Shown here one piece after another: positions 1-41,062 of a DNA stretch of 41,062 nt; positions within the stretch are counted from its first letter, which is position 1, and every line of letters starts with the position of its first letter. Below the pieces are notes generated by a model. That model was given only the letters and a program-made list of their open reading frames with translations. It had not been told where the DNA came from and did no database searches. Both the position numbers and the translations under genes were made by a program. Where the stretch lies: the NCBI GenBank assembly GCA_007132225.1, contig SLPB01000135.1, positions 1 through 41,062 on the forward strand, in the 5' to 3' direction. This DNA comes from Bacteroidales bacterium (GTDB taxonomy: Bacteria > Bacteroidota > Bacteroidia > Bacteroidales > PUMT01).

Positions 1-197
1 CCTTTTTGTGTGGGATCCAGGTGCTGTACAATAACATATGCCATTCCGCTATTTCCAGGTACATTCCCAAGAAATTGTTCAAGAGCCTCAAGTCCGCCGG
101 CCGAGGCACCGATACCTGCAATTGGAAAATTGCTGGTATGTGAATCAGTTATTTTTTCTTCAGGAGATACTGATGATCTCAGTTTCCTTGCACTCAT
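1..197 (-). CDS. CheB/CheR-type fusion protein, N-terminal fragment
   Basis: The reading frame starts with ATG at 197 and runs off the left edge, leaving about 65 residues. After a short polar leader comes IAGIGASAGGLEALEQFL, followed by GMAYVIVQHLDPTQK. This is the N-terminal signature of the CheB methylesterase domain, and the GASAGG segment carries the catalytic serine. In Bacteroidota, proteins beginning this way are usually large CheB-CheR-PAS fusions, often ending in a histidine kinase, but only the start is visible, so the full architecture is inferred. It lies 178 bases downstream of the histidine kinase on the same strand and may be co-transcribed with it. Such fusions are signalling proteins that need not be tied to flagellar chemotaxis. 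Confidence 0.75.
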   Translation of the reverse strand, partial: MSARKLRSSVSPEEKITDSHTSNFPIAGIGASAGGLEALEQFLGNVPGNSGMAYVIVQHLDPTQK

Positions 198-375
198 AGT
201 CAGGTATATGCTTTAATTTGCAAAACTTTTACAGGTTATCAGTATTATGTTTTTGATTCCTGGAATAACAATATTAACTAAAAAAACAAATATAAATGGT
301 ATAACTGGAATTAGAGGCTGACATCAGATTCTTTTTATGCCCGCCCCGGCTATTCAATATAATCATGATGATGCA

Positions 376-1284
376 TTAAGTTTTAACCGGCAATGAGAAT
401 TTAAACGTACTTCCTTCACCTAACTTGCTTTCCACGCTGATATATCCACCGTGCATCTCAGCAAATTCCCTGCAAAGCTTTAGGCCCAAACCCGAACCTT
501 GCCTGTTCCTGTTGAGTGGCCCCAAAAAAATATCCTCATTTTTGAATATGCCATTCTGGTCTTCTGAAGAAATGCCTATACCACTGTCAGTTACCGCTAT
601 TTCAACATTAGAGTGGCATACCATGGCACTTACTGTTATCTTGCCTCCGGCATCGTTAAATTTGATGGCGTTGCTTAATAGATTTCTCAGTATGGTCCTG
701 GCCATCTGAAGATCCATGTATAAATTCAAATCAGGCACCATGAAAAAATTGAGGCTGACCTGTTTTTGGTTTGCATAGGTACTTAGATTTTCGATTTCGC
801 TCCTGATTAGTTCCTTTAGATTAGTTTTAACCGGGCTGAATTTCTGTCTCTTGTTTTGCAACATTGCCCACGCCGCAAGGTTGTCGAGCAGGTTGATTGC
901 ACTGTGCGCCGACCCGGAGGCACTTTTAATAAAATGCTCCATTTCACCTGTGTCCTTATGAACCAGTTCGTACTTTATTAATTCCAGGGCGGTCAGGACA
1001 GTTGAGATCGGGCCTCTCAGGTCATGGGCAATTACTGAAATGGATTTGGCATTTGAAGCAACTGCTTCGGCCAGCTCTTTGGTTCGCTGATTAAGAAGTT
1101 TTTCTAAGTTGGCGTTGAGCTTTTCCATTTCCTGCAGCCTTAACATTAAGGGATTTAGCCGCCTTCTTTTTTCACCTTCAATGGCATAAGAATTGCCATT
1201 TGATTGTGCATTTCCGTTTATACCATTCGTTGTTTTTATTGCTGCTTTAAATTTATCAGGGGAATAAGCCAGTTTTTCTTTCAT
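376..1284 (-). CDS. Sensorless cytoplasmic histidine kinase
   Basis: A 302-residue histidine kinase. Residues 1-45 are polar and low complexity. Residues about 47-80 form a predicted coiled coil (LRLQEMEKLNANLEKLLNQR). The H box is SVIAHDLRGPIS with phosphoacceptor His87. The ATPase domain has an N box (NLLSNAIKFN, about 201-210), G1 (DSGIGIS, 233-239) and G2 (GSGLGLKLC, 263-271). There is no membrane segment and no PAS, GAF or receiver domain, so the input must come from a partner protein or through the coiled coil. The CheB/CheR-type gene just downstream is a plausible partner. No response regulator is adjacent. All catalytic motifs are intact, so it should be active. Confidence 0.93.
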   Translation of the reverse strand: MKEKLAYSPDKFKAAIKTTNGINGNAQSNGNSYAIEGEKRRRLNPLMLRLQEMEKLNANLEKLLNQRTKELAEAVASNAKSISVIAHDLRGPISTVLTALELIKYELVHKDTGEMEHFIKSASGSAHSAINLLDNLAAWAMLQNKRQKFSPVKTNLKELIRSEIENLSTYANQKQVSLNFFMVPDLNLYMDLQMARTILRNLLSNAIKFNDAGGKITVSAMVCHSNVEIAVTDSGIGISSEDQNGIFKNEDIFLGPLNRNRQGSGLGLKLCREFAEMHGGYISVESKLGEGSTFKFSLPVKT

Positions 1285-1332
1285 AATAACTCAATTTTTA
1301 TTGACTTCAGAAGTTACTAAGATAACCTGATG

Positions 1333-1340
1333 CAAAAATA
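1333..1340 (-). promoter_or_regulatory. Possible -7 promoter element for the histidine kinase
   Basis: On the minus strand this reads TATTTTTG, matching the Bacteroidota TAnnTTTG element. Transcription would start about 40 bases before the kinase ATG. No clear -33 TTG was found at the usual spacing. It lies in the 341-base divergent gap 1285-1625, which otherwise holds only the promoter of the AraC gene. Confidence 0.3.
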
Positions 1341-1580
1341 GGGTGTTTATCGCGCAGAATATTACATAATTATCTGGCAGATTTGTATATTTTCCATATT
1401 GTGTTCAAATTTGAAGTTTCCAAAGAACAGTTTAGTAATAAGTCAAGGGTCTGAATACTCACTGTTAGTTTTATGTCTGAAATTTTTGTATATTTGATTA
1501 AATTGGACGGTAGTCTATATATCATTCTTCCTGTGCGGTACTTTCACCATAACCTTAATATAATTAAATTATTCAGGCGA

Positions 1581-1588
1581 TATATTTG
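1581..1588 (+). promoter_or_regulatory. -7 promoter element for the AraC-type gene
   Basis: TATATTTG matches TAnnTTTG exactly and lies 38 bases before the ATG at 1626. The -33 element is not obvious. An element at this distance fits a short leader. Confidence 0.35.
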
Positions 1589-1625
1589 CCATGCCGGTTA
1601 ATAATTAATATCAATCAGATCAATC

Positions 1626-2186
1626 ATGAAGCTTTTTATTAAACATATGGTTAGCCGGCGATGCAGAATGGTGGTGCAGGATGAGATGAAAAAAATCGGC
1701 ATCACCTGTGTTAATGTAGATCTGGGAGTGGTGGAAACTTCAGAGGAGATAACACCAAAACAACGTGAACAACTCAGGGCGAACCTGCTCAGGTGGGGAC
1801 TGGAACTTCTTGATGATATGAAGGATATCCTTGTTGAGAGAATCAAGAACTATATTATCGAAATGATACACTACTCCGAGGATACCCCCAAAGTAAATAA
1901 CTCCGAATACCTGAGTGAAAAACTTGGTTATGATTATGCATATTTATCCAACATATTTTCTCAGGCCAAAGGTATGACCATTCAACATTTCATCATCATG
2001 CACAAAATTGAAAAAATAAAGGAGTTGCTGTTGTATGATGAGCTTAACCTCTCTGAGATCTCCTATAAAATGCATTATAGCAGTGTGGCTCACTTATCCA
2101 ACCAGTTCAAGAAAATAACAGGAGTCACTCCCTCCTTTTACAGGCAACTGAAGAATAATCGCTCTGATAACCTGGAAGACATTTAA
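1626..2186 (+). CDS. AraC-family regulator with HMA-like N-terminal domain
   Basis: A 186-residue protein. The C-terminal part, about residues 85-180, is an AraC/XylS double helix-turn-helix: LGYDYAYLSNIFSQAKGMT is the first recognition helix region, and LSEISYKMHYSSVAHLSNQFKKITGVTPSFYRQL is the conserved second motif split across its hallmarks. The first 70 residues resemble the short ferredoxin-fold (heavy-metal-associated-like) domain found at the N terminus of a group of Bacteroidota AraC proteins, where the start usually reads MVCxRC. Here it reads MVSRRC, so one of the paired cysteines (position 10) is serine and only Cys13 remains. The target genes are unknown. It is divergent from the histidine kinase and precedes a ferritin-like gene, which it might control. 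Confidence 0.85.
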   Translation: MKLFIKHMVSRRCRMVVQDEMKKIGITCVNVDLGVVETSEEITPKQREQLRANLLRWGLELLDDMKDILVERIKNYIIEMIHYSEDTPKVNNSEYLSEKLGYDYAYLSNIFSQAKGMTIQHFIIMHKIEKIKELLLYDELNLSEISYKMHYSSVAHLSNQFKKITGVTPSFYRQLKNNRSDNLEDI

Positions 2187-2542
2187 TATATGGTTAACTT
2201 TCTGTAAAATAGGTAATACTTTCACCTGGCGAGAGACCCTTATTGGGGAAGTGAAAATACCCATAAAAACATATCTAAAGAGCTCCATGCATCGATAAAA
2301 TATTGGGACAAGGAACCGATAACGGGACATCCTGTCCGGAAACTTTTTGCGACTTGCCTCTACAGGGTTCCCGATATACAATAGGTGGAAAAGAGTTTAA
2401 TTTAACCCTGAACTGTGTTAACATATCCCTAAATTCAATATTTAAAGCTGACAGAATTATGGGTGAACTGATAACAAATGTGGGAAAACAGTTTAAAAAA
2501 AGAGATATCTTTACAGTAAAGCAAACCAAAAAAGAACTGGTT
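2187..2542 (+). other. 356-base gap ahead of the ferritin-like gene
   Basis: No convincing gene. There is a small hairpin with stem GGACA/TGTCC at 2325-2337. A reading frame is open through the second half from 2303, but its translation resembles no domain and the family similarity only starts at the ATG at 2543, so this is treated as leader. TATCTTTA at about 2503-2510 is one mismatch from a -7 element and could serve the next gene. Confidence 0.4.
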
Positions 2543-3046
2543 ATGAAAAACTCAAAGTTGCTAGACATTATTAAATCAGCTTTACTGCTTGAAATACGAG
2601 GAGAAGCATTTTACAGAAAAGTTGCTGATAGTTCGGAGAATTCCGGAATTAAAAATATTTTTGATATAATGGCGAAGGAGGAGGTTCTGCATGCAGATAT
2701 CCTGAGAGAGAAATATTCCGAAGTTACAAAAGGGGGTAAATTAACTTCATTCGAACGGCCAGTTAATCAATACGAGTCAGCTTCCAAACATGTATTATCG
2801 GAATCAATGAAGACCCAGATAGCTGCTGCGGGTTTTGAAGCTGCTGCTATATCTGCTGCCATCGATATGGAGTCAAAAGCAATCAGGCTCTATTCGGAAA
2901 GTTCTGATAATGCAACTGATACTGCTGAAAAGCAACTTTTCAATTGGCTTGCGGAATGGGAAAAAGGTCATCATAAACTATTAATTGACCTGGACAATGA
3001 CCTGAAAGAACGTATCTGGAACGACAACCAGTTCTGGCCTTTTTAG
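2543..3046 (+). CDS. Ferritin-like (rubrerythrin-type) di-iron protein
   Basis: A 167-residue, all-helical protein of the rubrerythrin/COG1633 type. Two halves each supply iron ligands: Glu21 in IRGEAFYRKVAD with EExxH at Glu47/His50 (MAKEEVLHADIL), then Glu110 in AIDMESKAIRLYSES with Glu140xxHis143 (LAEWEKGHHKLL). The family typically handles iron or peroxide in anaerobes. There is no C-terminal rubredoxin CxxC, so it is a erythrin-like rather than a full rubrerythrin. The start is set at 2543 because similarity begins there; a longer frame reaches back to 2303 but the extra 80 residues look non-coding. A role in oxidative-stress defence is inferred from the family. Confidence 0.85.
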   Translation: MKNSKLLDIIKSALLLEIRGEAFYRKVADSSENSGIKNIFDIMAKEEVLHADILREKYSEVTKGGKLTSFERPVNQYESASKHVLSESMKTQIAAAGFEAAAISAAIDMESKAIRLYSESSDNATDTAEKQLFNWLAEWEKGHHKLLIDLDNDLKERIWNDNQFWPF

Positions 3047-3186
3047 TTTAGTGCACTACTTTATGGCTGACATCAAGCTTTTGCGCAACCCAGCGCTTAA
3101 TGATACACATATAACCCCAAAGAGCTATGACAGAAAAATTGCTGCAACTGCAGGAACCAGTGAGCATCTCTATTGATTTCACCTTC

Positions 3187-3342
3187 TTAAAACCTGCTCT
3201 CCGATTTCAATAAACTGTTCGGGAGTTCGGTAACCGGTAGTTTGTCGGTGTTTTCAGGGGAAGGATTTGATTGAGCCATAATGCCCGAAGTAGCACAAAC
3301 AAATATGGCAATTAATGATAATACTGTTTTTTTGAAATTCAT
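3187..3342 (-). CDS. Possible small secreted peptide (51 residues)
   Basis: A short minus-strand frame begins with a good signal peptide: basic start MNFKKT, a hydrophobic run LSLIAIFV, and a likely cleavage after GIMAQ at about residue 24. The mature part is only some 27 residues (SNPSPENTDKLPVTELPNSL and a short tail). The overlapping frame one base away would read YRTPEQFIEIGEQVLRR before its own stop, so a frameshift may have truncated a slightly longer peptide. No family is recognised. The rest of the 509-base gap 3047-3555 holds nothing clear. Confidence 0.3.
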   Translation of the reverse strand: MNFKKTVLSLIAIFVCATSGIMAQSNPSPENTDKLPVTELPNSLLKSESRF

Positions 3343-3555
3343 AAGTAACTAATTTTAGTTATCAATTTATATTATATACTAAGGTCTGGAATTCATATTC
3401 AATACTTTATTCGAAAAAACCCCTAATTTTCATAAATTGAATTTTGTGTGACGCATTAGCATGAGGGATTCATAACTGCTAATTCTTATACTCTTTTGTT
3501 CAAATTCGAAACCTCAGGCAATTCCCGAACCTGTAAATTAGTCGGTTTTCTTTAA

Positions 3556-4365
3556 CTACCTTTTTAAAAACTCGTCTATTTCTTCCCACAGCTGTTCACT
3601 TCCAAAAATATCATTGTGGCCAAAGGAGGATAGCCCAATAAGTTTTTTTTCACCTTTCCAATATTCTGCAAGCTTTTTGCTGTGTAGGGGCGGGATGATA
3701 TTATCAGCAGTGCCATAAAATGCCAGCAAAGGTACATGGACATTAGCTGCATATTTTTTGACGGGAAATTTATGACGCAGGATCAGGTTGACAGGTAAAA
3801 AGGGCAACTTTGACTGTGCAACAGCACGAATGCTTTCAAAAGGAGAGATCAAAATCAATGATTTAACTTTTCTTTCATGAGCCAGGTAGACCGCTGATCC
3901 GGAACCAATGCTCCTGCCCATCAGTACAATATTTTCATTATCAACATCATCCCTTTCAGCAGCATAGTCGTATATGGCAAGTGCTGCAGTGTAAAAGCTC
4001 TCCTGCCCTGGCTTGCCCTCGCTTCGGCCATAACCAGGATAATTTATCAGCAACAAAGCCCAATCTTCAAACATCGATGCCATGGGTACCATATGTGAAA
4101 CCTCTTCGGCATTGCCCCCAAAATAAATAAGAAGATTTTGAGGTCCATTATTACTGGCATGGCAGAGCCATCCGTGAAGCATATTGCCATCAGAAGACTG
4201 TATTTTCACCTCTTCTGTTTTTTCGTTGAGTACAACCCGGGAAGAAAGAGGCTGCGGGAAAAACAGCATCCCGGATTGAAATACGTAGAAAAAGATAATT
4301 ATGATCCCGTAAAACATTACAAAGACAATGAAAACATTGATCATACTTTTAATTGTATTATTCAT
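3556..4365 (-). CDS. Membrane-anchored alpha/beta hydrolase (Bem46/ABHD13-17 type)
   Basis: 269 residues. A single N-terminal membrane segment at about residues 8-30 is followed by an alpha/beta-hydrolase domain on the far side of the membrane or held close to it. Visible landmarks are LLIYFGGNAEEVS (oxyanion region), INYPGYGRSEGKPG, the nucleophile elbow GRSIGSG with Ser152, the acid Asp221 in FYGTADNIIPP, and His250 in SFGHNDIF. The spacing is complete, so it should be a working serine hydrolase. The natural substrate is unknown; relatives are thioesterases, deacylases or lipases. It starts 35 bases after the flavin oxidoreductase gene on the same strand, suggesting an operon. Confidence 0.9.
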   Translation of the reverse strand: MNNTIKSMINVFIVFVMFYGIIIIFFYVFQSGMLFFPQPLSSRVVLNEKTEEVKIQSSDGNMLHGWLCHASNNGPQNLLIYFGGNAEEVSHMVPMASMFEDWALLLINYPGYGRSEGKPGQESFYTAALAIYDYAAERDDVDNENIVLMGRSIGSGSAVYLAHERKVKSLILISPFESIRAVAQSKLPFLPVNLILRHKFPVKKYAANVHVPLLAFYGTADNIIPPLHSKKLAEYWKGEKKLIGLSSFGHNDIFGSEQLWEEIDEFLKR

Positions 4366-4400
4366 ATATAAATGAACTAAAATCCTATTATATTTTCATT

Positions 4401-5780
4401 TTATTCATCAGACGGCTTTTTTAAGGCTTCCAGCATGGAGGGAATCAATTCAGACACTGTGGGATGGGATATTACCGAGTCCCTGATAACAGTAAAGGGA
4501 ACACCGGCATACATAATATTAAGGATGCCGCTTATAATTTCATCACCACCGACACCGAGTATGGATGCACCAAGAATTTTTTTTGTCCTGGAATCCACTA
4601 TAACACTCATGGATCCATTGATTTCGCCTTTTTCCAGGGCACGGCTAACCTTATTCATGGGAATTTTGGCTTCCATGATCTCATAGCCCATGTCCGTGGC
4701 CTGGGTCTTGTTCATCCCGGCTCTTCCCAACGGCGGATCGGTATAGAGGCAGTAGGTCATTATCCGGTCGGTGACTTTACGGCTTTCGCCGGAAAATTTA
4801 TTGCCGGCTATGATCGAGTAATCATTATATGAAGTATGGGTAAATGCCCCTTTCCCATTGCAATCACCCAGGGCATAAACCCCTTTGACGCTGGTTTCCA
4901 GGTAATCATCTACCTTGATATAACCCCGCTCGTCAACTTCAATGCCGCCGGCCCCGGGGTTTAATGTGTCAGTATTCGGTTTACGGCCCACAGCAAGTAA
5001 AACATGTGAACCCTTAATTTCAGGCTCACCCTCTTCACATTCAAGCCTCACAGTTACAGAACCGTCATCATTATTTTCACCCTTAACACAGGTTGAATTG
5101 AGGTGGAACTCTATGCCTTCTTCCTTTAAAAAGCCGAGGATCTGCTCGCTTATCTCATCATCTTCGTGGCCGATTATTTTAGGCCCTTTTTCCACGATGG
5201 TCACCTTACTGCCGAATCTACTGAACATCTGTCCGAATTCAAGTCCCACGTAACTACCGCCAATTATAATGAGATGCCCCGGAAGCTTCTCAAGCTGCAG
5301 GATTGATTGATTGGTAAGATAGTCAAATCCTTTGAAGTTATCAGGAATAACCGGCCGGGCACCTACATTGATATAAATTTCCGGTGCGCTCAGCCCGGTA
5401 CCGTTCACTGAAATAGTTTTCTCTCCTGTAAAGCTGGCCTCCCCCTTAAAGAATGTGATGTTATCATCGTCCTTAACACCTTTGCTTATACCATCAGTTG
5501 ATTTCCTGACTATTGCATCTTTGCGTTCTTTAACTTTCTTAAGGTCAACCGAAGATCCTTCAGGAATGATCACACCCAGACCTTTTCCATTCACAGCATC
5601 CCACATCCTTCTGGCACTGGCCACATAAGCCTTGGTCGGGGTGCAGCCATCATTAACACAGGTGCCTCCAAAATGTTCCTTTTCAATAAACGCAACTTTC
5701 TTCCCGGCAGCAGCCATTTTAAAAACCAGGGGAGTACCCGCTTGCCCTGAACCAATAATTATTACATCAAAGTTTTCCAT
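4401..5780 (-). CDS. MerA-like FAD-dependent pyridine nucleotide-disulfide oxidoreductase
   Basis: 459 residues, class I flavoprotein disulfide reductase. The N-terminal FAD motif is IIIGSGQAG. The redox disulfide is Cys41/Cys46 in GGTCVNDGCTPTKA, the form seen in mercuric reductase-like proteins rather than in lipoamide dehydrogenase. The NAD(P)-binding motif is IIGGSYVGLEFGQMF, and the second FAD motif is YALGDCNGKGAFTH. The C-terminal dimer domain carries His439 and Glu444 (SHPTVSELIP), the usual acid-base pair. It lacks the extra C-terminal cysteine pair of true mercuric reductase and any metal-binding N-terminal domain, so mercury reduction is unlikely. The disulfide substrate is unknown. 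It lies downstream of the eanBA-like genes, where a thiol or persulfide reductase would make sense, but that link is inference. Confidence 0.92.
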   Translation of the reverse strand: MENFDVIIIGSGQAGTPLVFKMAAAGKKVAFIEKEHFGGTCVNDGCTPTKAYVASARRMWDAVNGKGLGVIIPEGSSVDLKKVKERKDAIVRKSTDGISKGVKDDDNITFFKGEASFTGEKTISVNGTGLSAPEIYINVGARPVIPDNFKGFDYLTNQSILQLEKLPGHLIIIGGSYVGLEFGQMFSRFGSKVTIVEKGPKIIGHEDDEISEQILGFLKEEGIEFHLNSTCVKGENNDDGSVTVRLECEEGEPEIKGSHVLLAVGRKPNTDTLNPGAGGIEVDERGYIKVDDYLETSVKGVYALGDCNGKGAFTHTSYNDYSIIAGNKFSGESRKVTDRIMTYCLYTDPPLGRAGMNKTQATDMGYEIMEAKIPMNKVSRALEKGEINGSMSVIVDSRTKKILGASILGVGGDEIISGILNIMYAGVPFTVIRDSVISHPTVSELIPSMLEALKKPSDE

Positions 5781-5798
5781 CTTATTAGATTTTAATAT

Positions 5799-5990
5799 TT
5801 AATTTCCTGAAGCCATTGCAGGGTAAAGGGTTATACCACCATCCACAAACAGTATAGTGCCAGTAACTTATCAGACTGACCCGATGCCAGCCAAATTGCA
5901 GCTTCTGTAATATCTTCGGGTTCTACCATACACCAACATGGTAATGTTGTCATTAATAGCAGAGTCCCATTGGAATCCTTACACAATAAT
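5799..5990 (-). pseudogene. Frameshifted C-terminal remnant of a short-chain dehydrogenase
   Basis: On the minus strand one frame reads MVEPEDITEAAIWLASGQSD (start near 5929) and the next frame continues VTGTILFVDGGITLYPAMA and stops at 5799. Together these are the classic end of an SDR enzyme, with the EPEDIA and TGxxLxVDGG signatures. The break lies near 5868-5872, where one G seems to be missing. Upstream towards 5990 the match fades, and the Rossmann fold and Ser-Tyr-Lys site are absent. It is therefore a decayed fragment sitting between the methyltransferase gene and the flavin oxidoreductase gene. A sequencing error could explain the frameshift but not the missing N-terminal two thirds. 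Confidence 0.6.
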
Positions 5991-6001
5991 TGCATGGACA
6001 G

Positions 6002-7000
6002 TTATTTTAGGAAACTAACCAGCGAAAACCACCTGTTATTATCGGTAAAAATCCGTTCTATGCTGAGACCTGCATGACCGGCCAATTCTGAAATACGGCT
6101 TTGTGAAAATTTATATGAGTTTTCAGTATGGATTGTCTCTCCTCTTCTAACAAGTACTTTGGAAGAGAGGAAGGGACTTTCAATCCTCACTTCTCTTACC
6201 GCCCTGAGATGCATCTCGATTCTTGATTCCCTGGTATTGTAAAAAGCGAAATGTTCAAAATGCTCCGGATCAAGATCGGCACTGATCAGATTGCTGATGA
6301 CCCTGATAATATTCCTGTTAAATGCTGCCGTAACTCCCCTGGAATCGTTATAGGCATTTTCCATCACCATAATGTCTTTCACCATATCAAGCCCCAACAG
6401 AAACTGGTCGCCTTTTCTCATCAGGCTTCCAAGATTTGAAAGAAAATGACCTGTCTGAACCGGATCCAGATTGCCAATAGTGCTGCCAAAGAAGCATATC
6501 AACCTTCGGTTTTTTCCCGGAACATTATTGAGATGCTTCAAAAAATCGGCCAGCATTCCGTGAATTGAAATTTCCGGGTAATTCTGCGAAAGCGTTTCGG
6601 CGGAATCAAGGATTGCAGACCGGCTGACATCGACAGGGACATAACAAATGCCATTTCTTCTATCAGGAGGTATTGCATCAAACAGGACCGATATTTTTGA
6701 GCAATCTCCGCTTCCCAGTTCAACAATGTCTGTATCTTCAAGATCACCGGCAATAGTCGCAGCATTTTCTTTCAGGATTTCCTTTTCAGTCCGCGTAGGA
6801 TAATATTCAGGCAATCCTGTAATCTTTTCAAAAAGATCGGACCCGGCCCCGTCATAGAAAAAACGACTCGGAATATAACGGGGAGTGGCTGTGATCCCCT
6901 TGATTATATCTGCAACCGCCTCATTACTGCTTGGGGGAGGCATGCAGTTGGTCAGGATAATCTGTTTTTCGGAAGCAATAATTATATCTGTGTTATTCAC
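6002..7000 (-). CDS. eanA: EgtD/EanA-type L-histidine N-alpha-trimethyltransferase
   Basis: 332 residues, Methyltransf_33 family. It makes hercynine (N-alpha-trimethylhistidine) from histidine and three SAM. Hallmarks: PSRFFYDGAGSDLFEKITGL followed by PEYYPTRTEKEIL (about 44-75), the SAM motif IVELGSGDCSKISVL (about 92-106), CFFGSTIGNLDP in the middle, and near the end TENSYKFS, whose Glu293-x-Ser295 corresponds to the pair that binds the histidine imidazole in mycobacterial EgtD. The length is normal. No egtB (iron sulfoxide synthase) is nearby; instead a multi-rhodanese protein lies 109 bases upstream on the same strand, which is the arrangement of the oxygen-independent ergothioneine pathway. 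The symbol eanA rests on that context. Confidence 0.93.
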   Translation of the reverse strand: MNNTDIIIASEKQIILTNCMPPPSSNEAVADIIKGITATPRYIPSRFFYDGAGSDLFEKITGLPEYYPTRTEKEILKENAATIAGDLEDTDIVELGSGDCSKISVLFDAIPPDRRNGICYVPVDVSRSAILDSAETLSQNYPEISIHGMLADFLKHLNNVPGKNRRLICFFGSTIGNLDPVQTGHFLSNLGSLMRKGDQFLLGLDMVKDIMVMENAYNDSRGVTAAFNRNIIRVISNLISADLDPEHFEHFAFYNTRESRIEMHLRAVREVRIESPFLSSKVLVRRGETIHTENSYKFSQSRISELAGHAGLSIERIFTDNNRWFSLVSFLK

Positions 7001-7109
7001 AATAACAAATTTAGTGATTCATATTCAGTATTTCATTCTCATGAATCCCTCTGGTTTTCTTAATCACCTATTGGAAACTTAAGCTGATCTATGGAAATTT
7101 CATAAGATT

Positions 7110-8423
7110 TCATACTTGCTTATGATCAACCGGCCCATTAGGAACACCTGTTTCAAAGGGATTGGCAGGGTCACTGCTCCATTCGAACCAGCCACCATCA
7201 TACACGGACACCCTGGGCCATCCCATCAGCCATGCATTGAACCATGCCTCACTTCCTCGCCAGCCTGTGCCGCAGTAAAAAGCAAGATGTTTTTCAGGTG
7301 TTATACCGTTATTAGTCCAGATATCATGCACTTCATGGAATTCCCTGATTGTATGGTCGAAATTCCGGTAATTCTCCATATGATAGGCATCCGAACCGCA
7401 ATCTGCAAAAACGGCACCGGGGATCCTTCCCCTTGGTTCAATGTAATTGTAGCCGCTCACCTCACCGATATACTCAGGCCATGAGCGCACACAAACCAGC
7501 TCACTGTCCACCGATCGCAACATCTCCTTTGCCGCGGGGGTGTCAACTGCCAGTTCAGGCCTTTGGGGTATTGTGGCGCCAAACTCACTGACAGGTTTTT
7601 TAGGTTCGTCGGTAAAGGAAACCTCAAACCCCTCATCAGTCCACGACTGAAAGCCGCCGTTCAGCACCCTTACATCTTTCACCCCGGCATACAACAAGAT
7701 AAAAGCACACCTGATTGCACCAATATCTCCGGCAGCACTTCCCGGAAAAGGGTCGTCATTATCCGGATGCATAAACTTGCCATACATGATCACAGTTGTA
7801 TCTGAAGTTATCCCGTGCCTCTCAAGTGCAATTTTCAACTCTGCCGGTGGCCGCCTGTTCCATGTATCAGGAGCCTCCAGCTCAAGGGTATCCATATCTA
7901 TAGCTCCCGGAATATGTCCTGTAAGGTATGCATCACGGTTCCGGTAATGGGAATGCACAATCACGAACTTATTGTTGTTGTACAACGGCGGAGCACCTCC
8001 CGACACCAGGGTTTTTAACCAGTTCGGCGATACAAGGTTGCTGAACCGTTTGAGCTTATGCATTGGAAGTACCGGATCAGTGGTCCATTCATCAATGAAA
8101 TGATGATAAGCACTTACCTTGCTGTAGCCGGAGGTTATAAAACGCCTGGCAACGATATCAATTTCATCTGTGTTGTAACCGTAAACAACAATTTCATGCT
8201 CAGGTAATATCTGTTTAAGCCTGACCATTTCGATCCAGTCAATATAATTTGTCCACTTAAACGGCATGTTTTTAGCCCCTTTAACATGACCTCCTCGGGA
8301 CTCATTATTAAACTGCCAACCGTTGTATGAATCAACCGGACGTATATCAATGATCTTTTTTGCCGGGTCATCCAGAATTTCGGATAACTCTTTTGTAGAA
8401 ATTTCTTTCACCACTTTAACCAC
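7110..8423 (-). CDS. eanB: Multi-rhodanese sulfurtransferase, probable EanB (hercynine to ergothioneine)
   Basis: 437 residues with three rhodanese-like domains at about 5-120, 135-275 and 290-425. The third carries the active loop FYCGTGWRG with Cys384; the first two lack the loop cysteine. EanB of Chlorobium limicola inserts sulfur from polysulfide directly into the imidazole of hercynine. Its key residues, as I recall them, are Cys412, Thr414 and Tyr353, with further cysteines at 339 and 370. Here Thr386 and Tyr325 sit at the same offsets from Cys384, and Cys311 and Cys342 match the other two offsets exactly. With the EgtD-type gene directly downstream, EanB is much more likely than a generic thiosulfate sulfurtransferase. 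It would act in the cytoplasm without oxygen. TATCTTTA (about 8439-8446, minus) is a weak -7 candidate. Confidence 0.85.
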   Translation of the reverse strand: MVKVVKEISTKELSEILDDPAKKIIDIRPVDSYNGWQFNNESRGGHVKGAKNMPFKWTNYIDWIEMVRLKQILPEHEIVVYGYNTDEIDIVARRFITSGYSKVSAYHHFIDEWTTDPVLPMHKLKRFSNLVSPNWLKTLVSGGAPPLYNNNKFVIVHSHYRNRDAYLTGHIPGAIDMDTLELEAPDTWNRRPPAELKIALERHGITSDTTVIMYGKFMHPDNDDPFPGSAAGDIGAIRCAFILLYAGVKDVRVLNGGFQSWTDEGFEVSFTDEPKKPVSEFGATIPQRPELAVDTPAAKEMLRSVDSELVCVRSWPEYIGEVSGYNYIEPRGRIPGAVFADCGSDAYHMENYRNFDHTIREFHEVHDIWTNNGITPEKHLAFYCGTGWRGSEAWFNAWLMGWPRVSVYDGGWFEWSSDPANPFETGVPNGPVDHKQV

Positions 8424-8637
8424 TTTTGAAGTTTATATTCTAAAGATAAAAAAAATTATAGGTCCCTCATACTTTCCGGTGAATCTTTTACATTCGAAAA
8501 AGGAATACTGAAAATAACTAATGCAGCATTATGGTATAGCCGGAAAATCTGCCGAAATTTTGAATTCATGGTATACTGCTTATTTCCGTGTAAGTCAGCA
8601 TAAATAATAATAACAAAAAAACCTGAGGTATGTTTGC

Positions 8638-8649
8638 TGAGAGCTCTCA
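8638..8649. repeat. Perfect 12-base palindrome in the eanB/PL8 divergent gap
   Basis: TGAGAGCTCTCA is a perfect palindrome. A second small hairpin, GGAGC-ATA-GCTCC, lies about 30 bases further on. They sit in the 418-base gap 8424-8841 between divergent genes, where a regulator site would be expected. No gene was found in the gap. Function unknown. Confidence 0.3.
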
Positions 8650-8749
8650 TGAGCGGGAAACTATTCACATGCCATTGGAGCATAGCTCCGCCAGGTAATG
8701 AACGGGCACAAAATATAGTAACAGATCATGCAGTTATTATCAAAGAATT

Positions 8750-8780
8750 TTGTTTATTTAAAGTGTAAAAATTATTTATG
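8750..8780 (+). promoter_or_regulatory. Possible promoter of the PL8 lyase gene
   Basis: TTG at 8750-8752, then 20 bases, then TATTTATG at 8773-8780, one mismatch from TAnnTTTG. The spacing fits Bacteroidota promoters. Transcription would start near 8787, about 55 bases before the coding start. Confidence 0.35.
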
Positions 8781-8841
8781 TCACTCTGCGAATTCTCTAA
8801 GCCAACCTGACCAATTTGTATAACCAAAAAAACAATACATT

Positions 8842-11040
8842 TTGAAACCAACTTTTAAACAACTCATCACCTTAGTGGCAACCATGCTGTTTGCAATTTC
8901 CACAAATGCAAAAGCAGATGATTTTGAAATAGTAAAAGGGAGAGTCAACGATCAGCTTATGAGCCTGGGAGTTAGTGATGAAACCATAGCCGAAATAATC
9001 GACACTGCCAATGATGACGGAAGCTTTCAGGGTATCGATTATGAAGATCTAAGCAGAGAGGCAGGGTTTCCACATGGCCGTCACACAAGGAACCTTTTCA
9101 GCCTTGCAAGGGCATACAAGACTGAATCATCTGAATATCACGGGGATGATAATGTCAGGGATATTATTTTCGGGGGACTTGAATTTTGGGTGAAACATGA
9201 TTTTGTTGGTGATAACTGGCACAACAACCAAATCACCACTCCAACAAACCTGGTTAACCTTATGCTGGTCATAGGTGATGAATTGCCGGCAGATCTTACT
9301 GAACAGGCCCAACCTATGATCCGAAGGGCAACCATGAAACAGGTACCTGGAGTATTCTACGGCGCAAGGCCGGGAGGAGACAGGATAGCCATTGCAGCCA
9401 TTGTTGCAAAAAACTTTTTATTTCTCAATGACAGGGAGGCATTTGATGATGTAATACAAATCATTGCCGGTGAGATAAAGTTCACAACCGGGGAGCGCGG
9501 AATGCAGCACGATTTCAGTTTCCACCACAGGCATGACCGGGTTAACAACACAACCAGTTATGGATACGGAAAATATGCCAACACCTTCGGGGAGTGGGCA
9601 TCCTATGTGGCTAATACCGGTTATCAGTTTCCGGCCGGGAGAATAATTCACCTTGTTGATTATTACCTTGAAGGCATATACAAACAGATGGTCTATGGCG
9701 TTTACCGTGATATCGCGGTCTATGACAGAAGTATTACCCACCAGAGGAACAGCACACCAGGAGGAACCCTGGAAATTGAACGGCTGCTTCAAAGCACTGA
9801 CTACCGCAGCCAGGAGCTTGAGGATATTTTAAAATTGAGAAGAGGTGAAGAAGCAAACATAAGGTCTTTTGCAAAATTCTTCTGGCAAACAGAGCACTTT
9901 GCATTCCAGAGACCACACTTCTACACAAGCGTAAGAATGCATTCAAAAAGGAACAGAAATAATGAAGAACCCTATAACGGACCCGGCATAGTAATTCATC
10001 ACAGATCTGACGGCGCAAATTATCTTAGTCTGGATGGTCATGAATATGATGGTATCTGGCCCGTATATGACTGGCAGAAAATTTCCGGAACAACAATTAT
10101 GCAAAAACCACAAAATCACATAGCTAAACGCTATGGCGGAAATATGCCTGTTCAAACGGATGGCTTAACCCATTTTGTCGGTGGGGTGGATGACGGACTT
10201 TACGGTGCAGTGGCCTACGACTTTAAAAGCCCCCATGACATGCTGGAAGCTAAAAAATCCTGGTTCTTTTTTGACAATGAATATGTTTGTCTTGGAGCAG
10301 ACATAGAATCAAATCAAAGCCTGCCGGCATATACCACTATTAACCAGGCACACCTCAGGGGAGATGTTACAGTAAACCGGGATGGCAAAACAGAAGTACT
10401 GCACCAGGTAAAAAGGGACCTGGAAAATGTAAAGTGGGTGCACCATGACAGAGTCGGGTACATCTTACCTGAACCGGCAACTGTCAATTTATCCAACAGG
10501 GCTGAACAGGGACGCTGGTCAGATATTTCAGCTGCATTAAGTGCCCCCGATGAACTGGTGACCCAGGATGTTTTCCTTCTCGGAATAAACCATGGTAACC
10601 GTCCCGCAAATGCATCCTACCAGTACATAGTAGTTCCCGGAGTCACCACCGGGGAGCTTGCGGAAACAAGTGCCGTTAACCGCAACATCGAAATACTCTC
10701 AAACACACCTGAAATACAGGCTGTAAAACACAACGGACTTGGAATCTGCCAGATCGCATTTTATAAAGCTGGTAAATTAGATATAGCCGGAGGAGCCTCC
10801 ATCAGAATGGACAGCCAGGGAATGGTAATGCTTAAAATGGACGGGGACAGGATAGCTGAGCTGACAGTTTCCGACCCTTCAAGAATGCTTGCGAGAATGA
10901 TCATAACCGTTCCGGGAATTTATAATGCCGGCGGCGATAACTACAAAGCTTTCCCCGACAGGGAAGAAGACAATACAATGATCATGGTTGATCTTCCCGG
11001 GAATGAATATGCAGGCAAAAGCGTAACAATTGAATTATAG
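8842..11040 (+). CDS. Polysaccharide lyase family 8 enzyme (chondroitin/hyaluronate lyase-like)
   Basis: 732 residues beginning with a signal peptide (MKPTFKQLITLVATMLFAIS, likely cleaved near residue 25). The alpha/alpha toroid spans about 30-340 and the beta-sandwich domains follow to about 725. PL8 traits are NWHNNQITTPTNLVNLMLVIGD at 125-146, the His/Tyr active-site stretch FHHRHDRVNNTTSYGYGKYA at about 227-246, and the arginine-bearing YGVYRDIAVYDRSITHQ at about 285-301. It would cleave uronate-containing glycosaminoglycans by beta-elimination, outside the cytoplasm. The start is TTG at 8842; no in-frame ATG precedes it and a later ATG would cut the signal peptide. No SusC/SusD pair or sulfatase is nearby, so it stands alone, and the substrate remains open. 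Confidence 0.88.
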   Translation: MKPTFKQLITLVATMLFAISTNAKADDFEIVKGRVNDQLMSLGVSDETIAEIIDTANDDGSFQGIDYEDLSREAGFPHGRHTRNLFSLARAYKTESSEYHGDDNVRDIIFGGLEFWVKHDFVGDNWHNNQITTPTNLVNLMLVIGDELPADLTEQAQPMIRRATMKQVPGVFYGARPGGDRIAIAAIVAKNFLFLNDREAFDDVIQIIAGEIKFTTGERGMQHDFSFHHRHDRVNNTTSYGYGKYANTFGEWASYVANTGYQFPAGRIIHLVDYYLEGIYKQMVYGVYRDIAVYDRSITHQRNSTPGGTLEIERLLQSTDYRSQELEDILKLRRGEEANIRSFAKFFWQTEHFAFQRPHFYTSVRMHSKRNRNNEEPYNGPGIVIHHRSDGANYLSLDGHEYDGIWPVYDWQKISGTTIMQKPQNHIAKRYGGNMPVQTDGLTHFVGGVDDGLYGAVAYDFKSPHDMLEAKKSWFFFDNEYVCLGADIESNQSLPAYTTINQAHLRGDVTVNRDGKTEVLHQVKRDLENVKWVHHDRVGYILPEPATVNLSNRAEQGRWSDISAALSAPDELVTQDVFLLGINHGNRPANASYQYIVVPGVTTGELAETSAVNRNIEILSNTPEIQAVKHNGLGICQIAFYKAGKLDIAGGASIRMDSQGMVMLKMDGDRIAELTVSDPSRMLARMIITVPGIYNAGGDNYKAFPDREEDNTMIMVDLPGNEYAGKSVTIEL

Positions 11041-11051
11041 TAATACTATAA

Positions 11052-11822
11052 TTATTTACAGGTATATCCTCCATCGATTAAAAGTTCGCTGCCGGTTAAG
11101 AATTTAGCCTCATCACTGGCCAGGTAAACAATCCCATAAGCAACGTCTTCAGGTTCCCCGACATGACCTATGGGATGAAGGGCATCAAGCTCCTTCCTGA
11201 ACTCCTCGATATTTTTTCCGCTTTCTTTGCCCATAGCTTCAACCAGCGGGGTCCAGATGAATCCCGGATGCACTGAATTTACCCTGATATTATCTTTTGC
11301 AAATATCAGTGCATCGTTCTTGGTCATTATTCTCACAGCACCTTTTGAAGCATGATATGCAGGAATATCGCCGGCACCAATAATCCCGTAAATAGATGAT
11401 AAATTAATAATATTTCCCTGACCGTTTTTACGCATATAGGGAACTATATGCTTGGTACACAAAAAAGCGCCATTCACATTAATATCCATAACCTTTTGCC
11501 AGTCTTTCAGATCTATCTCATCAGTAGGTTTATTTACACCGGATATACCAGCATTATTAACAAGGACATCAATTTTCCCGTATTCGGCATTTACTTCAGA
11601 AAACACCTTTTTCACTTCGCCTTCATCAGCAACATCAAGATGCCAGAACTTTGCCTTTCCCCCGTCTGATGTAATCTTTTCCGCAAGTTGCCTGCCCTCT
11701 TCGTCAAGAATATCGGTAATGGCAACCCTGGCACCTTCTTCCGCCATTTTCTGGCAGGCTGATTTTCCAATGCCAAGCGATCCCCCGGTTATTATTATTA
11801 CTTTGTCTTTCAATCTGTTCAT
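11052..11822 (-). CDS. Short-chain dehydrogenase/reductase (classical, FabG-like)
   Basis: 256 residues, the standard length. The nucleotide motif is TGGSLGIGKSACQ (about 13-25), followed by NNAG at about 89-92. The active site is Ser in INLSSIYG with Tyr-x3-Lys in YHASKGA. The end carries GEPEDVAYGIVYLASDEA and TGSELLIDGGYTC. An Asp at the end of the second strand (AITDILD) favours NAD over NADP. Annotations for this group include glucose 1-dehydrogenase and 3-alpha-hydroxysteroid or sugar-alcohol dehydrogenases; sequence alone does not decide. It converges with the PL8 gene with only 11 bases between stops. Confidence 0.92.
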   Translation of the reverse strand: MNRLKDKVIIITGGSLGIGKSACQKMAEEGARVAITDILDEEGRQLAEKITSDGGKAKFWHLDVADEGEVKKVFSEVNAEYGKIDVLVNNAGISGVNKPTDEIDLKDWQKVMDINVNGAFLCTKHIVPYMRKNGQGNIINLSSIYGIIGAGDIPAYHASKGAVRIMTKNDALIFAKDNIRVNSVHPGFIWTPLVEAMGKESGKNIEEFRKELDALHPIGHVGEPEDVAYGIVYLASDEAKFLTGSELLIDGGYTCK

Positions 11823-11880
11823 AATTTTTGATTTAGAATATTTATATTAAAATCAAGACTTTACATAAGCAACATGCGGA

Positions 11881-12216
11881 CTAAGCAGCTTTAGTTTGCT
11901 TTTGTGCTTCCCTGACAGCAAATCCGGACATTAACACAGTAAGTAGTCCAATGATCCAATGATTCCACATTTCAGAAATAGTGATCATTCCCAGCACCCA
12001 GGGTGAAAAAAATATCCAAATACCAATAATTATATTAATCCATTCTGACCATGCTTTCCGGTCGTATAGTGCAAAGGCTGAAAAGATTGTCACTAAAGCC
12101 CCGAAAAGGTAGGAATTCCAGGCATATCCCATATCACTGTATCCAAATATCCAGGGAGACAGTATCAACCAGATTCCAAGGATTAAAGTAACCCAATCCT
12201 GACTTCGCTTTCTCAT
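11881..12216 (-). CDS. SPW-repeat integral membrane protein
   Basis: 111 residues with four predicted membrane helices arranged as two similar halves. Each half has the SPW signature: LILGIWLILSPWIFGY and IIIGIWIFFSPWVLGM. Between them are WNSYLFGALVTIFSAFALYD and WNHWIIGLLTVLMSGFAV, which are themselves alike, so the protein is an internal duplication. The family is of unknown function and is common in Bacteroidota and Actinobacteria. The SDR gene lies 58 bases downstream on the same strand and may be read from the same message. Confidence 0.9.
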   Translation of the reverse strand: MRKRSQDWVTLILGIWLILSPWIFGYSDMGYAWNSYLFGALVTIFSAFALYDRKAWSEWINIIIGIWIFFSPWVLGMITISEMWNHWIIGLLTVLMSGFAVREAQKQTKAA

Positions 12217-12437
12217 GATTAAATATTTAAGTTGGACAATAAATTTTTTTAACTAACATTCTATAATCATTCCTAATATCATGTTTGACAAAAAAATCCA
12301 GAAAAGTATATTTAATCAAGCTGCAAAACCCTGACTATAAGAGGTTTTTACTATGCATTAAATTTATTTTCAAATATTAGTGTAATAGGTATGGATAGTA
12401 GTTATGTTGAATTTTCACACACCAGTTGAAAATAATC

Positions 12438-12464
12438 CACACCCGAAATCAGATTACAGGTGTG
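12438..12464 (-). terminator. Possible terminator downstream of the PHP lipoprotein gene
   Basis: CACACC/GGTGTG stem of 6 bp with a 15-base loop. On the minus strand it is followed by GATTATTTTC, a weak U-rich run. It sits 53 bases after the stop at 12517. The rest of the 300-base gap 12217-12516 shows no gene. Confidence 0.3.
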
Positions 12465-12516
12465 CATGAAAGAGAATCCTGTCTAATCTCTTCTCCTTCC
12501 TGTATTATATTTTACC

Positions 12517-13974
12517 TTATCCCGTGATTTGCTCAGGCAACCCCATGGAGCTCACCTTTTTATTACCCTCAGGCCTGGGAACAAACATTTCATCAGGGGT
12601 TATTCCCGCTTCGCGGATGGCCCTGATGCTATACTCCAGCCTTCCCAGGTCATGTTCCCCGGCATTGTTGGTTCCAAGTGCAAACTTTACCCCTGCTGCC
12701 TTAGCCCTCTTAATAAACTCAATACCCGGTATACGGTACCGGGCGTTAATTTCAAGGGCAACATCATATTCAACAAGAGCTTCTATCACGGTATCCATAC
12801 GCTTCGCAGTCCACAACCTGTCGTAGTTATGGTTGATCTCTTCGGGCAGGAAGGTAGGATTGACGTAAATATCAACAGGTTCCTGTGAAAGTATGGCCAG
12901 GATTTTCTCCACAAGCATATCCATAAACTGCTCTTCATCGTCCACAAAAACTTCTTCTTCTATCCAGAGCCGCATTCTTCTCCCCTTGTGATCGGTAAAG
13001 GTCAGGGCATCTGTAAAGATATAGTCATACTGTGCTATGGCCTCAGGTGAAAAAAGGGTTATCCATTCCCTGCCTTCACACTGCATGGCCTTGAAAACGG
13101 GCTCACCCTTTATCTTTTCATAGTAGGCATTCAATGAGGCATCATCGGTAACCGGAAAGTTTAGTCCGCAATTTTCAGATATCCCGTAATTGAACCCGTG
13201 ATTCCTGCCGTGGCGGGTAATCTCCTTCACAGTCAATACGTCCTTGAGGTGACCATGATAATCGATCAGGGGAAATCCTTCCTGATTCAACATGGTAAGC
13301 TCTCTGGCTATTTCATCGTTTGTTTCAAAGCTTTCTGCTTTGCGGGGTAGACCGGAGGGCAGTGCCTCAATACTGATTTCACTAACCTCAATACAGCCAC
13401 TGTTACCTGATTTGGTGAGAATGATCCGTCCACTGGAAAGCACCATATCTTCGAGCCCGGAAAGGCGAAGTGGATTTTCAGGTTCATAATACTCACTGGT
13501 AATTTTCCCGTTCACTGTCACCGTGATATGATTGCCCCTTACGCTCAGTCCAAGATCAAACCACTCTTCATCGTGTACCATCCTGACAAAAAAGTTCCTG
13601 ATCAGTGAAAGGCTTCCTGTTTTCATGGTACTGCCCGAGCGATATTCACTGTTATTGATAAATACTGTGTAACCTTCCGGGGAAGAACCAGAAGGGGTAT
13701 GAAAAGCAACTGCACCCTCGGCACCAGGGGTTGTTTTAATTCTCATTCCAAGATCAAAATTACGTACTGTGAATTTTGAAATTATGGCGGCATCATCCCT
13801 GCCAAGAACAACATTGTTGCCGCTTAAATCCGTATTTTTCAGTGCCCAGTCATTGGCGATCTGGTCATGGCCGGAAGAAATTATTATCTGATCCTCCAAA
13901 ACAGTTGTACAGGCAAAAAATCCTGTAACCACAAAAAACAGTGTGACACCTTTCAGGAAATTATTGTAATGCAT
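12517..13974 (-). CDS. Lipoprotein fusing a DUF1080-like concanavalin fold to a PHP-type domain
   Basis: 485 residues. A hydrophobic leader ends at TGFFAC, so Cys22 may be lipidated (the lipobox is not canonical). Residues about 40-205 look like the 3-keto-disaccharide hydrolase/DUF1080 jelly roll: DWALKNTD, FDLGMRIKTTPGAEGAVAF, WFDLGLSVRGNHITVTVNGK. Residues about 233-470 form a PHP-type metal-dependent hydrolase region: FPLIDYHGHLKD with Asp238-x-His240-x-His242, an HGRNHGFNYGISENCG segment, and later IYVNPTFLP, LEINARYRIPG and FALGTNNAG. The first half usually binds or cleaves sugars, while PHP domains are phosphoesterases or amidohydrolase-like. The joint role is unknown. It would sit at the periplasmic or outer membrane. 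Confidence 0.8.
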   Translation of the reverse strand: MHYNNFLKGVTLFFVVTGFFACTTVLEDQIIISSGHDQIANDWALKNTDLSGNNVVLGRDDAAIISKFTVRNFDLGMRIKTTPGAEGAVAFHTPSGSSPEGYTVFINNSEYRSGSTMKTGSLSLIRNFFVRMVHDEEWFDLGLSVRGNHITVTVNGKITSEYYEPENPLRLSGLEDMVLSSGRIILTKSGNSGCIEVSEISIEALPSGLPRKAESFETNDEIARELTMLNQEGFPLIDYHGHLKDVLTVKEITRHGRNHGFNYGISENCGLNFPVTDDASLNAYYEKIKGEPVFKAMQCEGREWITLFSPEAIAQYDYIFTDALTFTDHKGRRMRLWIEEEVFVDDEEQFMDMLVEKILAILSQEPVDIYVNPTFLPEEINHNYDRLWTAKRMDTVIEALVEYDVALEINARYRIPGIEFIKRAKAAGVKFALGTNNAGEHDLGRLEYSIRAIREAGITPDEMFVPRPEGNKKVSSMGLPEQITG

Positions 13975-14007
13975 TATTTTTAAAGTGTTTAGATTATTAA
14001 TTACATA

Positions 14008-14015
14008 CGAAGGTA
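14008..14015 (-). promoter_or_regulatory. Possible -7 element for the PHP lipoprotein gene
   Basis: On the minus strand TACCTTCG, one mismatch from TAnnTTTG, with TTG (minus strand) 17 bases further upstream at 14033-14035. The spacing is slightly short for this promoter class. Confidence 0.3.
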
Positions 14016-14170
14016 CTAAAAATTTGCTTTAGCAATCTTTAATTTTCATCATGCTCGAAACTTGTTTATAATATCGAATTTTCAATACATAAGAGTATAC
14101 TCAAACATTATGTATCCCTTTACAAACATTCTTATAACCGATTTAATTCCGTGTAATAAAAGATCCGCCT

Positions 14171-14201
14171 TTTGACTGTACAAAGTATTTTACTACTTTT
14201 A
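14171..14201 (+). promoter_or_regulatory. Possible promoter of the lipase-like gene
   Basis: TTTG at 14171-14174, 19 bases, then TACTTTTA at 14194-14201, one mismatch from TAnnTTTG. The start site would be about 40 bases before the ATG at 14248. Confidence 0.4.
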
Positions 14202-14247
14202 TAAGTACCCCTTAAATGGCTAATTAACTAATCAATAAAAAAGCACA

Positions 14248-15162
14248 ATGGGACGCGTAATTATCGGCATCCACGGTCTTGGCAATAAGCCTGATAAAAG
14301 AACACTGAAGGATTGGTGGGAAATCTCCATGATGGAGGGACTTGAAGCAGCGGGATTAAAAGCCAGGCTTCCGGAATTTGAAATGGTTTACTGGGCTGAT
14401 ATTATGCATAAGGCACCACTCGATAAAAATGTTGATAACCCTGACAGCCAATATTATATTGACGAAGTCTATAAACCCTCACCAAAGAATTTTGATCCCG
14501 CTGAAAAAAAAATACACAAGAAGTTATTAAGGTTTTTAGGAAACCAGATAAATAAAATATTTCTTAATGAAGATTTCACCCTTAATTATTCATTCATAGC
14601 CGATTTCATAGTAAGAAAATATTTCCAGTCCCTCGAAATTTATTATAATGAGGAATGTAAAGAAAAGCATGCCGGGGACTGCAAAGTCAAGGAACTTATA
14701 AAGCAAAGACTGGCTGATGTATTGGAAAAGCATAAGAATAATGAAATAATGCTTGTATGCCACTCCATGGGGTCCATCATTGCCTATGATGTAATGAGTT
14801 TCCTTTCACCTTCAGTAAAAATAAACTCATTTATCACAATTGGTTCACCTCTGGGTTTGCCCTTAATAGTAAGTAAAATTGCCGCCCAGTATAAAAAAAA
14901 GGAAAAAGGAAAAAAAGATATGATAACACCTCCCGGTGTTTATGGAAAATGGCATAACTTTTATGATGTTCTTGACAGAATATCCCTAAACCATAAACTC
15001 TGCGCAAGGTACAGGGCTAATTCCCATGGGGTAAAACCCGCAGATTATGAGGTAATAAACGATTACCATAACCAGGAAGGAGTTCATAACCCTCATAAAT
15101 CATACGGGTATCTCCGATGCAGGGAATTTACCACTGCCCTGAACGACTTTCTAAAAGGTTAA
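14248..15162 (+). CDS. Cytoplasmic lipase/esterase-like alpha/beta hydrolase
   Basis: 304 residues without signal peptide. The start IIGIHGLGNKPDKRTLKDWW holds the HG oxyanion motif directly at the N terminus, followed by the long insertion about 60-150 typical of large lipase-like proteins. The nucleophile elbow is LVCHSMGSIIAYDVM, a GxSxG variant with Cys in place of the first Gly. FITIGSPLGLPL is the conserved turn after it. A late HNFYDVLDRIS segment probably brings the Asp, and HNPHKSYGY the catalytic His. The substrate is unknown. It stands alone and converges with the TIG/kelch gene 34 bases later. Confidence 0.82.
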   Translation: MGRVIIGIHGLGNKPDKRTLKDWWEISMMEGLEAAGLKARLPEFEMVYWADIMHKAPLDKNVDNPDSQYYIDEVYKPSPKNFDPAEKKIHKKLLRFLGNQINKIFLNEDFTLNYSFIADFIVRKYFQSLEIYYNEECKEKHAGDCKVKELIKQRLADVLEKHKNNEIMLVCHSMGSIIAYDVMSFLSPSVKINSFITIGSPLGLPLIVSKIAAQYKKKEKGKKDMITPPGVYGKWHNFYDVLDRISLNHKLCARYRANSHGVKPADYEVINDYHNQEGVHNPHKSYGYLRCREFTTALNDFLKG

Positions 15163-15196
15163 GTTAGTTCGGTTCATCAAAATCCTAACAGGCTGC

Positions 15197-16912
15197 TTAA
15201 TAATAAAACACTTTATCCAGCATGGTACCGGGCGATCCGACCTTTGCTCCACCAATAATCATCACGTGAGCTACGCCTTCTGAATCTATATAACTGATGC
15301 CACTTTGGTTGAAGAGATTACTTCCTCCCGTACCGAACAAAGTGTTGGAACCTGTTGCCCCGCCGAAAGAATCTATTGTACCATCTGGTTTGATACTAGC
15401 ATAGGCATTTTCACTAGATCCGCCGGTATTGCCGGTTAAACCGGAATATAATCCCGAAGAAACAAATAAACTTCCTCCTAATACCAGCGTACTGTGTTTG
15501 CTTCTTTCCTTGCCCAGTTCAGCGGGATTCAAAGTCCAGTCATCAATGTCACCGTTCCTGAGATTTATTTTAGAATAGAATATCTGTTTGGTCCCGGAAT
15601 TCCCTTCACCCGCATCAGGAAGTACAATTCCGGTTTCACCACCTACAGAATAGAGATACCCTCCAAATGCCACAAAGCCATGATGAGCTACTCCGTAAGG
15701 AAGTTCGGGTAAAGTTTCCCACTCCTCCAGTTGTCCGTCCTCCATTATTTTAGCTTTGTACACTTTAGACACGGGTTCATTGTCTGCGGTAGCACCCCCG
15801 GCTACATAAATTGTGCTCCTGAATATAACAGCTCCTCCGGAATGAACTGCCTGTGGTAATGCCCTGGCAGTTTCCCAGGCCTGCAATGTACCATCATCAT
15901 TTAAAACACCAATAGTGACATCAGATATCACATCGCCATAAGAATCCTTCCCGCCCAGCAAGTAAACATAACCGGAGCCATCCACTTTTGAGTTAAAGGG
16001 TGTCGCTGCTACTGAAGAATGAAATGAACGTGGTTCAGGTAAACTGGTTGTATTGCTCCAGGAACTTATTGTACCATTAGCGTTGATCAATCCGGAAAGG
16101 ACCTGATCTGATGCCTGACCATCACCGTCAATTCCTCCTGAAACAAATACGTATTGATTTATAACTTTGTTCATGTTTTCAACGGCAATTGATAAAGCCT
16201 GATGGCCACTTACACCATGGGGAAGTTCAGAGGTTTCAGTCCAGGTAATGGTTGAGGGACTAAATGTAGCAGCATCAGTCACTCTAAAGGGTATCTCACC
16301 GCTGATGCCGATTTCGGTTTTTACTACAACAGGGCCGTCTTTTGCTCCGCCCGGAACAGTAGTTACAATAAACTCATCAGTCCAGTCTTCTGCATCGGCA
16401 ATAGTTGCAGCGATGGTTCCTTCTGCCCCATCTGAAAATAATATTTCTCCCTGGCCCTGTATGTCACCAAAGGCTCTGCCTTCGATAATCACAGTGCTGC
16501 CAGCATTTCCTGAAGGCTTTGTTGCACTGTTTATAAAAGAAAGCTCAGGCTCAATTGCTTTAAATACATTATTCAGTACTGCTTTGCCACCACCAGGGTT
16601 TTCAACTTCTACAGACAACAACGTGTTTGCAGTTATTCCCGAGGGTACTTTTGCATAAATTACAGAACCCGACAGAGTTTCGACATCGGTAGAGGCTTTG
16701 CCTCCTATATAGACAACCGCACCGGCTTTAAAATTGGTGCCGGTTATTGTAAGTTCGGTATTAATGGTTCCTTCTTCGGGTGTTACACTGGCAATGGTGG
16801 GTATCTCAGAAAGTGGTAAAGAATCATTATCTTTCTTGCAACCAGCATGAAGTATAATAATAACAATCAGAGTTAAAGAGAAAAGTCCTTTTATAACGGC
16901 ACTTGATTTCAT
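15197..16912 (-). CDS. Surface lipoprotein with two IPT/TIG domains and a kelch-type propeller
   Basis: 571 residues. A lipoprotein leader ends at LHAGC, making Cys25 the lipidated residue, followed by KKDND, an acidic stretch of the kind linked to surface export in Bacteroidota. Residues about 38-118 and 120-213 are IPT/TIG immunoglobulin-like domains (ASVTPEEGTINTELTITGTNF; SGNAGSTVIIEGRAFG). From about 225 to the end there are repeated kelch-like blades: YVFVSGGIDGDG, YVYLLGGKDSYG, IYVAGGATADNE, YLYSVGGETGIV, LFVSSGLYSG, HVMIIGGAKVG. A carbohydrate- or protein-binding role is inferred. No enzyme motif is visible. No SusCD partner is close. Confidence 0.88.
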   Translation of the reverse strand: MKSSAVIKGLFSLTLIVIIILHAGCKKDNDSLPLSEIPTIASVTPEEGTINTELTITGTNFKAGAVVYIGGKASTDVETLSGSVIYAKVPSGITANTLLSVEVENPGGGKAVLNNVFKAIEPELSFINSATKPSGNAGSTVIIEGRAFGDIQGQGEILFSDGAEGTIAATIADAEDWTDEFIVTTVPGGAKDGPVVVKTEIGISGEIPFRVTDAATFSPSTITWTETSELPHGVSGHQALSIAVENMNKVINQYVFVSGGIDGDGQASDQVLSGLINANGTISSWSNTTSLPEPRSFHSSVAATPFNSKVDGSGYVYLLGGKDSYGDVISDVTIGVLNDDGTLQAWETARALPQAVHSGGAVIFRSTIYVAGGATADNEPVSKVYKAKIMEDGQLEEWETLPELPYGVAHHGFVAFGGYLYSVGGETGIVLPDAGEGNSGTKQIFYSKINLRNGDIDDWTLNPAELGKERSKHSTLVLGGSLFVSSGLYSGLTGNTGGSSENAYASIKPDGTIDSFGGATGSNTLFGTGGSNLFNQSGISYIDSEGVAHVMIIGGAKVGSPGTMLDKVFYY

Positions 16913-17133
16913 AAATATAGGTTTAGTTATTAATTAGTTGGGCTGGGGGATCTTACCATGACAATATTTTGACTTAGTCGATCTCACATGCAATTCATTT
17001 TTCATTGATCAATAATCATCAGATGTGACATTACTTACCTTATCATCTCCTATCTGTCAATATGACGGCATCAGGAATGAAAAGGTTGGAATCCGGAAAA
17101 AATAAATTAATGCTGATCTTGTCTCTGGGAGAA

Positions 17134-19689
17134 TCAGGGAACCATTTTCAATTCGGCAGTTGATCTCAGGCTCTCCTGGTCACCGGCATATGCAATCATT
17201 TTTATTGTGGTGGTTTTATCGACCAGGAATGGCTCTTTGTAAACCGGTGAATTCCTGTCCGGCTCCTCACCATTAAGAGTGTAATGGATCCTTGCTCCTT
17301 CAGTGTCACATTTAATTGCCACTGTTGTTTGTCCGGTGAATATTTTCTCAGTATTGGTAATGTAGGGTGTGGCAACAAATAAGTCATATTCGTTTATCTG
17401 CGGATGATCACTATCAGCAGCCCATTGCTTGTTTGGTGCTTCTCCCATTTCAAGAACAAGTTCACCTCCCCGGACTAATTCGGAATGGCTGAACCAAAAT
17501 TTATTCAGGGCATTTCCGTTAAGCCTGGCAGATTGTATATATCTGTTTTTTGGCGAGAAATTTTCTGAACGAATGACAAACTCTTGCCCCGGGTAATATT
17601 CCGGATCAAGCTCGATAGTGATCTTTTCGAAAATGGGTGAGGCAATTTCGTAAGCAGGATTGATTCCTGAACCTCCATCCATCTGGAAAAGGCCCATGGC
17701 ACTCATTACATACCAGGCTCCCATTTGACCCTGGTCTTCATCCCCGGGATAACCATCAACCGGGCCTGTACCGTAATAGTTGTCCAGTATTTCCCGAACC
17801 CATTTTTGAGTCAGCCATGGTTTGCCGGAATAGTTGAAAAGCCAGGCTGCCTGCATATTGGGTTGATTACTGTGATTAACAAAGTTGCTGACAAAGATGG
17901 GGCGTGATTGCTTAAAGCCTTCATCCAGCCGGGTGTTGAACAACTCCTTGCCCATAAGGTCTATAAGTCCTTTCAGGTCGTGGGGGACAAACCAGGTAAA
18001 TTGCCATGCATTGCCCTCGACATAATGTCTTGTAGGAAATGCATCTTCTTTTCCTTCAGCTCTAAGGGTGGGATCAAAACTCTCCCATGGGCCGCCTTCC
18101 TCTTTGGGCCTGATATATTTGGATGACGGATCAAAAACATTACGGTAATTCTGTGATCTTCTCATGAAATAGTAATAATCATCTTCTTTGCCCAGTGCTT
18201 TTGCAAGCTGGCCAACACACCAGTCATTAAATGAGTAATCAAGTGTATTGGAGACACGTCCGGTGTTGGACGGAACATACCCCATCCGCATATATTCCGG
18301 CAAATCACGGTTTCCAACATATCCGCCACAGGGATGTGGCTGACCCGGGGTAGTCTGAATTTCCTTCATCGCCTTGTAAGCCTTTTCGATATCAAAATCC
18401 CTGATCCCTTTCAGGTAGGCATTTGATATAAGAGGTATCTCATGCTCTCCCGTCATTATCCCGGAGTATTTTAACCCGCCAGGCCCCCTGTTGAGCCATC
18501 CGCCGTCATCGTACAACTGGAGCAGGGACTTTGCCCATTTAGAAGCCAGGTCGGGATTAACCAGGGACCAGAGCTGATTAAGGTTCCAGAAAGTCATCCA
18601 AAAAGCATCACAACCATAAACAGGCTCCTGGGGATCGGGAAGCTGTTTTATTTGATCACAGGCATCCATATATTTTCCGTTGACATCACTGAAAATGGTA
18701 CGGGAACAGTAGGAGCGGTAAAGATTTGTATAGAATTTCACCTTGTCCTGTTCACTCCCACCCTCGATTTTGATTTTACTTAAAAGTTTATTCCAGGTCT
18801 CCCTTGCATTTTGATGAACTGCGTCAAAATCCCAGCCAAAAGGATCCATCTCTGTTTCAAGGTTGAGCCGTGCCTGGTCAGTGCTGACGTAGGAAATCCC
18901 TGTTTTCACAAGGATTGCTTCGTTGCGGGAGGTCCGAAAATTGAGGGAGGCGCCGATATCAGTATGAATATCAACATGAACAGAATCTATATTATGGTAA
19001 ATATTATTTTCTTCCCACCCATCCATTGATTCTATAGGTTTATTAAAACGGCTCACAAAGTGGATGGTGTAATTGTTCCATCTGTCGATCCGGTGAACGT
19101 ATCCAGCTATTTCGGTATCACTTACTTTACGGATGGAAGCTTCTATAATCTCAGGCCTTCTGGCTTCCTCAGGCACATTAAGGTTGTAAATAATCCTTGC
19201 AGAACTGCTTTCGGGGAATGTGTATCGCTGAAAGCCACAACGGGTTGTTGAGGTTAATTCTGCCTTAATGTTATAATCGTCAAGTATAACAGAGTAATAA
19301 CCTGTAGATGCTGATGCGCTGCCCGGTTGAACCCTTGAACGATAACCACCATCGGGATTATCATGAGTTCCCGGCTGGATCTGCAACTCACCGGTAACGG
19401 GCAACATCAGAAAGCTGTTCATCATCCATGAGTGAACATGTCCAAAACCGGAAATGCTGTTAATAGTATCTTCATACCCGGCATTAAAAGCCCAGTCGTC
19501 AACATTATTGGGACTCAGCTTGACCATTCCAAAAGGCATGGCAGGACCCGGGAACAACATCCAGCGGGAAACAGAGGTGCCAATAAAGGGGTCCACATAA
19601 TCAACAGGTTCCTGACTGATTACTGGCGGGGTGGAGAGAATAAGGACAAGCAAAAGGATCACTGAAAGAGGAGATTTTATAGTATTCAT
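17134..19689 (-). CDS. GH92 alpha-mannosidase with C-terminal chitobiase-like domain
   Basis: 851 residues. A signal peptide (to about residue 25, VISQ) precedes the GH92 N-domain YVDPFIGT...FPGPAMPFGMVKLSPN. The catalytic (alpha/alpha)6 domain runs to about 760 and includes GCDAFWMTFWNLNQLWSLVNP, NHSNQPNMQAAWLFN and the metal/acid segment DGYPGDEDQGQMGAWYVMSA. GH92 enzymes are calcium-dependent exo-alpha-mannosidases acting on N-glycan or fungal mannan. After it, about 785-848, comes a chitobiase/beta-hexosaminidase C-terminal-like domain (IHYTLNGEEPDRNSPVYKEP, TTIKMIAYAGDQESL). It is periplasmic or exported. It stands without SusC/D neighbours, unlike many GH92 genes in polysaccharide loci. 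Linkage specificity cannot be read from the sequence. Confidence 0.95.
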   Translation of the reverse strand: MNTIKSPLSVILLLVLILSTPPVISQEPVDYVDPFIGTSVSRWMLFPGPAMPFGMVKLSPNNVDDWAFNAGYEDTINSISGFGHVHSWMMNSFLMLPVTGELQIQPGTHDNPDGGYRSRVQPGSASASTGYYSVILDDYNIKAELTSTTRCGFQRYTFPESSSARIIYNLNVPEEARRPEIIEASIRKVSDTEIAGYVHRIDRWNNYTIHFVSRFNKPIESMDGWEENNIYHNIDSVHVDIHTDIGASLNFRTSRNEAILVKTGISYVSTDQARLNLETEMDPFGWDFDAVHQNARETWNKLLSKIKIEGGSEQDKVKFYTNLYRSYCSRTIFSDVNGKYMDACDQIKQLPDPQEPVYGCDAFWMTFWNLNQLWSLVNPDLASKWAKSLLQLYDDGGWLNRGPGGLKYSGIMTGEHEIPLISNAYLKGIRDFDIEKAYKAMKEIQTTPGQPHPCGGYVGNRDLPEYMRMGYVPSNTGRVSNTLDYSFNDWCVGQLAKALGKEDDYYYFMRRSQNYRNVFDPSSKYIRPKEEGGPWESFDPTLRAEGKEDAFPTRHYVEGNAWQFTWFVPHDLKGLIDLMGKELFNTRLDEGFKQSRPIFVSNFVNHSNQPNMQAAWLFNYSGKPWLTQKWVREILDNYYGTGPVDGYPGDEDQGQMGAWYVMSAMGLFQMDGGSGINPAYEIASPIFEKITIELDPEYYPGQEFVIRSENFSPKNRYIQSARLNGNALNKFWFSHSELVRGGELVLEMGEAPNKQWAADSDHPQINEYDLFVATPYITNTEKIFTGQTTVAIKCDTEGARIHYTLNGEEPDRNSPVYKEPFLVDKTTTIKMIAYAGDQESLRSTAELKMVP

Positions 19690-19782
19690 TTCTACGTGTT
19701 AGTTTGTATATATTTCAGGTACAATTATTACCCGGGTGAAATATTAAAGTGAGATTAGTATATTTATTTGCAGGGTTGATTT

Positions 19783-19857
19783 CCAGAAAAATCTGATTAA
19801 TATAATCTGACTCCAGCAAAACAGGTTAATCTTAGGCCCCGAAAAACAGCTTAATCT
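19783..19857. repeat. Degenerate direct repeats upstream of the GH92 gene
   Basis: AAACAGGTTAATCT at 19818-19831 and AAACAGCTTAATCT at 19844-19857 differ by one base and are 26 apart. Weaker copies precede them (AATCTGATTAAT near 19790, ATAATCTGAC near 19803). They fall in the 592-base divergent gap 19690-20281. They could be regulator sites or decayed sequence. No gene was seen in the gap. Confidence 0.35.
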
Positions 19858-20074
19858 GACCCATGTAAAACAAGATTTTCTAACAATCCTGCGTAAGCAA
19901 ATATATTTATCAAAATTTAAAAAACCTAATACTACTCCCCTGCTATTCTATGTAAGTCAAGCCTGCATCATAAGAAATCCTTCCTGTTACAATAAGCAGT
20001 CCCCCCTGATCCGTTCATTAATTATCATTCCTGCTTTTATCATTGCTAAATTTTTATTAGGTTTGTTAGCCCGT

Positions 20075-20106
20075 TTAAACACCTGTCCGGATTAACAGGT
20101 GTTTAA
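20075..20106. terminator. 12-bp perfect stem-loop between divergent genes
   Basis: TTAAACACCTGT at 20075-20086 pairs perfectly with ACAGGTGTTTAA at 20095-20106 around an 8-base loop. There is no U-tract after it, so it may be an operator or RNA structure rather than a terminator. It lies about 175 bases before the FISUMP gene. TTACTTTG at 20166-20173 is close to a -7 element for that gene. Confidence 0.4.
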
Positions 20107-20281
20107 CCACACCCTAAGCACTGAGTACTGAAAGCGAGGGAATTAATTGTTTTTCAGCAGATAAATTACTTTGCATTCTGAACATAGTACACCGATAATA
20201 ATATAACAGGGAAAAGTACATATAAAAACAGAACGGTAACCGGAAAGCCAGATAAAGAGAGCAGGAAAAAAACAGTAATCA

Positions 20282-20941
20282 ATGAAAAACAACCTAATTT
20301 CAACAGGACTTCTTCTAGCATTATTTTTGGTTATTACCGCTTTTGGCGGCAACGTCAAAGACCACGATGGAAATTCTTACAAAATTGTTAAAATAGGCGG
20401 CCAGGAGTGGATGGCCGAAAATCTGAATGTGAGCACTTTTCGTAACGGCGATTCCATATCCGAAGCTAAAACCTGGAGAGAATGGGAAAGAGCGGGCGTG
20501 GAAGGCAGACCGGCATGGTCCTATTACGATAACGACCCTGCTAACGGCAAAAAATATGGCAGGCTCTACAACTGGTATGCTATAAATGACCCCAGGGGCC
20601 TGGCACCGGAAGGCTGGAAAATACCAACTGACGCCGATTGGTCGCAGTTAACAGACTTTTTAGGGGGGCATTCAGCTGCAGGCTCAAAAATGAAAAGTTC
20701 AGGCGGCTGGGATAAAAACGGCAACGGTACCAACGATAGTGGTTTTTCAGCACTTCCCGGGGGACTGCGGTACAGCTATGGAGAATTCAAGTACCTGGGA
20801 GAGTATGGTTACTGGCTTAGTTCTGAGGAGTATACTAAAAACAGTGCACAAGCCCGCTTCCTGGTATACCGGAATAATGGTATCGGAAGATTCTACCTAA
20901 CCAAGGGAAAGGGATTTTCGGTTCGCTGTATCCGGGATTAG
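20282..20941 (+). CDS. Secreted FISUMP-domain protein
   Basis: 219 residues: a signal peptide (MKNNLISTGLLLALFLVITA, cleavage near FGG), then one Fibrobacter succinogenes major paralogous domain. Signatures are VKDHDGNSYKIVKIGGQEWMAENL split over residues about 27-50, then GRLYNWYAIND, APEGWKIPTDADWSQL, and near the end YWLSSEEY and FSVRCIRD. The fold resembles formylglycine-enzyme/lectin-type domains and the proteins are exported. The molecular role is not known. The next gene starts 24 bases after its stop, so the two are probably co-transcribed. Confidence 0.92.
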   Translation: MKNNLISTGLLLALFLVITAFGGNVKDHDGNSYKIVKIGGQEWMAENLNVSTFRNGDSISEAKTWREWERAGVEGRPAWSYYDNDPANGKKYGRLYNWYAINDPRGLAPEGWKIPTDADWSQLTDFLGGHSAAGSKMKSSGGWDKNGNGTNDSGFSALPGGLRYSYGEFKYLGEYGYWLSSEEYTKNSAQARFLVYRNNGIGRFYLTKGKGFSVRCIRD

Positions 20942-20965
20942 GTGTAACGTTAAAAAATATTGACA

Positions 20966-22249
20966 ATGAACAGAAGAATTTTTTTCGGAAAATCCTTGCT
21001 GGCTACAGCTGCATTCTCCAGCTCATTCTATGTTAAATCACATACAGTCAACCACAAGCTAAAAGTAGGATTAATCGGGGCCGGCTGGTATGGAATGGTC
21101 ATCAGCGAGGCGGCACTAAAAGTTGGCGGACTTGAAATTGCAGGAGTCTGCGACGTAGATAGCGAGAACCTCAGGAAAAGCTCGGATAAGCTGGAAAAAC
21201 TGCAGGGTACCAGGCCCGCAACTTTTAAGTATTACCAGGATCTGCTCAACATGAAAGGGCTTGAAGCAGTTTTTATCGCAACACCACCCCAGTGGCATGC
21301 TCTTCAGTTTATTGCTGCCTGTGAAAAAGGTCTTGATATTTTTTGTGAAAAGCCTTTATCATATGATCCCCGGGAAGGCCGTGCAATGTTAAAAGCAGCT
21401 GAAAAGGCAGGAAATATTGTGCAAATAGGGTTTCAGCGCCGCCAGAGCAAGGCTTTTAAATATGCCAGACAATATATTAATGAAGGCAGGGCAGGAAATA
21501 TTCATCAGGTTGTTGCTCAGATCCACTACCGGCCCGATCCGGGAGACAACACAATACAGGAACCACCTGCCTCTCTCGATTGGGACGAGTGGTGCGGCCC
21601 TGCCCCCAAACTGGATTACAGGCCCAGCATAGGTCACCTGAAATGGCGCCTGGAAAAGGAATATGGAAATGGTCATCTTGTTGACTGGGGTATACATCAT
21701 ATCGATATAATCCGGCAAATTTTGGATGAGGGTATCCCTTCCGAGTTTAAAACAACAGGTGGGATATATGCCCTGAAGGACAGGATTACAACTCCCGATA
21801 CTCTTACAGCAAACATGGCTTTTGGAAAAGTCCCGGTCGAGTGGAGGCATCGTTTATGGGGTACAGGTGATCCGAACCCGGAGTTCAACAATGGCATTTT
21901 TTTCCATGGTGAAAAATCAACGGTTTTTGTATCCGACACAAAATTTATTGTAATACCTTTCGGTAAAGACACCGGGAGAACAGAAAAGACAATAAGTACG
22001 GAAGGGGGAATGCAGGAACTTCACATGGCTGACTTTATGGATGCAGTGAGGCACAAGGATCCCCAAAGAATAAGTTGCACCGTTAAAGATGCTCTTGCCT
22101 CAACCACCGCGGTGCAACTGGCGATGATAGCCTACGATACCGCCAGCATAGTTAAATGGGACAACCAAAAGCAAGCAATCATTGATAATCCCGGGGCTGA
22201 GAGATTAATGAAAAGAGAATACAGGAAAGGGTGGCAGCACCCGGGATAA
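20966..22249 (+). CDS. Gfo/Idh/MocA family oxidoreductase, Tat-exported
   Basis: 427 residues from the ATG at 20966; a TTG two codons earlier is less likely. MNRRIFFGKSLLATAAF is a twin-arginine leader, so the folded NAD(P)-bound enzyme is exported. The nucleotide fold starts LKVGLIGAGWYGMV. The family's EKP motif is present as FCEKPLSYDPREGRAML at about 121, and the C-terminal domain has WDEWCGPAP, HLVDWGIHHIDIIRQ and FHGEKSTVFV. Members oxidise or epimerise sugars, and exported ones often process glycans by keto-sugar steps. The substrate is unknown. It follows the FISUMP gene at 24 bases and ends 58 bases before the next promoter. Confidence 0.92.
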   Translation: MNRRIFFGKSLLATAAFSSSFYVKSHTVNHKLKVGLIGAGWYGMVISEAALKVGGLEIAGVCDVDSENLRKSSDKLEKLQGTRPATFKYYQDLLNMKGLEAVFIATPPQWHALQFIAACEKGLDIFCEKPLSYDPREGRAMLKAAEKAGNIVQIGFQRRQSKAFKYARQYINEGRAGNIHQVVAQIHYRPDPGDNTIQEPPASLDWDEWCGPAPKLDYRPSIGHLKWRLEKEYGNGHLVDWGIHHIDIIRQILDEGIPSEFKTTGGIYALKDRITTPDTLTANMAFGKVPVEWRHRLWGTGDPNPEFNNGIFFHGEKSTVFVSDTKFIVIPFGKDTGRTEKTISTEGGMQELHMADFMDAVRHKDPQRISCTVKDALASTTAVQLAMIAYDTASIVKWDNQKQAIIDNPGAERLMKREYRKGWQHPG

Positions 22250-22307
22250 TGCAAAATCCCATCCGGCAGCTTCTTCCCTTAGAAGGAAATTATAACCAAA
22301 ATTTAAT

Positions 22308-22315
22308 TAACTTTG
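22308..22315 (+). promoter_or_regulatory. -7 promoter element of the TPP-riboswitch transcript
   Basis: TAACTTTG is an exact TAnnTTTG match whose start point (about 22322) falls right at the base of the riboswitch. A 14-base perfect palindrome, GCATTTGCAAATGC (22315-22328), overlaps the expected start site. No clear -33 TTG is at 20 bases. Confidence 0.5.
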
Positions 22316-22321
22316 CATTTG

Positions 22322-22405
22322 CAAATGCACGGGGTGCCAACTGTAAAGCTGGACTGAGATTATACCCGATACCTGATTTGGATAATGCCAACGTAGGGAT
22401 GCAGT
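22322..22405 (+). ncRNA. TPP (thiamin pyrophosphate) riboswitch
   Basis: The conserved THI-box core is nearly complete. GGGGTGCC is at 22331-22338 and CTGAGATTATACCC at 22354-22367. Then comes CTGATTTGGATAATGCCA at 22373-22390, followed by ACGTAGGGA. P1 can close with TGCA at 22326-22329 against TGCA at 22400-22403, and P3 with CCA/TGG around the variable loop. These are the pyrimidine- and pyrophosphate-sensing helices of the class. It governs the methyltransferase/AIRS-like/ThiE-like genes that start 88 bases later. A terminator hairpin follows, so TPP binding probably reduces transcription. Confidence 0.95.
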
Positions 22406-22413
22406 ATTAAAAT

Positions 22414-22470
22414 ATTCCATTTTGTACTTCATTCTTTTGGCACGCCAATTCGAATGGAGTTTTTTTATTT
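22414..22470 (+). terminator. Attenuator terminator after the TPP riboswitch
   Basis: ATTCCATT at 22414-22421 pairs with AATGGAGT at 22453-22460 (8 bp, one G-U). An inner hairpin TTGGC/GCCAA sits at 22437-22448. A T-rich tract (TTTTTTATTTTATT) follows directly. The 3' arm and T-tract overlap a possible ATG at 22454, which argues that translation really starts at 22493. An anti-terminator pairing with the riboswitch was not worked out. Confidence 0.6.
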
Positions 22471-22492
22471 TATTCAAATAACAGAATGGGAA

Positions 22493-23212
22493 ATGGAACT
22501 GGAAAAAAAATATTTTGAATTAACCCAAAGTCCGCGAAACTGGCAGGACAGGCCCGAATGGTTTTTTAACCGTGAGCATACCGACACCTACGAACAGTGG
22601 TATGAAGGGAGGTACAAACGAGCTGAAATATGGCAGAAAAAAGTAATGGAGCAGCTGGTATCAAAAGACAAACGTATAAAAACACTGCTTGAATTCGGCT
22701 GCGGAACAACCCGGTTTACAAGGTGGTGGAAGGAAATAGGGATTGAGGCAACCGGCGGGGACATCTCACCCCTGATGTTGTCACAGGCTATAGACCTGTT
22801 TGATGGAGACCTCGTGATGGCAGACTCGCACCATATGCCTTTTAAGGACCACACTTTTGATTCTTTGGCTTTTATAACCACATTCGAATACTACAAGGAC
22901 CCGGTAAAAGTTATACGGGAAGCGGCAAGGGTTGCCAGGTATGGGATTGCACTGGGTATGATGAACAGGAACTCTCCCAAAGTGGTAAGAAGGCGTGTCC
23001 AGCAGATGTTCGGAAAAAATCCGTTTTATATCACCGCCACTTTCTATACTCCGAAAAAATTAACAGAGATAATTAACCATGCTTTACAGGGCAGATCATA
23101 TTCGATTGAATGGTCGTGCACAGGACTGCCCGGCTGGTTCCCCATACAACAGTGGGGCTTGCCTTATGGTGATTTTTTTGGAATGTATGTGAAAATAAAT
23201 GATGTTGAGTGA
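22493..23212 (+). CDS. SAM-dependent class I methyltransferase in a TPP-regulated operon
   Basis: 239 residues from ATG at 22493. A start at 22454 would add 13 residues but lies within the terminator stem. Motif I is LLEFGCGTTRFTRWW, followed by the acidic strand end GGDISPLML, motif IV-like AFITTFEYYKDPVKVIREAA and a Methyltransf_11-type organisation. The N-terminal third is rich in Trp and charged residues (WQDRPEWFF, YEQWYEGRYKRAEIWQ) and may bind substrate. The class is clear and the substrate is not. It is the first gene after the TPP riboswitch, and its stop overlaps the next start (TGATG), implying linked expression with a thiamin-related function. A Trm112-like partner is encoded downstream. 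Confidence 0.88.
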   Translation: MELEKKYFELTQSPRNWQDRPEWFFNREHTDTYEQWYEGRYKRAEIWQKKVMEQLVSKDKRIKTLLEFGCGTTRFTRWWKEIGIEATGGDISPLMLSQAIDLFDGDLVMADSHHMPFKDHTFDSLAFITTFEYYKDPVKVIREAARVARYGIALGMMNRNSPKVVRRRVQQMFGKNPFYITATFYTPKKLTEIINHALQGRSYSIEWSCTGLPGWFPIQQWGLPYGDFFGMYVKINDVE

Positions 23213-24267
23213 TGGATGACAAGCTTGGAAAAATAGATCACCGGATATTTGAAGACCTTATCCAGGCAAAGTGCGGACACGAACGCAAGGAAGTTCTTAC
23301 CGGACCAAGGTTTGGCACGGATGTTTCCGTTATTGACCTTCAGGGTGGCATGGCTATGGCCGTCACCAGTGACCCGCTGTCACTTATTCCTTCACTGGGA
23401 CTGGAAGAGTCTGCGTGGCTATCTGTGCACCTTATAACCAACGATATGGCCACTACCGGCTTTGCTCCCATGTATGGGCAATTCATACTAAATCTGCCGG
23501 CCACATTCTCCAAAGAGGATTTCAAAACCTATTGGGATTACATACATAAATTTTGCACAAGACTGGGAGTTGCCATTACGGGGGGACATACAGGCTTTAT
23601 TGAAGGTCAGAATTCAACCATTGCCGGAGGCGGCACCTTTTTCACCATCGCACCCCGGGCGCAGATACTTACCTCCTCAAATGCAGAACCCGGAGATGTG
23701 ATCCTGGTAACCAAACAATGTGCGATATCATCTTCTTCTATTCTTGCCATGAGTTTCCCGAAAACGGTAAGGAATAAACTGGGAGAGGAAGCTTATCAGG
23801 AGGCATGCGGGATGTTTTACCAGACATCTTCACTGGATGATGCGTTAACGGCTGTTGGCAAACAAAACAGGTACAATGAAATTACCGCCATGCATGATGT
23901 TACCGAAGGTGGGGTGATGGGAGCCATCTATGAGATGGCTTGCGCTTCGGGCAACGGTGCTGTGGTTTACAATGATCAGGTACCTGTTGGCAGGATCCCG
24001 GATGCGGTCTGCAGGCTCTTCTCGATCGACCCCCGCTACTGCGTGGGTGCAGGCTCCATGATCATTACCTGCAAAAAAGATAAAGTCCCCCTTATCATAA
24101 ACCGGCTGAATGAAGCAGACATACCCTGTTGCCCGGTTGGTGAAGTAAAAGAAAAAGAAGCGGGTATTAAGGTTGCAGAAAACAACAAGGAGACTGATTT
24201 AATTTATCCTGAAGAAGATCCGTACTGGGCTGCATTCTTCAATGCCTGCAAAAAAGGATGGAAATAA
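23212..24267 (+). CDS. AIR-synthase/HypE/ThiL-like ATP-binding protein
   Basis: 351 residues; ATG at 23212 overlaps the previous stop by one base. N-domain: GTDVSVIDLQGGMAMAVTSD, then WLSVHLITNDMATTGFAPMYG, the ATP-site strand of the PurM/AIRS fold. C-domain: GDVILVTKQCAISSSSILAM, HDVTEGGVMGAIYEMA and CVGAGSMIITCKKDKV. Family members (PurM, HypE, ThiL, SelD) activate carbonyl or phosphate groups with ATP. It lacks the C-terminal Pro-Arg-x-Cys tail of HypE and the selenium loop of SelD. Given the TPP riboswitch and a ThiE-like neighbour, a kinase-like step on a thiamin precursor or thiamin phosphate (ThiL-type) is plausible but unproven. Confidence 0.85.
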   Translation: MDDKLGKIDHRIFEDLIQAKCGHERKEVLTGPRFGTDVSVIDLQGGMAMAVTSDPLSLIPSLGLEESAWLSVHLITNDMATTGFAPMYGQFILNLPATFSKEDFKTYWDYIHKFCTRLGVAITGGHTGFIEGQNSTIAGGGTFFTIAPRAQILTSSNAEPGDVILVTKQCAISSSSILAMSFPKTVRNKLGEEAYQEACGMFYQTSSLDDALTAVGKQNRYNEITAMHDVTEGGVMGAIYEMACASGNGAVVYNDQVPVGRIPDAVCRLFSIDPRYCVGAGSMIITCKKDKVPLIINRLNEADIPCCPVGEVKEKEAGIKVAENNKETDLIYPEEDPYWAAFFNACKKGWK

Positions 24268-24902
24268 TGGAAAAAAAGAGAAAAATAATTCCGGGAGTAT
24301 ATGTGGTTATAGATCCGTGGACGGATGAAAGTATTTTGTTGCATAATCTCAGTATCATCCTTAAGGAAAAAATTGCCGGCGTGCAGCTGTGGGACCACTT
24401 TTGCCCGGATTCAAATAATCTGAAGCTGGTCAGAAAAGTAACAAAGATGTGCCATGAAAACAATATCCCGGTACTTATTAACAATCACTGGGAATGGTTG
24501 CTTAAAACTGACCTGGATGGGGTACACTTTGACAATGCTCCCGGAAATTATGCCCGGATTAAAAAATCAATAAACAGGGAATTCATAAGCGGCCTTACGT
24601 GCAGCAATGATCTATCACTTGTAAAGTGGGCCGATGATAACCGCATGGATTATATTTCCTTCTGCTCAATTTTCCCTTCTTCAACCAGCAACAGTTGTGA
24701 GCTCGTGAAATTTGAAACCATCAGTCTAGCAAAAGAAATGACTTCAATGCCTGTCTTTTTATCGGGGGGAATCAGGCCTGAAAACATGCATAAATTAAAC
24801 AACCTGCAATATGATGGGGTGGCTGTGGTATCAGGTATTATGCAATCACGGGCTCCGGACGAATCGGTAAAGGCATATATAAACCAGCTGAACCGCATAT
24901 GA
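24267..24902 (+). CDS. ThiE/TenI-like TIM-barrel protein with altered active site
   Basis: 211 residues; the start overlaps the previous stop (TAATG). The overall pattern is ThiE: VYVVIDP, AGVQLWDH, VLINNHWEWLLKTDLDGVHFDN, ISGLTCSND, YISFCSIFPSSTSNS, and MPVFLSGGIRPENMHKL followed by DGVAVVSGI. But the substrate residues differ. The QxRxK pyrophosphate clamp is Q40-L-W-D-H44, the metal Asp of the IND motif is Asn73, the HxGQ/SxH positions are changed, and the P-T-x-T-K loop is FPSSTS. Only the phosphate-binding GG (167-168) is intact. It is thus probably not an ordinary thiamin phosphate synthase; a tautomerase (TenI) or new activity is more likely. Operon and riboswitch tie it to thiamin metabolism. 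Confidence 0.82.
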   Translation: MEKKRKIIPGVYVVIDPWTDESILLHNLSIILKEKIAGVQLWDHFCPDSNNLKLVRKVTKMCHENNIPVLINNHWEWLLKTDLDGVHFDNAPGNYARIKKSINREFISGLTCSNDLSLVKWADDNRMDYISFCSIFPSSTSNSCELVKFETISLAKEMTSMPVFLSGGIRPENMHKLNNLQYDGVAVVSGIMQSRAPDESVKAYINQLNRI

Positions 24903-24935
24903 CCTGGTGTATTAAGCTTCTCAATATTTTCCTGT

Positions 24936-24954
24936 AAAGCCGCAGCAGGCTTTT
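24936..24954 (+). terminator. Hairpin after the ThiE-like gene
   Basis: AAAGCC at 24936-24941 and GGCTTT at 24948-24953 form a 6-bp stem around GCAGCA, followed by TATTC, so the U-tract is short. It may end or attenuate the riboswitch operon before the Trm112-like gene. Confidence 0.45.
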
Positions 24955-25017
24955 ATTCATTTAACAGATCAAATAGCTCGCATTCACTTAACAAAACAAA
25001 TTTAATCCGAACATAAT

Positions 25018-25308
25018 ATGAGATCAGAAACCATAAAAAAATTATGTTGCCCCTTTGATAAAAAAGATTTGGAATTAACCATAATTACCCAGGACCTGGA
25101 AGAGAATATCCTGCAGGGAATTTTAACCTGTGCTGAGTGCAGACGCATCTACCCTATCGTTCAGGGAATTCCCATCATGAGTCCGGATGAATACAGGGAA
25201 TTAAAGCTTGAGCTTCCTTTGCTTGATAAATGGAAAAATCATCTTGAAGGTAAAAACATTGAAAATTTTCGTCTTACTGCCCAAACCGGGACATTAAAGG
25301 AGAAATAA
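25018..25308 (+). CDS. Trm112-like zinc-binding small protein
   Basis: 96 residues of the Trm112/YcaR (UPF0434) type: KKLCCPFDKKDLEL, then LTCAECRRIYPIVQGIPIM (Cys38, Cys41) and YPIxxGIPIM, the hallmark. The first pair is Cys10-Cys11-Pro with Asp14 replacing the usual second Cys, a variant seen in bacterial members. Trm112 proteins are activators of SAM methyltransferases in eukaryotes and archaea, and bacterial ones are often fused to or beside a methyltransferase. Here the first gene of the operon is a methyltransferase, so the two may form a complex. It is separated from the ThiE-like gene by 115 bases and a hairpin, so it may also have its own promoter. Confidence 0.82.
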   Translation: MRSETIKKLCCPFDKKDLELTIITQDLEENILQGILTCAECRRIYPIVQGIPIMSPDEYRELKLELPLLDKWKNHLEGKNIENFRLTAQTGTLKEK

Positions 25309-25355
25309 CTATCATACAAGCAAAGTTCCCTGGCTTTTATATTCAAATTGACAAT

Positions 25356-25380
25356 AGGGAAAGGGTATTACCTGTTCCCT
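25356..25380. terminator. Stem-loop between convergent Trm112-like and AsmA-like genes
   Basis: GGGAAAGG (25357-25364) pairs with CCTGTTCCC (25371-25379) with one bulge and a 6-base loop. It sits in the 79-base convergent gap and could stop transcription from both sides; the U-tract is weak. Confidence 0.4.
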
Positions 25381-25387
25381 GACGTTC

Positions 25388-28300
25388 CTATTCCCTGACA
25401 TTCTGTAATAATGCTTCCCTTATAATTCTTCTAAGTTCCAGCTGACGGTTTTCCACTACCCTCCTGGAGACCGGCCGGTATAATTCTGCATACCTGGGAC
25501 TGGCTAAACGGTATTGAAGCTTTTCCATATCACCGTTGATATCTATCCCCAGTCTTATGGGCAATGGTGATTCTATAAGGGAAATATGATAATCAAAGCT
25601 CAAATCAAAGTTATGGCGGCCGCCTACGACAGCTCTGTATCTGTCCATCACCATAAGAAAAGGATAAATATCTATCTCTTCCCTGAAAATAGTAAATTCA
25701 ACAGAGAGGGAATCAACCCGGTTTTGGTCCCTGTTCCTGAATCGCAGGGATCTGGATATTTCACTGAAGGTTTCACCATCCATCAACACCAAATCTTTCC
25801 CCCTGATGGAAGAGGCTCCGCGCAATGTGGATTTTTTGATATTGTAAAGGGAATCAAGATATGTCTCAACGGCAATATGAAATTCACCGGTCCCTTCAAA
25901 TGAACGCAGCATGGGCATCAGGGTGTCAATATCGGGAATCATTTGAAGCAGTCTGCTGATCTCAACATCCAGCAAGTGATAGTCAAGCCCCAGATAAAGA
26001 TGGTTCTTTCGCGGTGTACGATACATAGCTGTTAATTGCATATCGGCAGCCGGTGTGGTAAAAGTTAAGGCATCCAAAAGCAGTATGCCGTCATTAACAC
26101 GGACGTTACCAAGAATATTGCTGGCTGTATCGGCTCCCATGGTTGCTTGCTTAATATTGGCTCTAAGCAAAATATCGATGCCATGGGGAACCATATATGG
26201 TCCGGTAAATGAATTGTTATCATTTGATTGTGATGGATTCTTAATAACAACCTGCTCTTCCCTGTTTACAGGATCATCTTCAGTGCCAAATCCACTGGTC
26301 AGACTCATTAAACGGGCAATGTCAGTGTTGCGGGACACTAAATTAAAGTCCCCCCTCAAAAGAGAGTCGCCCCTTGACCAGGACAGAACATTATCCAAAA
26401 TACCTGTCAGCCCAAAATCAGACTGGTCAATCACTATAGTCCCTTCTTGGATATTGAATGTTTCCGGATCAAATCTCATTTTAATGTCCGGAATCTCCAG
26501 GGGATGTGAAAATGCAGACAAGGAAATATTTCCATTACTCAGGTCCAGGAACCCGTTAACCTGCCATTGAAGAAAAAAATCTTCCCGGGTGTTATCGTTT
26601 ACAATATCGGTGCGCAGGGTTAGTTCGTCAATTGAAGCAAAACTTTGACCAATTTGTGCTGCCACATCATAACTTGAATATGCAAGCCTGGCCGCATACT
26701 GTTCTGGCATGCCTGGTACAGGTGATACGGAAAAATAACCCAAGGGCTGATCAAGCGCGATATTTATAGTGTCCATTCCGGCCCGGAAGGAACCGATATT
26801 GAATGTGCAAAATAAATCAGGTATTACGGTTGTATCCCTTAAATCAGACATTTCCATGAAAACATGGATATTTTTCATAGAAGTGCTAAAATGCCCTGTT
26901 TTAAATGCTGTCATACTATCTGATGCAATCTTTGCGTAGGCAAATTTAGTGTTCCTCTCTGAAGTCGACGGATTAGGAAGGGCAAAATCAATTTGGGAGT
27001 GCCCGGTTTCAAAGTATATGCTGTCGTACAGCATGCTGAAATTGGAAAGTAATGCTGACCCTGACAACTTCATATTATCCAGTGCCATATTTGTGGCCTG
27101 TGACATGGTAAAGTCCGTTTTGACCTGCCCGTTGATCCTGCCATTAACTTCCAGGTTAATATCCCGGGGAAGAAACGATATGAACTCATCTGTAAGCACA
27201 TTGGCATCGGTTATAAGATCATAATGCATATCTGAATAAAGATGATCCACTTTCCCGCGGGTCCTGAATGCTGAATTTGGGGTACTGGCCTCAAAATGTC
27301 TGATATTGATCCATGAAGTTGTATCATTATTCATATCAGAAAAGATATGGATATCACCACTCATTTCACTCAGGGGGAAGGGCAAATCAACATACCTGAT
27401 ATACCCATCGGACAGTATCAGGTTGATATCCATCAGCGGAACAAGGGTATCACTAATAACACCTTTTATTATTCCCCGGGAGGAGATTATTCCGGAAGCA
27501 TCAATTTTTCCTAATCCTTCAAGGAATGAAGCAGGAATCAAAGCTATGGCATCACTTACCTGCCATGAATTTAACTCAAAGATTATATCGGTGTTTATGT
27601 TTTTATGTATGGTATTGTTTTCTATAGAACCGCTGAGTTTAACAGCCATATCATTAACAGAGACAAAGGCATCCTTTAGTTGAACCAGCTGTCGCGAAAG
27701 CAGTAATTCAAAGGGAATATTTAGTTTTAAGAGGGCATGATCCATGTATTTCTCTCCGTCGTACTCTACAGATATACTGGCATTGCTGAGATCAAGGCGG
27801 CCCTTTAAGTTGTCTTCCCGGTAGGAACCGGATATTTTTGCAGCGAGGCTGGTAACAGATGTGTTCAGTTTAGAAGAAAGATCGGTATAGGAAAGATTCA
27901 GGTTTTTCAATTCGAGGTTTTTCAAATCAACAAAACCAAATCCAGTATCTTCTGACAGCTCTTCCGGCACTGCACCAGGTTCAGCTATCAACAGCCCGTA
28001 ATTGGAATTGCCGGTTATATCAGTAAACAAATTCAAAGAACCATTGGAGAGTATGAATTTATTTATAATCAAATCCCTGTTTTTCCATAGAGCCACGGCA
28101 TCAATAACACCAACAAGTTCATCTGCCTTTAGCAATGTATCAGTAGGTGCACCAGTCCCCGGACTTAACATGGCAAAATTAATCATCCGTATTCCGAACC
28201 GTGGGAATGTACTAAAAAAAGTGAGATCCACCTCCTCTATTTCTGTCCGGTAAGGAATATGCTTCTCTGCCTGGCCACTCACAATGGGTGTAAGCCTTTC

Positions 28301-28411
28301 AGGGGTAAAAACAATCCACAACAGGATAGTGCTGGCAGTAACAAACAACAGCAGTAACGAGGTAAGCGTAATGAAAAAAATCTTAAGGTATCTTTTCATC
28401 TTATCAATCAT
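25388..28411 (-). CDS. AsmA-like inner-membrane/periplasmic protein
   Basis: 1007 residues from the start at 28411 (a second ATG four codons on at 28399 is equally possible). One N-terminal membrane helix (KIFFITLTSLLLLFVTAST) anchors a long periplasmic part. AsmA traits are IVSGQAEKHIPYRTEIEEVD with FFSTFPRFGIRMINFAML near the start, the repeated beta strands throughout, and a C-terminal AsmA-like region (about 750-1000) with LGLDYHLLDVEISRLLQM and GRHNFDLSFDYHISLIESPL. Such bridge-like proteins are thought to move lipids between membranes or affect outer-membrane assembly. It overlaps the stop of the small lipoprotein gene by a few bases, so the two are translationally linked. Confidence 0.85.
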   Translation of the reverse strand: MIDKMKRYLKIFFITLTSLLLLFVTASTILLWIVFTPERLTPIVSGQAEKHIPYRTEIEEVDLTFFSTFPRFGIRMINFAMLSPGTGAPTDTLLKADELVGVIDAVALWKNRDLIINKFILSNGSLNLFTDITGNSNYGLLIAEPGAVPEELSEDTGFGFVDLKNLELKNLNLSYTDLSSKLNTSVTSLAAKISGSYREDNLKGRLDLSNASISVEYDGEKYMDHALLKLNIPFELLLSRQLVQLKDAFVSVNDMAVKLSGSIENNTIHKNINTDIIFELNSWQVSDAIALIPASFLEGLGKIDASGIISSRGIIKGVISDTLVPLMDINLILSDGYIRYVDLPFPLSEMSGDIHIFSDMNNDTTSWINIRHFEASTPNSAFRTRGKVDHLYSDMHYDLITDANVLTDEFISFLPRDINLEVNGRINGQVKTDFTMSQATNMALDNMKLSGSALLSNFSMLYDSIYFETGHSQIDFALPNPSTSERNTKFAYAKIASDSMTAFKTGHFSTSMKNIHVFMEMSDLRDTTVIPDLFCTFNIGSFRAGMDTINIALDQPLGYFSVSPVPGMPEQYAARLAYSSYDVAAQIGQSFASIDELTLRTDIVNDNTREDFFLQWQVNGFLDLSNGNISLSAFSHPLEIPDIKMRFDPETFNIQEGTIVIDQSDFGLTGILDNVLSWSRGDSLLRGDFNLVSRNTDIARLMSLTSGFGTEDDPVNREEQVVIKNPSQSNDNNSFTGPYMVPHGIDILLRANIKQATMGADTASNILGNVRVNDGILLLDALTFTTPAADMQLTAMYRTPRKNHLYLGLDYHLLDVEISRLLQMIPDIDTLMPMLRSFEGTGEFHIAVETYLDSLYNIKKSTLRGASSIRGKDLVLMDGETFSEISRSLRFRNRDQNRVDSLSVEFTIFREEIDIYPFLMVMDRYRAVVGGRHNFDLSFDYHISLIESPLPIRLGIDINGDMEKLQYRLASPRYAELYRPVSRRVVENRQLELRRIIREALLQNVRE

Positions 28412-28772
28412 CAACCCTAGTGAAACTGTAAGACTTGCCAAAATCATCCCGGTATCTCAATCTGGTCGGACTTAACTCAGTGACGGTGTAGAACCTTGGA
28501 ACAAGATTACCTCCCATCTCCATAATATGGATTTGTGTCAACTCAGTCTTTACCAGGGTCCATGTAAAATTTTGTGCTTCATCTTCCTGTACATCATCAC
28601 TTATGTCCCAGGTATAGCCGTTTCCATTTGCAAAATATCTTTCAAACAAAGTTCCGGACTGCCATTTCCCGGCAAGCAAAGCTTCATCAAAAAAATCATC
28701 CTCCTTTTCGCAGGATACAAACATTATGGCAACCAGTGTGGTTGTCATCAGAAATATCAATAATTTTCTCAT
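28404..28772 (-). CDS. Small lipocalin-like lipoprotein
   Basis: 122 residues from ATG at 28772; a longer frame upstream adds 23 non-family residues ahead of the leader. MRKLLIFLMTTTLVAIMFVS ends at Cys21 and is followed by acidic EKEDDFFDE, a surface-lipoprotein pattern. The rest reads LAGKWQSGTLFERYF, FTWTLVKTELTQIHIMEMGG and VTELSPTRLRYRDDFGKSYS, typical of the lipocalin-like domains of Bacteroidota. Ligand unknown. The stop overlaps the AsmA-like start (ATGATTGA). It may be a partner of the AsmA-like protein in envelope function, but that is inferred from overlap alone. Confidence 0.75.
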   Translation of the reverse strand: MRKLLIFLMTTTLVAIMFVSCEKEDDFFDEALLAGKWQSGTLFERYFANGNGYTWDISDDVQEDEAQNFTWTLVKTELTQIHIMEMGGNLVPRFYTVTELSPTRLRYRDDFGKSYSFTRVDD

Positions 28773-28822
28773 TCCTGTAAATGATATAAATAATGAATTT
28801 ATGACCTGCTGCTTAACTGCTT

Positions 28823-28830
28823 CAAACTTA
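28823..28830 (-). promoter_or_regulatory. -7 promoter element for the lipoprotein/AsmA-like genes
   Basis: On the minus strand TAAGTTTG, an exact TAnnTTTG match, giving a leader of about 44 bases to the ATG at 28772. This supports that start over the longer frame. Confidence 0.4.
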
Positions 28831-28841
28831 TTAATCACCAA

Positions 28842-29182
28842 CTTATGAATAAAAAATTTGATAACTAAAAGCCAGTAACAGTTGTGGCATCATTCTTAAT
28901 TAGAGGTTACGAATTTAGGGAAAAAAAGTTATACCCTGCATTAAAAAGTATACCTTAAAAAAACAGCTTAATGTATTGCTAAATCAATTAATTTTGAAAA
29001 TAAAACCAGATGTGAACAAATATTTACCCCCTGTGTTAAATTAGTGTATTAATACAATTAACAAGATTTTTATTAGTTATTATTATGAAAAATGCAGGAT
29101 ATTCAACTCATTGAAAAGAATTGAACCATAAATTAAAAATATAAAAAACCAATATCTTAGCAAAAATTTAAAATTTAAGAAT
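28842..29182. other. 341-base divergent gap
   Basis: Very AT-rich. Holds TAATTTTG at 28989-28996, an exact -7 match that could serve the phosphatase gene with a leader near 180 bases. A near-repeat of TATACC...TTAAAAA occurs at about 28931 and 28950. No gene found. Confidence 0.35.
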
Positions 29183-30457
29183 ATGAACTTGAACAGATTA
29201 TTGTTTCACCAGATTTTTATTGTTACCTGTTTAATGTGGGCCGGAGCTGCAATTGCACAGCCCAATCAACCCTCCCCGCTTCCCGACCGGGTTATTTTAA
29301 ACCTGACCGAAGAAACATCAACATCGGTGGCAGTTACCTGGCGGACTGACACATCCATCAACACCGGTACCGTGGAATTACAGCCCTCAGCACCTATGAT
29401 AGTTCCGGATGGGAGCATAACCTTTTCTGCAGCAACCTCAACCGGGACATACAACTGGGAAGGGGAACCGGAAATAGTTGCCAATAACCATTCCGCCGTG
29501 CTCACCGGACTGGAGCCCGGGAAAAAGTACAGCTACCGGGTGGGCTCAGATGGCTTTTGGAGTGAATGGTTTGATTTTCAAACTCCATCAAATGAAAACT
29601 CCGATTTTTCATTTATATATTTTGGTGATCCCCAGAACAATATAAGATCAGAATGGTCACGGGTTATCAGAAATGCCTACAGGCATGAACCCGATGGTGC
29701 CTTTATGCTCTATGCCGGAGATTTGATTAACCGGCCCAACAGGGATAGTGAATGGCACGAGTGGTGGGTTGCGGGCTCTTTCATTTACGGGAAGGTTCCA
29801 CAGGTTATGACCCCCGGAAACCACGATTATGCAGGTTTAACACTCGCTTCTCACTGGAATGACCAGTTTACTCTGCCATTCAACGGGCCGGCAGGCCTTG
29901 AGGGGACTTGCTATTTTATCGATTATAAAAATCTGAGACTGATATCTCTGGATACCGCTGTCGGATCAGAACTGAGGAATGATGAAAGTTCCTTCCTGGA
30001 GGCACAAACAGCCTGGCTTGATTCAGTCCTTCAGGCCAACACCAAAGAGTGGGTAATTGTCACAACCCATCTGCCTATTTATTCACCAAAAGAGAACAGG
30101 GACAATTTTCATATAAGAAACAGTATTCAGCCAATTATGGAAAAACATGGAGTTGACCTGGTTTTGACCGGCCATGATCACGCTTACTCAAGAGGCAGGG
30201 CAAGTGATAATCCGGACACCGAGAGGCCCATTGTCTATGTGGTTTCGGTCAGCGGACCAAAAATGTATGAAGTAGCCGACGATAAAGAGTGGATCGAACA
30301 TAAAGGTGCAAACAAACAGTTTTATCAGACAATCAGGATTAAAGATGATGAGCTGTTCTATAAGTCATTCACAATTGATGGAGAGCTATTCGATCAATTT
30401 ATGCTGAAAAAAGATGAAAAAGGGAATACCGCTAAGTTTATAGAAATGAAGCCCTGA
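29183..30457 (+). CDS. Exported purple-acid-phosphatase-like metallophosphoesterase
   Basis: 424 residues. A signal peptide ends near AIAQ (residue 26). Residues about 32-135 form a fibronectin-III-like domain (VILNLTEETSTSVAVTWRT, LTGLEPGKKYSYRVG) typical of the N-domain of purple acid phosphatases. The dinuclear metal site follows: FGDPQNN (Asp149), YAGDLINR (Asp180), TPGNHDY (Asn213-His214), VTTHLPIY and LTGHDHAYSRG. It should hydrolyse phosphomonoesters or diesters in the periplasm or outside, perhaps for phosphate supply. The substrate is not set by sequence. It stands alone, with the next gene under its own promoter. Confidence 0.93.
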   Translation: MNLNRLLFHQIFIVTCLMWAGAAIAQPNQPSPLPDRVILNLTEETSTSVAVTWRTDTSINTGTVELQPSAPMIVPDGSITFSAATSTGTYNWEGEPEIVANNHSAVLTGLEPGKKYSYRVGSDGFWSEWFDFQTPSNENSDFSFIYFGDPQNNIRSEWSRVIRNAYRHEPDGAFMLYAGDLINRPNRDSEWHEWWVAGSFIYGKVPQVMTPGNHDYAGLTLASHWNDQFTLPFNGPAGLEGTCYFIDYKNLRLISLDTAVGSELRNDESSFLEAQTAWLDSVLQANTKEWVIVTTHLPIYSPKENRDNFHIRNSIQPIMEKHGVDLVLTGHDHAYSRGRASDNPDTERPIVYVVSVSGPKMYEVADDKEWIEHKGANKQFYQTIRIKDDELFYKSFTIDGELFDQFMLKKDEKGNTAKFIEMKP

Positions 30458-30558
30458 CAGTTTCTCAGCCCCTTATATTAAGTCAGGATTAACCTACTTG
30501 TTCTGGTTGGTTAGCATGGTTGGCTTTTTGACATTTTCAAGGAAGTGGCAAATTATAA

Positions 30559-30566
30559 TATATTTG
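30559..30566 (+). promoter_or_regulatory. -7 promoter element of the second Gfo/Idh/MocA gene
   Basis: TATATTTG, an exact TAnnTTTG match, 30 bases before the ATG at 30596. This supports that start over an upstream one at 30545. A TTTG at 30527-30530 is a little far for -33. Confidence 0.45.
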
Positions 30567-30595
30567 CACTAATAATCCCTTTAAATGTCATTATC

Positions 30596-31939
30596 ATGGA
30601 TAATAAACCAAGATCAAAAAGCAGACGCGAATTTATCGCTGATGCTGCTGCCCTGAGCTTAATAGGGGCAATAGGAGCCGGTTATACACTGTCCTCCTGC
30701 TCTTCACATAGGTCCGAACATGCCGACCCTGTATTCCATGACGTCGCTCCTGACGGCCCATTATTAAAAGCAGGAGTGATAGGATGCGGAGGCAGAGGCA
30801 CAGGTGCTGCCATCAACTTTCTTAATTCAGGGCCAAACCTGCAGGTAACCGCACTGGGGGATGTTTTTCAACACCGGATAGACAACTGCCGTAAAAGGTT
30901 GAAGGAAAGGCATGACATTGATATTAAAGACCAGGACTGTCATGTTGGTTTTGATGCCTATAAACGTGTTATAGAATCTGATGTAGATGTGATTTTGCAT
31001 GTCACCCCTCAGCATTTTCGCCCACTGCATTTTGAGGCAGCCGTACGGGCAAGGAAACACGTCTTTATTGAGAAACCAGCCGGTGTGGACCCCGCAGGTG
31101 TGAGGTCAGTTATGGCTTCAGGCAAAATGGCCGAAGCAGCAGGTCTTACTGTAGTTGCTGGAACCAACTTCCGGCATCAACGTGATTACCTTACAACACA
31201 CAACATGGTGAAAAACGGAGCCATAGGTGATCTTGTATCAGCTAATGCCTACGATGTTAGGGGTAAAATATGGCACGTAAACAGGCAGGCAGGATGGAGC
31301 GATATGGAAGCTATGCTGAGGGACTGGATGAACTGGTACTGGCTTTCAGGTGGTGATAATGTTGATATAGCCGTGCATCAGATCGATATGGTAAGCATGT
31401 ATTTCGGGAAACACCCCGTCAGGGCACTCGGGTTCGGAGGCAGGCACAGGCGCCCAACAGGAGATGTGTATGACCATTACAGCGTCGAATATGTTTTTGA
31501 TGACGGAAAGACCTTCCAGTGCAAGACCCGTTGTATTGATGGCTGCGATAACAAACATGGTTTTCTGATCTTCGGCACGAAAGGTTATACAAACTGTCAG
31601 AACAAGATTTGGGACTATGACGATAAACTGGTATGGGAATATCAGTATCCACTGGATAAGGAAGGCCGGCCAACCAACAGGGTCGCAATATCCTCTTATG
31701 ACGAAGAACATATTAACTTTGTAACAGCCATCCGGAACAACACCCCGCTTAATCAGGCTGAAAATCTTGCCGCAGCAACTCTTTGCGGTGTAATGGGACG
31801 GGAGTCGGCAATCACAGGAAGAGAAACAACCTGGGAGGAAATGATGGATTCAGGTTTAAGGCTGGGACCGGAAGAATACAGGATGGGACCCATTGACATA
31901 AAACCTGTACCGCCGGTTCCCGGAACAGCGGTCTTGTAA
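30596..31939 (+). CDS. Gfo/Idh/MocA family oxidoreductase, Tat lipoprotein-like leader
   Basis: 447 residues from ATG at 30596. The leader KSRREFIADAAALSLIGAI carries twin arginines and leads to LSSCSS, so the protein may be exported folded and then lipidated or anchored. The Rossmann motif is LKAGVIGCGGRGTGAAINF. The family motif is VFIEKPAGVDPAGVRSVM. The C-domain has LRDWMNWYWLSGGDNVDIAVHQIDMVSMYFGKHPV. It is only distantly like the other Gfo/Idh/MocA protein here (20966-22249), so they are paralogues with different partners. Typical substrates are sugars or inositols. Nothing adjacent names one. Confidence 0.92.
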   Translation: MDNKPRSKSRREFIADAAALSLIGAIGAGYTLSSCSSHRSEHADPVFHDVAPDGPLLKAGVIGCGGRGTGAAINFLNSGPNLQVTALGDVFQHRIDNCRKRLKERHDIDIKDQDCHVGFDAYKRVIESDVDVILHVTPQHFRPLHFEAAVRARKHVFIEKPAGVDPAGVRSVMASGKMAEAAGLTVVAGTNFRHQRDYLTTHNMVKNGAIGDLVSANAYDVRGKIWHVNRQAGWSDMEAMLRDWMNWYWLSGGDNVDIAVHQIDMVSMYFGKHPVRALGFGGRHRRPTGDVYDHYSVEYVFDDGKTFQCKTRCIDGCDNKHGFLIFGTKGYTNCQNKIWDYDDKLVWEYQYPLDKEGRPTNRVAISSYDEEHINFVTAIRNNTPLNQAENLAAATLCGVMGRESAITGRETTWEEMMDSGLRLGPEEYRMGPIDIKPVPPVPGTAVL

Positions 31940-32026
31940 TAGACAGTGGACTCACAACAGACAAGCTTACTTCCATTAGTATTTTCTTATTGGTTTTACC
32001 GATTTTTCTGATTAACTTAGGAATGT

Positions 32027-32034
32027 TACCTTTG
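32027..32034 (+). promoter_or_regulatory. -7 promoter element for metH
   Basis: TACCTTTG, an exact TAnnTTTG match, about 49 bases before the TTG start. No clear -33 TTG at 20 bases; a T-rich stretch lies there. Confidence 0.45.
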
Positions 32035-32035
32035 T

Positions 32036-32061
32036 GCTCTTAAAATAAAAAGAGCTTTTTT
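32036..32061 (+). terminator. Terminator-like hairpin between the Gfo/Idh/MocA gene and metH
   Basis: GCTCTT at 32036-32041 pairs with AAGAGC at 32050-32055, followed by TTTTTT (32056-32061). It could end the upstream gene or act as an attenuator, since it lies between the metH -7 element and its start. No recognised SAM or cobalamin riboswitch was found there. Confidence 0.5.
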
Positions 32062-32082
32062 ATTGCTAAAAAAACAAAGGGT

Positions 32083-35000
32083 TTGCAGAAAGAAGTAAAA
32101 AATAAAATATTGGTCCTGGATGGTGCAATGGGCACCATGCTTCAACAAAAAGGTCTGGATGAGGATGATTTCAGGGGCAGCCGCTTTAAGAAAAACAGGG
32201 TTCCCCTGAAAGGACTAAACGATATTCTGGTTCTGACACAACCGGAGATTGTTGAGCAAATCCACGAAAAATACCTGGCTGCCGGAGCTGATATAATAAC
32301 TACTAATACTTTTAATGCCAATTACTTCGGATTAAAAGATTATGGACTGGAGCCATATGTATATGAGATAAATTACAGGGCAGCTAAACTGGCCCTGGAT
32401 AAGGCGTCCAAATACAATAAGAGGGATCCGGACAAACCCAGGTTTGTCGCAGGAACAATTGGCCCAACCGGTAAAACTGCATCCCTCTCCCCCGACATTA
32501 ACAGTCCCGCTCAACGTGATGTTACCTTTGATGAGCTTGCAGAAGCTTATGGCAATCAGGCGCAGGCTTTGATTAATGCCGGTGTGGACGTATTGCTGTT
32601 AGAAACTGTTTTTGACACTCTGAACGCCAGGGCTGCCCTGTATGCAATAAATGAAATACGCTTCCGGCTACCTGGTGATATCCCTGTAATGGTTTCAGTT
32701 ACAATCGATGAAAGCGGCCGTAATTTATCAGGCCAGACAGTGGAGGCATTTTACAATTCCCTGTCTCCATTCTTTTTGTTTTCAATTGGTTTGAATTGTT
32801 CGTTTGGAGCGGACAAGATGATCCCATATCTTGAAAGGCTTTCAGTTAAAGCGGGATTACCTGTCAGTGCTCACCCCAATGCAGGGTTACCCAATTCATC
32901 GGGCAATTATGATCAGTCCCCGGAGAAAATGGCCGGGCTGATCGAAACATTTTGTAAAAAGGGTTACGTAAACATAGTGGGAGGTTGCTGCGGAAGTACC
33001 CCGGAACACATCTCAAGCATTGCAGAAATGGCTGCTAAATATCCACCCCGCCCAATTGCAAAGCATTCCCCCGCTACAAGGTTCAGTGGTTTGCAGTCCT
33101 TTGGTGTCAAAAGCAGCACCAGGCTGATAAAAATAGGAGAAAAATCAAATGTAACCGGCTCAAGAAAATTTGCAAGGCTCATCAGAGATAAAAAATATGA
33201 AGAAGCCCTGGAAATTGCAAGAGATCAGATTCGGGCAGGCGGTGACATGCTGAATATAAGCCTTGATGAAAGCATGATAGATGCAAAAGGGGTCATCAGC
33301 GTTTTCCTTAACCACCTCCAGTCAGAACCCGACATTGCCAATGTGCCGGTAATGCTTGACTCTTCGGATATCGAAGTGATCACTAACGGACTGAAATGTT
33401 TGCAGGGACGCACCGGTGTGAACTCGATCAGCCTCAAGGACGGCACAGAGGCATTTAAACAAAAGGCAAAGATAATCAGGAAGCTTGGCGCCATTGCTGT
33501 TGTCATGGCCATAGACGAAAAAGGCCAGGCAGAAACTTTTTCCAGGAAAACTGAGATTTGCAGGTATGCTTATCATATTTCAACCAAAGAACTGGATTTC
33601 CCCCCCGAAGATATAATTCTTGATCCAAATGTATTACCCATTGGCACAGGTTTTAAAGAACATAATGATTATGCTGTCAACTTCATTAAAACAATCTCAT
33701 GGATTAAAAAGCATCTTCCATATGCAAAAGTAATTGCCGGTGTAAGCAATGTCTCTTTTGCATTCCGGGGCAATCATTACCTGAGAGATGTAATAAACTC
33801 AGTTTTTCTTCATCATTGTGAAAAAGCAGGGCTTGATTTTGCCATAATTAATACAGAGACAATTATTGATTATGATAATGTTCCCAAAGAATTACTCAGG
33901 CCTGTTGAGGATTTGATATTAAACAGGCGTAAGGATGCAACCGACCGGTTAATTAATATTGCAAGCCAGTTTGAAATTGAAAACATCCAAAAGGAACATA
34001 TAGAAAAATGGAGGCTCCAGTCCGCCGAAGGCAGAATTGCCTATGCAATATGCACGGGTATAAGTAAATTCATATACAAAGATATTCAGGAACTCAAAAG
34101 TACCGGCTATAAGGCTTTGGATATTATTCAGGGCCCTTTGATGATAGGAATGAACAGGGCCGGAGAACTGTTCAGTGCCGGCAAGATGTTTCTTCCCCAG
34201 GTAATCAAAAGTGCGCGGGTCATGAACATGTCTGTAAACCTTTTACAGGACGATATTGAAAAAGAAAATTTGACATCCCTGAAACCACCAGCCATAAGGA
34301 AGAAGATATTACTTGCTACCGTAGAGGGGGATGTTCATGATATTGGTAAAAACATCGTGGCAATGGCACTAAGATGCAACAATTATGAAGTTGTCGACCT
34401 GGGTGTAATGGTCCATGTTCATGAAATAATGGGTGCTGTCAACCGGGAAAAACCGGATATGATAGGTCTGAGCGGATTGATTTCTCCATCCCTGGAGAAA
34501 ATGACCGGAATATTAAAAAGGCTGGAATCGGAAAAATACAGCCTGCCTGTCTTAATGGGCGGGGCTGCCACCTCCGCCTTGCATACCGCAGTTAAAGCTG
34601 CACCGCTATATAACGGACTTGTGGTTCACGCACAGGATGCAATACAATGCGTGAATATTGCAAATAATATTTTGGGCTCCGGGGATGTGGCTGCAAAAGA
34701 AAAAATTCGAAAAACTCAAAAAGAACTTCAGCAAAAATTTAAGCAGAAAAAATCAGCCACGAGGTTCCTTTCCCTGGATGAAGCCAGGAAAAGAAGACTT
34801 TCATATAAAAAAGAAACTTATACAAAGCCCAGGCTGCTCGGAATAACTGAATTTAATGATTTTGACCTGGGTAAACTCAAATATTACATCAACTGGGATC
34901 CTTTCTTTCATGGATGGGGGCTAAAAGGGAAATATCCATCCATTTTTGAAAAAGAGCGTGTTGGAAGCGAAGCGGAAAGGTTATTCACCGAAGCGCATAC

Positions 35001-35742
35001 AATGCTCCATGATATTGAGCAACACAAAATGATACGTCCCAGGGGAATAATCGGGATTTTCCCGGCTAACTCCCAGGGAGATGATGTGTGGATATTTAAA
35101 AATGACAGCCGGAAGGAAGTGATAATGAAAATACCCATGCTAAGGCAGCAGTATATAAGGGATGATACCGGTTATACACTATCTTTGGCTGATTTTATAG
35201 CACCTGTTGAATCCGGCGAAAAGGATTACATAGGTGGTTTTGCAGCAACAACGGGCCTGGGCATAGGTAAGCATCTTAACCGGTTAAAAGAAAAGGGTGA
35301 CAGCTACAATAGTATTATGTTTCGCCTGATAGCTGACCGGCTCGTTGAGGCTTCCGCAGAAATAATGCATGAATGGGTCAGGACAAAATATTGGGGGTAT
35401 GACCCGGGTGAAGATATGAACATTGCAGAGAAGTTAAAAGGGAAGTATGCGGGGATCAGACCTGCTATTGGCTATCCGGCAATACCTGATCATCGCACCA
35501 AAAAATATTTGTTTGAGCTTTTAAACGTTGAAGAAAGAATAGGTGTCTCTCTCACAGATATTTACGCCATGAAGCCAGCTAGCTCAGTATCAGGGTTTTA
35601 CCTGGCAAGCAATGCATCAAGATATTTCGGTGTAGGAAAAATCGGCCAGGATCAGCTTATTGATTATGCAAGACGAACAGGACAGAATGTGGAAATAACA
35701 GAAAAATGGTTATGTTCTGCAGTTGCTGAAAAGCAACCCTGA
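32083..35742 (+). CDS. metH: Cobalamin-dependent methionine synthase, full length
   Basis: 1219 residues, full four-module length. The homocysteine domain (about 1-320) has the zinc cysteines C239 (LNCSFGAD) and C302-C303 (GGCCGSTPEH). The methyl-THF pterin domain (about 350-620) includes NVTGSRKF and NISLDESMID. The cobalamin domain (about 645-880) carries the Asp750-x-His752-xx-Gly755 motif, with His752 the lower ligand of cobalt. The SAM-binding reactivation domain (about 900-1219) has RPAIGYPAIPDH. It transfers methyl from CH3-THF to homocysteine. The start is TTG at 32083, since no in-frame ATG exists before the first conserved block. The metF gene follows 44 bases later. Corrinoid methyltransferase genes follow further on. 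Confidence 0.97.
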   Translation: MQKEVKNKILVLDGAMGTMLQQKGLDEDDFRGSRFKKNRVPLKGLNDILVLTQPEIVEQIHEKYLAAGADIITTNTFNANYFGLKDYGLEPYVYEINYRAAKLALDKASKYNKRDPDKPRFVAGTIGPTGKTASLSPDINSPAQRDVTFDELAEAYGNQAQALINAGVDVLLLETVFDTLNARAALYAINEIRFRLPGDIPVMVSVTIDESGRNLSGQTVEAFYNSLSPFFLFSIGLNCSFGADKMIPYLERLSVKAGLPVSAHPNAGLPNSSGNYDQSPEKMAGLIETFCKKGYVNIVGGCCGSTPEHISSIAEMAAKYPPRPIAKHSPATRFSGLQSFGVKSSTRLIKIGEKSNVTGSRKFARLIRDKKYEEALEIARDQIRAGGDMLNISLDESMIDAKGVISVFLNHLQSEPDIANVPVMLDSSDIEVITNGLKCLQGRTGVNSISLKDGTEAFKQKAKIIRKLGAIAVVMAIDEKGQAETFSRKTEICRYAYHISTKELDFPPEDIILDPNVLPIGTGFKEHNDYAVNFIKTISWIKKHLPYAKVIAGVSNVSFAFRGNHYLRDVINSVFLHHCEKAGLDFAIINTETIIDYDNVPKELLRPVEDLILNRRKDATDRLINIASQFEIENIQKEHIEKWRLQSAEGRIAYAICTGISKFIYKDIQELKSTGYKALDIIQGPLMIGMNRAGELFSAGKMFLPQVIKSARVMNMSVNLLQDDIEKENLTSLKPPAIRKKILLATVEGDVHDIGKNIVAMALRCNNYEVVDLGVMVHVHEIMGAVNREKPDMIGLSGLISPSLEKMTGILKRLESEKYSLPVLMGGAATSALHTAVKAAPLYNGLVVHAQDAIQCVNIANNILGSGDVAAKEKIRKTQKELQQKFKQKKSATRFLSLDEARKRRLSYKKETYTKPRLLGITEFNDFDLGKLKYYINWDPFFHGWGLKGKYPSIFEKERVGSEAERLFTEAHTMLHDIEQHKMIRPRGIIGIFPANSQGDDVWIFKNDSRKEVIMKIPMLRQQYIRDDTGYTLSLADFIAPVESGEKDYIGGFAATTGLGIGKHLNRLKEKGDSYNSIMFRLIADRLVEASAEIMHEWVRTKYWGYDPGEDMNIAEKLKGKYAGIRPAIGYPAIPDHRTKKYLFELLNVEERIGVSLTDIYAMKPASSVSGFYLASNASRYFGVGKIGQDQLIDYARRTGQNVEITEKWLCSAVAEKQP

Positions 35743-35786
35743 CAGCCCCCTAAAAAATATATAATTTATCAAATAACTTAGTATAT

Positions 35787-36710
35787 ATGAAAATTACAGA
35801 CATTTTTAAAAAACAAAAAAGAACATTCTCATTCGAGTTTTTTCCTCCCAAAGATTACCAGACGGCAATAAAATTTGGTATCAATGCCGGACAGTTGATG
35901 AAACTCACCCCTTCATTTGTATCAGTAACCTACGGTGCAAGCGGATCAACCCAAACCAACACTTTCGAGCTCGTGGATCTGTTTCACAACGAACTGGGAT
36001 TTACCTGTATGGCTCATTACACATGCGTTAATGCAACCAGGGAGAAAATAGCCTATGATATGAGGGTTCTTCAGGATATGGGAATTGAAAATGTGATGCT
36101 TATAAGAGGAGACAGCCCCAAGGGCGAACCTCTGTTAAAACCAAATCCATGCGGATTTAATTATGGCAGTGACCTTGTGAAATTTGTCAGGGAACGTTAT
36201 GATTTTTGTATAGGAGCGGGTGCGTACCCGGAAAAACACATTGAATCTTCTTCCCTTGATAAAGACATTACAAATCTCAAGATCAAAGTGGATGCCGGCG
36301 CTGATTTTTTAATTACTCAAATGTTTTTTGACAATAAATATTACTGGGACTTTTTGAACAAAGCTGAACAGCAAGGAATAAAATGCAGGATTATTCCGGG
36401 CATTATACCAATAACAAACTTTAAACAAATAAAAAAATTCAGTGAATTAACCGGCACCCGCATACCAAAAAAATTAATGACGAAATTAGAACCCTATCAG
36501 GATAACCCTAAAGAAGCTGCAAAAATTGGCATTGATCATGCGCTGATACAGGTTTCTGATTTGCTCAATAACGGTGCGCTTGGTATTCATTTTTACACCC
36601 TGAATAAATCCACGGCTGCAATAAAACTATATGAGTCGCTATCACAGGATTTTAAAGATGTGAAAATGCTGTTTGAAAAAAGCCTGACACCACACATTGC
36701 AAAACCATGA
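35787..36710 (+). CDS. metF: 5,10-methylenetetrahydrofolate reductase
   Basis: 307 residues, normal for bacterial MetF, an FAD-dependent TIM barrel that makes CH3-THF for MetH or runs in reverse. Signatures: FSFEFFPPKDYQTA at the start with the catalytic Glu; FVSVTYGASG; ENVMLIRGDSP; GADFLITQMFFDNKYYWDF; CRIIPGIIPITN; and LGIHFYTLNKS at the end. No long C-terminal extension, so it is the bacterial form. It starts 44 bases after metH, with no terminator seen between them, so they are probably co-expressed. In the context of the downstream corrinoid system it could also take methyl-THF in the oxidative direction. Confidence 0.97.
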   Translation: MKITDIFKKQKRTFSFEFFPPKDYQTAIKFGINAGQLMKLTPSFVSVTYGASGSTQTNTFELVDLFHNELGFTCMAHYTCVNATREKIAYDMRVLQDMGIENVMLIRGDSPKGEPLLKPNPCGFNYGSDLVKFVRERYDFCIGAGAYPEKHIESSSLDKDITNLKIKVDAGADFLITQMFFDNKYYWDFLNKAEQQGIKCRIIPGIIPITNFKQIKKFSELTGTRIPKKLMTKLEPYQDNPKEAAKIGIDHALIQVSDLLNNGALGIHFYTLNKSTAAIKLYESLSQDFKDVKMLFEKSLTPHIAKP

Positions 36711-37181
36711 TCATTTTCAGTTCTTTATTCAATACAGGACTTAAGCAAAGATGTATCTTCCAGCCTGAATATTCGGGGACGGGTATTTGCGGTTTTGGAT
36801 ATTAGTGCCAAAAAAGCTTTTATATATAAACATTAAAAGGTATATTTGCCTACCTGATAAACAATTGTGTGGCATAATTGCTCACATACAGTAGGATACT
36901 GGAATGCAGCAGGTTTTTAATTTCAGAGTCTGATCCTGTAATAATATTTCTCTTTCAAAGAGAGATCAATTGTTTTATAAATCGCACAATTATAGCTGCG
37001 AACAACCAGTACCTGTCTCCCGCACATCATTTCAGTGCAGATAGCAATTTTGTCAAATGCCAGAATATTTGGTAAATGTCAAGGTCACACAGACCGGATC
37101 AAAACTATATAGATGGAAATTAAATTATACTGAATTAATTAATTTATAATTATTATATTTATATAAAAAAACAATTATACT
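36711..37181 (+). other. 471-base leader region ahead of the corrinoid gene
   Basis: No convincing protein gene. TATATTTG at 36841-36848 is an exact -7 match, so a transcript could start near 36855 and give a leader of about 325 bases. Within it are a tight hairpin TCTCTTTCAAAGAGA (about 36951-36965) and a TGTG...CACA pairing near 36868-36885. The length invites a regulatory RNA, but I recognise no known class. The stretch just before the gene is very AT-rich. Confidence 0.35.
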
Positions 37182-37820
37182 ATGGATTTAAGTAATATCT
37201 CAGAAACCCTTATTGCGGGAAAAGCTGATGAATTGAGAAAAATGGTTGAAGAAGGTGTAAAAGAAAATATTAACCCTGCCGACATACTAAATCAGGGCCT
37301 GCTACCAGGAATGGATGCTGTAGGGAAAAAGTGGAAAGCCGGCGATATGTTTATGCCTGAAGTGCTGCGCAGTGCCAAAGCAATGAGCATTTCAATGGAT
37401 TTCTTAAGGCCGTTGCTTAAAGATGATGACGTGGGAAATGCCGGAACCATGATCATTGGAACAGTTGCAGGCGATTTGCATGATATTGGTAAAGACCTTG
37501 CCGCCATGATGTTTGAAGGTGCAGGTTATAATGTAATTAACATTGGTATTGATCAGTCAAATGAAAATTTTGTTGATGCGGTAAAAGAACATAAATGTAA
37601 TTTGCTGGGGATGTCAGCTTTGCTTACAACAACAATGCCCAGAATGGGCGAAGTGATAAATTCCCTGAAAGAAGCGGGTATACGTGACCAGGTAACAGTA
37701 ATAATTGGTGGCGCACCTGTAACAGAAGAATTTGCCAGGGAAATAGGTGCCGATCTTTATGCTCCCAACGCCGGAAGTGCTGTTGATATTACAAGGGAGT
37801 ACCTTCAGAATAAAAATTAA
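37182..37820 (+). CDS. MtbC/MttC-type corrinoid protein
   Basis: 212 residues: a helical cap (about 1-85) with NPADILNQGLLPGMDAVGKKW and GDMFMPEVLRSAKAMS, then a cobalamin-binding Rossmann domain with GTVAGDLHDIGKDLAAMM, whose Asp98-x-His100-xx-Gly103 supplies the lower cobalt ligand. These proteins carry methyl on Co(III) between a substrate-specific methyltransferase and an acceptor enzyme. It is the same module as that in MetH but free standing. Downstream are two MttB-family genes, its likely methyl donors. The specific partner type (dimethylamine, trimethylamine, betaine) cannot be set from the corrinoid protein alone. Confidence 0.95.
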   Translation: MDLSNISETLIAGKADELRKMVEEGVKENINPADILNQGLLPGMDAVGKKWKAGDMFMPEVLRSAKAMSISMDFLRPLLKDDDVGNAGTMIIGTVAGDLHDIGKDLAAMMFEGAGYNVINIGIDQSNENFVDAVKEHKCNLLGMSALLTTTMPRMGEVINSLKEAGIRDQVTVIIGGAPVTEEFAREIGADLYAPNAGSAVDITREYLQNKN

Positions 37821-37964
37821 TGGCACTGTAAGCCCCTATATGGTCTGTTTACCAGTGGCATTATCCACACATTTAAGTCCCCGGCTAACAGCCTGTGTAA
37901 CCCGGTATTAAAACAGGCCTATACATCAATGTTAATCAGGTAACTGATGTTGAACTGCCATTGT
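37817..37964 (+). other. Paired inverted repeats between the corrinoid and MttB genes
   Basis: TAATGGCACTG at the end of the corrinoid gene can pair with CAGTGGCATTA near 37854-37864 (10 of 11). A second pairing, TTAATCAGG (about 37932) with CCTGATTAA (about 37977), lies further along. Together they suggest an RNA processing or partial-termination structure within the 220-base gap before the first mttB gene. There is no good promoter in the gap, so read-through from the corrinoid gene is likely. Confidence 0.35.
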
Positions 37965-38040
37965 TGGCGGGGTCAGCCTGATTAATTGATAGTCCGCTAT
38001 CCATCGGGCCAGCTAATAAAATTAAATTAAATATTTACTG

Positions 38041-39489
38041 ATGAAAATGAATCAGACAATTAACAAATCCACAAAGTTCCGCGTCCTTTCAGATGACCAG
38101 ATTGAACAAATTTTCTATGCTGCCCTGGAGGTGCTGGAAAGAACAGGTGGAATGATTTACCATGAGGAGGCCCTCGAGCTTTTCCGCGACAGTCACGCTG
38201 TCGTAAAGGGTAATCACGTGCGCGTTCCCCCTTATATGATTGAGGAAGCTTTAAATTTTTATCCCAGGAAAATAACCCTCAGAGGCAGAAATAATGTACG
38301 TTCCCTGCATATACAAAAAGATACTGTAACTTTCGGCACGGGGTCAGATTTGCCTTTCACTCATGACAGGAAAACCGGGGAAAGACGAAGAACAACCTAC
38401 CAGGATGTAACTAATGCAGCAAAATTGGTGGATGCTTTATCACACTACGATTTTTTTATGTCCCACGGAATTGTAGGCGATGCACCGAACCCCCAGACAT
38501 ATGACAGGCATCAGTTCATGGCGATGCTGGAAGGCTGCACAAAGCCCATGGTCCTGACAAGTGTTGATGGCGAGGGACTGGAGGATCTGTGGAAAATGGG
38601 ATGCCTGGTGCAGGGAGGTGAAGAAGAATTCAGACTAAACCCTCTTTTCGTTGCATATATTGAACCTATTTCCCCCCTGAAAAACGATAAAACCGCAGTT
38701 GAAAAATTATTGTTCGCTGCCAAAAAAAAGCTGCCGGCCATGTATACCCCGTGTCCAAGTTCGGGAGCTACCGCACCGGCAACCATTGCAGGGATGCTGG
38801 TTCAGTCCCTGGCTGAAACACTGATGGCTGTTGTGTTGTGTCACCTTAAAAGTCCGGGAACACCACTTATAATGGGAGGAGTAACTACCTTGCTTGATAT
38901 GAAATACTCAACTTATTCATATGGCGCCCCTGAGTTGTCCCTGGCATCTGCTGCCAATACAGATATCTCAAAATGGCTGAACCTTCTGATGTTCTCCACA
39001 GGCGGGTGCACTGATTCCAAAATCCTGGATGAGCAGGCTGCCGCCGAACAGATGATGAACCTTTTTTATTCATACCTCTCTGGTGCAAACCTGATACACG
39101 ATGTTGGTTATATGGATCACGGGACAAATGCATCGCTGGAAAGCCTGGTGATGAATGAAGAAATGATGGGTATGGTCAAAGCTTTCGGAAAAGGCATTAA
39201 TACTGACGATGACCATCTTGCCCTGGAGCTGATTGAAAAAATCGGACCCGCCGGAGAGTATGTAACATCCGGGCACACCTTTGATCACTGGAAAGAATGG
39301 TTTATGCCCAAACTCCAGGACAGGAGTGATTATGAAACATGGAAACAGAACGGTTCCAAAACGATGCTTGACAGGGTAAAAGAAAGAACACAACATCTTC
39401 TTGATACTTACGAACCGGAACCCCTGGATGAAAAGCTTAAAAAGGAGCTTAAAGAAATTGCAAGTGCGGCTGATGCGCGACATTCGTAA
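38041..39489 (+). CDS. MttB-family corrinoid methyltransferase (no pyrrolysine), copy 1
   Basis: 482 residues of the trimethylamine methyltransferase superfamily: a TIM barrel with GTGSDLPFTHDRKTGERRRT near the start, PTPNPQT-like DAPNPQTYDRHQF, AYIEPISPLKND, SYGAPELSLASAA and FSTGGCTDSKILDEQAAAEQ, then GANLIHDVGYMDHG. The frame is open throughout with no in-frame TAG, so unlike the methanogen enzyme it has no pyrrolysine. Non-pyrrolysine members demethylate glycine betaine, proline betaine, carnitine or similar quaternary amines and pass methyl to a corrinoid protein. The cognate corrinoid protein is encoded 220 bases upstream. The substrate is unknown. Confidence 0.93.
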   Translation: MKMNQTINKSTKFRVLSDDQIEQIFYAALEVLERTGGMIYHEEALELFRDSHAVVKGNHVRVPPYMIEEALNFYPRKITLRGRNNVRSLHIQKDTVTFGTGSDLPFTHDRKTGERRRTTYQDVTNAAKLVDALSHYDFFMSHGIVGDAPNPQTYDRHQFMAMLEGCTKPMVLTSVDGEGLEDLWKMGCLVQGGEEEFRLNPLFVAYIEPISPLKNDKTAVEKLLFAAKKKLPAMYTPCPSSGATAPATIAGMLVQSLAETLMAVVLCHLKSPGTPLIMGGVTTLLDMKYSTYSYGAPELSLASAANTDISKWLNLLMFSTGGCTDSKILDEQAAAEQMMNLFYSYLSGANLIHDVGYMDHGTNASLESLVMNEEMMGMVKAFGKGINTDDDHLALELIEKIGPAGEYVTSGHTFDHWKEWFMPKLQDRSDYETWKQNGSKTMLDRVKERTQHLLDTYEPEPLDEKLKKELKEIASAADARHS

Positions 39490-39555
39490 CCATAAAATAT
39501 TTTTTTCAGGCAAAAAACTCAGAGATACTAAACAATAATGTTTTAAATTATCATA

Positions 39556-41028
39556 ATGATTACAAGAACTAATTACACAATACAGCAAAGCCCGCATTTT
39601 GAAATTCTTTCTGAAAATCAAAAAGAACGGATCTATAACGGCATGATGCGCACCTTACAGTATACAGGGGCAAATGTACATCATGAGAAAGCAAGGGAAC
39701 TATTCAAAAAAGCCGGATGTAAAATAGACGGGATACGGGTTTATTTTCCACCGGAAGTGATTTTAAATGCCTTATCCACCGTACCTGTTATCACCGAAGT
39801 TTTCCCATGGGACGGTGATGATTCTAAGAAAATCATTATTGAGAAAAAAAGGAGTTATTTCGGACCGGGACCCACGCCCCCAAACTTCATTGATACAGAA
39901 ACCCTTGAACGCAGGAAATACCTGAGAAAAGACGCAACGACAGTTGCCCGGGTCTGTGATGCGCTGCCCAATATAGGCTATGTGCAATCTCTGGGATCTA
40001 TCAGTGATGTCACCAACGGACTGGCTGATGTTTATGAATTTGCCGATATGATACGAAACACTACAACTCCCATAATGAGCTGGTCATTCACAAAAGAGGG
40101 CTGCCGCGATATTCACCGGATGGGTATTGCAATGGCAGGAAGTGAAGAAGAATTCAAGCAAAGGCCAAACTACATTTTTTACGGGGAACCAATCTCCCCT
40201 CTGGTAAGTGATTTTAATGCCATTGACAAATGTATGTATTGCGCGGAGAACAGGATACCCCAGGTATACAGTCCCTGTGCCATAGGTGGCGGTACCGTAC
40301 CGGCCTCGCATGCAGGCCAGCTGGTCGTGGCTCTTTCAGAATCGATGGTGGGCGTGATTGCCTCTCAACTGATAAATCCCGGGACCTGCATTATCATTGG
40401 CGGCGTCCAGTCAATACTGGATATGCGTTATTCCGTTTACTCATACGGAGCCCCGGAACTCAGCCTGCTAAGTGCAGCAATGACCGAGATGGTTCACTAT
40501 TGCAACTTGCCGATGTATTCAACCTCAGGATGTACAGACACAAAGAAGATGGATATGCAATCAGCCATGGAGGCATGTCTATCCATCAATGCTGCCATGA
40601 TGAGCGGGGCAAATTTCGTGCATGATAACGGGTATACAGAATCGGGTCTGACCGGCGATATTTTTCAGACGGTTATGGATGATGAACTGATCAGCATGGC
40701 ACGTGTCATTGAAAGAGGTGTAGAGGTAAACGAAGAAACACTTGCCGTTGATCAGATACACAATGTCGGGCCGGGCGGCCACTATCTCTATGAAGAACAT
40801 ACCATGAAGCATTTCAGAAATCACTGGATGCCCACGCTAATGGACAGGAACAGTTATGAAAGCTGGGAGGAACAAGGTAAAAAAACCATGAAAGACAGGA
40901 TAATTGAAAAAACAAGAGAACTGATTGAAACCCATGAAGGACCAATAAACAAAGTTTCCGCAAAAGCCAGCAAGGAGATAGAGAAAATACTTGAGCAGGC
41001 AGAAGAAAGGCAACAAAAGGGAAGTTAA
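39556..41028 (+). CDS. MttB-family corrinoid methyltransferase (no pyrrolysine), copy 2
   Basis: 490 residues, a tandem paralogue of the gene before it; both share the ILDMxYSxYSYGAPELSL and SxGCTDxK blocks and a GANxxHDxGY segment, but overall similarity is moderate, so they may differ in substrate or work as a pair. Early blocks are YFGPGPTPPNFIDTETLERR and ATTVARVCDALPNIGYVQS; later ones are YGEPISPLVSDF and YSTSGCTDTKKMDMQSAMEA. No in-frame TAG interrupts it. It starts 66 bases after copy 1 on the same strand. After its stop only 34 bases remain in the window, so the operon may continue (for example with a methyl-THF acceptor or corrinoid activase). Confidence 0.93.
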   Translation: MITRTNYTIQQSPHFEILSENQKERIYNGMMRTLQYTGANVHHEKARELFKKAGCKIDGIRVYFPPEVILNALSTVPVITEVFPWDGDDSKKIIIEKKRSYFGPGPTPPNFIDTETLERRKYLRKDATTVARVCDALPNIGYVQSLGSISDVTNGLADVYEFADMIRNTTTPIMSWSFTKEGCRDIHRMGIAMAGSEEEFKQRPNYIFYGEPISPLVSDFNAIDKCMYCAENRIPQVYSPCAIGGGTVPASHAGQLVVALSESMVGVIASQLINPGTCIIIGGVQSILDMRYSVYSYGAPELSLLSAAMTEMVHYCNLPMYSTSGCTDTKKMDMQSAMEACLSINAAMMSGANFVHDNGYTESGLTGDIFQTVMDDELISMARVIERGVEVNEETLAVDQIHNVGPGGHYLYEEHTMKHFRNHWMPTLMDRNSYESWEEQGKKTMKDRIIEKTRELIETHEGPINKVSAKASKEIEKILEQAEERQQKGS

Positions 41029-41062
41029 CTGTACCCTAATCAACCTGATTTAAATGTATGAA

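Follow-up and report, generated by a model that had tools for sequence, protein, structure and literature searches.

A cassette of four genes headed by a TPP riboswitch lies in the window (the whole 41,062-nucleotide stretch of Bacteroidales DNA that was analysed) and recurs across many Bacteroidota. In our best reading, which we hold with somewhat more belief than doubt, this self-contained, TPP-repressed cassette provides the housekeeping kinase ThiL with TMP independently of ThiC and ThiG, and its carriers may thereby acquire vitamin B1 in a manner not recognised so far. No description of the four-gene cassette was found in the literature. Its features in the window are:

22308–22315, + strand: TAACTTTG, Bacteroidota -7-like promoter element TAnnTTTG (motif match)
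22320–22416, + strand: TPP riboswitch aptamer, RF00059 (cmscan 60.6 bits, gathering 54.3)
~22426–22466, + strand: hairpin with T-tract, probably the expression platform's intrinsic terminator (script fold)
22493–23212, + strand: class I SAM-dependent methyltransferase, likely Trm112-dependent (Pfam Methyltransf_11, 1.6e-16)
23212–24267, + strand: AIR-synthase-superfamily (PurM/HypE/ThiL/SelD-like) protein (Pfam AIRS, 2e-10; AIRS_C, 7e-17)
24267–24902, + strand: ThiE/TenI-like TIM barrel with an altered pyrophosphate site (Pfam TMP-TENI, 2e-32)
25018–25308, + strand: Trm112-like zinc-ribbon protein (Pfam Trm112p, 5.6e-8)

The riboswitch named in the original prediction was recovered when RF00059 was run on the leader, with a match above the gathering threshold over model positions 1–105, the full length of the model (E 1.3e-9). 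Together with the probable terminator, the aptamer predicts TPP-dependent control of the downstream genes. An own promoter and terminator had also been proposed. Between -60 and +12 relative to where the aptamer starts, 50 of 82 loci carried the motif TAnnTTTG, which we take to be the Bacteroidota -7 promoter consensus, with 3.9 expected from mononucleotide shuffles, and a terminator-like hairpin was present in 20 of 31 loci (30 hand-picked plus the window) by a crude rule applied without a shuffle control. On the other side, a generic sigma-70 scan gave fewer promoter-like sites than in its shuffles, a generic terminator scan did not flag the hairpin, and the window leader showed no clear gain in folding stability over shuffles (z -0.98). 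A chance riboswitch was ruled out, as a model built with the loci in question excluded detected a TPP aptamer 34–147 bases upstream of the methyltransferase match in 81 of 81 further loci; the predicted recurrence of the first three genes beside TPP aptamers in other genomes thus held throughout. Within whole carrier genomes, the aptamer at the cassette exceeded the Rfam cut-off in 33 of 34, the remaining one (G069) scoring 47.8.

The methyltransferase, AIRS-like and ThiE-like genes are joined, as described before, by one-base overlaps (TGATG and TAATG). The longest reading frame of the methyltransferase starts at 22454, the conserved start being 22493. The three genes are present as predicted, but a three-gene unit was rejected, since the Trm112-like gene, starting 115 bases after the third gene in the window, belongs to the cassette in 78 of 78 loci not cut by a contig end, among the best 80 of 204 matching loci. 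The order of the four genes was the same in all 78. No cluster of flanking genes, compared without family assignment, was found in more than 11 of the 80 loci, and bacterial orders were intermixed in the AIRS tree, as expected of a mobile unit. The cassette has probably been passed between lineages.

A genome-wide survey covered ThiC, ThiG, TPK, ThiL and TMP-TENI proteins. ThiC and full-length ThiG (counted at >300 bits and found in the same genomes as ThiC) were both missing from 31 of the 34 carrier genomes examined, while three carriers had a full ThiC/ThiG set as well as the cassette. ThiC was thus present in 3/34 carriers versus 8/20 non-carriers (Fisher p 0.012, with kinship ignored and non-random controls). 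The 27 named carrier genomes had been picked for spread from the best 80 loci, without completeness figures, and the 20 non-carriers were unmatched rows of a listing, all of one class. Weaker partial matches to ThiG were taken as other barrels, at ≤32 bits each and 34.3 at one place together with its neighbours. Several of these weak matches exceed the Pfam cut-off of 23. ThiL was found in all 54 genomes, carriers and non-carriers alike; 12 of the 20 controls had neither ThiC nor the cassette and keep ThiL, so that ThiL alone does not prove that the cassette makes TMP. The window's genome has a canonical ThiL elsewhere (G000:C131) and gave no ThiC, ThiG or TPK match at the thresholds used; the predicted absence of the usual thiamin genes was therefore true at the locus and, for these three, genome-wide. 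Its only TMP-TENI protein above the cut-off was the divergent barrel of the cassette, as in 29 of 34 carriers overall. In the genus of Arenibacter aquaticus (G204), the cassette methyltransferase occurred in 8 of 18 genomes and ThiC in 2, both in none, and neither in 8.

Outside the cassette, 37 of 40 TPP-riboswitch loci read by eye in ThiC-free genomes, a part of all such places found, had a TonB-receptor-sized or PnuT-like gene next, among which Pfam confirmed 11 receptors and one PnuT; the other three (L217, L219 and L229) had no fitting gene nearby. In the genome of the window, the riboswitch outside the cassette likewise heads a TonB importer. A search of solved structures with a TPP-regulated ‘MSSHH’ protein returned no match. 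Since the other riboswitches mostly precede importer-type genes, the cassette occupies the place of a biosynthesis operon. The absence of ThiC, full-length ThiG and canonical ThiE from most carriers, with ThiL kept, supports the non-textbook, thiamin-linked route of the original prediction, for which salvage, alternative synthesis, another kinase or a modified precursor are candidates.

Under our best reading, scarcity of TPP would allow transcription to continue from the aptamer through the terminator, and the four genes would be expressed. The Trm112-like protein would activate the methyltransferase, while the AIRS-like enzyme, using ATP, may phosphorylate an amide- or formamide-type oxygen in the manner of PurM, to activate or close a ring. 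The barrel could bind substrate or product by its phosphorylated thiazole end. The route is best read as either salvage or new synthesis, its chemistry being inferred, and we slightly favour the view that a thiamin vitamer or breakdown product from the environment is converted, rather than thiamin being made entirely anew. An undescribed ThiC/ThiG-independent biosynthesis of TMP, combining AIRS-type ring closure, a Trm112-activated methyltransferase and a Cys-bearing barrel, is put forward only tentatively; many ‘auxotroph’ Bacteroidota would then not be auxotrophs. Genomes are commonly scored as thiamin auxotrophs when thiC, thiG or thiE is missing (for example, in the parts available, PMC11346370, PMC12448291 and PMC12688033). 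The cassette is found mostly in genomes without these genes, so that in this widespread phylum auxotrophy may have been assigned wrongly, or else a vitamer not yet recognised is in use. Arenibacter E3M18 is a measured thiamin auxotroph according to the part of the report available (PMC12448291), which would count against our best reading, and in particular against complete new synthesis, if that strain carries the cassette. The cassette is small and portable and lends itself to direct testing, and type-strain carriers are named in public records; carriers include Arenibacter palladensis DSM 17539, Algoriphagus locisalis DSM 23445 and Pontibacter flavimaris.

The methyltransferase had a mean pairwise identity of 80.9% (77 rows). 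Its predicted model was of moderate quality (pLDDT 71.4), so that the Foldseek ranking, with the Haloferax Trm112-Hvo_0019 complex at ranks 4 and 6, is a lead only to a fold near those of Trm112-bound methyltransferases. Bud23 was among its solved-structure matches and pre-40S chains among its fold matches. The Trm112-like protein scored above the PF03966 gathering threshold (33.0 vs 22 bits) and below the NCBIfam Trm112_arch cut-off (61.3 < 77 bits); judging from co-occurrence, it is a probable partner of the methyltransferase. A SAM methyltransferase is not known to take part in assembling thiamin, a point against our best reading.

The barrel matched PF02581 (TMP-TENI) at 112.5 bits and aligned over nearly its full length with Bacillus subtilis ThiE, but identity with ThiE (TIGR00693) was rejected at 96.2 bits against a cut-off of 145.1. 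A profile alignment to B. subtilis ThiE located the columns of R59, K61, D112 and K159, which we take to be its HMP-PP ligands. At R59, the pyrophosphate-binding Arg, all 85 barrel rows carry W; K61 is replaced by N (57), H (27) or C (1), D112 by P in 76 rows with D in none, and K159 by A (50), S (22), V (9), T (2), D (1) or N (1). The GGI and S-G phosphate site is retained, and W45, C136 and C147 (numbered from a start at 24258) are invariant. A non-thiamin product, either a compound or a modification, that spares or replaces a TPP-dependent step, which would account for expression of the cassette at low TPP, would agree with the loss of these presumed ligands and with the capacity of methyltransferase-Trm112 pairs to modify macromolecules, to which the Bud23 and pre-40S matches point. 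We consider it unlikely, as two of the four proteins belong to thiamin-enzyme superfamilies and ThiC and ThiG are scarce in carriers.

The AIRS-like protein was modelled with a pLDDT of 91.9, and its nearest folds were HypE, ThiL and SelD (query-normalised TM ~0.60–0.74 among the best 50 rows). Its invariant Asp and His positions make an active ATP-dependent enzyme likely. Identity with ThiL (TIGR01379; 61.7 bits vs 184.15), HypE (TIGR02124; 67.2 vs 251.6) and SelD (TIGR00476; 52.7 vs 125) was rejected in each case, and the last seven columns of its alignment held no conserved HypE-type C-terminal Cys. It is improbable in our judgement that this protein activates imported thiamin as a thiamin (or TMP) kinase in place of TPK. 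Its fold is close to TMP-bound ThiL, no TPK match (PF04263) was found in 25 of 34 carriers, and the riboswitch-headed TonB importer in the window's own genome would fit; however, nine carriers have a TPK match, all 34 have ThiL, and the 12 ThiC-free non-carriers also gave no TPK match, so the absence of TPK needs no cassette. The score for ThiL is far under its cut-off, and a kinase leaves the methyltransferase and barrel unexplained. The alternative kinase offered in the original prediction is weakened accordingly.

A methyltransferase under a TPP riboswitch also recalls the bacimethrin cluster, where these two elements are combined in a similar logic, and the cassette might produce a modified thiamin, an antivitamin or an analogue of the pyrimidine or the thiazole. 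We give this little credence, since the four genes include no thiaminase or thymidylate-synthase-like gene, the cassette occurs mainly in genomes without ThiC and ThiG, and the methyltransferase is under strong constraint. A simple operon for precursor salvage, in which the barrel has kept TMP synthesis from HMP-PP and thiazole phosphate and the other genes are accessory, is very improbable: the barrel is the sole TMP-TENI protein above the cut-off in most carriers and keeps its phosphate site, but none of the 85 rows has R, K, D or K at the four presumed ligand columns, and no pyrimidine or thiazole kinase family is among the four genes.

Compared with known systems, the AIRS-like protein shares with HypE, ThiL, SelD and PurM their fold, and with HypE the ND and HD positions, but scores too low for the equivalog cut-off of any family that it matched. 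The barrel belongs to the ThiE/TenI family and differs from ThiE in its replaced pyrophosphate ligands and its invariant Trp and Cys residues. The likeness to Trm112-activated methyltransferases lies in the Trm112 complex among the nearest folds and the Trm112-like gene at every uncut locus; to our knowledge, no TPP-controlled function has been described for Bud23 or Hvo_0019. The bacimethrin cluster is alike in its riboswitch and methyltransferase and unlike in its enzyme set. The Bacteroidetes TPP regulon, in the part of its description available, comprises thiSEGCHF-tenI, OMthi and pnuT-tnr3, and the words ‘methyltransferase’ and ‘hypothetical’ are absent from that main text (PMC5613172). 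As in that regulon, the riboswitch here precedes genes of thiamin acquisition, and TonB receptor and PnuT-type units stand separately; what sets the present system apart from the regulon as described there is a four-gene cassette without any canonical biosynthesis gene.

The Rfam TPP model matched the window above its gathering score, which bears out the original prediction of a TPP riboswitch. The leader comprised:

22308-22315, upstream of the aptamer: Bacteroidota -7-like element TAACTTTG, motif TAnnTTTG
22320-22416, + strand: TPP aptamer, full-length match to the Rfam TPP model, 60.6 bits (gathering score, 54.3)
about 22426-22466, 3' of the aptamer and 5' of the start codon: hairpin and T-tract

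Of 82 loci, 50 had the motif TAnnTTTG, which we take to be the Bacteroidota -7-like promoter consensus, close to the aptamer, compared to 3.9 in mononucleotide shuffles. A hairpin with a T-tract was recognized in 20 of 31 inspected loci (the window and 30 hand-picked ones) using a crude rule without shuffle control. The hairpin of the window was not flagged by a generic terminator scan, and the folding energy of its leader was unremarkable (z -0.98). This riboswitch is real and ordinary.

Pfam assigned the genes that follow to a class I methyltransferase, AIRS plus AIRS_C, TMP-TENI and Trm112p. A noncanonical three-gene operon had been predicted; the three named gene types were present in order and joined by one-base overlaps as described, but the Trm112p gene, 115 bases 3' of the third gene, is a fourth member. 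This gap was ≤20 bases in 71 of 78 loci, shorter than in the window. The methyltransferase probably starts at 22493, where relatives begin.

With an E-value limit of 1e-20, a phylum sample of 198 genomes contained the AIRS-like protein in 7, counting that of the window; all six others carried the four genes in identical order, five of them with an aptamer over the Rfam cut-off. A genome scan with the methyltransferase alignment yielded 204 loci, and the best 80 of these formed the locus set; all 80 were from Bacteroidota, judged by record titles, and 78 had the four genes in the same order and strand, contig ends cutting the remaining two. The predicted recurrence beside TPP riboswitches was also found, as a covariance model made from seven other aptamers placed a TPP aptamer 34-147 bases 5' of the methyltransferase match in every one of 81 further loci, all outside model building. 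With Rfam's own model, the cassette aptamer was over the cut-off in 33 of 34 carrier genomes, the exception (G069) scoring 47.8. Two Arenibacter genomes had two cassette copies each (L042/L050 and L039/L052), and a response-regulator-like gene, assigned by eye, followed each of the four. At locus L088, a second TPP-like aptamer (11817-11912, minus strand; 41.2 bits with model R1) lay just past the cassette on the opposite strand, with no suitably placed minus-strand gene among the listed ORFs of at least 50 residues.

A tree of the AIRS-like protein, built by a quick method and with 28 of 83 inner branches weak, mixed orders, grouping Algoriphagus alkaliphilus with Arenibacter and Ferruginibacter with Pedobacter, and set the two Rufibacter copies apart. 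Any given flanking gene cluster was shared by at most 11 of 80 loci (the best 80 of 204). Among 18 genomes of the genus of Arenibacter aquaticus (G204), 8 had the cassette methyltransferase, 2 had ThiC, 8 had neither and none had both. The mixed tree, varied flanks and patchiness within one genus fit a portable unit, although loss and paralogy could instead have left such a scattered pattern.

Mean pairwise identity over 77 common rows was 80.9% for the methyltransferase, a value inflated by selection of the rows by methyltransferase likeness. The AIRS-like and Trm112-like proteins followed at 58.0% and 57.5%, and the ThiE-like protein reached 45.9%. On these alignments the methyltransferase is the most constrained of the four. 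Its structure model was moderate (pLDDT 71.4); the Haloferax Trm112-Hvo_0019 complex ranked 4 and 6 among the nearest solved folds, and BUD23 was among its sequence-profile matches, likenesses in keeping with the neighbouring gene for a Trm112 partner. The AIRS-like model was good (pLDDT 91.9), with HypE, ThiL and SelD as the nearest folds, and the protein fell under the cut-offs of all three. D38, D55, N78-D79, GGHT and H229-D230 were invariant in 86 rows, and the C-terminal Cys of HypE was lacking in these rows.

The barrel aligned to Bacillus subtilis ThiE over nearly its full length and fell under the ThiE family cut-off. It differed at R59, K61, D112 and K159, presumably the pyrophosphate ligands of ThiE: of 85 barrel rows, the R59 column held W in all, the K61 column N or H in 84 and C in one, the D112 column P in 76 and D in none, and the K159 column A, S or V in 81 and K in none. 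The GGI phosphate loop was retained, with C136 and C147 as added invariant residues.

Elsewhere in the window, positions 32083-41028 held a one-carbon cluster with MetH over its cut-off and a MetF-like gene recognized by eye. It further included an MtgC-like corrinoid protein and two methyltransferases of the MttB superfamily, none of which reached its cut-off. Rfam PYLIS_3 matched at 39007-39106; because the MttB-superfamily genes of the cluster had no in-frame stop, this match most likely reflects mttB sequence likeness rather than a pyrrolysine signal.

Thiamin genes were compared between 34 carriers and 20 non-carriers from the window's class, the latter being unmatched rows listed in the phylum-sample search rather than a random draw. 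Co-occurrence with thiC and thiL, raised by the original prediction, was divided: ThiC was found in 3 of 34 carriers vs. 8 of 20 non-carriers (Fisher p 0.012, ignoring kinship; absences in the 27 named carriers counted without completeness figures), and ThiL was over the cut-off in all 54 genomes. Full-length ThiG (>300 bits) occurred in the same genomes as ThiC. TPK (PF04263) was present in 9 carriers and 7 non-carriers, and in none of the 12 controls without ThiC. Five carriers (G204, G214, G216, G222, and G223) encoded a TMP-TENI protein over the cut-off besides that of the cassette. The window's genome had no match to ThiC, ThiG or TPK, one ThiL over the cut-off, and the cassette barrel as its sole TMP-TENI protein over the cut-off. 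ThiL of Niabella ginsengisoli was apparently split across two frames (G210:C4 516817-517802).

The cassette is conserved and widespread, and full-text literature searches, judged by the hits listed and with subscription papers and preprints largely outside their scope, returned no description of it. PurM, as it closes its ring, uses ATP to activate an oxygen of formamide or amide type. By analogy, it is plausible that the AIRS-like enzyme would use ATP to activate such an oxygen on a thiamin-related substrate, the barrel would seat the phosphate end of that substrate, and the methyltransferase with its Trm112-like partner would add or move a methyl group. The product may be TMP, the substrate of ThiL, or lead to it. 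A natural candidate for the substrate would be FAMP, a formamide that arises from thiamin breakdown and has been measured in coastal water (PMC10881298). Arenibacter E3M18 is a measured thiamin auxotroph (PMC12448291), and the cassette methyltransferase occurred in 8 of 18 genomes of its genus, a genus-level figure. The data are compatible with salvage and new synthesis alike. We place the cassette within TPP-controlled thiamin acquisition, and there is a real chance that it represents a new pathway.

The surroundings of 40 TPP-riboswitch loci outside the cassette, from ThiC-free genomes, were inspected; the next gene was TonB-receptor-sized or PnuT-like in 37 (by eye), and no fitting gene followed the riboswitch at L217, L219, and L229. 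Pfam supported the assignment for eleven receptors and for one protein of PnuT type. Of ten of these receptors, one from the window's genome and nine from non-carriers, all had the TonB plug domain and eight the barrel domain too.

Other genes were also seen at such loci. At L223, L225, L227, and L236, the riboswitch preceded a PnuT-type transporter and then an acyl-CoA-dehydrogenase/HsaA-like flavoprotein, assigned by Pfam and NCBIfam (matches under the NCBIfam cut-off) for the L227 copy only and by eye for the others. A DUF6687 protein, assigned by Pfam at L221 (3668-5455) and by eye at L226 (1246-2313), adjoined the TonB receptor in TPP-regulated units. The L221 unit also encoded an 'MSSHH' protein with no Pfam, NCBIfam or solved-structure family match at the thresholds used. 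In Pedobacter chinensis and a relative, a second, different divergent ThiE-like protein adjoined an 'MSSHH' protein (L237 7253-8545 and L210 3555-4886); both copies matched TMP-TENI, that of L237 being under the NCBIfam ThiE cut-offs.

Based on the riboswitch-locus genes and Pfam confirmations, ThiC-free non-carriers mostly show TPP-controlled import genes, and carriers have the cassette in addition to import genes. The known Bacteroides TPP regulon consists of thiSEGCHF-tenI, OMthi and pnuT-tnr3 (PMC5613172). Given the gene sets of carriers and non-carriers, the cassette thus occupies the place of the Bacteroides biosynthesis operon.
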